This document shows, in pieces, positions 1 to 49,407 of a DNA stretch of 49,407 bases (positions are counted from its first letter, which is position 1; each line of letters starts with the position of its first letter). The DNA comes from a virus. Both the position numbers and the translations under genes were made by a program. The stretch is from the IMG/VR virus record IMGVR_UViG_3300032770_000030, positions 1 through 49,407 of that record. One strand, given 5' to 3'. The notes under the pieces were generated by a model. The model had not been told where the DNA came from and searched no databases. It saw only the letters and a list, made by a program, of their open reading frames with translations.

Positions 1-93
1 ACCTCCACCACCACCCCCACCACCACCGCCGAGAGCCGCAGCACCAAGTGAACCTGCCGCCCCGATACCTGCCGCCGCTGCTGCTACACACAT
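1..93 (-). CDS. Partial N-terminus of the internal virion protein (second copy of the gene start)
   Basis: This minus-strand reading frame encodes the first 31 residues (MCVAAAAAGIGAAGS...) of the gene that is complete near the right edge, and it is cut by the window start. It carries ten consecutive glycines where the complete copy has nine. An AAGGAG sequence six bases before the ATG is a strong ribosome-binding site. It is an assembly duplicate of one gene, not a second gene. Confidence 0.85.
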   Translation of the reverse strand, partial: MCVAAAAAGIGAAGSLGAAALGGGGGGGGGG

Positions 94-157
94 GATTTAC
101 TCCTTCGGGAGGTCTTTCAGTTTCAGTTCCATAACCGTATCGTCCGGCGTGTACCCA
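1..157. repeat. Left copy of the terminal overlap (circular or permuted genome)
   Basis: This stretch is repeated at the right end of the window. Outside a glycine-codon tract (about positions 1-31) the two copies are identical. The left copy is three bases longer and has a few substitutions, all inside that tract. The simplest reading is a circular assembly with an end overlap, as expected for a circularly permuted, terminally redundant phage. It could also be a short true terminal repeat. Confidence 0.9.
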
Positions 158-597
158 CGCTTCTGGAGGATGTCGAACATCTTCCCCGACATGGACACCG
201 GCCACCCCACGATACTGACGTTACGTTGGCGAAGCTCCTCTTCCACACTGGTAATGAACCTGGACATGGCCCTACGATAGTCGGGCTGCACATAGAACAT
301 GTCCACGTTCCCGCACAACTCCTTCCGAAGGTGCAGGCTGTAGTAGAGGATGGCTACACAGTAGCCGCGAAGGGTGCCGGCTTCGTCGCGTAGGGTCATG
401 GTCAGCAGCATATGAGCCGCCTCCAGAGCCAAATACACGTCGATGTTCGGATCAACCTTCAGGCCGCGCTGTCCGTGATAGGCACAGGTGTCCTTCTTGA
501 TTTCGGAGCATTCGTCCCAGGACGCCTGGCCAAGGGGGAGAATCTCCTGTGCCAGTTCATGGGTCATTGGCTCAATAGCGATAGTCAAGGCTTCCAT
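97..597 (-). CDS. GNAT-like N-acyltransferase of the tail module
   Basis: A 166-residue protein that resembles the GNAT acyltransferases often found among podovirus structural genes. The middle has the expected strand pattern (RGYCVAILYY, then CGNVDMFYVQPDYR) where acetyl-CoA binding strands beta4 and beta5 would lie. The C-terminus (ILQKRGYTPDDTVMELKL) matches the usual GNAT end. The start codon overlaps the preceding stop as TAATG, with GGGGG upstream, so translation is probably coupled to the tail nozzle gene. The substrate is unknown; it might acylate a virion or host protein. The family call is fairly confident and the role is inference. Confidence 0.6.
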   Translation of the reverse strand: MEALTIAIEPMTHELAQEILPLGQASWDECSEIKKDTCAYHGQRGLKVDPNIDVYLALEAAHMLLTMTLRDEAGTLRGYCVAILYYSLHLRKELCGNVDMFYVQPDYRRAMSRFITSVEEELRQRNVSIVGWPVSMSGKMFDILQKRGYTPDDTVMELKLKDLPKE

Positions 598-3455
598 TAG
601 AAACCCCCTTTAATAAGCTCTAATTCGAGGTGACTTGCCCGGAACGGGGTAAAGGCCGTGTGCCTGACCTGAAAGGCTCTGCGCCGGAACCGGCCCGCAG
701 GCGTTATTGTCGCACGTTGGCCCTGGTTCAGAGGCATTGTCCTGAAGGCCGAATAACTCTGATAGTCGTTGTCCGTATAGGCGACCATCGCATTACTGCT
801 CACAATGTCCCCAATCAGGGAGATGCGGCGGCAATGCTTCCACTCACTAGTCTCCCCATCAATCCGCTCAGTGACCAGCCTGACGTTGATCGGGTTGGTG
901 ACATCGCTATAGTAGGCGTAGTCCTGGAGGTAGATCACCCCACTGGTTTCGTCCTGGAGGTAGTCCTGATCCAGTATCTGTGTGGAAGCAGCACAGTCGA
1001 AATGGTTCTCACTGTAGCCCGTCAGGGTAGCAGTGCCTGCATTGGTGTCCAGCGCCGATGGAACCAGATAGGTGAAGGTGTTAGGCCCACTCACCATAGC
1101 GTTCCAGAGACCATTGTAGCCAGAAGTTGAGGCACCGCTGATGAGAACAGGGTCCCCATCGTTGAGGCCGTGGCCAGTGGCTTGCGCCGTCACCGTACCA
1201 TAGGAGTCGCAAGATAGCGACTGTATAGTCACAGTCTGGTTGGCCGTGGTGCTGGTCCACACGTCCCATTGCTGGGTGGTGAAGTTGTATACAAGGGTTA
1301 TGTTCGACGCATACAGAGTGATGAGATAAAGGGAGTAACCTGCTGCATCAAGGTTGTTTGAGCGAACATTTACCAGAGGGTCGGCCTGAAGGATACGGTC
1401 GATGAAAGGCGTGCTGATCCTGACAGGGGAGAAGTTCTGGAACATATAGACGCCCTGGCCTTCGATCTTAGTTTGGCCAACCCATACTATGTTGCCTTGC
1501 ATCTCACGAACGCTCTCACCGTTGGCGCACCCCACATCGAAGGGCAGCGATGTTTGAGGGGCGAGCGGACTCGATGGTGGAGGTGTCCCATTGTCGTAGA
1601 AGAACTCCGTTGTCCACTGGCCAAAGGCTACAACGAACTGGCCCAGCTTGGCCAAGGCCACCCCACCATTAGGCTCGTTCTCCATAGCCACATACTGGGT
1701 TGCCACCCACGTTGTGGGGTCGTTGATGTTGGAGTTCCAGATGCGACCTTGCGGGTCCATCACGAAGAAGTAGGTGTCCAGCACCACAAGGCCAGGGACC
1801 GTAGTGGCTGGGTAATTGGCACTGGTCGTGAGTTTGGTCAGCAACTGGAGCGACGCGTTGTAGTCATACAGGTCGTAGGGCGACTTGAAGACCAGCAACG
1901 GACTTGCTACCGTACTGGATGTCTGGTTGAAGTGATAAAACTGGTTGGCCACTGTAGGGCTTAGGGCATACGTGCCGCCACCAATGGAGATGTACCATAC
2001 GTCATCGTAGTAGTTGGAAGAAGCATCAATGCCAGAGGTGAACCACAGGTTGCCATAGGCGAAGAACTCCCCGTCACGAGGCGTCCAGCCAGAGGTGAAG
2101 GAGCAGTTCGTATTGGTGAACGTGGTGCCGTTGGTCGTTGACCACAGTACGTGGTCGTAGGTGCCGGTGGCCTGGAGTTCAAGGACATAGACTGTGCTGC
2201 CGATTGTGGCCACGCGACATGCCTTCGAGCCACCGTTTGAGGTGCCGTTGAGCATGGCGTATGCCTTGACATTGAAGCCCTCGTTGGATGTCTGGAAGCT
2301 GATCGTCGGCGGCACCGTGTAGCCGGAACCCTGGTTGGTGAAGGTTATCTCGGTGTACTGACCACCATCGAAGTCGGTATCGGGGTCGTCGTCTACATCA
2401 ACGAAGCCAAAGGCGGCGGCGCTCGTGCCATTGCCCCCAATCAGGGTGATGGAGGACGAGGGGATAGAGAAGCCCTGCCCTGCGGAGTCGAACGCGGCGA
2501 TAGGCCATAGGCCCGACGAGGCTACTCCAAAGGGGTTTGCACTGACGAGAGTCCATGTAACACCCCCTGTGCCGCCATCTGTCCACAGGTCTGAGGTGGC
2601 CGACGAGAAGGCGTCGATCAGCAAGCCCCCACAAACGTAGAGGGAAGTGCCCAAGCCATAGAAGGCGAAGTCGCTTCTGGCAATCCAGGGTGCACCATTC
2701 AGGCCAGTAGCCTGCGTCCAGCTTGACCCGTTACTGGAATACCAAACATCGTTGTATTTTGTGTTGGGGTACAGGCCATCAGGGCTAGTGGAGGAGTTCT
2801 GTCCTGCGCCCCCTGCTATCCACATGAAGCCGTTGAAGACCGTTGCGCCGAAGCGGCGACGTGCAGGCCACGCACTCGATGCAACCTGGGTCCAGTTAAT
2901 GCCGTCAGGGGTGGACCACACATCGCTGTAGTGGGTGCCAGTGGCCGAAGCTGCACCACCCATTAGATAGAGGGTGTTGTTGAAGACAAGGAGTGCGCCC
3001 TTCGCACGAGCGGCCCAGGGGGCAGCAGAAGTGATCTGGGTCCAACTGGTCCCATTGGCGCTTCGCCATACATCATTCAGGGCTGCGCCCGACGAATTGA
3101 CACCACCCATCACATAGAGGTAGCCGTTGAACCCCACCGTCATAGGTCCTGTGCGGTCGCCAAAGGCCGCACTGGAGGTAGCTTCAATCGCCGTCAACAG
3201 TGCCGACGAACCACTCAGCACATTGAGGGTGTCGCCGCTGATCGAGTAGAGGTTGTTCTGGTAGTTGGTGATCCCCTGACCAGTTCCCACTGTTCCCTGA
3301 TAGGCAATCTGAAGCCCCGGCCGCTTACGGGCCATCAGCATCTTGCGCGGCGTCACGTCCGTCACGCAGTTGACTGCCTTGGCATCGTAGAAGGTAGTCT
3401 GGTCCCGAGTCTCAAGTGGCTCGATCAGCGGAACACGGACAGGATTGGTGTCCAT
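597..3455 (-). CDS. Tail nozzle / packaged-DNA stabilisation protein with inserted Kelch propeller
   Basis: A 952-residue protein. The N-terminus (about 1-90: VPLIEPLETR, YDAKAVNCVTD, KRPGLQIAYQ) and the C-terminal third resemble the P22 gp10 / T7 gp12 class that forms the tail tube below the adaptor. Residues about 105-495 hold at least five Kelch-like blades, seen as repeats of a hydrophobic strand plus GG (YLYVMGG, TLYLMGG, FMWIAGG, SLYVCGG) followed by DVWRSANGTSWTQ-type strands. P22 gp10 is about half this length, so the propeller looks like an insertion. The first ATG after a GAGGT ribosome-binding site is at 3455; a TTG three bases earlier is less likely. The upstream neighbour is the tail adaptor, in the canonical gene order. 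Confidence 0.8.
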   Translation of the reverse strand: MDTNPVRVPLIEPLETRDQTTFYDAKAVNCVTDVTPRKMLMARKRPGLQIAYQGTVGTGQGITNYQNNLYSISGDTLNVLSGSSALLTAIEATSSAAFGDRTGPMTVGFNGYLYVMGGVNSSGAALNDVWRSANGTSWTQITSAAPWAARAKGALLVFNNTLYLMGGAASATGTHYSDVWSTPDGINWTQVASSAWPARRRFGATVFNGFMWIAGGAGQNSSTSPDGLYPNTKYNDVWYSSNGSSWTQATGLNGAPWIARSDFAFYGLGTSLYVCGGLLIDAFSSATSDLWTDGGTGGVTWTLVSANPFGVASSGLWPIAAFDSAGQGFSIPSSSITLIGGNGTSAAAFGFVDVDDDPDTDFDGGQYTEITFTNQGSGYTVPPTISFQTSNEGFNVKAYAMLNGTSNGGSKACRVATIGSTVYVLELQATGTYDHVLWSTTNGTTFTNTNCSFTSGWTPRDGEFFAYGNLWFTSGIDASSNYYDDVWYISIGGGTYALSPTVANQFYHFNQTSSTVASPLLVFKSPYDLYDYNASLQLLTKLTTSANYPATTVPGLVVLDTYFFVMDPQGRIWNSNINDPTTWVATQYVAMENEPNGGVALAKLGQFVVAFGQWTTEFFYDNGTPPPSSPLAPQTSLPFDVGCANGESVREMQGNIVWVGQTKIEGQGVYMFQNFSPVRISTPFIDRILQADPLVNVRSNNLDAAGYSLYLITLYASNITLVYNFTTQQWDVWTSTTANQTVTIQSLSCDSYGTVTAQATGHGLNDGDPVLISGASTSGYNGLWNAMVSGPNTFTYLVPSALDTNAGTATLTGYSENHFDCAASTQILDQDYLQDETSGVIYLQDYAYYSDVTNPINVRLVTERIDGETSEWKHCRRISLIGDIVSSNAMVAYTDNDYQSYSAFRTMPLNQGQRATITPAGRFRRRAFQVRHTAFTPFRASHLELELIKGGF

Positions 3456-3458
3456 CAA

Positions 3459-4214
3459 TTACCTCGAACGGGTGTCATAAAGGAAGCGGATCGAATCGGT
3501 GTTTTCCTGCGACCAGTCAACCATCTCTTCATATTGTTGGGCCGCCCTCATGCTGATCTCCTTCACCCGATCCATCGACGTGGCGTACTCCATACTGATC
3601 TCATTGGCCAGGCACCATGACAGGGCCTGATAGCACTCCTGCGGGAAGTCCACAGGATCAGTCCCAAGATTAACATCATCAAGTGTTGATAGGCACACCA
3701 ACCATATGGTCCTTGTAGCATCGTTAGGTGTAGGATAGAACGTGATAAAGCTGCTCACCCCAGTATATGCACTATCGTCCAGAGGTTGATACCAGTAACT
3801 ATTAACCACACCAAGACTTCCCTTAGCTCCGTACTGGTTATACTCCTGGATGGAGAGAGGGTCGATCGGTGTGTCGAAGCTGTTTGAATCTCTGATGAAG
3901 GCATACGTCACCTTTAGAATCTTTGAACAAACCACAGCACCTGTGCCTGAAGCATAGGGACCTATCTCATAAGTGTTCTGGCCTTCTATCAGAGGCACCG
4001 TGTTGTAGACAATCTTCCACATGGGAAGACCCTTACGAATCCACGCCTTAATCATCATGTTGAAGGCGAGCTGGACGTTGGCATAGTCTTGTGATGATGG
4101 GGGGTTAGTAGCGTCGAACGTCCCACAAAGGCGCAAGGCACGGTTCATTATGTCACTTGCCTGGACAGAAAAAGTGGTAGTAGTCAGTACTGTAGGAGTT
4201 ACTATGAGTGACAT
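3459..4214 (-). CDS. Head-to-tail adaptor (P22 gp4 / T7 gp11-like)
   Basis: A 251-residue protein of the adaptor family that sits between portal and tail nozzle. Visible hallmarks are the N-terminal helical stretch ASDIMNRALRLCG, the segment FNMMIKAWIRKGLPMW (the long helix followed by a Trp), and a C-terminal helical half (ECYQALSWCLANEISMEY). Length and position immediately before the nozzle gene fit this class. The stop is followed directly by the nozzle's ribosome-binding site, indicating one operon. A cargo function is unlikely. Confidence 0.75.
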   Translation of the reverse strand: MSLIVTPTVLTTTTFSVQASDIMNRALRLCGTFDATNPPSSQDYANVQLAFNMMIKAWIRKGLPMWKIVYNTVPLIEGQNTYEIGPYASGTGAVVCSKILKVTYAFIRDSNSFDTPIDPLSIQEYNQYGAKGSLGVVNSYWYQPLDDSAYTGVSSFITFYPTPNDATRTIWLVCLSTLDDVNLGTDPVDFPQECYQALSWCLANEISMEYATSMDRVKEISMRAAQQYEEMVDWSQENTDSIRFLYDTRSR

Positions 4215-4445
4215 GGTAGCACCAATCTATATTTGCCTAAAAGCGGCTTGTGTGATTGTGGCAGGATGGTCCGGTATTATCTACCGGGCAACCTGGGCTA
4301 TGTTGAGCCTTGATTTAAAAGTGGAGCTACGCAACCACATACCACGTGGTCGTCGAGGCAACGTATCTGAATTTAGTCGCTAGATATCCTGTCACGGAAC
4401 TGGCACCCCCTGCAATCGACGCCCGTATGGAGCCCGGTACCCCAA
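4215..4445. other. 231-nt gap between tailspike and adaptor genes
   Basis: No supported gene lies here in a structural operon that otherwise has almost no spacing. It holds a 6-bp hairpin (4271-4287, CCGGTA/TACCGG, five-base loop) and a 10-bp perfect palindrome ACCACGTGGT near 4342. No U-tract follows the hairpin on either strand. It may be a remnant of exchange of the receptor-binding module or a regulatory spacer. Confidence 0.4.
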
Positions 4446-6380
4446 CTATGCTGGTAGCCCAGTGTTGTACTTTGTCACCTTCCAGCAGTTAGAGATGTGT
4501 GCGGCATCAATCCGTGAGAATGTGAATCGGATTACGCAGTCGGCTGTGAGCGTCACCAGCGTCGTGCTGTTGCACGATATGGTAATCGTGTTACTTCCGT
4601 TGATTGCGCCCTTAATGCGGAACTCACGATACATGCCGCTAAACAGATTGTTTCCTACACTGTCAAGGGCAATCGTGCGCGGTGCCGTGAGGGCAGTCTC
4701 AAACCGGATGATATTCGGATCGCCTAGCGTGGCTGTGTAATTTGCGTCACCGTTATCAGTTGGACTAAGTTCATCATTCTTCCATCTATCAACTGTTAGA
4801 GTATTAAGGGTCGTACTACTCGCAAAGTTAGACAGCTGCCACGAGTTCGCATCCGTAGATAAATCTTTAAGTCGGGTAGGACAGACAGCACCAAGGATGT
4901 ATACATTCGATCCGAGCGTTGTTGCACCTACCACAATCGTGCCCAGCTCAAGATAACCAGTACCCGTACTACCGCCCTGATTAAAAATATTGATCGTACC
5001 ACTTGCCGGATTCAATACTCCAGTAGTCCCACCCAGATTGAACTGATTGATACGGATGTGCCCGTTACCAGTAAAGTCTAACAGGTTATACGCGGCCGTA
5101 TAGCTGTATACCTCCAACTTTATTGCACCGATCGTCAACACAGATGCTGCCTGCGTATTCATCAGCTGAGCATTGGTTACGCTCAGAATCTCGATCGCCT
5201 CAATCGTCCAGTTGTAACCCCTGATCTGGTTGAAGATCGGGCCCGCCATACTGGCAGCAGTGACCGTGAACCGTCCCCAAACGTTATTGGGCGTCGCATT
5301 AACGCCACCATTCCAATTAATCGCACCACCGGACAACGTACCACCAAAAACCAGGTCGTTCCAGTAACACCCCCACGGACAACCAACGCCAGACAGCAAC
5401 CCGATGCCGTAATATCCGGCATTAAATGTGAGACGCTCCATCGTCACGTGGAACCACATCGTGTTGAAGAAGATGCAATTTGCGGCGGTATTGGCAACAG
5501 CCTGGGTATTGGCATATGTAAACGTGATGTCGGACAGATGCACGCCATACGACGTAGCTGAGCCACTGGCACCAAAATTCAAAATTGGTACATTGTTTGT
5601 ATTTTGAGTAATGGTCGTGCCGCCGGCTTCACCCTGTATCGCCCAGTTCTGCGAAGTTGGGATAGTCAACGCTGCGCTGATTAGGTAATTACCCTGCGGC
5701 AGCAGACCACGCCGGTTGTTTGCGATAACGTACGTCAGCCACGCCTGTAGCGCAGCTGTGTCATCGGTAACACCATTACCAGTTGCACCAAACGCTTTCG
5801 CATCGACAGGTTGGTCAAGAAGCCAACTCAATAAAGAACGTGCGACTTCTCCGGCCCCAAGACCGATGAGAAAGGTAAAAATCGACAAGACGAACGCAGC
5901 AAGCGTATTAAAAGTCGTCTGCAAAAGACCCGAGCCGCGACTGACAGGAGCTATTTCTGCGCCAGTAAGCGTTCCTGCATCTGTCGAAGTCCCGTTGGCT
6001 ATAGGCGAAATTGCAAGTGTTGATTCCGCTGCTGTAGTTGTTTGCACCAAAAGACCACTTTGACTTACCCCAACAAGTTCAGAACCGGTCAAGGTGCCAG
6101 CGGCAGGGAGGTCTGTAATTATGGCATCATTAAGGATAATGTCTGTAAAGGTAGCCCCCACCACATTGGTACCTGAGACCTGCAATGAGTAGTGTCCGTT
6201 AGCGGCATAGAAAGCAAAATAGCCAGTAGAGCTTGTGGTTAGTGGGTTAGAGGTTACTGTAACCCCATTGTCAGAGTAAATGGTTGCTTTTGCCCCACCA
6301 GGATACGTCAAAACAGTTACAGAGGCCCCAGCCACAGCGACGCCCAGGGAGTTCGACAGATTGTTCTGGTAACGTTCCAT
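4446..6380 (-). CDS. Tailspike / tail fibre with pectate-lyase-type beta-helix
   Basis: A 644-residue receptor-binding protein. Residues 1-90 look like a virion-anchor domain (SLGVAVAGASVTVLTYPGG, NGHYSLQVSG). At about 190-215 the segment DAKAFGATGNGVTDDTAALQ is the typical start of a pectate_lyase_3 right-handed beta-helix, which then continues with repeating Asn/Gly-rich strands to about residue 500. The C-terminus (FRIKGAINGSNTITIS) looks like a small beta trimerisation or tip domain. The beta-helix class often binds or cleaves host surface polysaccharide. The chosen ATG lies three bases after the upstream stop. The gene looks more AT-rich than its neighbours, as expected for an exchanged host-range gene. 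Confidence 0.8.
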   Translation of the reverse strand: MERYQNNLSNSLGVAVAGASVTVLTYPGGAKATIYSDNGVTVTSNPLTTSSTGYFAFYAANGHYSLQVSGTNVVGATFTDIILNDAIITDLPAAGTLTGSELVGVSQSGLLVQTTTAAESTLAISPIANGTSTDAGTLTGAEIAPVSRGSGLLQTTFNTLAAFVLSIFTFLIGLGAGEVARSLLSWLLDQPVDAKAFGATGNGVTDDTAALQAWLTYVIANNRRGLLPQGNYLISAALTIPTSQNWAIQGEAGGTTITQNTNNVPILNFGASGSATSYGVHLSDITFTYANTQAVANTAANCIFFNTMWFHVTMERLTFNAGYYGIGLLSGVGCPWGCYWNDLVFGGTLSGGAINWNGGVNATPNNVWGRFTVTAASMAGPIFNQIRGYNWTIEAIEILSVTNAQLMNTQAASVLTIGAIKLEVYSYTAAYNLLDFTGNGHIRINQFNLGGTTGVLNPASGTINIFNQGGSTGTGYLELGTIVVGATTLGSNVYILGAVCPTRLKDLSTDANSWQLSNFASSTTLNTLTVDRWKNDELSPTDNGDANYTATLGDPNIIRFETALTAPRTIALDSVGNNLFSGMYREFRIKGAINGSNTITISCNSTTLVTLTADCVIRFTFSRIDAAHISNCWKVTKYNTGLPA

Positions 6381-6382
6381 GG

Positions 6383-6862
6383 TCAAGTCCCATAGATTTG
6401 ATAGATGGAAGTATTAGGTTGCCACTGGTACAGGAAGGCATTCGTGTAAGTGGTGGTGAAGCCAGCGTTGTCCTTCCACTGGCCGCTCCATGTGATGAGA
6501 GCGCCAACGGAGTATTGGGTGATGAAGGTGATGACGCCGGTGGGCAGGGAGATTGTGTAGTTGGTCCCTGAGACCTGGGCCACCGAGTTGACGAAGATGG
6601 TTGGGGTTCCCGCTACGATGTTGCCTGTAGGCGTGTAGTTGGGACCGTTGAAGGTGTCCGGGGGTTCAGGCTGTGTCCAGGGCAGGGGCTGCTCGTCAGG
6701 GATGCCACGAACGAAGTCCTGAGGCTGACGAATCTCCCAGTCCTGGTGACAGACATAGACGCCATCCCACCGGAGCTTCATCTCCTCTGCCTTGCGCTTG
6801 AAGCCGCAGACATAGCAGATTGCGTTCCAGCTTCCCTTCTTGTAGAAGTCGCGTGCGCCCAT
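6383..6862 (-). CDS. Minor virion protein with N-terminal zinc-finger-like cysteines
   Basis: A 159-residue protein starting MGARDFYKKGSWN. The N-terminal part has a CYVCG pair and a later YVCHQDW, a possible zinc-binding site linked to the KLRWDGVYVC segment found in similar podovirus proteins. The C-terminal half (about 80-159) is beta-rich and repetitive, like a small structural domain. The start is set by AGGGG five bases upstream; longer versions from an upstream GTG lack a site. Placed directly before the tailspike, it may help attach it. Function unproven. Confidence 0.6.
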   Translation of the reverse strand: MGARDFYKKGSWNAICYVCGFKRKAEEMKLRWDGVYVCHQDWEIRQPQDFVRGIPDEQPLPWTQPEPPDTFNGPNYTPTGNIVAGTPTIFVNSVAQVSGTNYTISLPTGVITFITQYSVGALITWSGQWKDNAGFTTTYTNAFLYQWQPNTSIYQIYGT

Positions 6863-6947
6863 ACAAGCCCCTTTGGGACAATAAAAAAGGCAAGGCGGGG
6901 CATAGCCCCGGCTCACCTTTACTAGCCTACAATGATACCTGATTCTG

Positions 6948-7130
6948 TCAGTTTCCGGTGAACCGCTCTAACTGGTCAGGGCCGCTTACATGCACGCGCA
7001 TGGTGTTGGACGCAGCTATGAGGCTTCCATCCTTTCTGACCTCAGTGATAGAGAGCTTGATACCCTTCCATAGAACCTTATCGCCTACCATAAAAAAGCG
7101 GGCAGGTTCGACCTTTTTGTTGGTTGCCAT
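6948..7130 (-). CDS. Small KOW/SH3-like hypothetical protein
   Basis: A 60-residue protein with VGDKVLWKGIKLSITEV followed by a short beta pattern, suggesting a small SH3-like barrel. Its start overlaps the stop of the upstream structural gene by one base, so it is translationally coupled. No recognised family; role unknown. Confidence 0.55.
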   Translation of the reverse strand: MATNKKVEPARFFMVGDKVLWKGIKLSITEVRKDGSLIAASNTMRVHVSGPDQLERFTGN

Positions 7131-7564
7131 TATGCACTCGCTGAGTATTTGACCGTGTGGATCAGGAGCATCACAGATGCGTCAGTGGGGAAAGCTGCGC
7201 CACTGGCTACTACCTGAAGGGAAACAGAACCTGTGACGCCTGCCCCGGCATTATTCTGTAGCCCCCCATAGCGCCAGGCTTCTACTTTTCCTCGGCCATA
7301 GAGTTCAGTTATGGCCACAGGTGTAGTAGCGTCCCAGGACAAAAGGCAGATCACTCCATCAGTGATGGAATACTCGATCTTGTCTATGCGCAACAAGGTC
7401 GGAGGGAAAGACCCGCTCATGCCAGGGTGTGTACTTGAAAGACTCGATGCCACAATAATATCGGTGATCGGGTAGGCCGCAGTAAGGTCTCCTGTTACCT
7501 TGAACACAGAGTTCCTTGGCCCATCAATCAGAGTCTGTACTGCAATGGCGTATTCGGCTGACAT
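7130..7564 (-). CDS. Conserved phage virion-associated protein
   Basis: A 144-residue beta-rich protein (YAIAVQTLIDGPRNSVFKVTG, then GVICLLSWDATTP). It resembles uncharacterised proteins encoded between capsid and tail genes of podoviruses. No signal or membrane segment is seen. It sits in the minor-structural cluster with three-base spacing to its neighbour, so a structural role is likely but inferred. Confidence 0.6.
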   Translation of the reverse strand: MSAEYAIAVQTLIDGPRNSVFKVTGDLTAAYPITDIIVASSLSSTHPGMSGSFPPTLLRIDKIEYSITDGVICLLSWDATTPVAITELYGRGKVEAWRYGGLQNNAGAGVTGSVSLQVVASGAAFPTDASVMLLIHTVKYSASA

Positions 7565-7567
7565 GAT

Positions 7568-8002
7568 TTAGCCCACTATGTTGGTGATGCCATAACGACA
7601 GCCTACACGAATAGAGCCTGCTGTCAGGGCTGTGTTAAGGGCCACGCTGGCTACAGAGTTGGCCGTCTTGTTTGACCAATAGAAGCCAGGGCCGTTTGTC
7701 TGCCTTATGATTACCGGGATGGTTGATGTACCTGCCGAGGACGGAAGGTAGATACGAAAGACAAAAAACTGTCCGTAGCTACTATCTGAAAAGATACAGG
7801 AGATCATCCCTGCGCTTGCTATGGTTGCTGTAAGGTCCACCTGGAGAAAGATTTCTTGCAGATAATACCCAGGTGCGCCTGTTACAAGAGTAGTTGACCC
7901 CGTGCCCGTTGCTGAGTTTATTGTTGCAGCCACATATTCATTGGGCACACGGCTCGGATAGTAGATGTCCGAACTGCCCAGGAGGTCAATACCCTGAGCC
8001 AT
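7568..8002 (-). CDS. Small beta-rich structural protein
   Basis: A 144-residue protein rich in Ser, Thr, Ala and Gly (SATGTGSTTLVTG, TIPVIIRQTNGPGF), consistent with a jelly-roll or Ig-like virion decoration domain. It lies between two other beta-rich genes with two-base gaps. Not recognised as a named family; structural role inferred from composition and position. Confidence 0.55.
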   Translation of the reverse strand: MAQGIDLLGSSDIYYPSRVPNEYVAATINSATGTGSTTLVTGAPGYYLQEIFLQVDLTATIASAGMISCIFSDSSYGQFFVFRIYLPSSAGTSTIPVIIRQTNGPGFYWSNKTANSVASVALNTALTAGSIRVGCRYGITNIVG

Positions 8003-8004
8003 GA

Positions 8005-8781
8005 TTAACGCTCCTGTTCTACTGTGATGAAATCTACATCAAGTGTCTGTGTAGTGCCAGAGGTTGTTGCCATACCTATGCTGGGGGTACACAAGACTGT
8101 CGTAATGGTAGGTGCGCTAATGCGGGCAACTGCTCCAGCATTCTGTGGGTTGCCTGTAGTACCGATGTTGGACTGAGGAATGAAGCCAACAAGCTGCGTG
8201 TCCACATAGGCCAGAATATCGCCTAAGCGGGTTATGTAAAAAGCCAGTTGAACTGGGGTGCCATTGGTGATGGTGTAGGCCGCCGGTGCGATAGTTACAC
8301 TGGTTGTTGTCGAGCTTATTGCGCTGTTGAGCGTCAGTGTCGAAGTCGAACCTACCCACTTGAAGTAGACACCATCAGTGATTGTGGTGCCTGTAAAGTT
8401 GGCGTTTGTGTTGATGAGACCTGCTACAGTAGTGGCTGTAGAGACTGTAGAATGTCCGACCAAGCCCACTTCGAAGAAGACCTTTTTGGGGGCTACATTC
8501 AGACTGAATGACGGGGTTACTAGCTGAATCTGTTCAAAGGAGCCTGTCAAGGCAGAAATGCGACCAACCCCACCAGCAGCGCTATGGGCGGCAAAACTGC
8601 CTGTGCCTGTGATGGTGTAGGTGTTGCCGGTAGTGAACGAGAAGTTCTGGTCGAAGTCATCGAAGAACTGGTGGTAGAAGGCAGGGTTGCCATTGCCACA
8701 GTCCGCCAGGGGTTGGAAGATTTGGTCAGTAGTGCCCCCGGACGGGGTCCGAATGGGGGGTTGCGAAGCTACACCAGCCAT
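8005..8781 (-). CDS. Lectin-like (concanavalin-type) structural protein
   Basis: A 258-residue protein. After an N-terminal linker (TPSGGTTDQIF) comes FYHQFFDDFDQ and then alternating strands with LGDILAYVDTQLVGFI, a pattern seen in concanavalin-like jelly-roll domains of phage head or tail decorations. No catalytic signature is visible. It could be a capsid fibre or a glycan-binding decoration. Family assignment is tentative. Confidence 0.5.
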   Translation of the reverse strand: MAGVASQPPIRTPSGGTTDQIFQPLADCGNGNPAFYHQFFDDFDQNFSFTTGNTYTITGTGSFAAHSAAGGVGRISALTGSFEQIQLVTPSFSLNVAPKKVFFEVGLVGHSTVSTATTVAGLINTNANFTGTTITDGVYFKWVGSTSTLTLNSAISSTTTSVTIAPAAYTITNGTPVQLAFYITRLGDILAYVDTQLVGFIPQSNIGTTGNPQNAGAVARISAPTITTVLCTPSIGMATTSGTTQTLDVDFITVEQER

Positions 8782-8792
8782 GATGGCTCTCC

Positions 8793-8978
8793 TTAAATCT
8801 TAGGTTTCCCTGCCTTGAACGGATGGGACAGTGTTGTCCCCCCAAGCCCAGGGTCTTGCTTGGTTACAGGATTGGCCGTCATGGGACGGGGAACGTCGGA
8901 CGGAGGGACGGTAATGCCTTTCTTCTGCATTATCATCTTGTAGGTCTCGCCGATGTTGTCACTATGCTTGCCCTTCAT
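8793..8978 (-). CDS. Small hypothetical protein
   Basis: A 61-residue hydrophilic protein (MKGKHSDNIGETYKM...) with a Pro-rich C-terminal half. Its ATG overlaps the upstream stop as ATGA, and GGAGG lies just before it. No recognised family. It belongs to the run of very small proteins downstream of the capsid gene. Confidence 0.5.
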   Translation of the reverse strand: MKGKHSDNIGETYKMIMQKKGITVPPSDVPRPMTANPVTKQDPGLGGTTLSHPFKAGKPKI

Positions 8979-9151
8979 TTTCCTCCCCCTTTGCCACTCC
9001 TACGAGCAGTGGACAAGGCAACGGCGACTGCCTGTTTGTTGGCCTTCGCCTTACCAAACTTCGCCTTAGTGTGGGCGAACGTCTTGCCCTTGTGGAATTC
9101 GGAGATGTTCGAAGAGACGGTCTTCTTCGACTTTCCGCGCTTGAGTGGCAT
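8975..9151 (-). CDS. Small basic protein resembling DUF6496
   Basis: A 58-residue Lys-rich protein starting MPLKRGKSKKTVSSNIS and containing NKQAVAVALSTAR. This pairing of a KRGKSKKT-like start with a KQAVAxALS helix is typical of the DUF6496 family found in phages and bacteria. It ends in an ATGA overlap with the next gene. The charge suggests nucleic-acid contact or packaging, but this is inference. Confidence 0.6.
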   Translation of the reverse strand: MPLKRGKSKKTVSSNISEFHKGKTFAHTKAKFGKAKANKQAVAVALSTARRSGKGGGK

Positions 9152-9161
9152 AACCTATTCC

Positions 9162-9371
9162 TTACTTTTTTGGGGTTGTTAATTTACCCGTAGACCTATC
9201 GATGTTGTATTGCTTTCCATCCTTCTCCCCATATACTGTAGCAACATCTTTGCCTTTCATTCGTTTGTTGTAGGCGTCAATTTTCTGAGCAGCCTTTGCC
9301 CGGAGCTTTTCAAAGTCCGCGTCTGATATATCATCGTCCCCGTAAGGATTTCCCAACGCACCCATCGGCAT
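9162..9371 (-). CDS. Small charged hypothetical protein
   Basis: A 69-residue protein with an acidic N-terminal part (GDDDISDADFEKLR), a helical middle and a basic tail ending TPKK. It is one of a run of four to five mini-proteins between the capsid gene and the minor structural genes. No family recognised. Confidence 0.5.
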   Translation of the reverse strand: MPMGALGNPYGDDDISDADFEKLRAKAAQKIDAYNKRMKGKDVATVYGEKDGKQYNIDRSTGKLTTPKK

Positions 9372-9380
9372 GACGTTCTC

Positions 9381-9542
9381 CTACTTCTTTGGCTTGATGG
9401 GGTTGCCAGATAGCTTGGCGTGACCCATCCTCATTCGAGGAACCCCTACAGCTTTCGAGGGGTTCTTCACCTTGTCGGACATAGGCTTGCCAATCTTCTT
9501 CGTTGGCTTGGCCCCCTTGACCTTCGGCACCTTCTGTTTCAC
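9381..9542 (-). CDS. Small basic Lys/Pro-rich protein (GTG start)
   Basis: A 53-residue Lys-rich peptide read from a GTG at 9542, placed five to six bases after GGAGG. It has the same PK/KK-rich style as its neighbours (VKGAKPTKKIG, ending IKPKK). A longer overlapping frame on the same strand lacks both a ribosome-binding site and this composition. Function unknown; a DNA-binding head component is one possibility. Confidence 0.5.
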   Translation of the reverse strand: MKQKVPKVKGAKPTKKIGKPMSDKVKNPSKAVGVPRMRMGHAKLSGNPIKPKK

Positions 9543-9554
9543 AGCACACCTCCA

Positions 9555-9734
9555 CTACTTATGCAACTTCTTCAGGGTTTGGGCTAGACGAGCACGCTTT
9601 CCAATCTTGCCGCCCTTGGAGGCTGCTTTAGCGAGCTTGGACGCAGGGATTTTCTGTCCTTGCGGAACCCCAAGCTCTTTATGTAGTGCGCCGGGGTGCT
9701 TGATAGCACCTTTAATCCACTTCTTGGTGGCCAT
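9555..9734 (-). CDS. Conserved small basic phage protein
   Basis: A 59-residue protein starting MATKKWIKGAIKHPGAL and ending ARLAQTLKKLHK. The pattern KWIKGAIKHPGALxxxLGV plus a C-terminal RARLAQTLKK is a widespread small phage protein usually next to the major capsid gene. It begins two bases from the capsid stop. Role unknown; the conserved position suggests head assembly or DNA contact. Confidence 0.65.
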   Translation of the reverse strand: MATKKWIKGAIKHPGALHKELGVPQGQKIPASKLAKAASKGGKIGKRARLAQTLKKLHK

Positions 9735-9736
9735 GA

Positions 9737-10660
9737 TTACGGGCCATTCGAGCCGAACAGGCCACGAGGATCGGTCCAGAAGAACGAGTAGCGTTCACGA
9801 GACTTGGCCTTCGCATTGCCTGTATCGAAGTCGTTGTCCTGCTCGAACGTGATGGCAACCCGTTGGTACATCTTCATGCCGTCCGGGCAGTTCGTGCGAA
9901 TGAACCATGCGTGCGGGGACGTGAAGTAGTGGTTGACGTGGATGCCGCCAGGGATAGTGCCTTCGGCTTTGATGACGTTGATGTCATTGTTGGCCGTACC
10001 CGACTGGAACACAGACTTCATGATCCGGTTAGCGTTGAACCACTCCTGGCGTGGGACCAGGAGGGACTGCGGCATGATGTTGATGAGGTTGCCAACGTCG
10101 TCCGTTGCGCCCATGATCTGGATGATTAGGTCTTCCAGCGAGGCTTCGGAGAGGTCTGCGCCGACCGCCAACATGTTGCTGAAGGTTCCGCCCGAGGTGT
10201 TCGGGTGGGCCGTGTTCAGCAGGGACACCGTATCGCCACCGGGATAGGACGACGAGAAGGCGTTGTTGTAGATGTTGGCCGCAACGTTCTCCTTGGTTTG
10301 GCGGAACGAGAACGCCAACGATGCTGCGCGGCGCTTCGACACCTTCTCGTAGAGATTGTCCTCCAGTTCTTCCTGGGTCACGATGTAACCGAGGGAGTAT
10401 GCCAGGTGGACGTAGCGTGAGATGAAGCCTTGCACCTCAGCGGTGTAGACCGTGCCAGCACCTTCCGGCTTGACCGACGCGGGGCCAAAACCAATGACCT
10501 GCACGTCTTCCTCGTAGTTCATGTGCGAGGTGTCTTGCATAAAGAGGTGCGGCCATTCTTCCTGGTGTTCCGCGTAGGTACGACCCCACCAGGCTTTGAT
10601 GCCTGGCCAGAGCGCCTTGGGGTGTGCGCCTGTTGTGATTACGCCGCCAATAGCAGCCAT
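9737..10660 (-). CDS. Major capsid protein, HK97-like fold
   Basis: A 307-residue protein. The N-terminal region (HPKALWPGIKAWWGRTYAEH), the long central helix (YEKVSKRRAASLAFSFRQTK) and the final TFEQDNDFDTGNAKAKSRERY resemble the Mu gpT-like branch of HK97-fold capsid proteins, in which the last part forms the A and P domains. The scaffold gene lies a few genes upstream and a decoration-like gene directly upstream, as expected. Length fits. The exact subfamily is not certain. Confidence 0.75.
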   Translation of the reverse strand: MAAIGGVITTGAHPKALWPGIKAWWGRTYAEHQEEWPHLFMQDTSHMNYEEDVQVIGFGPASVKPEGAGTVYTAEVQGFISRYVHLAYSLGYIVTQEELEDNLYEKVSKRRAASLAFSFRQTKENVAANIYNNAFSSSYPGGDTVSLLNTAHPNTSGGTFSNMLAVGADLSEASLEDLIIQIMGATDDVGNLINIMPQSLLVPRQEWFNANRIMKSVFQSGTANNDINVIKAEGTIPGGIHVNHYFTSPHAWFIRTNCPDGMKMYQRVAITFEQDNDFDTGNAKAKSRERYSFFWTDPRGLFGSNGP

Positions 10661-10672
10661 GATGATCTCCTA

Positions 10673-11317
10673 TTAGACGCCGATGACACCGGCAGAGTTG
10701 CCGAAGACGTGGGTGTTGATACGAACCAGCAACGGACAGTAGGCACCAAACGGGACTACGTTGACGCGCTGCGGGACGCCGATGACCTTCAGGGGCAGGC
10801 CAGCAGTCGTTGCAAGGTCAGCGCCGTGCGCAAACGTGCCCGAGACCGGCCCATAGGTCGTCGCAGGAGCGGTCGGCGTGAAGGTGACGTTGTAGTTGAC
10901 CGTGGTCGCGGCTGTCAGGGCCGTTGTGTTGTCGCACTGGATTTCGAACACGAGGTTCGGGTCGTCAGCAATCCACACGTAGTAGGCATATGCCTTGGTG
11001 GCCGGGACCGACATCACGTTGAGGTTGACGTTCTGGCCTTGCGGGTTGCCAGCGCCAGTACCGATGGGAGCAACCTGAACGCCCACGATAGGGCCGACAA
11101 GCTGCGTGGTCGATGTAACGTGGGTGCCCAGGGTGTAGCCCGTAACACCAGGAACACCGTTGGTGTCCACTGTGTTGGTAAGCTGCATCAGGTCGCCAAT
11201 GTAGTAGGCGATGGCATCGGACGAGGCGATGTAGTACAGGTTCGCCTTGCCGGTCCAGGGGGCACCGTTCGTGTACGCCACAGGCTGACAGCCATGTGGG
11301 GCGTTCGGGTTTGCCAT
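10673..11317 (-). CDS. Probable capsid decoration / minor head protein
   Basis: A 214-residue Ala/Thr/Val-rich beta protein starting MANPNAPHGCQPVAYTNG. The N-terminal segment and the central PVSGTFAHGAD resemble proteins encoded just before podovirus capsid genes. It has no signal peptide. Position between the 181-residue protein and the capsid gene supports a head role, probably decoration; this remains inference. Confidence 0.6.
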   Translation of the reverse strand: MANPNAPHGCQPVAYTNGAPWTGKANLYYIASSDAIAYYIGDLMQLTNTVDTNGVPGVTGYTLGTHVTSTTQLVGPIVGVQVAPIGTGAGNPQGQNVNLNVMSVPATKAYAYYVWIADDPNLVFEIQCDNTTALTAATTVNYNVTFTPTAPATTYGPVSGTFAHGADLATTAGLPLKVIGVPQRVNVVPFGAYCPLLVRINTHVFGNSAGVIGV

Positions 11318-11329
11318 TTCAAGACTCCA

Positions 11330-11875
11330 TTATCGAGAGCGATTTTGCTGGTAGGAGATGCCTTCCTTGGGGGAATAGCCCTGCTCCACCGAAGCTACAT
11401 TCCCGGTCTTGATGGCTCGATCAATGGTGTCATTGCGCTTCTGGTAGAAGGCTTGATTCTCCTCAAACCACTCTTTCTTGATCTTCATCAAGAAGGCGTA
11501 GATGGGATCGCCCTTGTCGGTGTAGCCAACAATCCGGCTAACTTTGTCGCCCGTCATCGGCTCGGCGCTGATGCGGAGATTCACTTCCTCGATTTCGTCT
11601 GGATGGACGAACTCATAACCGTTGGCCAGCGCTTCCTGGACCCTGCCGTCCATATCATTGCGCCAGTACGGGTGATAGCCCGAAGCTATGAGTCTGCTAC
11701 AGTCTACACCAAGTTTCGAACCACCGCCAATCATTCTACGGCGCGGCATACTTGAAGTGTTACCAGATGTAACAGAGTCAGGTGCAGCAGCGGGTGATGG
11801 GGCCAGATCAGCCACCACTTGGTCCCTGCGCGGCATCTGTTCGATGGGCGGATTGGGTGTGAAGGGTTTGGACAT
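11330..11875 (-). CDS. Conserved head-region protein
   Basis: A 181-residue hydrophilic protein with an unstructured Pro/Arg-rich first 60 residues and a conserved block GYHPYWRNDMDGRVQEAL followed by charged helices. Similar proteins occur between scaffold and capsid genes in podoviruses. The start overlaps the scaffold stop by one base. Function unknown; a minor head or assembly factor is possible. Confidence 0.55.
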   Translation of the reverse strand: MSKPFTPNPPIEQMPRRDQVVADLAPSPAAAPDSVTSGNTSSMPRRRMIGGGSKLGVDCSRLIASGYHPYWRNDMDGRVQEALANGYEFVHPDEIEEVNLRISAEPMTGDKVSRIVGYTDKGDPIYAFLMKIKKEWFEENQAFYQKRNDTIDRAIKTGNVASVEQGYSPKEGISYQQNRSR

Positions 11876-12741
11876 TATTCATACTCCTTGAGGTACTCGG
11901 CTTGCGCCGCTTTTTCATCGAGAGGCTTCCTGGTCTTCAGGTCCACATAGTAGCCTGCTGCATAGAAGCGCTTGAACTGGGCTTTGGCTTCGGCAGGGAG
12001 CTTGTCGAAGGCACTCTTGCCAACGGGGGTACGGGAGCCACCTGCGCTGGACGAGCTTGATCCACCACTGGCTTCGAACATCTGTGCCGGTGCCTCATCG
12101 CCGCCGAAGGCTTTAGGGAACATCTTCTTGACCTTTCTCGTGACCTCAGGGAGGATGTCATTGGGGGTGAAGTTGGTCCCTGCCCTGGCCTGCATCAGCT
12201 TTGCAGCTACGCCATTGGCATAGTCTACCATCTCCTCGTTGCCGTCTGTGTACCAGGGGTTGGCGTCCATCCAGGCACGAACCTCGGGGTGCATCTGCTG
12301 AGGGCCTTGTGGGGGGGCCTTGACCTTCGGTACGGCTGACGCAGAGTTCTTCAACTGATCCATCTGTTCGTCATACTCGGCGGCTGATTCGTGGTCGCCT
12401 GCTGCGATGGCATCACGCTTGGCCTTCTTCAGTGATGCAAGCGCATTTGCCGTTGCACGTTCCTCAACTTTCGCAAGGTACTCACGCAGTTCCGCAACCG
12501 TTGCACCAGTGTTGCGCAGTTCCGCTTCAAGTGCCGCCGTCCTCTCACGCTCCTTTTTGAGCGCCTTACGTAGGATCGGATTGATTTCACGGCCCCTGCG
12601 GACGAACGTTTCCGCATCACTCCACTCCTCGGGCTTGCCCTTCCACTGGTCCTGCGGGACCCAACCTTGCTCCTGGGCTTCTGCCAGAATGGAAGGGTCG
12701 AGGCCGCTTTCTTCACCACCTTCTTCGATTATGTCACTCAT
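11875..12741 (-). CDS. Capsid scaffolding protein
   Basis: A 288-residue, strongly charged protein. It contains a coiled-coil stretch at about 60-135 (KKERERTAALEAELRN, LREYLAKVEERA), a Gly/Ser-rich linker near 228-238 and a basic C-terminal part (KAQFKRFYAAGYYVD), the arrangement of podovirus scaffolds that bind the capsid shell through a C-terminal helix. Located upstream of the capsid gene. The motif VPQDQWKGKPEEW near the N-terminus is typical of this scaffold type. Confidence 0.75.
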   Translation of the reverse strand: MSDIIEEGGEESGLDPSILAEAQEQGWVPQDQWKGKPEEWSDAETFVRRGREINPILRKALKKERERTAALEAELRNTGATVAELREYLAKVEERATANALASLKKAKRDAIAAGDHESAAEYDEQMDQLKNSASAVPKVKAPPQGPQQMHPEVRAWMDANPWYTDGNEEMVDYANGVAAKLMQARAGTNFTPNDILPEVTRKVKKMFPKAFGGDEAPAQMFEASGGSSSSSAGGSRTPVGKSAFDKLPAEAKAQFKRFYAAGYYVDLKTRKPLDEKAAQAEYLKEYE

Positions 12742-12920
12742 TTCTTAAGCTCCTGTACCTTGATAAGTTCCATGTTGTTGTGGATATAGAAGACTTGTTC
12801 TGTATTGGCCGGAACAACATGTGCAGAGACGCTTACGGTCTTCCCATCGTTGTCAATATATCTGCATAGAACTTCTACTTCCCACCCTGCATGGGCGTTG
12901 ACAGTTACCATAGTTGTCAT
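12738..12920 (-). CDS. Small beta-sheet hypothetical protein
   Basis: A 60-residue protein with the alternating pattern VTVNAHAGWEVEVLCRYID and a C-terminal HNNMELIKVQEL. It starts at an ATGA overlap with the GroES-like gene, preceded by AAGGAG. The coupling suggests it acts with the co-chaperonin or scaffold, but there is no family evidence. Confidence 0.5.
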   Translation of the reverse strand: MTTMVTVNAHAGWEVEVLCRYIDNDGKTVSVSAHVVPANTEQVFYIHNNMELIKVQELKK

Positions 12921-13249
12921 TTGTCTTCTCCTTGAGGGAACACCATCACAATATCCAGGTCGTGCATAACCCTGTAGAGGTGGCCGTCACCTTCATCGTG
13001 GAGGTAGCCTGCGTACTTGGCGAACTTTACCTTGTCACCAACGACTGCCCAGGGAGCGGGCTGGTCGGCCCACGCACATGAACCTGCTGCGACGAGGGTG
13101 CCTGTCATCTGCGCCATTGCGTCGCGCTCAGTCTTCTGGCCGGGGAGAACAATGCCGCCCTTCGTTACCTCTTCTACCTTGTCCATTGCAACGAGGATTT
13201 TGTTGCCACAAGGACGCCACTTCGTTTCAGTTGCTGACATCTTCTTCAT
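12917..13249 (-). CDS. GroES-like co-chaperonin (Cpn10 fold)
   Basis: A 110-residue protein matching the Cpn10 pattern along its length. It begins with the strand RPCGNKILVAMDKVE, then the mobile-loop-like VTKGGIVLPGQ (the GroEL-binding IVL tripeptide), a second strand GTLVAAG, the VGDKVKFAKYAG strand, and a C-terminal DLDIVMVF. Phage co-chaperonins such as T4 gp31 replace host GroES so that large or unusual capsid proteins fit in GroEL. Its place in the head-gene cluster, next to the scaffold, supports a capsid-folding role. The start is the first of two nearby ATGs; the second (three codons later) is also possible. Confidence 0.8.
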   Translation of the reverse strand: MKKMSATETKWRPCGNKILVAMDKVEEVTKGGIVLPGQKTERDAMAQMTGTLVAAGSCAWADQPAPWAVVGDKVKFAKYAGYLHDEGDGHLYRVMHDLDIVMVFPQGEDK

Positions 13250-13466
13250 CCATTCCTAGTAGGTACTCATATACTTCGTATGCGCCTATGAGTTTGGCTT
13301 CCTTCACCTTGGTGTCAAGGGGGTCCTCAGAAAGGGCTACCTGCTGTCGGAACCGCTCCAAATGGGCCGCCTCCAGGTCCTTCAGGTGCTGTTGCAGCAT
13401 TGCCCATAGCGCCTGCGTTACCGGATGGTCCCGCCATAGAACCCATTCCTCCTGACTCACTTCCAT
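13227..13466 (-). CDS. Small helical protein overlapping the portal 3' end
   Basis: A 79-residue acidic helical protein (VSQEEWVLWRDHPVTQAL ... YEVYEYLLGMDEED). The block W-x-DHPVTxAL followed by a coiled coil is seen in small proteins encoded after phage portals. A GGAG seven bases before the ATG supports translation. It shares 140 bases with the portal gene in another frame, so one tail of the two proteins is probably a late extension. Confidence 0.55.
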   Translation of the reverse strand: MEVSQEEWVLWRDHPVTQALWAMLQQHLKDLEAAHLERFRQQVALSEDPLDTKVKEAKLIGAYEVYEYLLGMDEEDVSN

Positions 13467-15627
13467 TGTCCTGCTCCTTGCTCATTGACTGGAGAATCTT
13501 GATGGCCTCCAGTACGCCTTCCTGCTTGTTCTTGGCTGCGCCAATCTGCGCCTCCAGCAGAGCTATCTGATGGCCGGTATCGACACCTTTGGCCTCGGCC
13601 AGCGTCTGGACGACTTGGGCCTCCAGTAGCTTGATCTCTGCGGCCTGCTTCTCTGCGCCTTGCACCAGTTCCAGGAGTTTGATCTTGAAGTTCAGTTGCG
13701 CCTTCATCTGCTCTGCCTGTGCCTTCATCTGCGCCTCTGCGATCTTGGGGTTGGGCATCGGAGGCACTGCGAACGGTCCCTTCGGATCGGGCAGGAACAT
13801 GTCGATGTTGGGCACCTTCAGAGCCTGGAGGTAGTACTTGTTCACCTGGTAGAGGTCATATCCGGGGCTAGTATGGGCGGCTTGCAACAGTGCAGTTGCC
13901 TGATTATAGCGTTGCGCATCGGACATGTAGAAAGGATCAGCGGCTGACCGGATTGTGACACCACCCCCACGGTAAAGGGCAGCGGCCTGCTTTGACTCAG
14001 GAGACACAGCCTTGGCATAGTAGGGCATATCCTCAGAGAGGAAGATCGTGTTAAGACGGTATAGCTTGCGGAACTCCTGGGTTTGGGCACGATGGGTACG
14101 CTTGTAGATGCCATTGAAGACCTTCATGCCCTGCTCGACCATCGCCCTGCTGGTCTCAGCGGGAGTGTTCTGGCCGGGGTTCTTGCCCTGGAGGATGTCT
14201 ACTGCGCCAGCAATGGCTTCGCCATACTCGATCAGAAGAGTGAGGAGTTGGAACAGGGTAGGAGACGGTTGTGGCGTTGGGAGAGGAAATACGTTTTTCC
14301 GCAAGTCGTCTCCAGTACTATCCACAGTCTTCCATTCACCCGGTCGGAAGCGATACTCGCCCTTTTTATTCTTGAACCCGCGACCAACGAACCCTCCACC
14401 CGCCGTCGCAAGCGTGCCAGAGTCGAGGAGTTGATTAATTGCGCTATCAATGGTCTCATTGATGGGGCCAAGTAATGCACCGAATCCGAGGTCATAGAAG
14501 CCTCCATCGGGCGAAGGGATGAAGGGGTACTTGGTGAAGGCGCAGATCGGCTCGATTCGCAGGAGCTTACCGGAGGGGGTGAAGGTTACGCCCGAGCGGG
14601 TAAAGCGAGGCACAATCCTCAGTACTTGACGTGTGTCATAGCGGACAGTGACAGTGTAGGGTTCGCCGTAACCGTCGTGGTCAAGGTCAAGTGTACGATG
14701 CTGTTCCAGTAGTTCATAGGGAGCGTCGTGGTCATTGGGTTGCTGAACAAGGCCCATGCGCTCATTCTGCTGCTGGTCAGTTGAGTAAGTGAGGGTAGGC
14801 TCGGGCTTGGGAGCTTCAGGATGGAACTCACTGAAGATACCTCTTGCAACGCGCTCGTAACATTCGTTGGCTGAGAGGTAAATGATTTGAGTGAGACGGG
14901 GAGCATGCTCGATGTCGCGGGTGAAGTAGTCAACCACTATGTCGCGAGGGCTGACGCACTCGCTGACGTTGTGGCAACGGATCGGATCGAAGTAGGTCTT
15001 CTTGAAGACGCAGCCAAGGATGGCCTGGATGAGGAGAGCCTTGTCGTGGTTCTCTTCCCACATCTCATCTTCTTCAAGAATCTGGTAGGACATGTGTTCG
15101 GCAATGGCTTGCGCACGATCCATCTGCTGATCGTAGGCCATCTTCATCTGCATGGCTTTCTGCTGGAACTGCTGCTGCATCGCCTGCGCCCGTGGGTCAG
15201 GAGGTTGGCCAGGCTTCTGCGGAGGCATCGGCGGCATGCGCAGCTTAGGCATCGAACCCACAGGACGAGCAGCCACAGGGGTAGGACCGTTGACCAGAGC
15301 AGGATAAGCACGAGACTGGTATTGCATTGCCGCGATGGTGATGAGCGGGAACTTGACATTGGCGGCACCTTCCCAGGGGAATGTCTTCTTCTCCGTGACC
15401 TGGAGGGCGAGGCGCAAGGCGTTCTTCATACGCTCTTCCCACTCGTAGCGGGATTGGCGGTCATTCTCGAAGTCCTGCACAACCATATGGCCGAGCGCCG
15501 CCATCTCCTCGTCCGTGAAGCGGGGAACAAGGTTGGGTGAGCGCATCATCGCCTCATCGAGAGGGATGTGCGTTGTGAAGTCTACCGGCAACCATTCATT
15601 GCCGTCTTTTTCCTGCTCGTCCATCAT
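13327..15627 (-). CDS. Portal protein (P22-type head-to-tail connector)
   Basis: A 766-residue protein of portal length for the P22/T7 group. Landmarks are the N-terminal FPWEGAANVKFPLI block, a Pro-rich loop (MPPMPPQKPG), DIVVDYFTRDIEHAPR, the central YGEAIAGAVDILQGKNPGQNTP clip-to-wing region, and a C-terminal coiled-coil barrel (AQMKAQAEQMKAQLNFKI) that ends in a Gly/Ala-rich tail. It forms the dodecameric DNA channel at one vertex. Two adjacent ATGs (15627 and 15624) exist, and the second is better spaced from GGAG. The start overlaps the preceding gene as ATGA. Confidence 0.85.
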   Translation of the reverse strand: MMDEQEKDGNEWLPVDFTTHIPLDEAMMRSPNLVPRFTDEEMAALGHMVVQDFENDRQSRYEWEERMKNALRLALQVTEKKTFPWEGAANVKFPLITIAAMQYQSRAYPALVNGPTPVAARPVGSMPKLRMPPMPPQKPGQPPDPRAQAMQQQFQQKAMQMKMAYDQQMDRAQAIAEHMSYQILEEDEMWEENHDKALLIQAILGCVFKKTYFDPIRCHNVSECVSPRDIVVDYFTRDIEHAPRLTQIIYLSANECYERVARGIFSEFHPEAPKPEPTLTYSTDQQQNERMGLVQQPNDHDAPYELLEQHRTLDLDHDGYGEPYTVTVRYDTRQVLRIVPRFTRSGVTFTPSGKLLRIEPICAFTKYPFIPSPDGGFYDLGFGALLGPINETIDSAINQLLDSGTLATAGGGFVGRGFKNKKGEYRFRPGEWKTVDSTGDDLRKNVFPLPTPQPSPTLFQLLTLLIEYGEAIAGAVDILQGKNPGQNTPAETSRAMVEQGMKVFNGIYKRTHRAQTQEFRKLYRLNTIFLSEDMPYYAKAVSPESKQAAALYRGGGVTIRSAADPFYMSDAQRYNQATALLQAAHTSPGYDLYQVNKYYLQALKVPNIDMFLPDPKGPFAVPPMPNPKIAEAQMKAQAEQMKAQLNFKIKLLELVQGAEKQAAEIKLLEAQVVQTLAEAKGVDTGHQIALLEAQIGAAKNKQEGVLEAIKILQSMSKEQDNGSESGGMGSMAGPSGNAGAMGNAATAPEGPGGGPFGAVPTAGSPF

Positions 15628-15788
15628 TCACTCCGGTTAATGATGTTCCACTTCAGGTATTCAAGGACGCCCACGAGTTCCGAGTTACGCATGTTCCAAA
15701 ATTCCTCTCTGAGCATTACCTTCCAGAGTTCATCCTGAAGGTCGCTGGGGAGCTTTTCCTTGGGCTTGAATTGAAATACGTCGGCCAT
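15624..15788 (-). CDS. Small hypothetical protein upstream of portal
   Basis: A 54-residue protein starting MADVFQFKPKEKLP, mostly helical, ending YLKWNIINRSE. The true ATG is at 15788 behind GGGG; longer frame extensions upstream overlap another gene. It overlaps the portal start. Similar short proteins occur between terminase and portal in podoviruses; role unknown. Confidence 0.6.
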   Translation of the reverse strand: MADVFQFKPKEKLPSDLQDELWKVMLREEFWNMRNSELVGVLEYLKWNIINRSE

Positions 15789-15789
15789 G

Positions 15790-15903
15790 CTATACCCCAA
15801 AGTCACACTGACAGGTAGAAACATCGCGGCCACAGAGGCCACACTGATTGTATGTACGGCTGTGGCGGTCGATGCGTGCGGCCCCGCACAGGAGCGTAGC
15901 CAC
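15790..15903 (-). CDS. Cys-rich zinc-knuckle-like mini-protein
   Basis: A 37-residue peptide from a GTG at 15903, seven bases after GGAG, ending NQCGLCGRDVSTCQCDFGV. The pattern CxxC-x(6)-CxC suggests a metal-binding knuckle. It lies exactly in the otherwise empty gap between terminase and the next gene, two bases before that gene. No family known; the start codon is uncertain and the frame is open further upstream. Confidence 0.4.
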   Translation of the reverse strand: MATLLCGAARIDRHSRTYNQCGLCGRDVSTCQCDFGV

Positions 15904-16030
15904 GATCCTTCTCCAGTCAAGGACGGCTGCTCCCCCTCCTTGCGTCGGGGTCCGCTCCGATCCTTGACAGGAGCCTCTCGGATCGCGTCTTACGCCCGCG
16001 CGTGGTCCACCCTCATGCGCCCACCCCATC

Positions 16031-17497
16031 CTAGTAGCCAGTGACTTCACTACGCCCCTCCATCTGGTCGAAGCTGTCGATGCCCATTTCCTCTTCCCAC
16101 GCCAACTCGTCCAACTCCTCCCTTGTGAGTGAGGGGGACATCTTGTCGAGGTAGAGGCCGATCCAGCTAAGTGCATCAACGCGGTCATCAGTCTTGCCTC
16201 TAGGGAAGTTAATCATCTCGTTGTAGAGTTCGAAGTACCAGGGCGCATCGACATTGAAGTGGACGCCACCGGCGCGCATACGGGCCTGGATCGCAGTGGC
16301 CCTTGCCTGTTTGTCCTTGTGCGGGCGCAACCTCTCCAGCGACAGGAACTTGTTCCTCTTGAACATCTCCGCATTGAGGAAGGGGCCAATGGCCTTCGAA
16401 ATGTTATCGTCCTCCACCACCCACGTAGTGATGTCGTAGAGGTCATTGATCTCGAACATCTTCTCGACCGCCTGCAACGGGTCATACCGCTCTGCATACA
16501 TATCGACGACGTGGAGGACGCCTTGCGCATCCATGCCGCAGATGACGATGGCGGTGTTGTCGCCCTTGTCGTCGCGTCCGAGAGCGAAGTCGATCGCTGC
16601 ATACATCATCTTGGGCTGTAGGTGGTCGCTCTGCGTCATTGCACGGAAGTCGGGGCGCTTGAAATAAGCGTCGGCTTCGGCCACAGGTTGCGATAGGTAC
16701 TCCTGAGAGTAACCCGAGGCATTACCAGCGGCGATGTAGCGTTGTCGCTCCCTCCGTAGGCGGGTCTCAGGCCACTTCTCAGGCCACAGCAGTTCGGAGA
16801 AGTCATCGAAAGACCTGTGCGCCTTAAAGCGATAACCCTTCCATCCGCCCTCAGTGTCTGTGACGAGTCGTTCAAGTAGCGAATCGAGGTGTAGGATTGT
16901 TCCCAGGAAACGTACTCGCAGATTATCGGACCCACACGGAATGAGGGCGTTGTCGAACCAGTCGCGGAGTTTTTCACGTTGATCCTTTGACATTACGGCT
17001 TCGTCGTTTTCGAGGTCGTCGATGATGATGAGAGAGGGGCGCTTGTTGTTCCAGAGGAGACCCCGCACTGCCTGCTGGCCACCTTTGCCGACGATGTGGA
17101 ACTGGCGCTGACCTATCTGCGCCGTCAGTTCAGTCTCGTTGGACTTGATGACTTCGCAACCAAACTCCGTGATGAGGTCTTCGTTGGTGGTGAGAACGCG
17201 GGCAATGTTGGCAAGGTGGCCTGCGGCAAGGCGCTCTGTTGCGGATACAAGGAGAACGAAGTCGTCACTGCCGAACAGCAGGGAGGCGAGAGTGAAGGCC
17301 AGGGTGCCTGCTGTGGACTTTGCGTGACCCCGAGGCGCGGCCATCGCCACGTAGGCGTCGTCTGTGCAGAGTGCGGCCCACAGTGCCCGGTGGAACTGCG
17401 GCGTCGGCTTGGGCTGGTCGAAGTCGTTCAGCAGGAACGCCTCGACGAACCCTTCCACGAGTGAGGCATCTATCTCGATCCTATTCACCACTGTCAC
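16031..17497 (-). CDS. terL: Terminase large subunit
   Basis: A 488-residue motor protein with both enzymatic domains. The ATPase has a Walker A variant APRGHAKST at residues 54-62, Walker B LIIIDDLEND near 155-164, and a coupling segment around LRVRFLGTILH. The nuclease (Terminase_6C, RNase H fold) begins at AIDFALGRDDKGDNTAIV near 305, with TWVVEDDN and the final acidic motif DDRVDALSW. It cuts and pumps DNA into the prohead through the portal. It overlaps terS by 17 bases, indicating coupled translation. Confidence 0.9.
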   Translation of the reverse strand: MTVVNRIEIDASLVEGFVEAFLLNDFDQPKPTPQFHRALWAALCTDDAYVAMAAPRGHAKSTAGTLAFTLASLLFGSDDFVLLVSATERLAAGHLANIARVLTTNEDLITEFGCEVIKSNETELTAQIGQRQFHIVGKGGQQAVRGLLWNNKRPSLIIIDDLENDEAVMSKDQREKLRDWFDNALIPCGSDNLRVRFLGTILHLDSLLERLVTDTEGGWKGYRFKAHRSFDDFSELLWPEKWPETRLRRERQRYIAAGNASGYSQEYLSQPVAEADAYFKRPDFRAMTQSDHLQPKMMYAAIDFALGRDDKGDNTAIVICGMDAQGVLHVVDMYAERYDPLQAVEKMFEINDLYDITTWVVEDDNISKAIGPFLNAEMFKRNKFLSLERLRPHKDKQARATAIQARMRAGGVHFNVDAPWYFELYNEMINFPRGKTDDRVDALSWIGLYLDKMSPSLTREELDELAWEEEMGIDSFDQMEGRSEVTGY

Positions 17498-18053
17498 CTT
17501 CGCCTATGTATGCCGACCCTTCGGTCGGTGCATCCAGAAGGGCCGGGTCCTTGCGCCCAAGTGCGCGGAGCTTCTGCGCCAGCACACTGAGGGCCTGCGT
17601 ATCGCCCGCCACCACAGTCGGCTCGTTCCTGACGAGTTGCCTCTTCATGAAGGCCGTGTCCATGATCTTCGCTATGTCCACCGCCCGGATGGCTGACCTC
17701 TTGATGATCTTGGTCCCATTGGGCAGTTCCTTGATGCTGGTGATCTCCCCATTTTCCAACCTATCCTCCAACAGGGTGATGCTCTTCTCCACGATCCTTG
17801 TGAAGCCCGCATCTATCTTGACCCTGCTCTCACTCTTGACCTTGTTGACCTCTTCCTGCCACCAGGGCTGGCTCATCAGCTTCTTGATCTCGTAGACCGT
17901 CGTCTGGTAGCGGCGAGCCGTGGCGGCGATGTTGCCCACGTTGACCCAATAATGACAGGCGGCGACCTCCCAGGGCACCCTGCCGTCCGGTGCGCCACTG
18001 GCCTCATCAGCCGGATTCTCGAACACTACGGTCCCGTCTTCCATCACTTTCAC
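17481..18053 (-). CDS. terS: Terminase small subunit
   Basis: A 190-residue protein in the expected place before terL. The N-terminal helical region (ACHYWVNVGNIAATARRYQTT) reads as a DNA-binding HTH, followed by a helical oligomerisation region (IVEKSITLLEDRLENGE) and an acidic C-terminus. It recognises the packaging site and regulates the large subunit. The start may be GTG at 18053 or ATG at 18044; I kept the longer form. Family confidence rests on the HTH plus context. Confidence 0.7.
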   Translation of the reverse strand: MKVMEDGTVVFENPADEASGAPDGRVPWEVAACHYWVNVGNIAATARRYQTTVYEIKKLMSQPWWQEEVNKVKSESRVKIDAGFTRIVEKSITLLEDRLENGEITSIKELPNGTKIIKRSAIRAVDIAKIMDTAFMKRQLVRNEPTVVAGDTQALSVLAQKLRALGRKDPALLDAPTEGSAYIGEGDSGE

Positions 18054-18062
18054 GATGGCTAC

Positions 18063-18233
18063 CTATGTCCCCATGCCTGCGGCATGTCCCGTTATCTGTT
18101 CCATCACCACTGCAAACGAATCGCTGTCCATGAGCCAGTCTACCATCTGCCGGTCTAGCATCAGCGCCTGCGCAATCTCATCCCGATTGTAACCTTCGGC
18201 GCATAGCTGCGCCACCCGTTGAAGAAGCGTCAT
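18063..18233 (-). CDS. Small HTH protein, first gene of the late arm
   Basis: A 56-residue protein (MTLLQRVAQLCAEGYN...) with a predicted HTH: CAEGYNRDEIAQALMLD followed by a recognition-like helix MVDWLMDSD. GGAG six bases before the ATG supports it. It lies ten bases before terS and is the first gene after the divergent intergenic region, so it could assist the terminase small subunit or regulate late transcription. Family not recognised. Confidence 0.55.
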   Translation of the reverse strand: MTLLQRVAQLCAEGYNRDEIAQALMLDRQMVDWLMDSDSFAVVMEQITGHAAGMGT

Positions 18234-18618
18234 GGTGGACTCCAGTAATTGGGGACAGATCCTTACCTACTCTTAGCCAAATATAGCAGAAAAATAAAAA
18301 AATGAAAGGAAACTCGCTGAGAACCCATGACAGCATGTTGCACTGCACAATGACCTATGTATGGTGTTGCACCATTCCATCCGGTCAAAGCCGTTATGCG
18401 CGCATGCGCATTTGCCCCCACCCGGCCTTCGTGCCGCAGGGTTTCTACCTACGTGGGCGGGCACATTGCATGCAGGGCGGCATGAACTGTGCCACTTCGA
18501 GTAGGTGCAAACACCGATGCACAAACGCTTCGCATTGCCTACGATGGAAGAGTATGCGATGCAATGCAATGAGGCATACGGGTACATGCGGGTACATACG
18601 GCACACAGGAGATGAGAG
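18234..18618. other. Divergent intergenic region between late and early arms
   Basis: This 385-nt stretch holds no convincing gene. It separates the leftward late genes from the rightward early genes and so should hold promoters for both. It contains overlapping palindromes of alternating GC sequence (TATGCGCGCATGCGCATT, about 18394-18411), clustered GCAATG words, and a perfect tandem 10-bp repeat (CGGGTACATG/A) at 18579-18598 just before the first early gene. An A-rich segment lies at 18288-18310. A short plus-strand frame here has no ribosome-binding site and an odd composition. Confidence 0.6.
18280..18308 (-). promoter_or_regulatory. Candidate late promoter (extended -10)
   Basis: On the minus strand, TGCTATATT (18280-18288) is a good extended -10 box. 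The -35 position 17 bases upstream is weak (CTTTCA), and the spacer is T-rich, which can help host sigma-70 polymerase. It is about 47 bases before the first late gene. No phage RNA polymerase gene is visible in the window, so host polymerase use is plausible. Predicted by eye only. Confidence 0.4.
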
Positions 18619-18711
18619 ATGGACCCACTGACACTGGTATATGGAGCGGTATGGACAATGTATGCGCCGCTCTTCTGGCCAATCCTGGCCTATGGCAACA
18701 CACTGTTCTAA
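18619..18711 (+). CDS. 30-residue hydrophobic peptide
   Basis: A short reading frame (MDPLTLVYGAVWTMYAPLFW...) with AGGAG seven bases upstream and a single hydrophobic stretch that could span the membrane. It would be the first gene of the early arm. Tiny membrane peptides recur through this arm. No family known. Confidence 0.45.
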   Translation: MDPLTLVYGAVWTMYAPLFWPILAYGNTLF

Positions 18712-18724
18712 CGTGAGGTGAAAG

Positions 18725-19042
18725 ATGAACGCACTACTCAATATAGGCGCCGACCGAAAGGACGGGCCAATGGTCACTGCGGCAGAGATTGCCAAGGTGT
18801 TTTACAGGCTGGACGTCAGGGCATTGCGGCATGAGGTGAGAGAGCCGCTGCACAATGGGGACGAACTGACGCACGTTGTGCATGTGCATAGGTGGAACAA
18901 GGACAAGGCAATGCGCATTAGTGAATTGCTGGGTCAGGATTGCATAGCACAGTATGATCTGGACAGGTGCGAAGGGGCATTGATTGGGCCCAGGGCGGAC
19001 AAGTGGGGCGAGTTTAATCCGCAATTCTTCAAGCTCCTTTGA
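18725..19042 (+). CDS. Early hypothetical protein
   Basis: A 105-residue protein with a helical middle (TAAEIAKVFYRLDVRAL) and a histidine-rich part (THVVHVHRW). A GAGG sequence precedes the ATG. No recognised family or membrane segment. It opens the cluster of small early genes that often target host functions. Confidence 0.55.
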   Translation: MNALLNIGADRKDGPMVTAAEIAKVFYRLDVRALRHEVREPLHNGDELTHVVHVHRWNKDKAMRISELLGQDCIAQYDLDRCEGALIGPRADKWGEFNPQFFKLL

Positions 19043-19050
19043 ATGAGGCA

Positions 19051-19078
19051 CATTGCGCAAGCAATGCGGGAATAGGTG
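19051..19078 (+). promoter_or_regulatory. Hairpin leader, copy 1
   Basis: A perfect 6-bp hairpin CATTGC/GCAATG with a GCAA tetraloop (GNRA type) is followed at once by GGGAATAGGTG, which contains the start of the next small gene. The same hairpin-then-GGGAATAGGT layout recurs before three further early genes with different stem sequences. No U-run follows, so it is not a terminator. Confidence 0.55.
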
Positions 19079-19150
19079 AAAGTACTGATTGGTGTGGTGG
19101 TTTGGCTGGAGATATATTGCTTTGTAGCGGCGGCGCTGCTGCTGCACTAA
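19076..19150 (+). CDS. 24-residue single-helix membrane peptide
   Basis: A GTG-started frame encoding VLIGVVVWLEIYCFVAAALL, almost entirely hydrophobic. It is placed tightly between two better supported genes and directly after a leader hairpin. Translation is likely but unproven. Possible membrane micro-protein. Confidence 0.35.
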   Translation: MKVLIGVVVWLEIYCFVAAALLLH

Positions 19151-19178
19151 CGGCGCTAAAAGCGCAAAGGGGTCTGTG

Positions 19179-19388
19179 ATGGAACATGTTAAGTGGGACT
19201 GGGTAAAGGTGGCGGCACGTGCGCCCATTCAGCACAAGGTGGCAAGTGCGGGAGTGTTAGCAGTGCTGTACTTCGTGCTTGAGTATCATTTTCAGGCGCA
19301 CACCGCCAGCAAGGTGGTGGAGATGTTCGGGGTCATCCCCTTTGCAGACAGGTGCGTCGAAGTAGCCGAACGGATTGTAGGGGAGTGA
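19179..19388 (+). CDS. Small protein with one membrane segment
   Basis: A 69-residue protein (MEHVKWDWVKVAARAP...) with a hydrophobic helix ASAGVLAVLYFVLEYHF. The ATG follows AAAGGGGTCTGTG, a ribosome-binding segment that recurs almost identically before the gene at 20180. The spacer also has a GCGCT-AAA-AGCGC hairpin. Function unknown; inner-membrane localisation inferred. Confidence 0.55.
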   Translation: MEHVKWDWVKVAARAPIQHKVASAGVLAVLYFVLEYHFQAHTASKVVEMFGVIPFADRCVEVAERIVGE

Positions 19389-19389
19389 C

Positions 19390-19446
19390 ATGTTGATCCT
19401 TCTTGGGGTGGTGTTGGTGGTGCTGGCTTTCGCGCTGCCGGAGTGA
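19390..19446 (+). CDS. 18-residue hydrophobic peptide
   Basis: A minimal frame, MLILLGVVLVVLAFALPE, with GGGGAG four bases upstream and only one base after the previous stop. It resembles other tiny membrane peptides in this arm. Translation is uncertain. Confidence 0.35.
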   Translation: MLILLGVVLVVLAFALPE

Positions 19447-19517
19447 CAGGTCGAAACCCTGCTACGCAGATAGACACTGCGCAAGGGTCCGCACGTAAGG
19501 CGTGCGCTGACGAGACC

Positions 19518-19560
19518 GATGCGCCTATGCGCATCACAGAGTGATGGGGAATTAGGTAGC
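19518..19560 (+). promoter_or_regulatory. Hairpin leader, copy 2 (mutually exclusive stems)
   Basis: Two stems share bases: GATGCGC/GCGCATC with a CTAT loop (19518-19535) and CATCAC/GTGATG with an AGA loop (19532-19546). The second is followed by GGGAATTAGGTAGCC and then the strong ribosome-binding site AAAGGAGG. Only one stem can form at a time, so a switch is possible. About 70 bases upstream (19447-19517) are also non-coding and self-complementary (for example GCACG/CGTGC). Confidence 0.55.
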
Positions 19561-19575
19561 CAAAGGAGGTGTGAA

Positions 19576-19776
19576 ATGCTGGGCGCAAAGTATGCAACCA
19601 AGAAGGAATTAAAGGCACAGGTTGGCCAGTCACTGCGGTATGTGGAAACGAGTATGTTCGGCCCGGAGTACACGCCGGATGGCAAGTTTGTGGTGGTCGG
19701 CCCCGATCCATACACCAATCGGAAGTGGTATGCCGAAGTCGTGATGGAAGGAGGAAAGATCAAGAGCGTCAAGTGA
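19576..19776 (+). CDS. Conserved small phage protein (FGPEY/RKWYAE family)
   Basis: A 66-residue protein with YVETSMFGPEY, then VVVGPDPYTNRKWYAEV and a GKIKSVK end. This motif set is familiar from many podovirus early regions as an uncharacterised small protein. The ATG follows AAAGGAGGTGTGAA. It has no membrane segment. The conserved aromatic and basic residues suggest binding to a partner, unproven. Confidence 0.65.
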   Translation: MLGAKYATKKELKAQVGQSLRYVETSMFGPEYTPDGKFVVVGPDPYTNRKWYAEVVMEGGKIKSVK

Positions 19777-19780
19777 CGGG

Positions 19781-19829
19781 AATTCCCCCATAGTTCTGCT
19801 ATGCGCACAGGAGGTGTGGGGGATTAGGT
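19781..19829 (+). promoter_or_regulatory. Hairpin leader, copy 3
   Basis: After the preceding stop (TGACGGGAA) come two hairpins, CATAG/CTATG with loop TTCTG and CACA/TGTG with loop GGAGG, then GGGGATTAGGTAGCCAAAGG. The second loop shows a GGAGG sequence that could act as a decoy ribosome-binding site. The layout aligns base by base with copy 4, while the stem bases differ in a paired way. Confidence 0.6.
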
Positions 19830-19854
19830 AGCCAAAGGACAAAGGAGGTGTGAG

Positions 19855-20103
19855 ATGGATGCAGGAACGGCAGCCCTGTTAGGGCTTGACCAAAGAGAGC
19901 GCGAAGCAAAGCGCAGGGGTGATGTGTTCGAGGTGGACCTGTATGAGCCGCTTGACAGCGACGACGCAGGTAATAGGGTACAGGAAGAAACGTTCGCGGA
20001 CGTGCATGAGGCGCGCAAGTGGGCATTCGACCGTTCGCATGAGGGGTTTGACGCGATCGTGCGCTGCAACGGGCAATACCTTGGCGAGTATGACGCCGAA
20101 TGA
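19855..20103 (+). CDS. Early hypothetical protein
   Basis: An 82-residue acidic protein (LDQREREAKRRGDVFEVDLYE ... AFDRSHEGFDAIVRCNG). Alternating strands and one helix suggest a compact alpha/beta fold. Preceded by AAAGGAGG. Leaders 3 and 4 lie on either side of it, so the gene may have moved or duplicated as a cassette with its leader. No family. Confidence 0.55.
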   Translation: MDAGTAALLGLDQREREAKRRGDVFEVDLYEPLDSDDAGNRVQEETFADVHEARKWAFDRSHEGFDAIVRCNGQYLGEYDAE

Positions 20104-20158
20104 CGGGAACGTACTCATGGCTTCGCCATACGCACAGCGAAGCTGTGAGGGAATAGGT
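20101..20158 (+). promoter_or_regulatory. Hairpin leader, copy 4
   Basis: The same layout as copy 3: TGACGGGAA, hairpin ATGGC-TTC-GCCAT (20117-20129), then CGCACA with hairpin CACAGC-GAA-GCTGTG (20133-20147), then GGGAATAGGT. Compared with copy 3, both sides of each stem have changed together, which supports a selected RNA structure. Confidence 0.6.
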
Positions 20159-20179
20159 GTGCGTGCAAAGGGGTCTGAC

Positions 20180-20767
20180 ATGTTTGAACTACCGAAGTGG
20201 AAAGGGATTGAAGAGGCGATGCAGGACGTGCGCCTTACGGCACGCGACAAGGGTCTCGAGAGGGGCATCTTGCTGCGCAAGTCGGGCGAGCGCATTCTGG
20301 ACATGATGGGAACCGACAAGAGCGTTCAATTCCCCGATTGGGCAGAGAAGCTTAAACGCGGCAAGGACGTGTTCATCATTCACGGCCATCCGGGCTTGCC
20401 CGCTGAATTGAGCGACGCCGATGTCAAGTGCATTCATGCTATGGGAGCGGCAGGCAACATGGCCGTCAGTGGTGTGGATGACACTGTTAGCTGGACGAGC
20501 GGCATCGACTTTCGCCATATGGAAGAGGTGCCAGTGTTCTTCAGGGAAATGTCGGCACAGCGCTTCATGGAAGATGCCTTGGCGTATTCAATGGCCAGGA
20601 TGGGCGAGAGGTCCAATAAAGGCTGGGCAGAGCTTGATGAGCGATGGGTCGTGCTTGCGCACCTGTGCAACGCCGCGTATGTGGAGGCAGGGTTTTTACT
20701 GGATTACCACTTGCGCCAAGGCAGTGTAGAGTCAGCGTTACTGGAGAAGTGGGCAGCAAAGCGTTGA
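20180..20767 (+). CDS. Early hypothetical protein, 195 aa
   Basis: A largely helical protein (RLTARDKGLERGILLRKSGE ... AYSMARMGERSNKGWAEL) with a beta segment KDVFIIHGHPGLP in the middle. AAAGGGG six bases before the ATG fixes the start; longer in-frame extensions run through the leader and the previous gene. No recognised domain; no membrane or signal segment. It is one of the longest early proteins. Confidence 0.6.
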   Translation: MFELPKWKGIEEAMQDVRLTARDKGLERGILLRKSGERILDMMGTDKSVQFPDWAEKLKRGKDVFIIHGHPGLPAELSDADVKCIHAMGAAGNMAVSGVDDTVSWTSGIDFRHMEEVPVFFREMSAQRFMEDALAYSMARMGERSNKGWAELDERWVVLAHLCNAAYVEAGFLLDYHLRQGSVESALLEKWAAKR

Positions 20768-20777
20768 TCGGTGTGGT

Positions 20778-20806
20778 GGACACGGCACAGGGTCGTGTCC
20801 CCTTTT
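20778..20806 (+). terminator. Terminator-like hairpin
   Basis: A perfect 7-bp stem GGACACG/CGTGTCC with a nine-base loop is followed by CCTTTTC. The T-run is short, so it may be a leaky terminator or an mRNA-processing hairpin between two early genes. Confidence 0.4.
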
Positions 20807-20823
20807 CGACAAGGAGTAAGGTG

Positions 20824-21132
20824 ATGGCACAGAATCAGATAGTGCGCGGGGTGCAGACGAATATCCTTCAGACTGCACGCGGACCTGGTGTGGTGTATCG
20901 CGGGACGCTCGTGGCCATACGCGAAGGCGATGTTGTCATCCTGCGTTCGAACGGATGGCGCACAGCAACAACGAAGTTGAGGATGAACCAGTTCGCCAAC
21001 CAGTTTTGCGACGGCGCATTCAGCATCTATCAGCACAAGGGTGAATGGTACGTACAGAACAACGCACGCAACGAGACTGAAGTGTTCTTTGATGGAATTC
21101 AGATCAGCATTGCAAAAAGGGAAGGCCTGTAA
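20824..21132 (+). CDS. Conserved phage early protein (ILRSNGWRT family)
   Basis: A 102-residue beta-rich protein. The block DVVILRSNGWRTATTKLRM followed by NQFANQF is familiar from short proteins of many podovirus early regions with unknown function. AAGGAG seven bases upstream sets the ATG. Basic and aromatic residues in the conserved block would suit nucleic-acid or protein binding. Confidence 0.6.
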   Translation: MAQNQIVRGVQTNILQTARGPGVVYRGTLVAIREGDVVILRSNGWRTATTKLRMNQFANQFCDGAFSIYQHKGEWYVQNNARNETEVFFDGIQISIAKREGL

Positions 21133-21133
21133 A

Positions 21134-21211
21134 ATGGTCATATTGTTATCCTTGGGCATGATAGTAGTACCTGTTCTCTTAAGTGTATGGTATGGATGGA
21201 GGAAGAAATGA
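21134..21211 (+). CDS. 25-residue membrane peptide
   Basis: MVILLSLGMIVVPVLLSVWY then a basic tail GWRKK: a classic single helix with positive-inside end. It starts one base after the previous stop and its TGA overlaps the next ATG. Supported by spacing; function unknown. Confidence 0.45.
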   Translation: MVILLSLGMIVVPVLLSVWYGWRKK

Positions 21212-21366
21212 CTACGGTAAGGAAATGGGACGTGCATCTCGCCACGCCTGGGGTAAAAGGGGAGTTCACCGTCCGCATTACGGCGAGCGACGAACTGACT
21301 GCACTTGCGGAGGCGCTTCGCCGCTTTCCCGCGTGCTATGTAGTAGTGACTCATGAGGTGAAATGA
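21208..21366 (+). CDS. Small hypothetical protein
   Basis: A 52-residue protein (KWDVHLATPGVKGEFTVRI ... ACYVVVTHEVK) with a beta-alpha-beta look. It is linked to both neighbours by ATGA-type overlaps, with GGAGGA upstream. No family known. Confidence 0.5.
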   Translation: MTTVRKWDVHLATPGVKGEFTVRITASDELTALAEALRRFPACYVVVTHEVK

Positions 21367-21551
21367 TGGACCAACTGGACAAGATGATCGCTTGGGAAGA
21401 GGGCGAACTGGATGATGAAGGGACGATTGACCTGTTTCAGGAACTGATCGACTCGGGGCTTGCGTGGCGGCTGCAAGGCTGCTACGGGAGGATGGCGCAA
21501 GCGCTGATCGACAACGGACTTTGCCACTATCGGCGCAGGACGCCGGAATAG
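21363..21551 (+). CDS. Conserved small phage protein (LFQELIDSGLAWRLQG family)
   Basis: A 62-residue helical protein. The block DLFQELIDSGLAWRLQGCYG followed by AQALIDNG is a very common unnamed family in phages of Proteobacteria. Either of two adjacent ATGs (21363, 21366) may be used. Its last codons form part of a GC hairpin followed by GAATAGG. Confidence 0.65.
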   Translation: MMDQLDKMIAWEEGELDDEGTIDLFQELIDSGLAWRLQGCYGRMAQALIDNGLCHYRRRTPE

Positions 21552-21555
21552 GGGA
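21531..21555 (+). promoter_or_regulatory. Possible fifth hairpin leader inside a gene end
   Basis: CGGCG-CAGGA-CGCCG, then GAATAGGGG before the next ATG. It repeats the hairpin plus (G)GAATAGG arrangement of the other leaders, here embedded in the last codons of the upstream gene. It may be coincidental. Confidence 0.35.
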
Positions 21556-21560
21556 CAGCT

Positions 21561-21752
21561 ATGGAAAAGGTGCTTTTGATAGCTTTCATCATAGGGGTGT
21601 GGTCCGTGGTCTTTTGGGGACTGCGGCTACAGAACCGGATGACAAAGGACGAATGGCGGCGATATGGCTCCTACATGGGCACCGTTACTGGATTGGGTAT
21701 CGTGCTAGGGATGACGGCGCTCATGGTGCTGGGCGGGCGCGTAGGCCCATAG
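21561..21752 (+). CDS. Two-helix membrane protein
   Basis: A 63-residue protein with hydrophobic segments at about 4-22 (VLLIAFIIGVWSVVFWGL) and 39-58 (MGTVTGLGIVLGMTALMVLG), separated by a charged loop. It is the last gene before a terminator. It could be a holin-like, exclusion or inner-membrane protein; no family evidence. Confidence 0.55.
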   Translation: MEKVLLIAFIIGVWSVVFWGLRLQNRMTKDEWRRYGSYMGTVTGLGIVLGMTALMVLGGRVGP

Positions 21753-21772
21753 GCGGGGCAGATTTGAGGACA

Positions 21773-21796
21773 GGGCATCGAGAGGTGCCCTTTTTT
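21773..21796 (+). terminator. Intrinsic terminator of the first early operon
   Basis: A 7-bp stem GGGCATC/GGTGCCC with a GAGA tetraloop is followed directly by six T residues. This is the clearest Rho-independent terminator in the window and ends the first early gene cluster. Confidence 0.8.
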
Positions 21797-22198
21797 GTGT
21801 CAGAAGTGGGGGAGAAACGAAAAAAACAGAAATTACATTAGGTTTTTAGATTTACCGATTTACCGATTTATCAATCGGCGCTCCGGCCCCTCGGGGTTAT
21901 ATTCGACTGGTACTACCCCTGTTGAATTTTTTATTAATTTAAGGTAATTCTTCCCCTTATACACCTTATATTATATGTGAGGGTAGTAGCTGTCAAGGAG
22001 AAAGTTGTAACAAATTGTTTCTTCACACAAGAAAAAAAGAAGGGGAAAACGCCCGGACCCGAATTGATAAATCAATAAATCAATAAATCTACTACACCAA
22101 CCTATCGACTACCCCTCATCCATAGAAAACTCTCATTGGACCCATCTCCCACATTCCCCTACACTGTGACTCATGCACTAACCAACACGGGGAGCGAG
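21797..22198. other. Non-coding region between early operons
   Basis: About 400 bases without a supported gene. It contains the inverted arrays described separately, further ACTACCCC-type words near 21914 and 22112 (inverted at about 21977), and a possible promoter (TTGAAT, 17 bases, TAATTC near 21922-21950) for the next operon. The downstream gene starts at 22199. Confidence 0.5.
21849..22090. other. Candidate replication origin with inverted iteron-like arrays
   Basis: This gene-free AT-rich region has a left array (21849-21878) of 8-bp units GATTTACC, GATTTACC, GATTTATC and a right array (22062-22089) of the same unit in opposite orientation (AATCAATA repeats). The arms match as an inverted repeat of about 27 bases except that CC replaces TT twice. 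Between them lie ATTTTTTATTAATTTAA and other AT-only runs that could melt, and a pair of inverted ACTACCCC words. Iterons beside an AT-rich unwinding element are typical of replication origins. It lies between a terminator and the next operon. No initiator gene is identified. Confidence 0.55.
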
Positions 22199-22645
22199 AT
22201 GGGAAAAAGAGGCACTCCAAACACTCCGACACCTTTGGACCACTTCATCGCTATCGACTTTGAAACTCTACAGTATGTTGCGGACCACGGTCAAATCACG
22301 ATCAACTTCGCAACGGACAGTCAGGCATGTAACACGATGTCGCGGCTGCGCCGACTGCAAAAGAGTCTCGCAGCCTACAAACCGGACGATCCACTGTCAA
22401 TTGCGGCGAAGTCGTTTGTGTTCAAGTGGAGAGTGCGAACAACATACCTGACCATATCGGACAGGTTGCGGTCCCAAGAGACTGATGCAATGCGCAAGGC
22501 GCTCGAAGGGAAGTGTGATGTAGTGAGTTCAGACCCGATGGAGCTAACGACGCCGATTGACGTCGATGCCCTTGAGGCAGAATATCAGGCAGAGCAGGCT
22601 AGACTAAAGGAGCAGGCAAATGGCAACGAAGCAGGCAAAGGTTGA
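22199..22645 (+). CDS. Early hypothetical protein, first gene after the candidate origin
   Basis: A 148-residue protein starting MGKRGTPNTPTPL; GGGGAG precedes the ATG. The centre (MSRLRRLQKSLAAY ... FVFKWRVRTTYLTIS) is basic and could contact nucleic acid; the C-terminus is an acidic helix. It overlaps the next gene by 26 bases. No family known. Position next to iteron-like repeats makes an origin-binding role worth testing. Confidence 0.55.
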   Translation: MGKRGTPNTPTPLDHFIAIDFETLQYVADHGQITINFATDSQACNTMSRLRRLQKSLAAYKPDDPLSIAAKSFVFKWRVRTTYLTISDRLRSQETDAMRKALEGKCDVVSSDPMELTTPIDVDALEAEYQAEQARLKEQANGNEAGKG

Positions 22646-23120
22646 GGTCTCAACCATCATTCATGACGATGGCGGCTTCACCCACACACTCAATTACACG
22701 AATGGGCATACACGGGTCTTCTCGGTCGCACCAGACCACGAACTCTATGCACGATTCGCCGCAGCAGGGGCGAAGGGCAAGATTCTCGGTGCGGCAAACA
22801 GCGCCGATGATAGCGACAAGGCCGTCACCAAGGTCGATGCGCTACTCGATGCGTTTGACGAGGGCGAATGGTCCCTGGTTGGTGAGGGTGGTCCTAAGTA
22901 TAGTCCGCTTGTACGTGCGTTGGCAGAACTCAAGGGCATCAGTGAGGGCGAAGCTAACACAATCGTCAAGGGACTGACCAAGAGCCAACAGGCGAAGCTG
23001 CGGAGAACCGAACGCATCGCAACCCTCATCGCAAAGTTCAAAGGGGAGACAGACGGCGACGCAGTTCTCGATGACTTGTTGAAGGACGAGGGCGACGATG
23101 CTATTGAACGTGTCGCCTGA
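22620..23120 (+). CDS. Conserved hypothetical phage protein
   Basis: A 166-residue protein: N-terminal beta half (IIHDDGGFTHTLNYTNGHT, then VFSVAPDHELYARFAA), acidic helical C-terminal half with SPLVRALAELKGISE and ending DDLLKDEGDD. Similar proteins accompany podovirus early genes without known role. AAAGGAG sets the ATG. The acidic tail could mimic DNA or bind a basic partner; inference only. Confidence 0.6.
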   Translation: MATKQAKVEVSTIIHDDGGFTHTLNYTNGHTRVFSVAPDHELYARFAAAGAKGKILGAANSADDSDKAVTKVDALLDAFDEGEWSLVGEGGPKYSPLVRALAELKGISEGEANTIVKGLTKSQQAKLRRTERIATLIAKFKGETDGDAVLDDLLKDEGDDAIERVA

Positions 23121-23499
23121 AGAACTGGTACTGCTTAAGGCGGCAATCGACATTGCACGCATCGCAGCTTCAGGGTACAGTGTAAGGCAGTGTCCCGAAA
23201 GGGCAGAGATCAGTGAGAACTGGGACAAGTTTAGCAAGTTGCGTGAACGCGTTCATCGACTTGAGTCACAAAGGGAGTTTCACATGGCACATCCAGCAAA
23301 GGCAGGTCGCAAGTACATCCACGTAGCACTCGATGAAGAAGTGCATGACAGGGTACATTCGTACCTTCTGCATCAAGGGAACGGGAAGATCATTACAGGG
23401 GCACTTGGGCACCTTGTTGAGAGGGCGCTTACGGACTACCTGAACCGGAACCCCGCAGTGTTGTGGCCAGGCACCGAAAGGGACGCCAACGCCGCATAG
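23098..23499 (+). CDS. Protein with C-terminal ribbon-helix-helix-like segment
   Basis: A 133-residue frame. The first 60 residues are helical; from residue 63 (MAHPAKAGRKYIHVALDEE) the pattern of a short strand KYIHVALD followed by two helices (ITGALGHLVERALTDYL) resembles RHH or plasmid-type DNA-binding proteins. An excellent AGGGAG lies six bases before the internal ATG at 23284, so the 71-residue RHH-like part may be a separate or alternative product. It could regulate the early arm. Confidence 0.5.
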   Translation: MLLNVSPEELVLLKAAIDIARIAASGYSVRQCPERAEISENWDKFSKLRERVHRLESQREFHMAHPAKAGRKYIHVALDEEVHDRVHSYLLHQGNGKIITGALGHLVERALTDYLNRNPAVLWPGTERDANAA

Positions 23500-23505
23500 T
23501 TCAAC

Positions 23506-23595
23506 GGGCCAGGGCGTCTCATGACGAGCCGACTGTAGTGGCAAGAAAGCCGCCCGCCTACAGGACACGGTTCTAGGACGAAACCTGGCCCACCA
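23506..23595 (+). ncRNA. tRNA-like RNA element ending in ACCA (not a canonical tRNA)
   Basis: A 90-nt segment is closed by a perfect 7-bp helix GGGCCAG/CTGGCCC followed by A and CCA, exactly the acceptor end of a tRNA. Inside are a hairpin CGTC-TCAT-GACG at the D-arm position, a long central arm CTGTAG/CTACAG enclosing GGC-AAGAAA-GCC, and a weak GGTT/AACC arm at the T position. It lacks a normal seven-base anticodon loop and T-loop sequence, so it is probably not a translating tRNA. The length is that of class II tRNAs. It might mimic a tRNA or be a processed regulatory RNA. Confidence 0.5.
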
Positions 23596-23599
23596 ATGA

Positions 23600-23865
23600 G
23601 CACGTCTACACAGACCCAGACGTGCGCATCGGGATACTTGCCCTTTCCACCCGTACAAAAGGAAGGGCACGATGTTGCGCCAAGGCGTGAAAGCGTGAAG
23701 CAAGTAGCGTGCAAGGCCAGTCATCCCCGGGTGGACTCTAACTACCCGGCCAGCTTGTACAGGGCAGAACACTGGTCTAGCATGGATTTACATGCGCGAG
23801 CCAGTCAGGGTTAAACCGGCCAGTGTCCTGCACCTGTGCTACCAGCACTAATAGTTAGGAGTCCA
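23600..23865 (+). ncRNA. Series of strong hairpins, probable structured RNA
   Basis: This 266-nt stretch between genes has no supported reading frame but several strong helices. They are GCACGTCT/AGACGTGC (8 bp, 23600-23625), TGCCCTT-CC/GGAAGGGCA (9 bp, one bulge, 23639-23669), a long-range TACTTGC/GCAAGTA (23635-23641 with 23700-23706, an alternative to the previous stem), CCGGGT/ACCCGG (23727-23749), ACACTGG/CCAGTGT extended by CAGG/CCTG (23760-23830), and GTGCT/AGCAC (near 23836-23848). No U-run is present. Together with the preceding tRNA-like element it looks like one or more stable RNAs or a processed leader. Confidence 0.5.
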
Positions 23866-23869
23866 AGCG

Positions 23870-24004
23870 ATGAGCTTGCGCCAACTTGATGCAGCCGGTA
23901 CAGTGGAAGTGTGGTCCCGCTACATGCTGGCGTTCTATGGGGACCAGCAATTCTACTGCTATGAGTGGTTCCATGAAGCAAAACCCGCACGGAGGCGGAA
24001 ATGA
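23870..24004 (+). CDS. Small hypothetical protein
   Basis: A 44-residue protein rich in aromatic residues (WSRYMLAFYGDQQFYCYEWF) with a basic end ARRRK. AGGAG eight bases before the ATG supports it, and its TGA overlaps the next ATG. No family. Confidence 0.5.
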   Translation: MSLRQLDAAGTVEVWSRYMLAFYGDQQFYCYEWFHEAKPARRRK

Positions 24005-24204
24005 GACTTGTGAAGTTCTATGGTCCTAATGAACGTGGGCTGGACCATCCTATATGGATCAACAGGGAATACGTTGTTCTTGTCCGGAAAGCTGATGATG
24101 ACTGGCCTGGTTGTGCGTTCATCTACACTCAAAACGAAACGGACCCTATCATTGTGCAAGGCACTGTTGACGTCATTGTTTGGGACTTGAGGAACGCACC
24201 ATGA
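24001..24204 (+). CDS. Small beta-rich hypothetical protein
   Basis: A 67-residue protein (MRLVKFYGPNERGLDHPIW ... VIVWDLRNAP) that reads as a short beta-sheet fold, similar to small proteins that read out phage regulatory genes but not assigned. Coupled to both neighbours by ATGA overlaps. Confidence 0.5.
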   Translation: MRLVKFYGPNERGLDHPIWINREYVVLVRKADDDWPGCAFIYTQNETDPIIVQGTVDVIVWDLRNAP

Positions 24205-24476
24205 TCGCAGGCAAGACCCCATCAATCGACGGCAAGGAGGTCTGTTGTCCGTCCGTGCCGTTGTATCTTGTGAAGTCGTTTGGCCACACTATCGACCTGG
24301 ACATGTCCCACTACAACGCAACCTGCACCTACGACCGTGCGGTAGCGGCCCACAAGGAGTTGTGGAAGATGGATGAGCATGGTGTGTGGAAACTTTTGCG
24401 CGAAACGCGCTGTGGAAAGGAGATTGACGAGCATGGCAAAGCTATCAGCGAAGGAGTTGCTGGAGAAAGTAATTGA
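24201..24476 (+). CDS. Early hypothetical protein
   Basis: A 91-residue protein with cysteines CCPS and CTY near the N-terminus and a basic, charged C-terminal half. Starts at an ATGA overlap. No family recognised; the paired cysteines could bind metal. Confidence 0.5.
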   Translation: MIAGKTPSIDGKEVCCPSVPLYLVKSFGHTIDLDMSHYNATCTYDRAVAAHKELWKMDEHGVWKLLRETRCGKEIDEHGKAISEGVAGESN

Positions 24477-24726
24477 ACTGGTGCGAAAGGAGGGTAAGGG
24501 CATGACACTGTTCATTGCCCTGTCCGACGAGCTTGGGACGTGCAGCACTGTCAAGGTGGCGCACGAACTGCTGGACGAGCAGCCGGAACATGCGGCTAAC
24601 TCACTTATCATCCTGGCATCGAACTACTACCAGCATTTCATTGCGCCCGAAGTGGACGTTAACCGTTTCGCTGTGGACGCAAAGACAGGCAAGAAATTCC
24701 CCGAGGGTGGCGGTTCCACCCATTAA
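24433..24726 (+). CDS. Early helical hypothetical protein
   Basis: A 97-residue helical protein (SAKELLEKVIELVRKEGKG, then VKVAHELLDEQPEHAAN). The ATG lies ten bases after AAGGAG and overlaps the preceding gene by 44 bases. No recognised domain or membrane segment. Confidence 0.5.
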   Translation: MAKLSAKELLEKVIELVRKEGKGMTLFIALSDELGTCSTVKVAHELLDEQPEHAANSLIILASNYYQHFIAPEVDVNRFAVDAKTGKKFPEGGGSTH

Positions 24727-24752
24727 CCCCACGACAGGGTGGAGCAGAAAGC

Positions 24753-24932
24753 GTGAGCGCAACACAGCAAGCCAAGGCACGGAGGCGGCAAGCCGCTTCT
24801 GGCTTTATGGACATGGCACCGCAGGACCGTCCGCACTACAAGAAGCGCAGCAAGGAAGCCAGTGCGGCGCACCTGGCGGCGGTCATTGCAAAGGAACAAC
24901 GTATCCGCATGGCGGCGAGGAGGAAGAAATGA
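24753..24932 (+). CDS. Small very basic protein (GTG start)
   Basis: A 59-residue Arg/Lys-rich helix-forming protein (QQAKARRRQAASGFMD ... IRMAARRKK) read from a GTG eight bases after GGAG. It ends in an ATGA overlap. High positive charge suggests nucleic-acid binding; no family. Confidence 0.5.
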   Translation: MSATQQAKARRRQAASGFMDMAPQDRPHYKKRSKEASAAHLAAVIAKEQRIRMAARRKK

Positions 24933-25081
24933 TTTATGCTCTTTTTTTACTGTGGTGTGCTGTTTCAGGGTTTGCTTGGGGTATTTTTGGCCCCAAGCTG
25001 GTAAATGAAAACGGTTTTATATGGGGAGCGGGTCTTCTTGGATTAGTGTGTTTTAATTGTTATCTTGGGTCGTTACTATGA
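24929..25081 (+). CDS. Two-helix membrane mini-protein
   Basis: A 50-residue protein with hydrophobic segments YALFLLWCAVSGFAWGIF and FIWGAGLLGLVCFNCYLG. It starts and ends in ATGA overlaps. The segment is unusually AT-rich compared with its neighbours. Inner-membrane location likely; role unknown. Confidence 0.5.
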   Translation: MIYALFLLWCAVSGFAWGIFGPKLVNENGFIWGAGLLGLVCFNCYLGSLL

Positions 25082-25440
25082 TCCACAGCATTCAGGAGAT
25101 GCGTGGGTGGTTGGAGGACGTTCGGTATCTCGACTACACGTTCGTCATAGTACGCGATGGTGGAGATGACAGGACGTACCTTCAGGCCACTTTCATGGAA
25201 CCGGATATTGTGACCGGACGCAACGAGGAACAGTTCACAAGGAAGTGGAAACTGTCCCCGCACATGACCAAGAGCGAGTTGATCCAGACGGCGTTCAAGT
25301 GCGCCCTGACAAGCGCAGAGCATAGGTGCCGGGAACACTTCCGCTACAAGGGGAGTGCAGTCTACAGTCCGCACTATGACGTGGACGAACTGGAGAAACT
25401 GTGCAAACGTCGTGGCTTTGACTACAGGGAGGCATCATGA
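25078..25440 (+). CDS. Early hypothetical protein, 120 aa
   Basis: A soluble alpha/beta protein (MIHSIQEMRGWLEDVRYLDY ... DELEKLCKRRGFDYREAS). The middle SPHMTKSELIQTAFKCALTS and HRCREHFRYKGS recall proteins of unknown function in other podoviruses. Linked by ATGA overlaps on both sides. Confidence 0.55.
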   Translation: MIHSIQEMRGWLEDVRYLDYTFVIVRDGGDDRTYLQATFMEPDIVTGRNEEQFTRKWKLSPHMTKSELIQTAFKCALTSAEHRCREHFRYKGSAVYSPHYDVDELEKLCKRRGFDYREAS

Positions 25441-25541
25441 TCCTGATTCACGGACTAACCCTGCTGTGGGTTCTGATAGGCGCATACCTCGCAGGGTGGT
25501 TGACCGGATGCGCCTACAGGGTGTGGAGGAGGAACAGGTGA
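25437..25541 (+). CDS. Single-helix membrane peptide
   Basis: A 34-residue peptide with LTLLWVLIGAYLAGWLTGCA followed by a strongly basic end VWRRNR, typical of a small anchored peptide. ATGA overlap with the previous gene. Function unknown. Confidence 0.45.
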   Translation: MILIHGLTLLWVLIGAYLAGWLTGCAYRVWRRNR

Positions 25542-25603
25542 GCATGCGACGGCTCCGCAAAGGAAACGGATGGGGTCAGTCGCCCGTCAGGGTGGAGGTG
25601 GTT

Positions 25604-25765
25604 ATGTCGTTTGAAAATGCACTAGGCAGTGTGGTGAGCAGGGTCCGCGCCATAGAGGCCACGATTCAGGCTATTGAGGATGACTTGGCTATCGAAAAAG
25701 CCAAATTGACCCAGGCGCTCGCGGACCTTAAACTGATTCAACAGGAATTGAGGCCAAAGGAATGA
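25604..25765 (+). CDS. Short coiled-coil protein
   Basis: A 53-residue protein dominated by a heptad coiled coil (VRAIEATIQAIEDDLAIEK). The ATG at 25604 lies five bases after GGAGG. An upstream GTG (25538) overlapping the previous stop would add 22 residues and cannot be excluded. Confidence 0.45.
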   Translation: MSFENALGSVVSRVRAIEATIQAIEDDLAIEKAKLTQALADLKLIQQELRPKE

Positions 25766-26067
25766 CCACTGACATGAACATCGACCTGACACTGGTGAAC
25801 CGCGCCCTGAAAGACCTGCAATACTGTCTCGACCAGCGCACCGCCGCACTTGACCGTGCCATGATCGAACTACAGGAAGGACAGTCACGCTTCATGTCCT
25901 CGGTCTTCGAAACGGCGAACACGGCGCACATGACAGTCATGGCCCTCGAACAAAGGGTCAAGCAACTTGAACTCATCGTAAGGGGACTACGTAATGACAC
26001 CCGAAGTGAGGGGGCGGATACAAGCTATACGCAGCACTCTGGCCTTGCCCGAGACAACGGAGTCTGA
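25762..26067 (+). CDS. Coiled-coil hypothetical protein
   Basis: A 101-residue protein with a long coiled coil (LVNRALKDLQYCLDQRTAAL ... TVMALEQRVKQLELIVRGL) and a disordered end. It starts in an ATGA overlap and shares 74 bases with the next gene. Like its short neighbour it may oligomerise; a partner is unknown. Confidence 0.5.
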   Translation: MTTDMNIDLTLVNRALKDLQYCLDQRTAALDRAMIELQEGQSRFMSSVFETANTAHMTVMALEQRVKQLELIVRGLRNDTRSEGADTSYTQHSGLARDNGV

Positions 26068-26224
26068 GCGCATAGCCCTCGTCCGCGAAGCGGTGGCACT
26101 GGTGCGTGAAGCCCGAGGCAAGGTCATCGAAGTGGTCGAAGCCAAGCGTCCCGCGAAACGTGCAGCAAAGAAGTCAGGAGATGATCTCCTTGACGATCTT
26201 CTAGGAGAGAAGAATGGCGGATAG
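25994..26224 (+). CDS. Small helical protein with acidic/basic tail
   Basis: A 76-residue protein: helices (RIQAIRSTLALPETTE, LVREAVALVREARGK) then a basic stretch AKRPAKRAAKK and an acidic DDLLDDLLGE end. AGGGG lies eight bases upstream. The basic stretch could bind nucleic acid. No family. Confidence 0.5.
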   Translation: MTPEVRGRIQAIRSTLALPETTESERIALVREAVALVREARGKVIEVVEAKRPAKRAAKKSGDDLLDDLLGEKNGG

Positions 26225-26465
26225 TTACTATGAGTCGTGGGAGAAATTCAGGGAGTTTGCAAAGCCCTATCTCTCGTCCGATGACCCGGTTGTGGCATAT
26301 CAGATCGAGTCGATCTTCTTCAGGGCGTACCTGATTGCGATGGACACCACATTGCAGATTGGTGAGAAAGCCGACGAACTGGGCGCACTGGTTGAGGAAC
26401 TGCACAAGGTGCGGGAGCGCCTTCACGAAGAGTTTGTGCGCCTGAGCGCATTGGAGAAAGCATGA
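26214..26465 (+). CDS. Helical hypothetical protein
   Basis: An 83-residue helical protein (YYESWEKFREFAKPYL ... LHKVRERLHEEFVRLS) with a C-terminal coiled coil. Overlaps both neighbours by a few bases. No recognised family. Confidence 0.5.
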   Translation: MADSYYESWEKFREFAKPYLSSDDPVVAYQIESIFFRAYLIAMDTTLQIGEKADELGALVEELHKVRERLHEEFVRLSALEKA

Positions 26466-26686
26466 GTACGAATCTGTTTGATGAGGACTTCAACGAATTT
26501 CTTAAAAGCAATGTATCGGCCAGGGGTCTGCCTGACGAAGCTAAAACAACACTACGGATGGTTGCGTTTGCCTTTTGGGTCAAGGGTTCACACCGTGCAC
26601 TGGAAGCACAACGCAAAGGTAGCCTGCTTCAACTTATTGAATCCATGCTCACCGAAGCAGTCAGCACTGAAGGAGATGCACAATGA
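26462..26686 (+). CDS. Small hypothetical protein
   Basis: A 74-residue helical protein (DEAKTTLRMVAFAFWVKGSH in its middle). It starts at an ATGA overlap with the previous gene and ends at one with the next. A mildly hydrophobic helix is present but no clear membrane span. Confidence 0.5.
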   Translation: MSTNLFDEDFNEFLKSNVSARGLPDEAKTTLRMVAFAFWVKGSHRALEAQRKGSLLQLIESMLTEAVSTEGDAQ

Positions 26687-26889
26687 GTACGTCCACCACA
26701 ACCACTACCACAACGGCACCGACCGGCGAAGTAACCATCCAGAAGGTTGAGGAAGCCTGGGGTAGGGACGTGTCCGCTGTTCATACTTTCCTGTCGCACT
26801 GGCTCTCGCATATCGAGACCGTGGCCAAGAGTGGCGCATGGGTCGGCCTTGCCACTGCCGCCTTCACCTTTGCGAAGCACATTGTTTGA
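26683..26889 (+). CDS. Small protein with Thr-rich N-terminus
   Basis: A 68-residue protein with a run of threonines (STSTTTTTTTAPTGE) then an amphipathic, partly hydrophobic C-terminal half (GAWVGLATAAFTFAKHIV). It could be membrane-associated. No family known; ATGA overlap upstream. Confidence 0.5.
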   Translation: MSTSTTTTTTTAPTGEVTIQKVEEAWGRDVSAVHTFLSHWLSHIETVAKSGAWVGLATAAFTFAKHIV

Positions 26890-26896
26890 GGTCAGC

Positions 26897-27337
26897 ATGA
26901 ACAAGCAAACAATCTTTGATGTTGTGCTGTTCGGCCTACGGGCGCAAGGTTGTCAGTCGCTGAATGCCAGCATCCGTCAATGCATGTATCGGGATGACAA
27001 AGGCAATCGTTGCGCCGTGGGTATGTGGATACCAGACAGCACATACAACGAGAGCATGGAAGGGGTGGGAGTAGCAAAGTTGATTGATACATACCCAATT
27101 TCGGTTCCAACGTGGTTCCACGAGGAAAAAGACCTATTGGAAGCGCTTCAGGGCGCGCATGACATGTCCTGTAAAGCCCGGTTCATGCAGGACTTCGAAA
27201 ACAGAATGCTTTGGGTTGCAAACCGCTTTAACCTTGTCTACACACCCCCCGGCATTGAAATGCCGATGGCTGAAGCACTCTACACAGAACTGGAGAAGAG
27301 GAATGGCAAACGAACCAAAGTTTCCGCCTGTTCTTGA
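26897..27337 (+). CDS. Conserved phage protein (YRDxxGNRCAVG family)
   Basis: A 146-residue protein. The block CMYRDDKGNRCAVGMWIPD, with a helix before it, is a recurrent feature of unnamed phage and bacterial proteins in which the cysteines sit near an apparent ligand pocket. GGTCAGC precedes the ATG. It overlaps the Cas4-like gene by 35 bases. Biochemical role unknown. Confidence 0.55.
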   Translation: MNKQTIFDVVLFGLRAQGCQSLNASIRQCMYRDDKGNRCAVGMWIPDSTYNESMEGVGVAKLIDTYPISVPTWFHEEKDLLEALQGAHDMSCKARFMQDFENRMLWVANRFNLVYTPPGIEMPMAEALYTELEKRNGKRTKVSACS

Positions 27338-28202
27338 TGCGACGATGCTGTCGGCAATGCGCTGTCCGAGGAAGTTCTACCTTGCCCACGTATGTCGCTA
27401 CCGGCTCGACGGCGACGAGGAGTCAATCCACCTCGTTGCTGGCAAAGCCTACGCAAAGGGACTGGAGGTTGCACGGCTCGCCTACATGCAGGGCTGCACC
27501 CCTGAAGAATGTCTTGAGAAAGGAACTGAAGCCCTGATTGAGGAATATGGTGATGCACAATGCCCTGACACCGAGGCCAAATCCCTGGACCGCATGGTGG
27601 GAGCTTTGGAGTACTACCTTAGCGAGTACCCCCTGGATGATGACCCTGCCCGAATCTCAATCCTGGCCGGGGTTCCCGCAGTGGAGTGGCGATTTGCACT
27701 TCCATTACCCTTCAATAACCCTGATACTGGCTTGCCCCTTCTCTACGCAGGGCGCACAGACGCAATAATGGAATTTTGTGGAGCACGCTATGCCGAAGAT
27801 GACAAGACCACAAAGTCCCTTGGCGCAAGGTGGGCAAATCAGTGGGACCTCCGATCCCAATTCATGGGGTATGCGTGGGCGGGCCGGGAGTTGGGGCTGC
27901 ACCTGCAAGGGACTCTCGTTCGAGGAGTATCTATCCTTAAGACCAAGTATGAGACCGCTCAGGCAATCGTCAACTCACCGGACTGGAAAATTGACGAATG
28001 GGTCGAACACAGGGACTATCTCCTGAAAAGGGCGCTTTCCAACTACACCCAGTCGCAGTATTGGGAACCAGCACTTGATGACACATGCAACGAATATGGT
28101 GGTTGTGCCTTCAGAAGCGTTTGTGGAATTCCACCAGAAAGGCGTATCAACTGGTTGTCCACAAACTTTGTCGAATCCACCTGGAACCCATTGACAAGGT
28201 AG
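27303..28202 (+). CDS. PD-(D/E)XK exonuclease, Cas4/RecB-like with probable Fe-S cluster
   Basis: A 299-residue nuclease. An early cysteine (MRCPRKFYL, C21) and a C-terminal trio (TCNEYGGCAFRSVCG, about 262-276) are arranged as in Cas4 and AddB-type 4Fe-4S nucleases. The catalytic core is GRTDAIMEF followed by AEDDKTT (D, then D-x-K) around residues 140-165, with LRSQFMGYAWA as the following helix motif. Such enzymes make 3' single strands for recombination. It sits upstream of a Sak4-like ATPase and an SSB-like gene, forming a recombination module. The ATG is seven bases after GGAG. Confidence 0.75.
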   Translation: MANEPKFPPVLDATMLSAMRCPRKFYLAHVCRYRLDGDEESIHLVAGKAYAKGLEVARLAYMQGCTPEECLEKGTEALIEEYGDAQCPDTEAKSLDRMVGALEYYLSEYPLDDDPARISILAGVPAVEWRFALPLPFNNPDTGLPLLYAGRTDAIMEFCGARYAEDDKTTKSLGARWANQWDLRSQFMGYAWAGRELGLHLQGTLVRGVSILKTKYETAQAIVNSPDWKIDEWVEHRDYLLKRALSNYTQSQYWEPALDDTCNEYGGCAFRSVCGIPPERRINWLSTNFVESTWNPLTR

Positions 28203-28207
28203 GTCTT

Positions 28208-28264
28208 GTGTTCCTTTGGATATGGTTGTTTGTAGTTCTACTATGTAATGCGAGGATATCATGA
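28208..28264 (+). CDS. 18-residue hydrophobic peptide
   Basis: A GTG-started frame FLWIWLFVVLLCNARIS filling the gap between two genes. Its TGA overlaps the next ATG. The start site has only weak GG support. Possible membrane micro-peptide; translation uncertain. Confidence 0.3.
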   Translation: MFLWIWLFVVLLCNARIS

Positions 28265-28545
28265 CAGTTCGCTATATTCACCTTCGAGAAAGAGACATTT
28301 TCGGCCGCCTTAGCCCGACAGGGGGCGTAACCGTGGCCTACGACGTTGCCGACAATGGCACAGTCACCTACACACATTCGGAGTGTAGCTGGAAGGACCA
28401 CTATTGCAAGCGCATCGGGCGTTCAGTGTCTCAAGGTCGGTTGGAGAAAGGACACAATGTGTGCTCCTTCACCAAGGTCGATGGGGTCAATGTGGTGGAG
28501 CAGATTATCAACTACCAGACCCAGCTAGAGAAGAAAGCTGCCTAA
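28261..28545 (+). CDS. Conserved small phage protein
   Basis: A 94-residue protein with YIHLRERDIFGRLSPTGGVT and HSECSWKDHYCKRIGR, a motif set found in unnamed proteins next to phage recombination genes. The pattern AxCSWKD-C-K suggests a small metal or nucleic-acid site. Function unknown. Confidence 0.6.
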   Translation: MTVRYIHLRERDIFGRLSPTGGVTVAYDVADNGTVTYTHSECSWKDHYCKRIGRSVSQGRLEKGHNVCSFTKVDGVNVVEQIINYQTQLEKKAA

Positions 28546-28557
28546 AGGGGCCAGATC

Positions 28558-28872
28558 ATGTCCACAGTCATCGCTCCTGCCACGGCCATCTCGGGAACTA
28601 CAGGACTTGCCGCTGCGCCGACTGGCGCACTGGCCGGTGCCCAAACGTGGCTATGCACCCTGACAGTCCAGATCGACATGCCCCAATCCATGTCGGGCAC
28701 TGACACCGAGAGCGTCATTGCGCAATGGATTGCCACTGCCGCTAACGCCATTGGCCTACCCGGCAACGTGTCTGTGACCCTTCTAGCCACTCAGGGCAAC
28801 GTCACTGTGGCCACCCCAACACCCGGTGCAGTGGTGGCTGCTGCACCCTTACCCCCAGCGAGTCCGGTATGA
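28558..28872 (+). CDS. Ala/Thr-rich hypothetical protein
   Basis: A 104-residue protein rich in Ala, Thr, Pro and Val, with one compact part (TWLCTLTVQIDMPQSM) and low-complexity ends. Its stop overlaps the Sak4-like start as ATGA. No family recognised. Confidence 0.45.
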   Translation: MSTVIAPATAISGTTGLAAAPTGALAGAQTWLCTLTVQIDMPQSMSGTDTESVIAQWIATAANAIGLPGNVSVTLLATQGNVTVATPTPGAVVAAAPLPPASPV

Positions 28873-29705
28873 GCGAAGACATCATCAATGGCTTTAACAC
28901 TATCCTCATGGGACCTAGTGGTACAGGGAAGACACATGCAATCGGCACGCTTGTGGAGACAGGTCTTGAGGTCTTTTACATTCCCCTGGAATCTGGAGCA
29001 GAGTCTCTTGTTGGTTACTGGACGGACAAAGGTGAGACAGTTCCCACGAACCTTCATCTTCACGCTCTCCAGCAGCCACAATCCTCTTTCCTGGACATTG
29101 CGGAGGCGGCAAAGAAGACCAACTCCCTCCCCCACGACGCCGTGATGAAGATGGTTGACGCAAGAAGGACAAAGTATGACGGATACCTTAAGCTACTTAC
29201 AGCGCTCCACGGTTTTACTGACCAACGAACAGGTCAGGTCTTTGAGCCTGCGGACCAATGGGGCACGGATAGAGTTATCGTGCTCGATGGACTCACTGGA
29301 CTTAACGATTACGCTATGCAACTCGTCATTGGAGGGCGCGCAGAGCGTACACAAACTGATTGGGGAGTTGCTCAGGCATACGTCATGTCCCTTATCAAAA
29401 AACTCTGCGATGGTTGTCGCTGCCATTTTGTGCTCATTGCCCATGTGGAGCGCGAGGTTGATGTCGTTCAGGGAGGGGTCAAGCTGATGGTCAGCACGTT
29501 GGGGAAGGCAATAGCCCCCATCATCCCGGCCAAGTTCAGCGACGTGGTGCTGACCAAGAAGGACGTGAACAAGTTTACGTGGTCAACGGCGGAAGCCAAT
29601 GCCGACGTAAAGAACCGGAACCTTGCACTGGCAAGCGGCCTGCCGCCATCGTTTGGCCCCCTCTATGAGAAGTGGCTCAGTCGTTCTACAGGAGCAAGAG
29701 GATGA
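28869..29705 (+). CDS. Sak4-like RecA-fold ATPase (recombination)
   Basis: A 278-residue protein with Walker A GPSGTGKT at residues 15-22 and Walker B RVIVLDGLTG near 140, followed by a sensor-like strand CHFVLIAHVEREVD. This is the phage AAA_24 / Sak4 type, single-strand annealing ATPases with a minimal RecA core. The neighbours are a Cas4-like nuclease and an SSB-like protein, the usual partners. It probably mediates annealing or strand exchange during replication. Start overlaps the upstream stop. Confidence 0.75.
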   Translation: MSEDIINGFNTILMGPSGTGKTHAIGTLVETGLEVFYIPLESGAESLVGYWTDKGETVPTNLHLHALQQPQSSFLDIAEAAKKTNSLPHDAVMKMVDARRTKYDGYLKLLTALHGFTDQRTGQVFEPADQWGTDRVIVLDGLTGLNDYAMQLVIGGRAERTQTDWGVAQAYVMSLIKKLCDGCRCHFVLIAHVEREVDVVQGGVKLMVSTLGKAIAPIIPAKFSDVVLTKKDVNKFTWSTAEANADVKNRNLALASGLPPSFGPLYEKWLSRSTGARG

Positions 29706-29956
29706 TCTCCCACTTCTATCTCCACATCTCAATAGGCCACTTCAATCCTATTGACGCCCGTGTCACAGGCTGGCGTGAGGTGGGGGGCGAAGCGGAGACG
29801 ACCGTACACATCGAGCGGATAGTTGTCGATGGGAACATCACCAGTGAGGCATACACACAGCACCTTTTGAAGACATATCCAAGTTTCTACCGAGAGATTG
29901 AGCGCAAGCTGGGACTACCCCTTTATTCACTACGTTACACTGGAGCATCACAATGA
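29702..29956 (+). CDS. Small hypothetical protein between ATPase and SSB
   Basis: An 84-residue protein (MISHFYLHISIGHFNPIDAR ... YREIERKLGLPLYSLRYTG). It is coupled to both neighbours by ATGA overlaps, so it probably belongs to the recombination module. No recognised domain. Confidence 0.5.
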   Translation: MISHFYLHISIGHFNPIDARVTGWREVGGEAETTVHIERIVVDGNITSEAYTQHLLKTYPSFYREIERKLGLPLYSLRYTGASQ

Positions 29957-30387
29957 GTCTCTTTAACCCGGATACCTTCCTTGACGAAGAACAGGAAGAG
30001 CTATCAACCGAACGTACCCTTATCCCCGTAGGGGTGCATGCCGCCTTTGTGGCAGATCAGGCCGTCAAGCATGGCACAAGCGACGAGGGTGTCGATTGGG
30101 CACGCCTTGAACTGAAGTGGCAGATCACCGAGCCTGCTGTCCTCGCTGAACTAGACCGTGAGAAGGTCTTCATCACGCAGCGTATCATGCTGCGCATCGA
30201 CGAGAACACCGGCAAGCTGTCCACCAAGAAGGGCGACAACTACATCCTGGGTCAGGTGCGCAAGGCACTGGGTTGCCCGAAGGGTCCGTTGAGTGATCTT
30301 GTTGGCCGTCAGGCCCTGATCGAGGTCAAGCACCGTGCCTATGAGGGCACCATGCAAGAGGACGTGAAGAGCGTAGCCGCCGCCTGA
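29953..30387 (+). CDS. Putative single-stranded-DNA-binding protein (DUF669-like)
   Basis: A 144-residue protein (FNPDTFLDEEQEELSTERT, then IPVGVHAAFVAD, WARLELKWQI, KVFITQRIMLRID, and VGRQALIEVKHRAYEG). The strand order and the final VGRQALIEVKHR strand match phage proteins annotated DUF669 that sit beside Sak-type recombinases and act as SSBs or recombination mediators. It lacks a typical acidic SSB tail. Assigned by context and pattern, not by search. Confidence 0.55.
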   Translation: MSLFNPDTFLDEEQEELSTERTLIPVGVHAAFVADQAVKHGTSDEGVDWARLELKWQITEPAVLAELDREKVFITQRIMLRIDENTGKLSTKKGDNYILGQVRKALGCPKGPLSDLVGRQALIEVKHRAYEGTMQEDVKSVAAA

Positions 30388-30490
30388 TGGTAAAGAGGGG
30401 TAGGGCCGCATGTCCCTCCTCCTGCCGGTCAAGGCAAGGCTCACCGGTCCCCTCGAAAGAGCCTTCCACCCTATTCATTGGAGAATGGAC
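30388..30490. other. Spacer with possible leader
   Basis: This 103-base gap is long for this arm. It contains a weak GGGG/CCCC pairing near 30395-30418 and an ACCGGT palindrome but no clear promoter or terminator. A longer frame through it lacks a ribosome-binding site. Confidence 0.35.
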
Positions 30491-30802
30491 ATGATCGTTG
30501 CAGCAGCAGTATATGCACTGAAGTATGAGTGGCAGGATGAGCCTTCCTATCAGGTGTTTGTGGGCGCACGCTACAACACCGAGGAAGAGATCAACAAGCT
30601 GGCGAGACAGGAGTATGTCTACATCAGCCCCATCCACCTGGACATTGAAGAACTCACGCCTGGGCAATTCCGGGCACGGCAGGTTGCCGCGTTGCGCAAG
30701 AAGAAAGAAGCCCTGCGTGACGAGTTCACCAAGCAAGCGGGCTATGTCCAGGACCACATCGAGAACCTACTTGCCCTTGGGGACGAGAGCCATGACCTGT
30801 GA
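30491..30802 (+). CDS. Early hypothetical protein, 103 aa
   Basis: A soluble protein (MIVAAAVYALKYEWQDEPSY ... YISPIHLDIEELTPGQFR) with a C-terminal coiled coil (LRKKKEALRDEFTKQAG). The ATG at 30491 is seven bases after GGAG; the earlier ATG at 30485 is too close. No family. Confidence 0.5.
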   Translation: MIVAAAVYALKYEWQDEPSYQVFVGARYNTEEEINKLARQEYVYISPIHLDIEELTPGQFRARQVAALRKKKEALRDEFTKQAGYVQDHIENLLALGDESHDL

Positions 30803-30902
30803 TATCTGGGCACACATCGAGGACATCCTCAGTGGCCTTGCGTTCTTCATTGTCATCATGACAGTGATTGTTGGCATAGGCTACCTTGTCACAAGGGGTT
30901 GA
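30792..30902 (+). CDS. Single-helix membrane peptide
   Basis: A 36-residue peptide with GLAFFIVIMTVIVGIGYLVT and a short N-terminal part. It overlaps the previous stop by 11 bases and ends in a TGATG overlap. One more member of the early mini-membrane set. Confidence 0.45.
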   Translation: MTCDIWAHIEDILSGLAFFIVIMTVIVGIGYLVTRG

Positions 30903-31114
30903 TGATGAAGGATGACGCCATTGACGGCGTGACGCACAGACAGGAGGAGGTGCTGAAGCATGACAAGACCCTGGGGCCATTTGTCCACTTCACACCTCCC
31001 GATGTACCGCACGACCTGTCCGTCCGCATCTTTAACATGAGCGCAACGAAGACTTACGTCGTGCGCATCTACGAAGTGGTGGAGTTGACCCAGCTTCCAA
31101 AGGGGAAGAAATGA
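30902..31114 (+). CDS. Small hypothetical protein
   Basis: A 70-residue protein starting MMKDDAIDGVTHRQEEV with a beta-type C-terminal half (TYVVRIYEVVELTQLP). It is joined to both neighbours by overlaps. No family known. Confidence 0.5.
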   Translation: MMKDDAIDGVTHRQEEVLKHDKTLGPFVHFTPPDVPHDLSVRIFNMSATKTYVVRIYEVVELTQLPKGKK

Positions 31115-31755
31115 TTCGTCAAGCTATCTGTGCAGGATTATGTGCGGTGGCGTTGTGGTCGCATGGTGCAAGGGCTGAGTCATTCTTCCAGGCAGAGGTT
31201 GGCCTGGGTGCAGGCTTCGCCCGCGATATGGGCGATGACATTTGGGTCCAGAAAAAGGGAGGAATACCTGACAATGAAACACTTATCACTCCCACTGTGG
31301 TGGTGGGCGTCACTGGTATTTTGTATAGGCGCGGCTTTATGGACGCTCGTTATCATCTTGACTACACATACTCCGGCCAGCAGCGCGCCTCCTGCATGTG
31401 TGTGTCCGACGCAGACTACTTCTCGGGTAACTACAACGGAACCCGCTACGCCTTCAATGGGTTTGGACATGTACAGGGAATTAGCTTCACCCTGGATGTA
31501 GGCTATACCCTTTACGGATGGCGGCTCTTTGTTGAAGGAGGCCCCTGGGTTGACTGGGCGACGTGGCACGAGTCGATCAACACCACTACCGCCAACCACA
31601 AGACCACGCCTGAGTTCGGCTGGGTCTATGGTGGTGGTGTGGAGAAGGGGAACCTGTCGCTGCGCTACCGCTATTATCAGGTGCGGGAAGCATGGAACCC
31701 TAACCCCGGCCTGGTGACAGGCATCTCGATGCTGTATCTGAACTATCGTTTCTAG
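31111..31755 (+). CDS. Outer-membrane beta-barrel protein with signal peptide
   Basis: A 214-residue protein. Residues 1-22 are a Sec signal peptide (hydrophobic core AICAGLCAVALW, cleavage after GARA). The rest alternates aromatic/small residues in strands (ARYHLDYTYSG, FTLDVGYTLYGWRLFVEGGP, LSLRYRYYQVRE) and ends in NYRF, the terminal Phe preferred by the BAM machinery. This fits an 8- to 10-strand OmpA/OmpX-like barrel. Phage barrels such as lambda Lom are known; possible roles are blocking superinfection or altering the host surface. It lies in the middle arm, between small genes, with its own ATGA coupling. Confidence 0.7.
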   Translation: MIRQAICAGLCAVALWSHGARAESFFQAEVGLGAGFARDMGDDIWVQKKGGIPDNETLITPTVVVGVTGILYRRGFMDARYHLDYTYSGQQRASCMCVSDADYFSGNYNGTRYAFNGFGHVQGISFTLDVGYTLYGWRLFVEGGPWVDWATWHESINTTTANHKTTPEFGWVYGGGVEKGNLSLRYRYYQVREAWNPNPGLVTGISMLYLNYRF

Positions 31756-31764
31756 GAGAAGGAC

Positions 31765-31974
31765 ATGTATGCATTAATCTTCCTGGCTGTTGGCACATGG
31801 ACTAACGGAACCACTGGACAGCAGGTCCACGAGACAGTGCAGGTCCCTTCGGTGACTGTGTGCGCCCAACTCATCAACGCAAACCTCACCCCCATTGAAG
31901 TACATGGTGGCGCTGAAGAGGGCACATGGTATCTGACCTCGGGTGAATGCAAGGTAGTGGAGGTGCAAAAATGA
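31765..31974 (+). CDS. Small hypothetical protein, possibly exported
   Basis: A 69-residue protein (MYALIFLAVGTWTNGTTGQQ ... TWYLTSGECKVVEVQK). A weak N-terminal hydrophobic stretch and two cysteines that could form a disulfide suggest a periplasmic product near the barrel gene. GGAG precedes the ATG. Tentative. Confidence 0.45.
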   Translation: MYALIFLAVGTWTNGTTGQQVHETVQVPSVTVCAQLINANLTPIEVHGGAEEGTWYLTSGECKVVEVQK

Positions 31975-32147
31975 GTCATTATGACCCACTGTGGACAGTA
32001 ATAAAGGCCCTCATCATCAGGAACGGTGGCACCGTCACCCTGACGCACGAAGAGTATGACTATGCACAGACAGTGACCGCCGATTCCACGGTCAATGACA
32101 AGGACCAGTTCGTCCTGACCATCAGGGGGAGGGACAATGACTCCTAA
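31971..32147 (+). CDS. Small hypothetical protein
   Basis: A 58-residue protein (SHYDPLWTVIKALIIRNGG, then a short beta segment). It starts at an ATGA overlap and overlaps the phosphatase gene by 11 bases. No family. Confidence 0.5.
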   Translation: MSHYDPLWTVIKALIIRNGGTVTLTHEEYDYAQTVTADSTVNDKDQFVLTIRGRDNDS

Positions 32148-32580
32148 TATAGTGTTGTTCGATATCGACAACACCCTGGCGGACATGGATCATCGGCTGC
32201 ATTACCTGGAACGGGCTGAGATCGACTGGGATGAGTTTGAGGATCAGGCAGTATATGACCTGCCTATCCCTCAAACAATTGTGACGGCACAGGCGTTCAA
32301 CGTGGCGGGCAAACAGGTGTGGTGCTGGACGGGCAGACGCGAGCGAATCAGGGCACTTACGGAAGCGTGGCTCAAGAAGCATGGCGTGCCGTTCGCCCAG
32401 TTGCTGATGAAGCCCACCGACAGCCAGAGTCCTGCGGAACTATGGAAGCTGCGGTGGCTCAACGAATCTCCCATCCCAAAGGACCGGGTGATTTGCGCCT
32501 ACGACGATGACCCGCGAGTGGTAAAGGTCCTGCGCGAGCAGGGTAAAATACTGGTTAACAAGGTAGTGAGGCCAGAATGA
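32137..32580 (+). CDS. HAD-superfamily phosphatase (PNKP 3'-phosphatase-like)
   Basis: A 147-residue HAD protein. Motif I is FDIDNTLADMDHR (DxD nucleophile pair), motif II lies in VWCWTGRRERIR (T/S), and motif IV in ICAYDDDPRVVKVL. This arrangement matches the phosphatase half of T4-type polynucleotide kinase and related phage nucleotide phosphatases. It may act on DNA or RNA 3'-phosphates or on nucleotides; a kinase domain is absent. Context is nucleic-acid metabolism. Confidence 0.7.
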   Translation: MTPNIVLFDIDNTLADMDHRLHYLERAEIDWDEFEDQAVYDLPIPQTIVTAQAFNVAGKQVWCWTGRRERIRALTEAWLKKHGVPFAQLLMKPTDSQSPAELWKLRWLNESPIPKDRVICAYDDDPRVVKVLREQGKILVNKVVRPE

Positions 32581-33074
32581 AAGATCATGATATGAGAGAT
32601 ATCCCGGATGCCGACATCTACGGGAAGCAAGCTCCCACAAAATTTAAGCCAAAGAAAGCATGCTTCCGCTGTGGTGTATGGGACACTTCGCTGTCCACAT
32701 ATACAAAGACCTACGAAGACTGTGACAAGATTTTTGCGAACCCTAACATGGCCCAATACCGGGAGGGGGGCAATCGTGATCCCTTTGCATCCATGCGGCC
32801 CGCTGGCTGCGTCACAGGCACTTCGGGTAGCAGTGCGGGTAGCAGTGGTGCCTATACTACTGGCGCAGCAGGTGGTAAGACTGACTACACCCCTGGTGTA
32901 GCGGGTGGTACTACCTTGGGTAGCAAGGGCGTAGGCGCAAGCGGCATGCCTGTCCGGCGTGATGTTCCTGCCCAAGGTAACACACCGTGGAGCGCTCCCG
33001 CTGAGAAGCGTCCTGGCCTGGCCCCCGAGACCATCGACCGCGACGCTTACGACGAATTCATGAAGGGGTTGTGA
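32577..33074 (+). CDS. Hypothetical protein with Gly/Ser/Thr-rich tail
   Basis: A 165-residue protein. The N-terminal half has a possible zinc pair (CFRCGVWD and EDCDK). Residues about 80-120 are repetitive (SGSSAGSSGAYTTGAAGG, then TPGVAGGTTLGS), followed by a conserved-looking end ETIDRDAYDEFMKGL. The repeats look like a linker. Starts in an ATGA overlap; role unknown. Confidence 0.5.
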   Translation: MKDHDMRDIPDADIYGKQAPTKFKPKKACFRCGVWDTSLSTYTKTYEDCDKIFANPNMAQYREGGNRDPFASMRPAGCVTGTSGSSAGSSGAYTTGAAGGKTDYTPGVAGGTTLGSKGVGASGMPVRRDVPAQGNTPWSAPAEKRPGLAPETIDRDAYDEFMKGL

Positions 33075-33358
33075 TGAGCATGATCTTCTACAGCTATCAG
33101 GTTCCCGAAGACTGCCCGCTCTATGACATGGAGTGCTACGCAGTCTTCATTGCCTACAATCCGATCGATGGGGAGACTGCGTTCTTCAATGTTCTCGACG
33201 GAGGAGATGTTATTCCCTTCGACGCGGAGTTGATGCGCTATGTCGGCCAAAGGTGGGTAGACTTTTGTAAGGAGCGTGGCATGCCCTTACATCAGTCTCC
33301 CGAAGAAGGAAAGGGATTCAACATCCACGCGCACCAGGACTTCATGAGGTCGCTATGA
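33074..33358 (+). CDS. Hypothetical protein with ends repeated in neighbour
   Basis: A 94-residue protein (SMIFYSYQVPEDCPLYDM ... HAHQDFMRSL). The start is a TGATG overlap with GGGG before it. Its last bases (TGAGGTCGCTATGA) are repeated exactly at the end of the following gene. No family. Confidence 0.5.
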   Translation: MSMIFYSYQVPEDCPLYDMECYAVFIAYNPIDGETAFFNVLDGGDVIPFDAELMRYVGQRWVDFCKERGMPLHQSPEEGKGFNIHAHQDFMRSL

Positions 33359-33561
33359 TTAAATACTGTCTTCATCCCGGCTGGGTGTACTCAAAGAATG
33401 ATGGAGACGAGCACTGGATCAGCTATAACCAGTTAATTCAGTTATATCACCTTGACCCACGAGACTGTGTAAATTATGCCTATATATGGGATAGAGGCCA
33501 TAGCGAGTACATACACCTATACCCAAGGTTAAATGGGGATTACTGCGTGAGGTCGCTATGA
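33345..33561. repeat. Gene cassette flanked by 14-bp direct repeats
   Basis: The sequence TGAGGTCGCTATGA occurs at 33345-33358 and again at 33548-33561. The two copies bracket one small, AT-rich gene, each supplying a ribosome-binding site plus the ATGA junction. This suggests insertion or loss of the gene by recombination between the repeats. Confidence 0.5.
33355..33561 (+). CDS. Small AT-rich hypothetical protein
   Basis: A 68-residue aromatic-rich protein (LHPGWVYSKNDGDEHWI ... GHSEYIHLYPRLNGDYC). Its base composition is more AT-rich than the flanking genes, and it is flanked by 14-bp direct repeats, so it may be a recent acquisition. No family. Confidence 0.5.
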   Translation: MIKYCLHPGWVYSKNDGDEHWISYNQLIQLYHLDPRDCVNYAYIWDRGHSEYIHLYPRLNGDYCVRSL

Positions 33562-33770
33562 CACACAAGGTCGGAGACAGAGTGTGGTGTCCTGTCCCGG
33601 ACAGCTGGGGCGTTGAGGATACCCACCTGGAAGGCACCGTAACGGCTGTCAGCAAGGTTGCTGGCATCCCCTACTGCACCGTACAGATAGATCAGGTGAC
33701 AAAAGTCGGCAGCATCTTCTTCGGCCCTGACGACAAGTGGTACGAACTGAAGACAAAGGTGTACCTATGA
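33558..33770 (+). CDS. Small beta-barrel-like hypothetical protein
   Basis: A 70-residue protein (HKVGDRVWCPVPDSWGVE ... VGSIFFGPDDKWYELK) with the turn and strand pattern of a small SH3-like or KOW barrel. Coupled to the polymerase gene by an ATGA overlap. Confidence 0.5.
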   Translation: MTHKVGDRVWCPVPDSWGVEDTHLEGTVTAVSKVAGIPYCTVQIDQVTKVGSIFFGPDDKWYELKTKVYL

Positions 33771-35413
33771 CAGTCCCCTCTTCCGGGCCGATGGATGCCC
33801 GCATCATGATCGTGGGCGAAGCCCCCGGCGTGGACGAGGTACGACTCAACACACCCTTTGTGGGCGCAAGCGGACAGTTGCTCGACCGGATGCTAGCGGA
33901 CGCAGGCATCAGTCGCTCCCAGTGCAGGGTCACGAACGTATGCAGGGAGCGGCCCCCCGGCAACAAGATCGAACTGTGGACACCACGCACCAAAAAGACA
34001 CAGGATGAAAGTCGCTCTCTTGGCTGGCCTACTTTGCTTGGCCGCGTGGTTCATCCTTCTGTGGCTGATGGTTACAGACTTCTCCTGGCAGAGATTGAAG
34101 CAGTTCGCCCTACGGTCATCATCGCCCTCGGCAACACCGCCCTGTGGGCGCTCACTGGTCTCGATAGTGTTGCAAAGTGGCGAGGCTCTACCCTGGAGAC
34201 GGAACATGGACTCGTGCTTCCTACCTATCACCCCGCCGGTGTCTTGCGCCAATGGACACTTAAGCCATGTGTCGTGCAGGACTTGCGGAGAGCATCCGAT
34301 GCGCTGCGAAGGTATCCGCATCATCCAGAGTGGTCTTTTCTTGTACGTCCTACGCTGTCCCAGGTGCGGGACACCCTTGAACGCCTTTATAACGAGAGTG
34401 AAAGAGGCCCGCTGAAGCTGGCAGTCGATATTGAGACGAGAGCCGGTCACATTGCCTGCATCGGCGTAGCCTGGAGTAACACTCATGCCATTTGTATCCC
34501 GCTACTGTGTGTGGAAAGGCCCGAAGGGTACTGGTCAATGGAGGACGAGGCTGAGATTGTGTGGCTTCTCTATAGGCTACTCACGCACCCTAACGTACTC
34601 ACGGTCGGCCAAAACTTTATTTACGATGCGCAATATATCCTTAGACATTGGCACTGGGTTCCACGCAAAGTTAGAGATACGATGGTAGCCCAACACGTAT
34701 GCTATCCCGGCATGCAAAAGTCCCTCGACTTCATAGCCTCAATGTATTGCGACTACTACGTCTACTGGAAGGATGACGGCAAGGAGTGGGACAAGCACGG
34801 AGATGATAATGAAGATCAGTATTGGCGATACAACTGTGAGGACTGCATTCGCACGTTTGAAGCCGATACCGTCCTACAGGAAGTGGTCGATAGAATGGGT
34901 CTGCGTGGACCACATGACTTCCAGCAGTCGCTCTTTGGTCCTGTTCTTAGGACGATGGCACGCGGCGTTCGTGTTGACCAGGACCAGCGTAAGGCCATGT
35001 TAAAGGAGCTAAAGGAACATGCACAGCAGCTTCAGGCGGAAGTTACCGAGATGGTTGGGTATGAACTAAATCCGAAAAGCCCAAAGCAGATGTGCACCTT
35101 CTTCTACGACGAGATGGGCGCAACAGCTATCCGCAATAGGAAGACAAAGGCACTCTGTTGCGACGATGAGGCGCTTGACAAGATTGGACAACGAGAGATA
35201 CTTCTTAGACCAATCACTGATCGCATCAAGGCGTACAGGTCTTGTGAAACCATAGCTTCGAATGCGCTTAAGGCGAGTGCAATCGGCTACGACGGTAGAA
35301 TACATTGCTCGTATAACATTACCGGCACCATAACCTTTCGGTTCTCAAGCAGTACTGATGCCTTCGGCAGCGGCATGAACCTTCAGAATATCACAGCAGG
35401 GGATAAGGAATGA
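33767..35413 (+). CDS. DNA polymerase I family, N-terminal part: UDG domain plus 3'-5' exonuclease
   Basis: A 548-residue fusion. Residues 1-190 form a family 4-like uracil-DNA glycosylase: GEAPG at 17-21, the VCRERPPGN loop near 50, and the HPAG motif near 160; the N-terminal CxxC of typical Fe-S family 4 enzymes is not visible. A PolA 3'-5' exonuclease follows with intact motifs LAVDIETR, QNFIYDAQYILRHW and YNCEDC. The polymerase thumb region continues up to MNLQNITAGDKE, just before motif A, where the gene stops. The stop overlaps the next ATG (ATGA). The missing palm motifs are in the gene at 36084. A UDG-like domain fused to PolA is known in SPO1-type phages, as I recall. Confidence 0.8.
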   Translation: MTVPSSGPMDARIMIVGEAPGVDEVRLNTPFVGASGQLLDRMLADAGISRSQCRVTNVCRERPPGNKIELWTPRTKKTQDESRSLGWPTLLGRVVHPSVADGYRLLLAEIEAVRPTVIIALGNTALWALTGLDSVAKWRGSTLETEHGLVLPTYHPAGVLRQWTLKPCVVQDLRRASDALRRYPHHPEWSFLVRPTLSQVRDTLERLYNESERGPLKLAVDIETRAGHIACIGVAWSNTHAICIPLLCVERPEGYWSMEDEAEIVWLLYRLLTHPNVLTVGQNFIYDAQYILRHWHWVPRKVRDTMVAQHVCYPGMQKSLDFIASMYCDYYVYWKDDGKEWDKHGDDNEDQYWRYNCEDCIRTFEADTVLQEVVDRMGLRGPHDFQQSLFGPVLRTMARGVRVDQDQRKAMLKELKEHAQQLQAEVTEMVGYELNPKSPKQMCTFFYDEMGATAIRNRKTKALCCDDEALDKIGQREILLRPITDRIKAYRSCETIASNALKASAIGYDGRIHCSYNITGTITFRFSSSTDAFGSGMNLQNITAGDKE

Positions 35414-35739
35414 AGAACTTTGAAACATTCGGCGCACGCCTCTATCGACTTCGGATGGAGCGCGACATGAACCAACGAATGCTTGCCACCAGAATAGGTG
35501 CGCACCCATCAGCCATAGGCTACTATGAGAAAGGTAAACAACACCCTGGCTACTGGGCACTCGTAGAGATGGCCCATGTCCTCAACGTATCCCTAGACTA
35601 CCTGATGCTTGGAGAAGAGTATGCCAATGCCCAACATACAAAAGAATCGCAGCTACGTGAAGCACGGGATGACGAATACTCCCGAGTATCGCGCGTGGCA
35701 GGAAATGATCCAGCGGTGCTACAATCCAAACGGGAATAG
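35410..35739 (+). CDS. XRE-type HTH protein inside the split polymerase
   Basis: A 109-residue protein whose first 75 residues are a Cro/CI-type HTH (RLYRLRMERDMNQRMLATR, then IGAHPSAIGYYEKGK). The C-terminal part after LGEEY may be non-native because the following gene overlaps it in another frame. AGGGG seven bases before the ATG gives independent translation. It may regulate the homing cassette or the polymerase operon. It is not part of a recognisable lysogeny module. Confidence 0.65.
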   Translation: MKNFETFGARLYRLRMERDMNQRMLATRIGAHPSAIGYYEKGKQHPGYWALVEMAHVLNVSLDYLMLGEEYANAQHTKESQLREARDDEYSRVSRVAGNDPAVLQSKRE

Positions 35740-36097
35740 ATATCATCGCTATGGTGGTAGAGGCATTACAGTATGTGCAAGATGGCTGGAATCGTTTGAG
35801 AACTTCTATAAAGACATGGGAGACAGGCCCTCTATTAGACACTCCCTAGACAGAAAGGACAATGACCTTGGTTACTATAAAGAGAACTGTCGATGGGCAA
35901 CCCCGGGTCAACAAGCCTACAATAAAACCCATAAAAAGAACTCTACAGGAAGGGTAGTAGGGGTAGCTTTAGGAAATAAGGAGTGGATGGCTTACGCCAA
36001 TAAGGACGGTAAAAGGGTTTATCTATACCACGGACAAGATTTTTTCGAAGCATGTTGTGCAAGAAAGTCCTGGGAGTTGCATCATGCCCCTACCTAA
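35621..36097 (+). CDS. HNH-type (homing-like) endonuclease inside the split polymerase
   Basis: A 158-residue protein with the common phage motif set RSYVKHGMTNTPEYRAWQEM, CYNPNGNRYHRYGGRGI, then SLDRKDND and NCRWATPGQQAYNKT. These occur in free-standing HNH/AP2-like endonucleases that cut invasion sites. GGAG six bases before the ATG supports the start at 35621. It overlaps the polymerase C-terminal gene by 14 bases. Location in a highly conserved active-site position is typical of homing endonucleases. Confidence 0.7.
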   Translation: MPMPNIQKNRSYVKHGMTNTPEYRAWQEMIQRCYNPNGNRYHRYGGRGITVCARWLESFENFYKDMGDRPSIRHSLDRKDNDLGYYKENCRWATPGQQAYNKTHKKNSTGRVVGVALGNKEWMAYANKDGKRVYLYHGQDFFEACCARKSWELHHAPT

Positions 36098-36800
36098 TAT
36101 TAGGTCCATGTTCATACCGGACCCCGGCATGATGATGGGCGACCTGGACCTGGACTCAGCGGACCTTCGAGTGGTGACATGGGAGAGCGACTGCAAAGGG
36201 ATGAAGGCTTTATTCCAGGAGGGGACCAAGCCCTACCTCGTTGTCGCTAGGGAGTACTACCATGACCCGTCGATATCTAAGGCGCATCCGGCCTATCATA
36301 CATTCAAGAAGCTGTGTCATGGAACGAATTACATGGGAAAGGCTTCAGAAATTGCGGGGCAATGCGGCTTACTGGTCAAGGAAGTGGAGCGTATTCAGAA
36401 ATGGTACTTTGGTATGTTCCCCGAGATTGCTCGGTGGCAGGAAGTCTTTATCAAGAAGTGTATTCGAACGGGTACTGTATCGAACGCCTTTGGGTACAGG
36501 AAGAAATTTCTCGAACGCATTGAAGGGAACGTCCTCAACCGGATGATTGCGTGGGTACCGCAATCAACAGTTGGCATCCTCATCAATAAAATGTATGTGG
36601 CTATAGACAAAGAACTCCCTGACGTAGAAGTTCTTCTTCAGGTTCACGATAGTCTCACATTCCAGCTTCCAGTAGAGAACAGTGTAATACATTTAGAGTC
36701 TATAAAAAAAGTATGTAATATTCCTGTTCCTTATCCTGAGCCTTTGTGGATACCTGTGGGAATAAAAACCTCTGATAAGTCCTGGGGAGATTGTAAGTGA
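36084..36800 (+). CDS. DNA polymerase I family, C-terminal part (palm and fingers)
   Basis: A 238-residue protein carrying the remaining PolA motifs. Motif A is DLDLDSADLRV (catalytic Asp), motif B KKLCHGTNYMG in the O helix, and motif C QVHDSL. It resumes the polymerase where the upstream fragment ends (LPNIRSMFIPDPG is the usual motif A lead-in). GGGAG seven bases before the ATG gives it its own translation start, so the polymerase is likely made as two subunits. An in-frame longer version starting at 36057 lacks a site. Confidence 0.8.
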   Translation: MPLPNIRSMFIPDPGMMMGDLDLDSADLRVVTWESDCKGMKALFQEGTKPYLVVAREYYHDPSISKAHPAYHTFKKLCHGTNYMGKASEIAGQCGLLVKEVERIQKWYFGMFPEIARWQEVFIKKCIRTGTVSNAFGYRKKFLERIEGNVLNRMIAWVPQSTVGILINKMYVAIDKELPDVEVLLQVHDSLTFQLPVENSVIHLESIKKVCNIPVPYPEPLWIPVGIKTSDKSWGDCK

Positions 36801-37213
36801 TATTACCTTTGTGGCTTACACAAGAGCTAAAGAACCTTGGAATGAAGCTATGCCCTTCTTGTGAAGAGGTACTGCCTATTGCTAACTTTGCTAGATACAG
36901 AGCTAATAGTGGGCCATTTACTTATTGTAAACCTTGCCAAAAAAGAAAGAACAAGTTAGGCAACCTTAGAATGAACTATGGGAATAATATATCGGACGAA
37001 GTATTACAAGAGATTGCAAAATCCCCTATGGGGGATTGTGAAGTATGCAAAAAGTATTGCCTTCTTAATACAGACCATGACCATAAAACAGGAGAGTTTC
37101 GGGGGAGATTATGTCATGACTGTAACCTTGTACTAGGGCATGTAGAAGATAGTACAGAAAGGTTAAAGGCGCTTATTGTTTATCTAGAGGAGCGTCATGA
37201 GAAAACTGGGTGA
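36797..37213 (+). CDS. Recombination endonuclease VII (HNH, T4 gp49-like)
   Basis: A 138-residue protein with a zinc-binding CxxC pair near the start (LCPSCEEVL and YCKPCQK) and the endonuclease VII signature DHDHKTGEFRGRLCHDCNLVLG. This class cuts Holliday junctions and branched DNA before packaging; it is also found as a homing-type nuclease. It begins with GTG overlapping the polymerase stop, seven bases after GGGGAG. The gene is AT-rich relative to the ATPase gene that follows. Confidence 0.75.
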   Translation: MILPLWLTQELKNLGMKLCPSCEEVLPIANFARYRANSGPFTYCKPCQKRKNKLGNLRMNYGNNISDEVLQEIAKSPMGDCEVCKKYCLLNTDHDHKTGEFRGRLCHDCNLVLGHVEDSTERLKALIVYLEERHEKTG

Positions 37214-38453
37214 CTGGCTTAAAGGGTTTATTGAATATGGGAATGTTGGAGAAGCCCCTGAGCATGTTCTGTTTTGGAGTGGTGTAAGTGCAATAGCCGG
37301 TGCGCTGGGGAGGAAGTGTTACTTTGACCAATACACATTCAAGTGGTTCCCAAACATGTACGTGGTTATCGTTGCGCCACCGGGCGTTATTGCCAAGACC
37401 ACGACGAGCGACCTCGCACTCAAACTCCTGCGCAAGGTGGACGATGTGTACTTCGGGCCGAACTGCCCAACGTGGCAAGCCCTGGTCTCTTCTTTCGAGA
37501 AAGCAGAACGGGTGGTGGAGTATGCCCCCGGAGAAGCGGTCCCGACCTACTCGCTTACGATCCAGAGTGGTGAGCTAGGCAACTTCCTGGACCCCGATGA
37601 TCGCAAGTTCATGGACATGCTCAACACCATGTGGGACTGCGGCCCCATCGAGAAGGCTACAAAGGGTGACGGCGAGGAGAAGGTCGAGCACCCATTCCTC
37701 AACATCGCCGCCTGCACCACGCCAAGCTGGTTGAGCGACAGCATCCCACCGTACATGATCGGCGGCGGCTTGGTGTCCCGAATCGTGTGGGTATATGCGG
37801 AGGACAAGGCCCGCTGTGTGGCCTACCCGGGACTGGAAATCCCGGCCACCATCCGAAAGGAGAAGGACACCCTGAAGCGCTATCTGATTGATGACCTGGG
37901 TGCCATCAGCCGACTGGAAGGACCCTTCACACTGACCCCCGAAGCCTACGAATGGGGCCGTGACTGGTACAGGCGGCACTGCGCACTTCACACAAGGGGA
38001 AAGGATGACACAAGGCTGGGCGGCTTCTACGCCCGCAAGCAAACCCATCTGCACAAGCTGGCAATGGTCCTGTCCGCCAGCAGAAGCGACTCCCGCATAA
38101 TCACCCTTGAGGATATCCAGTATGCCGACCGCGAGATCAGCGCCCTCGAAACCACGATGCTCGATATCTTCGAAGGTATCGGCAAGACCGAAACGGCCAA
38201 CGTTGCCGACCGACTGGCCGACTTCATCCGTCGCGCCGGTCCTGTAGGCGTCTCTATAAACACCGCCTTCTCCTACATCAGGGGAAGCCTGCCCAAGCCA
38301 AAGGACTTCGATGAGGTATGGAAGGGACTGAAGCGCAGTGGCATCATCAAGGTCGAGACCACTGGCCCCCAGCAAATCTTCATAGCGCTGCCAGCCGATA
38401 AAGCCGGTTCATCCACCCCTTCCCAAACGAAGGCCAATCCGAAAGAGACATAA
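37197..38453 (+). CDS. DUF3987-like phage ATPase / helicase-primase-related protein
   Basis: A 418-residue protein of the phage-replication DUF3987 type. The N-terminal block LFWSGVSAIAGALGRKCYF and NMYVVIVAPPG lead into a degenerate P-loop (PPGVIAKTTT, about 61-70) where the usual GKT glycine is Ala. Further landmarks are SGELGNFLD, FLNIAACTTPSWL and a C-terminal DNA-binding-like winged part. Such proteins commonly serve as phage helicases or primase partners. The loss of the P-loop glycine may reduce ATPase activity. Ends by overlapping the endolysin gene tail to tail. Confidence 0.65.
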   Translation: MRKLGDWLKGFIEYGNVGEAPEHVLFWSGVSAIAGALGRKCYFDQYTFKWFPNMYVVIVAPPGVIAKTTTSDLALKLLRKVDDVYFGPNCPTWQALVSSFEKAERVVEYAPGEAVPTYSLTIQSGELGNFLDPDDRKFMDMLNTMWDCGPIEKATKGDGEEKVEHPFLNIAACTTPSWLSDSIPPYMIGGGLVSRIVWVYAEDKARCVAYPGLEIPATIRKEKDTLKRYLIDDLGAISRLEGPFTLTPEAYEWGRDWYRRHCALHTRGKDDTRLGGFYARKQTHLHKLAMVLSASRSDSRIITLEDIQYADREISALETTMLDIFEGIGKTETANVADRLADFIRRAGPVGVSINTAFSYIRGSLPKPKDFDEVWKGLKRSGIIKVETTGPQQIFIALPADKAGSSTPSQTKANPKET

Positions 38454-38853
38454 GATGGAGTGTGTAAAGAGTAAGGTACTCGTGTTGCCTGCTACTGGGG
38501 AACTGCTGCACAGCCTGAAGGGTCGCAGGGCCAAAGACACCATCCGGCGTATATCCCACAAGCTGCTGCAGCAGCTTTGTTGCCGTTGCCCCACCCGACA
38601 TGACGCAAGCTGTCATGAACCAAAGGTCGAGATGACCTGGCACATCCCCGCAACGAAATTTTACCCAATAGTCGTTGTAGTAGATTTGTTCGGCTTCTGC
38701 TTTAGTGAGGTTGGGGATATCAAGCCCTGGGTAAGCCCGCTGCGAGATGCCGAAGTTAGTGGTGCCACCGGGATCGTTTGGGTCGCTGACAAGCCCCCCT
38801 TCATCCTCAAGGACAATAGCCACACAGTAATCAAAGTTCGGATCGGTAGACAT
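38380..38853 (-). CDS. Endolysin, GH108-like muramidase
   Basis: A 157-residue protein starting MSTDPNFDYCVAIVLEDEGG; the ExGG motif with SDPNDPGGTTNFGIS is the signature of glycosyl hydrolase family 108 N-acetylmuramidases. The C-terminal half (GYTPDGVFGPATLQAVQQ) looks like the peptidoglycan-binding part of this family. It has no signal peptide, so it needs a holin. It is the last gene of the late arm and overlaps the ATPase gene by 74 bases in convergent orientation. Confidence 0.8.
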   Translation of the reverse strand: MSTDPNFDYCVAIVLEDEGGLVSDPNDPGGTTNFGISQRAYPGLDIPNLTKAEAEQIYYNDYWVKFRCGDVPGHLDLWFMTACVMSGGATATKLLQQLVGYTPDGVFGPATLQAVQQFPSSRQHEYLTLYTLHLMSLSDWPSFGKGWMNRLYRLAAL

Positions 38854-38856
38854 AAT

Positions 38857-39042
38857 TTACCTGTGCTGTAGGAAGGTGCGCCACAACTCTAGAGCGGCCA
38901 CGCATGTCGCCGTAAGCCACCCAAGGACCTTGGCCGCTACGAAGGCACCCTTCCCCACAGCGACCATCTCCAGTATCTGATCCATCTGCGCCTGCATCTG
39001 GTCAAGCCTTTTCTCAAGGCAGTCAAAGCGTTCGTCGTTCAT
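38857..39042 (-). CDS. Holin-like coiled-coil membrane protein (XhlA type)
   Basis: A 61-residue protein with an N-terminal coiled coil (LEKRLDQMQAQMDQILEM) followed by a hydrophobic helix (GAFVAAKVLGWLTATCVAALEL) and a short basic end. This coil-plus-helix layout resembles XhlA holin-associated proteins. It sits between the protease and endolysin genes. The start overlaps the upstream gene by 20 bases. Confidence 0.6.
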   Translation of the reverse strand: MNDERFDCLEKRLDQMQAQMDQILEMVAVGKGAFVAAKVLGWLTATCVAALELWRTFLQHR

Positions 39043-39649
39043 GGTTGAAGTCTATCTTGTTGGTTGTTAGAAACTTCTTTATCGTCGTGCCCGAGATGAT
39101 GTTGCATAGGTGGTAGACGGGGGCGACGAACTCTTCCTTGCGCAGCACATCAAGACTGTCTACCAATCCCACATAGGCACCGTCGCTCGTGAACACTCCA
39201 CCTCCCGAGTTGCCGGGAGCGCATGGCGTTGTGATAAGGTCCCTGTCCTGGTAGTGTCCCAGGGTAAGCACCCAGTGCTCCCCGAGCGGGAAGCCAATAG
39301 TAAACACAGGCTCATATAGAGTCGGAGTCGGGCCGAACGAAACTGCCGGTGCGTCAAGGTCTTTTGTACCGCAAGCGACCGCGAGATCATCCTGGTCATT
39401 GTGCGCCACTTTCTTCATGGGGTACTCGGTGCCCGATGCCGTCGTGACTACAGGATCATCCACATCAGCCACATGACCGGCAGTTATGATGCAGCGTGGG
39501 TTGATGACGTTGCCCGTCCCCAAGGACCCGATCTGATCCCGCACCAGCACAGTCGTGGCCCTTGCCCTCAACCAGACTTCCCTATCTTTCCCCACCGTTG
39601 AGCAGCCGAGGGTCATCACTGCCACCAGCATCAATAGAACGTACTTCAT
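39023..39649 (-). CDS. Trypsin-like serine protease with probable lipoprotein signal, in the lysis cassette
   Basis: A 208-residue protein. Residues 1-16 form a signal sequence ending in GCS (lipobox-like TLGC; the -3 residue is not the usual Leu). The mature part is a chymotrypsin-fold protease with all triad motifs: His59 in ITAGHVAD, Asp88 in DDLAV, Ser148 in GNSGG. The start at 39649 follows GAGGAG seven bases upstream; an earlier TTG is weaker. Secretion to the periplasm, possibly anchored to a membrane, is inferred. Genes at this position usually encode spanins, so it might help disrupt the outer membrane or degrade periplasmic proteins. Confidence 0.7.
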   Translation of the reverse strand: MKYVLLMLVAVMTLGCSTVGKDREVWLRARATTVLVRDQIGSLGTGNVINPRCIITAGHVADVDDPVVTTASGTEYPMKKVAHNDQDDLAVACGTKDLDAPAVSFGPTPTLYEPVFTIGFPLGEHWVLTLGHYQDRDLITTPCAPGNSGGGVFTSDGAYVGLVDSLDVLRKEEFVAPVYHLCNIISGTTIKKFLTTNKIDFNHERRTL

Positions 39650-39905
39650 TTTTGCGCTCCTCAATAGCAGCGTTCAGGACATCCTGACGCTTAACAACTT
39701 CGTTGCGCATACTCTCAACGGCGGACTGTACCCCGCCAGTGCGTCGTGCGTTCTCGATTATCATAAGGGGGATCAAGGACAGTGTGCAGGTCCACTCATC
39801 CTTGGCGAGGCCAGTCTGCGGGTCCGTCATCTGGACATGCGTGTAGAGCATACATTGGTGCTCAATACACTCTTTCTTGAGGAACGGGCAGATAGGCGTC
39901 TTCAT
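39582..39905 (-). CDS. Small protein with Cys motif, possible lysis-region component
   Basis: A 107-residue protein with an early cysteine set (CPFLKKECIEHQCMLY, then WTCTLS) and a helical C-terminal half (VESMRNEVVKRQDVLNAAI). The cysteines could bind metal. It overlaps the protease gene by 68 bases. The helical, charged second half could act like an inner spanin part, but no signal anchor is seen. No family. Confidence 0.5.
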   Translation of the reverse strand: MKTPICPFLKKECIEHQCMLYTHVQMTDPQTGLAKDEWTCTLSLIPLMIIENARRTGGVQSAVESMRNEVVKRQDVLNAAIEERKNEVRSIDAGGSDDPRLLNGGER

Positions 39906-40450
39906 GACTTGTTGGCCAGAATGTGGTCGTAGTACTTGACCTGGGGTGTTGTGTAGCTGGGGGTGATGCCTGAGCCTGAGCCGGTGTACCCGATGTTGGC
40001 GTAGCCTGTGCCAATGGAGATGTTGGCGTTGCCTGTGCCAGTGGTGCCAGGCTCAAACACAGTACCCGCGCTAGAAGGGAAGTTAAAATAGGACCCCGCA
40101 CTACCATTCCCTGTGAAGAAGTAGCTACCACTGCCGGGACCGTGTTGGTGCCCTGAGTCGCTTGCGCCGTGGTTGTGGCCACTGTCACCGTGGTTGTGTG
40201 AAGGCATTTGGGAAACCGACAGGGTAAAGGTGTTGACGTTGAACGTCCCCCCATAGTTCCACGAGGACCAGGCCACTGAGCCACCACTACCGCCCCCCGA
40301 GCTTGAGTTGTAGCGAAACGACGTATCAGTGATAGACACAGAGGTCCAGCCCAGGGGTGCAGCAGACTGGGCCATAGGGATTTGTGTACCAGGCGGTGCA
40401 TACAGGTTCGTAATGACGAGCGCTGTTTCCGGGATCATTCCAGTAGTCAT
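39902..40450 (-). CDS. Tail collar / short tail fibre-like protein with HxH metal-binding tip
   Basis: A 182-residue protein. The middle shows PAPLGWTSVSI-type collar features (APPGTQIPMAQSAAPLGW) and then repeated histidine pairs (MPSHNHG, GHNHG, GHQHG) as in iron-binding tips of T4 gp12 or long tail fibres. The C-terminus (GITPSYTTPQVKYYDHILA) fits phage tail collar endings. ATG at 40450 in a TGATG overlap, six bases after GGAGAG. It may form the distal host-contact tip. Confidence 0.65.
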   Translation of the reverse strand: MTTGMIPETALVITNLYAPPGTQIPMAQSAAPLGWTSVSITDTSFRYNSSSGGGSGGSVAWSSWNYGGTFNVNTFTLSVSQMPSHNHGDSGHNHGASDSGHQHGPGSGSYFFTGNGSAGSYFNFPSSAGTVFEPGTTGTGNANISIGTGYANIGYTGSGSGITPSYTTPQVKYYDHILANKS

Positions 40451-40785
40451 CACTGGCTCTCCAGTCCACTCACCGTTAGGGTGAGGCCAGTTGCACTGGC
40501 GGCAGTTGCTATAAAGTCCCCAGCGTTCATGACTATGGTTCCTGTCCAGTGGAATGTCTGGTCCGCTGGTATCGAGGCATTGTATAGAACTGCATTAGCT
40601 GTACCCGCCGAGTTGCCTGTTGGCACTATGTAGAGTTGCACCGTGATGGCAGTAGCAGTGGTGTTGCAAATTTCATAGTCCTTGATAACGTCCTGGCGGG
40701 ATGCCGGTGTCGTGTACTGGGTTGTCGTTGCGGTGGCAATGGCTACCTGGACAAGACGAAGGTACTGTACGGTTGAGAAGGTCAT
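40450..40785 (-). CDS. Small beta-rich virion protein
   Basis: A 111-residue protein (ITVQLYIVPTGNSAGTAN, NASIPADQTFHWTGTIVM) that looks like a compact immunoglobulin-like or jelly-roll unit. Similar short proteins lie before tail collar genes in many phages and may be fibre components. Coupled to the tail-fibre gene. Confidence 0.5.
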   Translation of the reverse strand: MTFSTVQYLRLVQVAIATATTTQYTTPASRQDVIKDYEICNTTATAITVQLYIVPTGNSAGTANAVLYNASIPADQTFHWTGTIVMNAGDFIATAASATGLTLTVSGLESQ

Positions 40786-40786
40786 G

Positions 40787-41245
40787 TCAATGCCCCTTGA
40801 AAGTGTTCGCTACGGACTGGATAGCTCCCGCGATGGGGGAGACGCCGGTCACTGGGTGTGGTGTGGTGATCTTCTCGACCGAGCGGCCCATCACATACCC
40901 ACCTACGCCGAGGCGCAACAGGCTCCACATGTCCGATGGGATCGGGAGCGTGAGGCCGCAGTGGAAGATCGCCTGTAGGTAGGGCGCAAGAATATAGTTG
41001 TTGACCAGGATAGACATGAAGACGAACATGAGGCACGGACGCCACAGGGCGTTAAGGCCACCCTTGTTGGTTTCGGCGGTTATGACGCCCGCTTGGACGG
41101 TCATCTGCTGAATCTCGCCGGTCAGGTACATTTGCGCCAGCGCCTGCTTGGCGGCGGCTTGCTGCGCAGGATCGGGCACCACCCTTTCCACGATGGACTG
41201 AACGGCTCCTGCTACTGCGCTGATCGGATCAGTGACGAGTGCCAT
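40787..41245 (-). CDS. Holin of the 3TM superfamily
   Basis: A 152-residue protein. After an N-terminal helical region (PAQQAAAKQALAQMYLTG) come hydrophobic segments at about 66-92 (LWRPCLMFVFMSILVNNYIL) and 105-125 (LLRLGVGGYVMGRSVEKI), with a P-x-(L/M) turn between them. The pattern of an N-terminal helix with WRP-x(n) followed by the helices and GYVxGRSxEK is typical of holin_3TMs/GTA-type phage holins. It likely sets lysis timing before the endolysin gene downstream. Confidence 0.7.
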   Translation of the reverse strand: MALVTDPISAVAGAVQSIVERVVPDPAQQAAAKQALAQMYLTGEIQQMTVQAGVITAETNKGGLNALWRPCLMFVFMSILVNNYILAPYLQAIFHCGLTLPIPSDMWSLLRLGVGGYVMGRSVEKITTPHPVTGVSPIAGAIQSVANTFKGH

Positions 41246-41247
41246 AG

Positions 41248-41736
41248 TTAAACTCTATCGTGAGTGATTACTTCATTAGGATTAAACCTGGTCCCATCCG
41301 CCAGATACCGCTGAATGATCCAGATGCTGAACGGCAACATGTGGATGCCCGTATCCTTCCCGGTGTGGTGTTCCTTGCACAGAAGAATACCCTGCGCATC
41401 CATCGCATCCACGAAAGTTTCCGGGTGCTTGGGGTCGAAGGTCTTCCAGTCGAACAGCGGGAAGTCTTGTGCAATTATATCCCACCGCAGGGCCGCATCA
41501 ATGTAACAGCGCTCGATCCCAAAGTGGTGCGCCTCAAGAGGCCCAACCTCAGCCTCTGTCTTTTGGCAAATCCAGCAGCGCCCCGGCTCCCGCTTGATTG
41601 TGAACCCCAACAGCCCGCCCACCTTCATCAGGAACCGCTTGGTCTTCCTGAACAGGGCCGTCACCACCCTGTCATCATGCCTGGGTATCTCAACATCGAC
41701 CTCAAGCGTGGTCTTCTCTTCGTGTTCTTGGGTCAT
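41248..41736 (-). CDS. HNH-like zinc protein
   Basis: A 162-residue protein with CWICQ (CxxC), AHHFGIERCYIDAALRW and a second pair LCKEHHTGKDTGIHMLP. The C-x2-C ... HH ... C-x2-HH layout is that of HNH-type zinc nucleases, but the central Asn is replaced by His or another residue. It lies directly before a holin gene in the late arm; related proteins in phages are often placed next to terminase or lysis genes. Nuclease activity is not certain. Confidence 0.5.
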   Translation of the reverse strand: MTQEHEEKTTLEVDVEIPRHDDRVVTALFRKTKRFLMKVGGLLGFTIKREPGRCWICQKTEAEVGPLEAHHFGIERCYIDAALRWDIIAQDFPLFDWKTFDPKHPETFVDAMDAQGILLCKEHHTGKDTGIHMLPFSIWIIQRYLADGTRFNPNEVITHDRV

Positions 41737-41755
41737 CTCATCACCACTATCGTCA

Positions 41756-42616
41756 TCATTTCATCTCATAGACAATAACAACACCGTTTCCGCCATTACC
41801 ACCGCTCTCGGCTGGCTGATTTGCTTGATAATTTCCACCACAGCCACCTCCAGCGCCGTAACCTTGGGCGTTGTATCCTGCATTATTCCCCGAAGTACAA
41901 TAGGACATGCCAAGAGGAGAAGGACCACCTTGGGTGGAAGCAAAGGATGTCCCTCCACCAAAAACAATAAATCCCCCAGAACCCGCAAAACTTGTAAGAG
42001 TCAATGTAACATTGCTTATAGTTGGGGCGGAACTTCCAGGCCCCGCAGTAGAGTTAGTAGTGACAATTGAGGATGTACCACCTCCTGATATGCTAGCTCC
42101 CCCAGGGCAAGACACAAAAGAACCAAAAGAACTCGTCCCTCCTGCACTTCCTGCACCTCCTCCAGTCCCGCCACTTCCTCCAGTCCCAACCGTAACGGTC
42201 ACACCGCTAGGAACCGACTTCATATAGACCCTAGCGTAAGAGCCGGAGTACCCAGGGAAGCCAGTTGAACTTTGCCCACTCCCCGAAGCAGGCGCACCAC
42301 TAGCCCCACTTCCTGCGCCCATAACTTCAACGATAATTGAGGTGGTGCCAGGTGTTGGGTTATAGGTTCCCCCGGATGTGAACATCTGAATGTTTAGGAG
42401 ACCTGCCCCCAGCGTTATTGAAGTTATCCCACCTCCGTAGAAGATCGGGATCATGCCATCCGAGGCCATCGTCTTAGCAATAGCCGCACTATAGCTAGTA
42501 GCATCAATCCCGAAGGTTAGGTTCTTGAAGCTATTCCATAGCTTGAAGAACCAATCCTTGAATTGTCTCCAGTCGAAAGTCTGCCCACTGGGCGGCGGGT
42601 TGACGTTGTTAGTCAT
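41756..42616 (-). CDS. Glycine-rich tail fibre adhesin
   Basis: A 286-residue protein. The N-terminal 50 residues are a hydrophilic stalk-binding segment (FKDWFFKLWNSFKNLTFG). Then comes a polyglycine-rich body with repeated GGSGGTGGG-type loops (VEVMGAGSG, VTVTVGTGGSGG) ending in GGNGGNGVVIVYEM, the usual end of phage Gly-rich tail-tip adhesins. Such proteins fold into polyglycine II sandwiches and carry host specificity loops. The ATG at 42616 follows GGAG by eight bases; an earlier start ten codons upstream is less likely. It overlaps the ATP-grasp stop by eight bases. Confidence 0.7.
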   Translation of the reverse strand: MTNNVNPPPSGQTFDWRQFKDWFFKLWNSFKNLTFGIDATSYSAAIAKTMASDGMIPIFYGGGITSITLGAGLLNIQMFTSGGTYNPTPGTTSIIVEVMGAGSGASGAPASGSGQSSTGFPGYSGSYARVYMKSVPSGVTVTVGTGGSGGTGGGAGSAGGTSSFGSFVSCPGGASISGGGTSSIVTTNSTAGPGSSAPTISNVTLTLTSFAGSGGFIVFGGGTSFASTQGGPSPLGMSYCTSGNNAGYNAQGYGAGGGCGGNYQANQPAESGGNGGNGVVIVYEMK

Positions 42617-43928
42617 CTCCGTAGCTCCACGTCGTTGCAAACCCATTGGCTTTTAGCCGCTTGATGCCCTCTTTGCACCGATCCCCGATATCAGGACGCT
42701 GCCCATGGCTATTCGGCACCCTGATCTGCCCTACGATCCGATACGCATCAGCTTTAGCATCACTAACAGAGGGACCAGTACCCACAACAACAAGAGGCCA
42801 GCTTCCAGCAGTAGCAAAAAGGTCACGAGTGGACCATTTACCTTCTTCATATACTTCCTCTTCAGAAGCCATTACCTCACAGAGGTGAAGGTTCTTGATG
42901 TTTTCGTGGTTGATGCCGTAGATGGGAACGCCTTCGCAGTGCTCAGAAACCTTAGAGTTGTGCGGGAAGTTCGGCCCCACGATACAGACACCGATGCAAT
43001 GGTCCATGCTAACCTTAAGACTGTCTGTGCCGTGCACCAGGTCATACATCCATGTAACAGGGTCGCCTTTATGCATATGCTGGTTTAGGTAGAAGGCGGG
43101 CCAGCCCATACGCATGGTGAATTCAAGGGGCCACGGCACACCATCATCATCAATGATGACTGATACGTCAATGTTTCCTACGAACTTCAATGCTTTAAGG
43201 GCAGGTTCCAATGGGCGAAGTAACATCTCGAAGAGTTTACTATCTTCACAGTACTTAAGCGCTGTGCCCATTTCCCCGGTGTTAGGTCCCGTGTCCCCTG
43301 CGTAGAGTTGCTTGTGTTCAAAATTTTCCTCTAGTGCATTATTGAATCCATGTGGCCCGAACCACCCTGCCGTAGCGAACTCAACCCCTTTAGCTTTCTT
43401 TTGGAGGATAAAGTCCTGCTTGGCTGGGCCATAGATGCGTTGTGCCCTATGCATCATGGAGAGCATGTCATCAGGGCCACTGGCCACATACGAAAGGGAG
43501 CGATCAGCGTCTCCTATGGGCTTACAGGCATAACTATCATTGGTTGCTTTTACATGGAGCATTGCATCCTTGTAGCTACTGAACCTTGTGTAGGGAAGGA
43601 TCTGTGCGCCATGTGAAGAAAGGATATCTTGGCCCACTGTACGATCTAACTCCCACTCAGCAGATGCCTGATTTGCGCCGAAGATGGGATAGCCTGCCTT
43701 GAAGTATTGTTCAAGCTCTGCCCCATACTTGGCACTACAGGTCATAACAATGATATCTGCCCACTTCATATGGTCGCGCCAGTTTGACACTCTATGGGTC
43801 AGACCTTGCCCAATGCGCGGATACTTGCTGTTGGGGGTAAGAAAGTGTTTTACATCGTGACCCGCCCATTGCGCACGTAAACAGAAATCAACCCCTACAC
43901 CATAGCTATCAATGACAAGTACCTTCAT
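42609..43928 (-). CDS. PurD-like ATP-grasp enzyme in the virion/lysis arm
   Basis: A 439-residue protein with an ATP-grasp fold like glycinamide ribonucleotide synthetase (PurD). An N-terminal Rossmann-like pre-ATP domain (MKVLVIDSYGVGVDF) is followed by ATP-binding segments (CKPIGDADRS near 136-144, QKKAKGVEFATAGWF near 176-190). The PurD hallmark GDTGPNTGEMG is at 211-221, and the acidic EFTMRMGWPAF at 269-279 replaces the usual EFNVRFGDPET. The changed substrate-side residues (D to W, E to A, N to T) argue against purine synthesis. It probably ligates a carboxylate to an amine on an unknown substrate. It is coupled to the ejection-protein gene by an ATGA overlap. Confidence 0.75.
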   Translation of the reverse strand: MKVLVIDSYGVGVDFCLRAQWAGHDVKHFLTPNSKYPRIGQGLTHRVSNWRDHMKWADIIVMTCSAKYGAELEQYFKAGYPIFGANQASAEWELDRTVGQDILSSHGAQILPYTRFSSYKDAMLHVKATNDSYACKPIGDADRSLSYVASGPDDMLSMMHRAQRIYGPAKQDFILQKKAKGVEFATAGWFGPHGFNNALEENFEHKQLYAGDTGPNTGEMGTALKYCEDSKLFEMLLRPLEPALKALKFVGNIDVSVIIDDDGVPWPLEFTMRMGWPAFYLNQHMHKGDPVTWMYDLVHGTDSLKVSMDHCIGVCIVGPNFPHNSKVSEHCEGVPIYGINHENIKNLHLCEVMASEEEVYEEGKWSTRDLFATAGSWPLVVVGTGPSVSDAKADAYRIVGQIRVPNSHGQRPDIGDRCKEGIKRLKANGFATTWSYGDD

Positions 43929-46876
43929 TTCTGCCTCTTCTTGAGTGTCTCTTCAGCATACTTTTGCGCCGCCGCTACCTGCTGTCTGGTAGGGTCCTTG
44001 ATGCCAACGAAGTCCAGGAGGAACTGACGAGCGGCCTGTTCCCTGGTAACACCTTTAGGGGGCGTAGCCAGTTTGCTCAACGCCGCTGTAGGATAGGTCT
44101 TGCTTGCCAGATACTTGCCAAAGGTAGCAGGGTCATTGTAGATGGACTTGCCTGCATCCTTCCATAGCTCCTTGCCATAGTAGAGTTCACCCGCAGTCTC
44201 AACGGCAGCAGAAGGGCGCCCTGCTGTCTGGATGAAGGCTTGTGGCCCTGTCTTCTTGCCCTCCTCATACTCCTTCATTGCACCCAGGTAAGTGTAGGGA
44301 CCGTACCAGCCGAGAGAGGCGTTAGGGTTGCCCGTCAGCTTCGCAATCCCCGCATTGACCAATGGGTAGGTTACGGCGAAGTGGAAAGCAAGGGCCGCTA
44401 TCTGGTCGATAGTCTGCCCCCGGCTTTCCAGTTCCTGCGGCTTCACAAGTCCCCGCAGGAGGTTGCCGTAGCTTGCGGCCCGATTGTATTCGTAGCGAGA
44501 GAAGCCCATGAACCAGGGATTTTTCATCAGTTTAGCAAACGATCTGCTACCCAGGACCTCCGGTGGCACCACATAGGTTGGGATATGTTCGCCCACCGAA
44601 GCAGCGGTCTGCGCCACTGTACCACCGTGTTCAGTCTCCGAGGCCAGGAACGATCTGTAAAGGATCATGTCGCCCACGCCCCACAGCACACTGTTTGAGC
44701 CACGATAGGCAGCACGTACAAAGTCAGCGGCACTCTGCAATCCGAGCGCTTTGGCCAGAGGTTGCGAAGCCCTGAGCATCTGTGGGTCTTTGCCCATCTG
44801 TGCCAGTAGCCGGTTGCCATAGTCCCGGATGTAGTTGTTGGCCCCCTTCAGGCCAGGCGATTCCCGAACGTAGGCCAGATAGGTGTCGTCCTTGTTGATG
44901 ACCCCTTCGATAGCCCTGCGGGTAAGGGTCTGTTCTCCCGGTGTCAGTAGGCGCACGCCTCCATCGAAGAGCCGCATGGTTCCCCCAAACAGCCCTGCCT
45001 GCATGGCCGCGTGGAAGTCCACATTCAGAATGTGTTTCACCGGGTCAAGGAAGATGGACCCCTGCACAACACGATTGATCCCCTGCATCAGGGTGTTGCT
45101 GTCCTGCTTCGTTCCTGTATAGTCGTCCAGTACGTCGGCCAGCTTGGGGTGGAACTTCCAGTCTTCCAGTCCTGTGTAGCCGGGGATGTTTACGGTGCGC
45201 CACCCTTCAGGCGAAGGCATCTTGGGTGAGTGCGCCAGTTGCAGGAACTCAGGGCTTGTCTTCATCCCTTGCAGGAAGCGAGCGTTAGCCACAACATCAG
45301 CAATCTGCGATTGTGCTTCTGTAATGGAGGCTGCAGCGCTGTTGAAGTAGCGCATGGGGGAGTGCTGTTCGATCTCCTTTGTGGTGCCCCTGGACATGTC
45401 CCACACGCCACCGTTCTTGGTGACAATAGCCTTCCCGCCATTGGGCATGTCCACAATGGTGCCCTTGTCGATGACCTTCTGGTTCTTGTAGATGTCAACG
45501 ATGTGGGACTGGGGGTCGATCTTGTAGGCACCTTCCTCACCGGTAAGGGAGCTTGTCACCTTGCCTGCTTCGGGGGTTTGCAGGATGCCTGGGTGCTGAC
45601 CGAATCCCCTTGTCGGTGGGTTGTTGACGAGCATCTTGTTCGGGTCCACTACAGAGGCGACCTTGGCCAACACACCCTCGGGCGCTTCTGGCGGCTTCAT
45701 TACCTGACGGTGCATGTAGCGGTCAATATCCACCATATCGTCAGGGAGCTTGACCCCCAGGCGCTGTGCCTCAGTGACATAAGCATCAAAGACCTTCTTG
45801 CGTGGATCGAGGTAGGTCTTCTTGTAGTAGGCCGCTTGCGGACTCAGCTTGAGATTGGGGTCTTCGCCAGCGTGGTAGACCTCCTCGTCGAATTTCTTGG
45901 CCTCGGGGTTGAGCGCAAAGAAAGTGTCGTTGTCTCGGGCCAGCTTGACATCCCTTGCTATGGCCTGCTGGTCATGGGCTATGAGGGCTTTGTTGATGAC
46001 AGCAGCGCTCTGTCCCGGCTTCATCGGGGGGGCGTTGGGCGTGAGGCTTCCTGCAAGGAACTGTCCTTCAGCACCAAGGGCTTCCTTCATCATGGCTGAC
46101 CTTGCGCCAGCAACAGGAAGGACAGTCTGCGCCGCTGCCCTGATATAGGGATCAACGCCAGGTCCTGCGCCAAGTTGATGCGCAAGCTGCACAGCAGGGT
46201 CCCCGAGGAAGGCATCCACTGCACTGGTCACAGGCGAGAACGGCAAACCCATTACATTGAGGACAGCGTTAGTCGCCGTCTTGACACCAGGATGCTGCAC
46301 CAGGTCCTTGATGGCCTGGAGGGTTTGTTGCGAAGACATCTGCATCAGTTCGACCGTCCGGTCAGCAGGACGATTGATTGCGTCCATGATCGAAGGCGGT
46401 GTCTTCGGGGGCGGAGGTGCAGCAGGATTGGGTTTCTGTTGTTGCTGCGGTGCCTGTGGCGGACGCTGCGCAAGTGGGCTCTGCTTGGGCGCACCTTCCA
46501 GGAAGGCATCCTTCGGGTCCTCGGGCACATACCCTACAGCAGCAATGTACTTCTGCGCAGCAGTAGAGTGGGTGTCGGGCTTCCCTGTGTTGTACATGGC
46601 CAAGCCGCCCTCAACAGAGCCAGCCTTCTTGATGTAGTCGGCAAGGATAGCTGCGCCGGTCTGAGGGTCCCAAGGGTTCTTGCCATACTGCTTCGCAGTC
46701 GATGGCTCGACCTGACTTGCGCCCACTGCACCCTTGGGGCTAACGGCAAACGGTTTGAAGTTGCTCTCAGCAGCAACCACCTTGGGGAACAGTCCCTTGG
46801 GCAAGCCAGCCTTCTCCCCAATAGCCTCATAATCAGGCTTGTCGGGTACTGCAAGGAAGTCATCTACTGCTGACAT
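43925..46876 (-). CDS. Ejection (internal virion) protein with lytic transglycosylase domain
   Basis: A 983-residue protein. Residues about 15-125 are an SLT-type transglycosylase: LFPKVVAAESNFKPFAVS with catalytic Glu, GAVGASQVEPSTAKQYG, then GGLAMYNTG. This is followed by a Pro-rich linker and a long helical body with internal segments (IFLDPVKHILNVDFHAAMQ, AALAFHFAVTYPLVNAG) that resemble T7 gp16. Its role is to open the peptidoglycan during DNA ejection and form part of the channel. The start follows the gp15-like gene with one base between stop and start. Largest gene of the window. Confidence 0.8.
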   Translation of the reverse strand: MSAVDDFLAVPDKPDYEAIGEKAGLPKGLFPKVVAAESNFKPFAVSPKGAVGASQVEPSTAKQYGKNPWDPQTGAAILADYIKKAGSVEGGLAMYNTGKPDTHSTAAQKYIAAVGYVPEDPKDAFLEGAPKQSPLAQRPPQAPQQQQKPNPAAPPPPKTPPSIMDAINRPADRTVELMQMSSQQTLQAIKDLVQHPGVKTATNAVLNVMGLPFSPVTSAVDAFLGDPAVQLAHQLGAGPGVDPYIRAAAQTVLPVAGARSAMMKEALGAEGQFLAGSLTPNAPPMKPGQSAAVINKALIAHDQQAIARDVKLARDNDTFFALNPEAKKFDEEVYHAGEDPNLKLSPQAAYYKKTYLDPRKKVFDAYVTEAQRLGVKLPDDMVDIDRYMHRQVMKPPEAPEGVLAKVASVVDPNKMLVNNPPTRGFGQHPGILQTPEAGKVTSSLTGEEGAYKIDPQSHIVDIYKNQKVIDKGTIVDMPNGGKAIVTKNGGVWDMSRGTTKEIEQHSPMRYFNSAAASITEAQSQIADVVANARFLQGMKTSPEFLQLAHSPKMPSPEGWRTVNIPGYTGLEDWKFHPKLADVLDDYTGTKQDSNTLMQGINRVVQGSIFLDPVKHILNVDFHAAMQAGLFGGTMRLFDGGVRLLTPGEQTLTRRAIEGVINKDDTYLAYVRESPGLKGANNYIRDYGNRLLAQMGKDPQMLRASQPLAKALGLQSAADFVRAAYRGSNSVLWGVGDMILYRSFLASETEHGGTVAQTAASVGEHIPTYVVPPEVLGSRSFAKLMKNPWFMGFSRYEYNRAASYGNLLRGLVKPQELESRGQTIDQIAALAFHFAVTYPLVNAGIAKLTGNPNASLGWYGPYTYLGAMKEYEEGKKTGPQAFIQTAGRPSAAVETAGELYYGKELWKDAGKSIYNDPATFGKYLASKTYPTAALSKLATPPKGVTREQAARQFLLDFVGIKDPTRQQVAAAQKYAEETLKKRQK

Positions 46877-46877
46877 A

Positions 46878-48110
46878 TCAGTATCCTAGTTTGGCAAGGG
46901 CTGCTTTCTTCTCTTCAAGGCTCATTGAGGGATTGTTCTTAATGGCCACAGCACGAGGATCAGCAGCCATCTTTTCAAGTTGGGTCTGTTCCTTCTTGGC
47001 TGGTGCAGGGGCATTAGCAGGTGGGCCAGGCTTGAAGTCATTGGGGGTCTTTGGCCCAAACCATCCGCCGCTGCCCCCCTGGAACATACCCTCTCTTGCC
47101 ATCTGGTCCATCTGGTCGGCCAGTGCCTGTGCATAGTCCTCCGGTTCATACTCAGCGTCGCCGGATTGAACCATCTGCTGGGCGATCTGACGCTTGGCCC
47201 GCAGCGCTGCAACGTTGGCCAGGGCCTTCTGTGTGTTCGGGTCGAGACCAGAGGTACGGTCATCGGTTGCAAAGATGCCTTCAGCCACTGTCTTCTCAGG
47301 ACCCTGCACCTTGGAAGCGTTGGCGTACGTGCGGTCCTCCGCCTGGAGTTCCTTGAAGTGCAGACCTTCCTGGAAGCGTGAGTCGCGGCGGTCGGCTTCC
47401 TTCTCGTTGTCCACCTGCTGGTGCCTTCTCAAGTCAAGCATGGCATTCTGTACATCAATGCGCTTGCTGGCCTGATCGAGGCGCTGTGCGGCGAAACCGT
47501 TCTGAACCCCCCGCTGAGTCTCAAGGTCGGCCTCACGTTGCGTCCTGTCCGCAGCCAGCACCTGTTGGGCACGGCTCATAGACATCTGTGCCAGTTGAGG
47601 CAAGCGTGGCCCATCCTGACTGAAGTCCCCCGTAATACCATACTGTGCAGGATTAAACCCCAGTGCCTTGATCCGGGCAAGGGCCGCATCCTCACTAGCC
47701 TGGTCTGTCACAGACCCAAGAGCGCTACCCACTTCTTCGAAGTTGCGGTACTGTGTCTGCTGGTAGTCCTTCTGTGTTTGTGCCTGACGATAGGAGAGCA
47801 TGGACAGGGCTGACAGGAACTGGGAACCAGCCTGCGCCTGTCCGTGGGCGAACAGGGACTGCGCCGTCGCCATCAGTTTGGGGGCGCTCGACGGATCGTT
47901 GGGGTCCACAGACGACAAGCCACCAGAACCCCAAATCTTGGTCATGTCCTGTTGCAGGGCCACCTGGTTCTGCAAGGCAAGCTGGTTCGACACGATCTCC
48001 TGCTTCTTGATCGTAGCATCCTCTTGCAGGATGGTCGATTGGATCGGCGCATTGTAGGCATCGAACGCCACCTGCACGAGGTTGGTTGGTGCGCTGATAG
48101 AGTATGGCAT
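46878..48110 (-). CDS. Internal virion (ejection) protein, coiled-coil
   Basis: A 410-residue helical protein (QDMTKIWGSGGLSSVDPND, SYRQAQTQKDYQQTQYRNF, RTQREADLETQRGVQNGF) with long heptad regions, and a Pro/Lys-rich C-terminal part (PGPPANAPAPAKKEQTQLEK). Its place between the gp14-like and transglycosylase genes matches gp15-type ejection proteins. AAGGAAC precedes the ATG. Channel or adhesion to DNA is inferred. Confidence 0.65.
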   Translation of the reverse strand: MPYSISAPTNLVQVAFDAYNAPIQSTILQEDATIKKQEIVSNQLALQNQVALQQDMTKIWGSGGLSSVDPNDPSSAPKLMATAQSLFAHGQAQAGSQFLSALSMLSYRQAQTQKDYQQTQYRNFEEVGSALGSVTDQASEDAALARIKALGFNPAQYGITGDFSQDGPRLPQLAQMSMSRAQQVLAADRTQREADLETQRGVQNGFAAQRLDQASKRIDVQNAMLDLRRHQQVDNEKEADRRDSRFQEGLHFKELQAEDRTYANASKVQGPEKTVAEGIFATDDRTSGLDPNTQKALANVAALRAKRQIAQQMVQSGDAEYEPEDYAQALADQMDQMAREGMFQGGSGGWFGPKTPNDFKPGPPANAPAPAKKEQTQLEKMAADPRAVAIKNNPSMSLEEKKAALAKLGY

Positions 48111-48119
48111 GATGGTTCC

Positions 48120-49343
48120 TTACTCGTAGAAGCCGTAGCCGTTGGTGCCACTGTAGCCACTGTACGTGGTGTCGCCAAAGCCACTGGGTCCGTAGAGGGC
48201 TGCATTGTAGCCTGCGTCCACGTTGCCGGTGGAGAAAGCGTCGGCGGACGAGGTAGCAGACGATCCGAAGTTAAGGCCCGAGGCCAGGTTGCCCAGGCCA
48301 TTGGCAAGGCCACCAAGGCCACTGCTCAGGTTGCCCGCACTGACCTGATTGGCCACACCCAGGTTGGCCAGGATGCCGCCTGCCGTCGATGGGCTGGACT
48401 GGCTTGCCTGCGTAGCGGTCAGCAGACTGGACAACAACCCTTCATTGCCCGAGATAGCCTGGCTGTTGATGCCGGTCATCCCCGACAGAAGGTTCAGCAG
48501 GTTGCCCGCCGTTCCCTGTTGCTGCGTGGTCTGGAGTTGCTGCGTGCCCAGCAGGTTGCTGAAGGTGTTCTGCCCTTGCTGCGACAGCAGACTGCCCAAG
48601 CCAGAGGCTGCGCCCGTTTGTGTCCCATAGGCAGTGTTGGCTGCGCTCTGTGCATTCAGCAGGTTGGTGATGTTCTGCTGGGTTGCCTGGGAGGCATAGT
48701 TCTGGCCGTACTGTTCCAGGGACACAGCCTGATTGCCCGAGCCTATCAGACCTTGCTGCGCCATAGTGCTGTTGACCGCATTCATCCCCTGCTGGTACTG
48801 GAACTGTTCGCCCGAGGTGAAAGAGTAGGGGTTCTGGCTCAGGATGGACTGGACGCTCGACGGCAAGCTGACGCTCTGCGGGTTGTTCACCAGCGACGTT
48901 AGTGCATTCGAACCAGCGTTAGGCCCAATGGTTGCAGCGTTGTTCAGCGCCCCCGTATTGGTGCCGATCTGCGCATTGCCCATGATCGAGTTGAGGTAAG
49001 ACAGTTCATTATTCTGCGCAGTTGACACCTGCCCCTGGATGCCGCCATTCAACAGGGACGACAGTGCTCCATAGTATTGGTCGGCCTGACTGCCGAAGGG
49101 GTTGGCTGCTACTGCACCTGCCTGTAACTGGTTGAGGTTGCCACCACTCAAACCCTGAAGACCTAGTGCTGTAGATACGTCACCACTCATGATTCCAGTC
49201 AGGGTCTGCCCCAGGGACTGAAGGTTGTCCGTGTAGTTGACATTGCTCCCGGAACCTCCACCACCACCACCACCACCACCAAGAGCCGCAGCACCAAGTG
49301 AACCTGCCGCCCCGATACCTGCCGCCGCTGCTGCTACACACAT
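48120..49343 (-). CDS. Internal virion protein (gp14-like), Ala/Gly/Gln-rich
   Basis: A 407-residue protein starting MCVAAAAAGIGAAGS. A run of nine glycines (GGT codons) follows, then Gln/Asn/Ser-rich repeats (SLSSLLTATQASQSS-like) and a Gly-rich C-terminus. The short hydrophobic N-terminal segment recalls gp14 of T7, which forms the periplasmic ejection pore. The gene is cut by the circular junction: its start is duplicated at the left edge with ten glycines. The GGT tract is a candidate length-variable microsatellite. Confidence 0.65.
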   Translation of the reverse strand: MCVAAAAAGIGAAGSLGAAALGGGGGGGGGSGSNVNYTDNLQSLGQTLTGIMSGDVSTALGLQGLSGGNLNQLQAGAVAANPFGSQADQYYGALSSLLNGGIQGQVSTAQNNELSYLNSIMGNAQIGTNTGALNNAATIGPNAGSNALTSLVNNPQSVSLPSSVQSILSQNPYSFTSGEQFQYQQGMNAVNSTMAQQGLIGSGNQAVSLEQYGQNYASQATQQNITNLLNAQSAANTAYGTQTGAASGLGSLLSQQGQNTFSNLLGTQQLQTTQQQGTAGNLLNLLSGMTGINSQAISGNEGLLSSLLTATQASQSSPSTAGGILANLGVANQVSAGNLSSGLGGLANGLGNLASGLNFGSSATSSADAFSTGNVDAGYNAALYGPSGFGDTTYSGYSGTNGYGFYE

Positions 49344-49407
49344 GATTTACTCCTTCGGGAGGTCTTTCAGTTTCAGTTCCATAACCGTATCGTCCGGCGT
49401 GTACCCA
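49254..49407. repeat. Right copy of the terminal overlap
   Basis: Matches positions 1-157 of the window and differs only within the GGT/GGA glycine tract, where it is three bases shorter. See the left copy for the interpretation. Confidence 0.9.
49344..49407 (-). CDS. Partial 3' end of the GNAT gene (duplicate)
   Basis: The last 61 bases correspond to the C-terminal coding end of the acyltransferase gene that is complete at the left edge (stop at 49347). It is an assembly overlap, not a separate gene. Confidence 0.8.

Follow-up and report, generated by a model that had tools for sequence, protein, structure and literature searches.

A conserved structured phage RNA element that lies beside a Ro60/Y-RNA island in one phage and is kept without the island in related phages

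Ro60-Y RNA particles connect the RNA quality control of bacteria with that of animals, and they are carried by phages too. Phage genes that run in the same direction can also be separated by long imperfect hairpins, as at the intercistronic RNase III sites of the T7 type. That phages have Y RNAs, and that these are linked to Rsr, has already been described (PMC12282133, citing Chen et al. 2014), and the Y RNAs of bacteria serve as tethers between Rsr and PNPase (PMC8394870). Y RNAs beside Rsr in phages are thus known already; what is new here is the association with Ro60/Y-RNA islands of a further element, which occupies positions 23506-23840 on the plus strand of a phage record of 49,407 bases (IMGVR_UViG_3300032770_000030, G000; the whole of this stretch was analysed and is called the window). 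It is a conserved structured element in which a rod is followed by two hairpins, then a replaceable segment and finally a branched stem, the order being fixed. It sits in a Ro60/Y-RNA island and persists without one, and it is a lineage-specific new phage RNA.

Four related genomes provide the comparison. With the gene at 22620-23120, upstream of the element, as query, IMG/VR yielded one close relative, G001 (IMGVR_UViG_3300032954_000072, a 19.5-kb fragment; loci L002, L003 and L034), which is 82% identical to the window over the interval. G002 (IMGVR_UViG_3300050821_001730; loci L029 and L031), G003 (IMGVR_UViG_3300021405_000018; loci L028 and L032, read on the minus strand) and G008 (IMGVR_UViG_3300030617_000020; loci L030 and L033) were obtained as portal-protein relatives; their homologues of the gene at 23098-23499 are 59%, 62% and 31% identical, respectively, and each is followed by a noncoding island. 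A DNA similarity search of the window against 50,697 phage records returned no match. When IMG/VR was scanned for exact patterns, a 25-nt pattern from the first domain (unit 1) had no match and a 17-nt unit 1 pattern matched G001 alone, and a degenerate pattern for hairpin B, derived from the aligned sequences, matched in G001 and G003 only. This degenerate pattern also matched four times in bacterial genomes; none of the four is matched by model R2, and we rejected them.

The element fills the gap between the stop of the plus-strand gene at 23098-23499 and the ribosome-binding site and ATG at 23870. The parts of the locus are as follows, with compensatory pairs counted against G003.

23098-23499, plus strand: upstream gene, 133 aa, with a weak Arc/RHH-like match; a homologue precedes the island in G001, G002, G003 and G008
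23506-23591, plus strand: unit 1, a rod-shaped domain (MFE -41.2 kcal/mol, z -3.7; compensatory changes)
23506-23513/23584-23591, plus strand: helix P1 of unit 1 (three compensatory pairs)
23515-23519/23576-23580, plus strand: helix P2 (missing in G003)
23526-23531/23568-23573, plus strand: helix P3 (three compensatory pairs)
23533-23538/23558-23563, plus strand: helix P4 (two compensatory pairs)
23539-23542/23549-23552, plus strand: helix P5, the innermost listed for unit 1
23592-23595, plus strand: the ACCA that follows P1; its CCA end is not conserved
23593-23632, plus strand: hairpin A (core 23600-23606/23619-23625; extended arms 23593-23607/23618-23632)
23639-23669, plus strand: hairpin B (23639-23647/23661-23669; no difference in G001; in G003 a homologue most of which pairs)
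23673-23756, plus strand: replaceable segment (nearly absent in G003)
23757-23840, plus strand: unit E, a long branched stem seen in the fold, with a full-length G003 counterpart by model R3
23757-23763/23833-23839, 23764-23767/23828-23831 and 23769-23777/23818-23826, plus strand: stem arms of unit E
23780-23784/23791-23795, plus strand: inner hairpin of unit E
23870-24004, plus strand: downstream small ORF, 44 aa (AGGAG at 23858-23862)

The predicted structure of the upstream protein is of low confidence (pLDDT 57.5) and contains helices only. A sequence-only reading of this locus had singled out a tRNA-like element at its start, and several of its observations hold: GGGCCAG (23506-23512) pairs perfectly with CTGGCCC (23585-23591; 8 bp when G23513-C23584 is included), ACCA follows the helix directly, and further helices lie before the next gene; the number of enclosed bases is 72, in place of the 75 that it gave. 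A perfect 7-bp helix that encloses 55-94 nt and is followed by NCCA occurs eight times in the window (three on the plus and five on the minus strand), and the feature alone is therefore unremarkable. Folding energy is low for the locus (z of -3.7 for 23506-23595 and -5.0 for 23500-23870), and when 274 fixed 180-nt segments were roughly scanned, the one at 23581 ranked only seventh; by itself, folding energy is only suggestive of a structured locus. Because such helices are common and the fold energies are low but not unique, the observation taken alone would carry little weight.

We judge the locus to be real because of compensatory changes in the related phages and because of constraint between the window and G001. 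A covariance model built from these two sequences only (R1) finds G003 over its full length (1-165) at the syntenic site, with an E value of 0.0012 over 347 kb; across 28 sources it returned nothing convincing beyond G003. By primary-sequence alignment, the same block scores z 5.9 against G003, a value reached by none of 1000 shuffles. On the three-phage alignment, which was fitted to the structure model, 96.9% of cells pair, and 14 of the 45 base pairs show two-sided changes with pairing kept (0 of 500 shuffles), most of this covariation coming from the one divergent homologue, G003, given that the other two phages are nearly identical in the block. Controls with the partners slid by one to three columns gave 34-45% paired cells and zero to two two-sided pairs, and P1, P4 and hairpins A and B can also be written directly in each sequence. 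Between the window and G001, the core of hairpin A changes from GCACGTC/GACGTGC to GCACAGC/GCTGTGC, which amounts to two fully compensated pairs, and in G003 it is a different helix again. The suggestion in the sequence-only reading that this might be another structured phage RNA is thus supported by conservation and compensatory change.

Unit 1 differs between the window and G001 at two positions in 90 nt and hairpin B at none, and the segment at 23673-23756 is replaced outright, its sequence in the window being unrelated to that in G001. At fourfold-degenerate sites of four flanking genes, 13.7% of positions differ between the same two phages (189 of 219 are identical); set against this rate, the two differences in 137 nt of unit 1 plus hairpin B (p = 4e-7) would be unlikely without constraint. 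For unit E, model R3 places a counterpart at 4847-4760 on the minus strand of L032 in G003 (E value of 2.7e-5 within the 1-kb island); by sequence alone the similarity is not significant (z 0.6), and the R3 search of 355 kb with default filters does not list it. Unit 1, hairpins A and B and unit E are accordingly the same domains in the same order in G003. A unit E in G002 is unsupported both by alignment and by R3, and homology of unit 1 to G008 is unsupported by sequence alignment (z 0.0).

The RNA of the element is probably untranslated. A short protein could in principle be read from 23596-23814, where a 72-aa frame beginning at 23596 is open in both the window and G001, but the changes at the 5' end of this frame are mostly nonsynonymous and follow the helix, the next 15 or so codons have no synonymous change, and the middle of the frame is unrelated between the two phages. 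The sequence-only reading had counted a reading frame conserved across relatives as grounds against a noncoding RNA, and in G003 the frame is broken. A coding role is extremely improbable on these observations.

The fold that is conserved in unit 1 is the rod and not a cloverleaf. The rod has an energy of -41.2 kcal/mol versus -28.8 to -30.0 kcal/mol for the cloverleaf (about 11 kcal/mol better), and in its helix P3 the presumed D side pairs with the presumed T side; because P3 uses stretches of both sides, rod and cloverleaf are mutually exclusive. In the three-phage alignment the D helix shows no two-sided change and has no letters in G003, from which the 11 nt carrying the D-like arm are absent, and the T helix fails in two of its three pairs there. 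We therefore rejected the cloverleaf: the rod is lower in energy, and covariation supports P3 rather than the D and T arms. The D-like and T-like arms proposed from the sequence thus fall away, neither having convincing compensatory support, and the paired covariation that had been anticipated among homologues was found, for the rod rather than for the cloverleaf. ARAGORN called no tRNA or tmRNA in the window, and at gathering thresholds none of the 4227 Rfam models matched anywhere in it. With E values up to 10 allowed, the 551 nt at 23400-23950 gave only implausible weak chance matches to miRNA and lncRNA models, and no tRNA. With respect to the tRNA family RF00005, the score, the D- and T-arm cloverleaf and a conserved 3' CCA are all lacking.

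These results bear directly on the proposal that the acceptor-like stem with its ACCA is a tRNA mimic or decoy recognised by RNase P or by the CCA-adding enzyme. The blunt G-C-rich stem ending in a 3' ACCA fits such a role, and RNase P does cut the phage M3 RNA and the phage-derived antisense C4 RNA (PMC11143913). Against it, there is no tRNA score, the fold is a rod, the ACCA of the window reads ACCC in G003, and the CCA at 23593-23595 falls in the lower arm of the extended hairpin A in the window, where it is partly paired. We conclude that unit 1 very probably does not function as a tRNA mimic, and recognition of the stem by either enzyme as a decoy appears very improbable. A helix followed by ACCA can mislead, the conserved fold being a rod.

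The genomic setting of the element differs among the relatives. In G003 the order is a CopG/Arc-like gene, unit 1, hairpins A and B, unit E, several Y-like RNAs, a TROVE gene (482 aa) and an HTH-like gene, followed by homologues (by eye) of the window genes from 24001 on. The Y RNAs, the TROVE gene and the HTH-like gene of G003 occupy the slot of the downstream small ORF, and the RNA of the window ends after unit E and a short hairpin, exactly where G003 enters its first Y RNA. G002 carries in the same slot Y-like RNAs, a tRNA-Pro, a further tRNA-like element ending in CACCA and a TROVE gene. Matches to YrlA (RF02553) lie at 4535-4648 of L032 in G003 (43.5 bits) and at 3326-3443 of L031 in G002 (39 bits), both below the gathering score of 69 bits, so that the name rests on score together with context (TROVE adjacency, recurrent flank motifs and a T-arm/D-arm module).

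Genes for TROVE (PF05731) are present in G002 and G003, and a PF05731 search of the window record and of the 19.5-kb G001 fragment found none (for G001 this covers the fragment and not the rest of the phage); nor did a YrlA covariance search match in the window or G001. The Y-RNA flank motifs, which are the 5' and 3' strands of the conserved basal stem as learned from TROVE-phage islands, give pair scores of 25-48 in every TROVE-phage island that was examined apart from L046, where the stretch examined did not show the motif. The best pair scores -4.1 in the window and -1.0 in G001, compared with a mean of 0.5 and a maximum of 13.6 for random window segments, and the G008 island is likewise without these motifs. 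A search for RtcB or an RNA ligase partner in the five phages found none.

Similar Y arrays upstream of TROVE occur in Xanthomonas phage Olaya, Caulobacter phage CcrColossus, Brevundimonas phages and others. Loci L037-L040 and L043-L053, from diverse phages, hold multi-copy Y RNA arrays in this position with recurrent flanks (5' GTGGYGWAG..GGTTACTTC, 3' YTGTTCCC); in four GenBank records that were opened, Y RNA annotation is absent and a few tRNAs are annotated in the intervals. A 58-nt block (TTGCAAAGGGGAAGCCGATACCCTAGCC and flanks), a putative RNA module, is shared at 88% identity by the noncoding islands of G003 (L032, minus strand, about 4183-4240) and G008 (L030, 2253-2310). At 2252-2332 of L029 in G002, a long stem is immediately preceded by a tRNA-like element, TGACGGGG..CCCCCGTCACCA, whose T-loop is good and which ARAGORN does not call. 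Elsewhere in the window (33737-35413, 35410-36094 and 36057-36797), a family A DNA polymerase is divided between two ORFs, the break lying after NLQNI and ahead of motif A; what splits it is an XRE-type HTH gene together with an ORF that looks by eye like a homing endonuclease and has no Pfam match. A uracil-DNA glycosylase domain is fused to the N-terminal portion of the polymerase. The gene at 42609-43928 encodes an ATP-grasp protein resembling phosphoribosylglycinamide synthetase and adjoins a gene for a transglycosylase-domain protein.

The shared slot raises two further readings. The element might be a diverged Y RNA that recruits the Ro60 (Rsr) of the host, given that it occupies the Y RNA/Ro60 slot of its sister phages and has 5' domains in common with G003; this is very unlikely, as the 5' and 3' flank motifs of phage Y RNAs and any YrlA score are absent, and in G003 the element adjoins canonical Y RNAs and does not replace them. 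That it is the decaying relic of a Y RNA/tRNA cluster would fit its replaceable middle segment and the missing Ro60 and Y genes, but unit 1 and hairpin B are conserved beyond fourfold sites and the changes in hairpin A are compensated, which makes decay highly improbable. Ro60 and the Y RNAs may have been lost in the window lineage or gained in G003; both are compatible with the five genomes.

A more serious alternative, which we regard as possible although on the doubtful side, is that the locus is an intercistronic element for mRNA processing or stability, its hairpins serving, as between T7 genes, as sites for RNase III or other RNases and as exonuclease barriers, and so keeping the message of the upstream gene apart from that of the downstream gene. 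The RNA takes up the space between two genes of the same direction and leads directly into a ribosome-binding site, unit E and the extended hairpin A are long stems that resemble RNase III substrates, and a search of the plus strand found no promoter or terminator above chance. A processing site has no obvious need, however, for strong conservation of unit 1 and hairpin B or for four ordered domains, and the gene that follows is not the same in the different phages. A trans-acting RNA is favoured by the constraint seen in unit 1 and hairpin B and by the fact that four ordered domains are retained.

Our leading interpretation, held with about equal belief and doubt, is that this conserved structured RNA, which makes up the 5' part of the Y-RNA/Ro60 island in G003 and is kept in the window and G001, where the Y RNAs and Ro60 were not found, acts as a stable RNA in trans. 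It would be co-transcribed with the genes on either side, as no promoter of its own exceeded chance, which also counts against an independent trans-acting RNA, and host RNases would release or protect it. It would then take part in phage RNA handling without depending on a phage Ro60, its role being that of a scaffold or decoy towards an RNA-binding protein or a nuclease. The conserved loops have no convincing antisense complement elsewhere in the window. A bolder version, offered tentatively and rather unlikely as it stands, is that the element represents a new class of phage RNA of Ro60/Y-RNA islands that works without Ro60, a cofactor kept by a phage that has lost Ro60 and Y RNAs or has yet to gain them; such a cofactor could perhaps target PNPase or Ro60 of the host, or work together with the RHH-like protein encoded next to it. 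The lineage in any case provides a natural comparison, in which some members have the full island and others only its non-Y RNA component; this separates Ro60-dependent from Ro60-independent parts and supplies a compact RNA for tests.

Among known systems, tRNAs and tRNA-like elements share the 7-bp stem and ACCA, but the element has no cloverleaf, T-loop, anticodon loop or tRNA score. It resembles the RNase-P-processed phage RNAs (M3 and antisense C4; PMC11143913), which are recognised through a stem, in being a phage-encoded structured RNA whose unit 1 is a rod with an acceptor-like end, and it differs from them in having no Rfam match and an unconserved CCA. With the Ro60 (Rsr/TROVE)-Y RNA (YrlA) islands it shares the slot in sister phages, the G003 element lying immediately 5' of Y RNAs and TROVE, although neither a TROVE gene nor Y flank motifs were detected in the window or G001; unlike Y RNAs, its rod, hairpin and E domains are not recognisable as such and belong to no Rfam family. 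Like the T7-type RNase III sites, it places long imperfect hairpins between co-directional genes, and unlike them it has four ordered domains, some of which are strongly constrained.

Follow-up and report, generated by a model that had tools for sequence, protein, structure and literature searches.

Why should the virion operon of a phage contain a gene whose closest named family is an enzyme of purine synthesis? The stretch of DNA analyzed here (the window, 49,407 nucleotides long) was described in a first-pass annotation as carrying a PurD-like ATP-grasp enzyme between an ejection-protein gene and a tail adhesin gene. The suggestion was that the protein is a ligase acting on a protein of the virion, on a cell-wall peptide or on a small molecule. 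The open reading frame exists as described and begins with ATG. It is listed with the other genes of the operon in Table 1.

Table 1. The ligase gene of the window and the virion-operon genes around it
Feature	Coordinates	Strand	Remarks
GNAT-type acetyltransferase, same operon	97..597	-	weak Pfam match; strong match to the GNAT of relatives
Head closure Hc3 / packaged-DNA stabilization protein homolog	597..3458	-	phrog_578, 3.2e-33
Tail-adaptor-like protein	3459..4214	-	phrog_12985; named tail adaptor in relative MW202796
Gly-rich tail-fiber-like protein, downstream	41756..42646	-	phrog_863, 8e-31; overlaps ligase 3' end
PurD-like ATP-grasp ligase	42609..43928	-	439 aa; Pfam, NCBIfam and PDB matches, and fold
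Internal virion/ejection-type protein, 983 aa	43925..46876	-	N-terminal SLT transglycosylase; stop overlaps ligase start (ATGA)
Virion-operon protein, 410 aa, gp20-like position	46878..48110	-	position only, no family match
gp7-like (DNA ejection) protein, 407 aa	48120..49343	-	profile match, E 9.9e-29

The gene order is P22-like: tail adaptor, stabilization protein (phrog_578), gp7-like protein (phrog_598), gp20-like protein, a gp16-like protein of ~1000 aa, and then the ligase. The operon spans the ends of the sequence, running from 4214 down to 97 and then from 49343 down to 42609, and the start of the gp7-like gene is repeated at window positions 1-93. Since positions 1-157 and 49251-49407 share about 157 bp (95% identity), the record corresponds to a nearly complete genome of about 49.25 kb that is terminally redundant or circularly permuted. 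Both immediate neighbors of the ligase are those originally claimed, with the ejection-type gene upstream and the tail-fiber-like gene downstream.

The similarity of the protein to PurD is far above chance, with E = 1.3e-20 against NCBIfam TIGR00877, but its equivalog score of 73.6-73.7 bits falls below the curated cut-off of 288 bits. Pfam GARS_A (PF01071) is matched over its gathering score (32.2 bits, E = 1.2e-7, against 27) and GARS_C (PF02843) under it (24.8 bits, E = 2.8e-5, against 34.8). In all 59 family members scanned the best NCBIfam match is purD. The best PDB match has E = 4.6e-12 for the ligase alone and 1.2e-32 with the family profile. The ligase of the window gave no Pfam or NCBIfam match to D-Ala-D-Ala ligase or RimK-type peptide ligases, and PRK01372 was touched by only 2/59 relatives in the NCBIfam scan (E = 4.5e-4). 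A comparison of predicted structures had been proposed. An AlphaFold2 model built with 58 relatives has the complete four-domain PurD fold (pLDDT 93.1, pTM 0.92). The solved structures that match it best are all PurD, led by the Aquifex enzyme (2yw2; Z = 35.9 over 395 aligned residues, 3.2 A, 20% identity), and the next fold group is PurK/PurT with Z about 24.

A QM/MM study of Aquifex PurD (PMC8880213) assigns K103, K143, E185, E192 and K214 to ATP, E100 and K214 to metal, and D212, R287 and E292 to glycine. The ATP residues align with R96, K136, Q176, E183 and K206 of the phage protein, and the ATP side is retained apart from two replacements, both conservative (K to R at R96, E to Q at Q176). 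E100, D212 and R287 align with E93, E204 and R273, and E292 with position 278. Invariant in 163/163 members are E93, R96, K136, Q176, E183, E204, K206, E219, E269, T271 and R273. The ATP-binding lysine, acidic metal ligands and fold that an ATP-grasp enzyme needs are all present, with K136, E183, K206 and E269 invariant.

On the substrate side, the carboxylate-binding arginine of PurD (R287) is kept as R273, and the glycine-site set as a whole is not retained. D212, the acid that meets the amino group of glycine, is lengthened to glutamate (E204) in 163/163 members, and its partner E292 is lost, position 278 being A, L or T. N285 becomes T271 in 163 members, and D290 becomes W276 in 156 of 163. 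The PurD motif EFNVRFGDPET reads EFTMRMGWPAF in the window, as had been noticed. The PurD hallmark GDTGPNTGEMG, described at first as present, is indeed in the open reading frame but is itself altered, since 20/20 cellular PurDs read GPNTGGMG. The glycine replaced within this signature is E219 in the phage sequences (GPNTGEMG), without exception in 163. The N-domain GxGGREHA loop, invariant in 20 PurDs and thought to hold phosphoribosylamine, is absent from the phage family, and the YSPAP loop is gone. In the C-domain R411 and D413 are retained in 162/162, and WFGPxGF (residues 189-195) is a conserved motif apart from the assigned ATP residues. Most of the substrate-side replacements are themselves invariant, which in the alignment is the pattern of a changed substrate and not of decay. 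The proteins have the PurD fold but probably carry out another reaction. EFTxRxGWP and TGExGT are motifs by which a family member can be recognized.

The ligase family is phage-specific. The first scan of IMG/VR gave 3 close relatives of the ligase, and scans with the family profile gave 199 and then at least 573 matching stretches. Among 50,697 annotated phage records the only member is in MW202796 (Manatee Spring), with 41% identity and unannotated there. That record also carries a ubiquitin-like label. The one member in GTDB genomes lies on a betaproteobacterial MAG contig with phage-like gene content. A PHROGs search with the ligase found no matching family, and a BFVD structure search returned only distant ATP-grasp proteins, although unlisted kin may exist. 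Two IMG/VR records that carry the gene, 2900613355 and 2802429417, appear to be genome-derived. Deduplication left 164 unique proteins, or 68 representatives at <70% identity; the average pair is 45% identical. An IQ-TREE tree of 69 phage sequences and 20 cellular PurDs splits the two groups with 100/100 support, the combined branch between them being ~4.7 changes per column. In close pairs synonymous sites are saturated (pS) with pN about 0.18, indicating strong purifying selection. We sought a cellular source and rejected it. In 100 Pseudomonadota genomes the family profile finds ordinary PurD (20/20 extracted matches have GPNTGGMG), and among 398 genomes no sequence except that on the phage-like contig reaches a member's score. 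One ligase copy (L206, G102:C1:38373-39686) has an in-frame TGA, reflecting either a pseudogene or a sequencing error.

In relatives the ligase usually lies directly 3' of the ~1000-aa ejection-protein gene, and 105/164 unique members have an exact 4-bp stop/start overlap with the upstream gene. Within the same loci this overlap is found in 34/52 ligase pairs vs 65/296 other adjacent pairs (Fisher p = 1.5e-9, a value that is only indicative because the loci are related). The proposed linkage to virion rather than purine genes extends to every relative examined. Homologs in a purine cluster, named beforehand as counter-evidence, were looked for; a Pfam scan of representatives of the neighboring families found no purine gene among the 25/39 matched families listed, which include replication, lysis and tail families.

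The position of the gene is not fixed. In the two earliest-branching members (L129 and L132) it lies amid tail genes beyond the major head protein, away from the ejection protein and still within the virion module. A single obligatory neighbor as partner of the ligase is ruled out by these two loci. Nor did the upstream protein show a shared tag at its C-terminus that might serve as substrate, as the upstream C-termini are unconserved. By eye, a carbohydrate kinase and a cupin isomerase lie near the ligase in L129 (16078-17374, minus strand), and a glycosyltransferase-like gene adjoins it in L132 (8529-9911, minus strand). The gene is also dispensable. Among P22-like loci with the same hydroxylase (see below) and gp7 it is absent in 15/25, and in EBPR podovirus 1 the place of the ligase is without an annotated gene and tblastn gave no match.

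Other enzymes enter the same operon. Among 39 relatives with long upstream flanks, a GNAT occurs in 15 and an Asp/Asn-hydroxylase-like 2OG enzyme with the HxD...H pattern in 14, with at least one of the two in 25 (GNAT only 11, hydroxylase only 10, both 4, neither 14). Their site is between the stabilization-protein gene and the gp7-like gene, and it is here that the GNAT of the window is found. Both are amino-acid- or protein-modifying classes. When hydroxylases were used as seeds, the ligase was present in 14/47 loci whose downstream flank measured 8.5 kb or more, making it a common but optional addition to the operon. GNAT-seeded loci mostly carry it, though these seeds are biased, being taken from ligase phages. 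A fixed GNAT-hydroxylase-ligase pathway is rejected by the 14/39 loci with neither enzyme and by the hydroxylase-seeded count. The phage alignments of the GNAT and hydroxylase families proved too divergent to be scanned together. Asp/Asn-hydroxylase-like 2OG enzymes are present in many P22-like virion operons with or without the ligase (L017 1415-1978, L114 5109-5708, L111 4597-5175 and others). In nine representatives a protein of ~120 aa, which we call HELVE, is encoded between the ejection protein and the ligase (for example L016 9639-10001, L023 8897-9259 and L117 2277-2657, among others). Its invariant residues are H48, E49, E52, C56, D70 and H91, and its model (pLDDT 95) has weak similarity to a zincin-type protease (6mdw, 61 residues, E = 0.45). 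One alignment row (L083) was in the wrong reading frame and was left out ahead of folding.

What then might the ligase do? The reading we prefer, and to which we give a little less than an even chance, is that it is an active ATP-dependent carboxylate ligase that modifies something the phage makes, a virion protein being the likeliest target. Catalytic activity is predicted from the conserved residues and the model. The enzyme would bind ATP and two metal ions like PurD, activate a carboxylate held by R273 as an acyl phosphate, and pass the acyl group to a nucleophile other than phosphoribosylamine, giving an amide or ester bond. Its expression would be late, as part of the virion operon, and in most cases its translation would be coupled to that of the ejection-protein gene. 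The likeliest acceptor would be a virion protein of the phage, above all the ejection proteins translated along with it, which a podovirus injects into its host. A virion protein is favored because the co-resident enzymes are protein-modifying and because of the coupling to ejection-protein genes, whereas a single fixed neighbor as target is disfavored because the gene moves and there is no conserved tag. The virion protein is our best guess from context. A place in the operon may tell when the gene is expressed, late in infection, and not what the enzyme acts on. A bolder version, possible but doubtful, is that this is an ancient unnamed family of PurD-fold phage enzymes that attach an amino acid, or some other carboxylate, to the ejection proteins after translation, alongside GNAT acetylation and Asp/Asn hydroxylation, a finishing of the injected proteome hidden in metagenomes as purD.

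It is possible, if unlikely, that the enzyme instead makes a small molecule or peptide late in infection, such as an amino-acid conjugate or a change to a peptidoglycan or lipopolysaccharide precursor, in a short pathway with the GNAT and hydroxylase-like enzyme. R273 and the acidic E204 would keep an amino-acid-like site, the C-domain R411 and D413 are retained, both co-resident classes also occur in small-molecule pathways, and one divergent relative (L132) has the adjoining glycosyltransferase-like gene noted by eye. Yet 14 of the 39 long loci lack both the GNAT and the hydroxylase and the others have one or both, so no fixed pathway is seen, and the ligase is present in only 14 of the 47 hydroxylase-found loci with enough flank.

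Modification of a host protein, either in late infection or after packaging and ejection with the neighboring ejection proteins, seems to us improbable. It would accord with the coupling to ejection-protein genes, and phage R2K-clade ATP-grasp peptide ligases are predicted to modify host proteins (PMC4431377, PMC7824862). But no packaging signal is known, and, barring a packaged enzyme, the late position is ill-suited to taking over the host early.

There is only a slight chance that this is a divergent but genuine GAR synthetase that boosts purine supply as an ordinary auxiliary metabolic gene. The best family match and closest fold are those of PurD, viral purD or GART genes are reported in metagenome surveys (PMC11097641, PMC11360552, PMC12043954), and the protein shares with PurD (TIGR00877; PDB 2yw2 and 1gso) the four-domain fold, the ATP and metal residues, the R287 equivalent and a C-terminal RxDIG. 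Against this, the GGREHA loop, EFNxRFGDPE, GPNTGGMG and the YSPAP loop are replaced or lost, with residues invariant in 20 cellular PurDs swapped for others that are also invariant. The score of 73.7 bits is far under 288, and the gene lies within a virion operon with no purine gene among the neighboring families listed. A purine role is therefore disfavored, and the opinion that this is not an ordinary PurD is borne out both by the score and by the replaced phosphoribosylamine-loop and glycine-site residues. That the protein is a catalytically dead fold serving as a virion part or assembly chaperone is barely credible, for while the gene lies among virion genes and WFGPxGF is conserved beyond the ATP-assigned residues, every ATP- and metal-side residue is the same in all 163 sequences, a constancy for which a dead enzyme would have no use.

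ATP-grasp ligases of phages are already known. Like the R2K clade (PMC4431377) this is a phage-encoded ligase with its protein target unassigned, but R2K is a different divergent ATP-grasp clade as described, and the present family is clearly PurD-type. The ATP-grasp/amidoligase/glutamine amidotransferase sets of LUZ24-like phages (PMC3890496) also provide phage-encoded carboxylate-amine ligase chemistry, but they lie in an early module and are about 290 aa, whereas the present ligase is late, has 439 aa and is without amidoligase or amidotransferase partners. The operon resembles the P22-type morphogenesis operon in gene order (tail adaptor, stabilization protein, ejection proteins) and in its phrog_578 and phrog_598 matches, and differs from it in having the ligase appended at the end and the GNAT and/or hydroxylase inserted ahead of the first ejection-protein gene. 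The first-pass annotation knew of no characterized phage example, and we likewise found no description of a PurD-fold virion-operon ligase in the open-access literature, to which the search was confined (subscription papers lay outside it).

The family is in at least 573 viral stretches and yet has no PHROG and no annotated representative among the phage records searched. With purD as the nearest family that has a name, it may be recorded by automated annotation as an auxiliary gene of purine metabolism. Some of the viral purD or GART genes of the surveys cited above may belong to it, given that purD is the best NCBIfam match in all 59 members scanned. One of those surveys, of the ocean, accepts matches of at least 60 bits and reports viral 'GART' as virus-enriched. 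Should family members be passing as purD, a claim about viral metabolism would have to be revised. In addition, the operon makes it possible to ask directly whether P22-like ejection proteins are chemically modified.

Some other features of the window may be noted. A family A DNA polymerase that carries a fused uracil-DNA-glycosylase domain (33737-36800, plus strand) is split into open reading frames at 33737-35413 and 36057-36800. Between the halves lie an XRE-type helix-turn-helix gene (35410-35739), the same split with such a gene being seen in L001 and L003, and an HNH/homing-endonuclease-like open reading frame with no Pfam match (35609-36097, plus strand). A trypsin-like peptidase with a lipoprotein-like N-terminus (39023-39664, minus strand) is encoded beside the GH108 lysozyme and holin genes.
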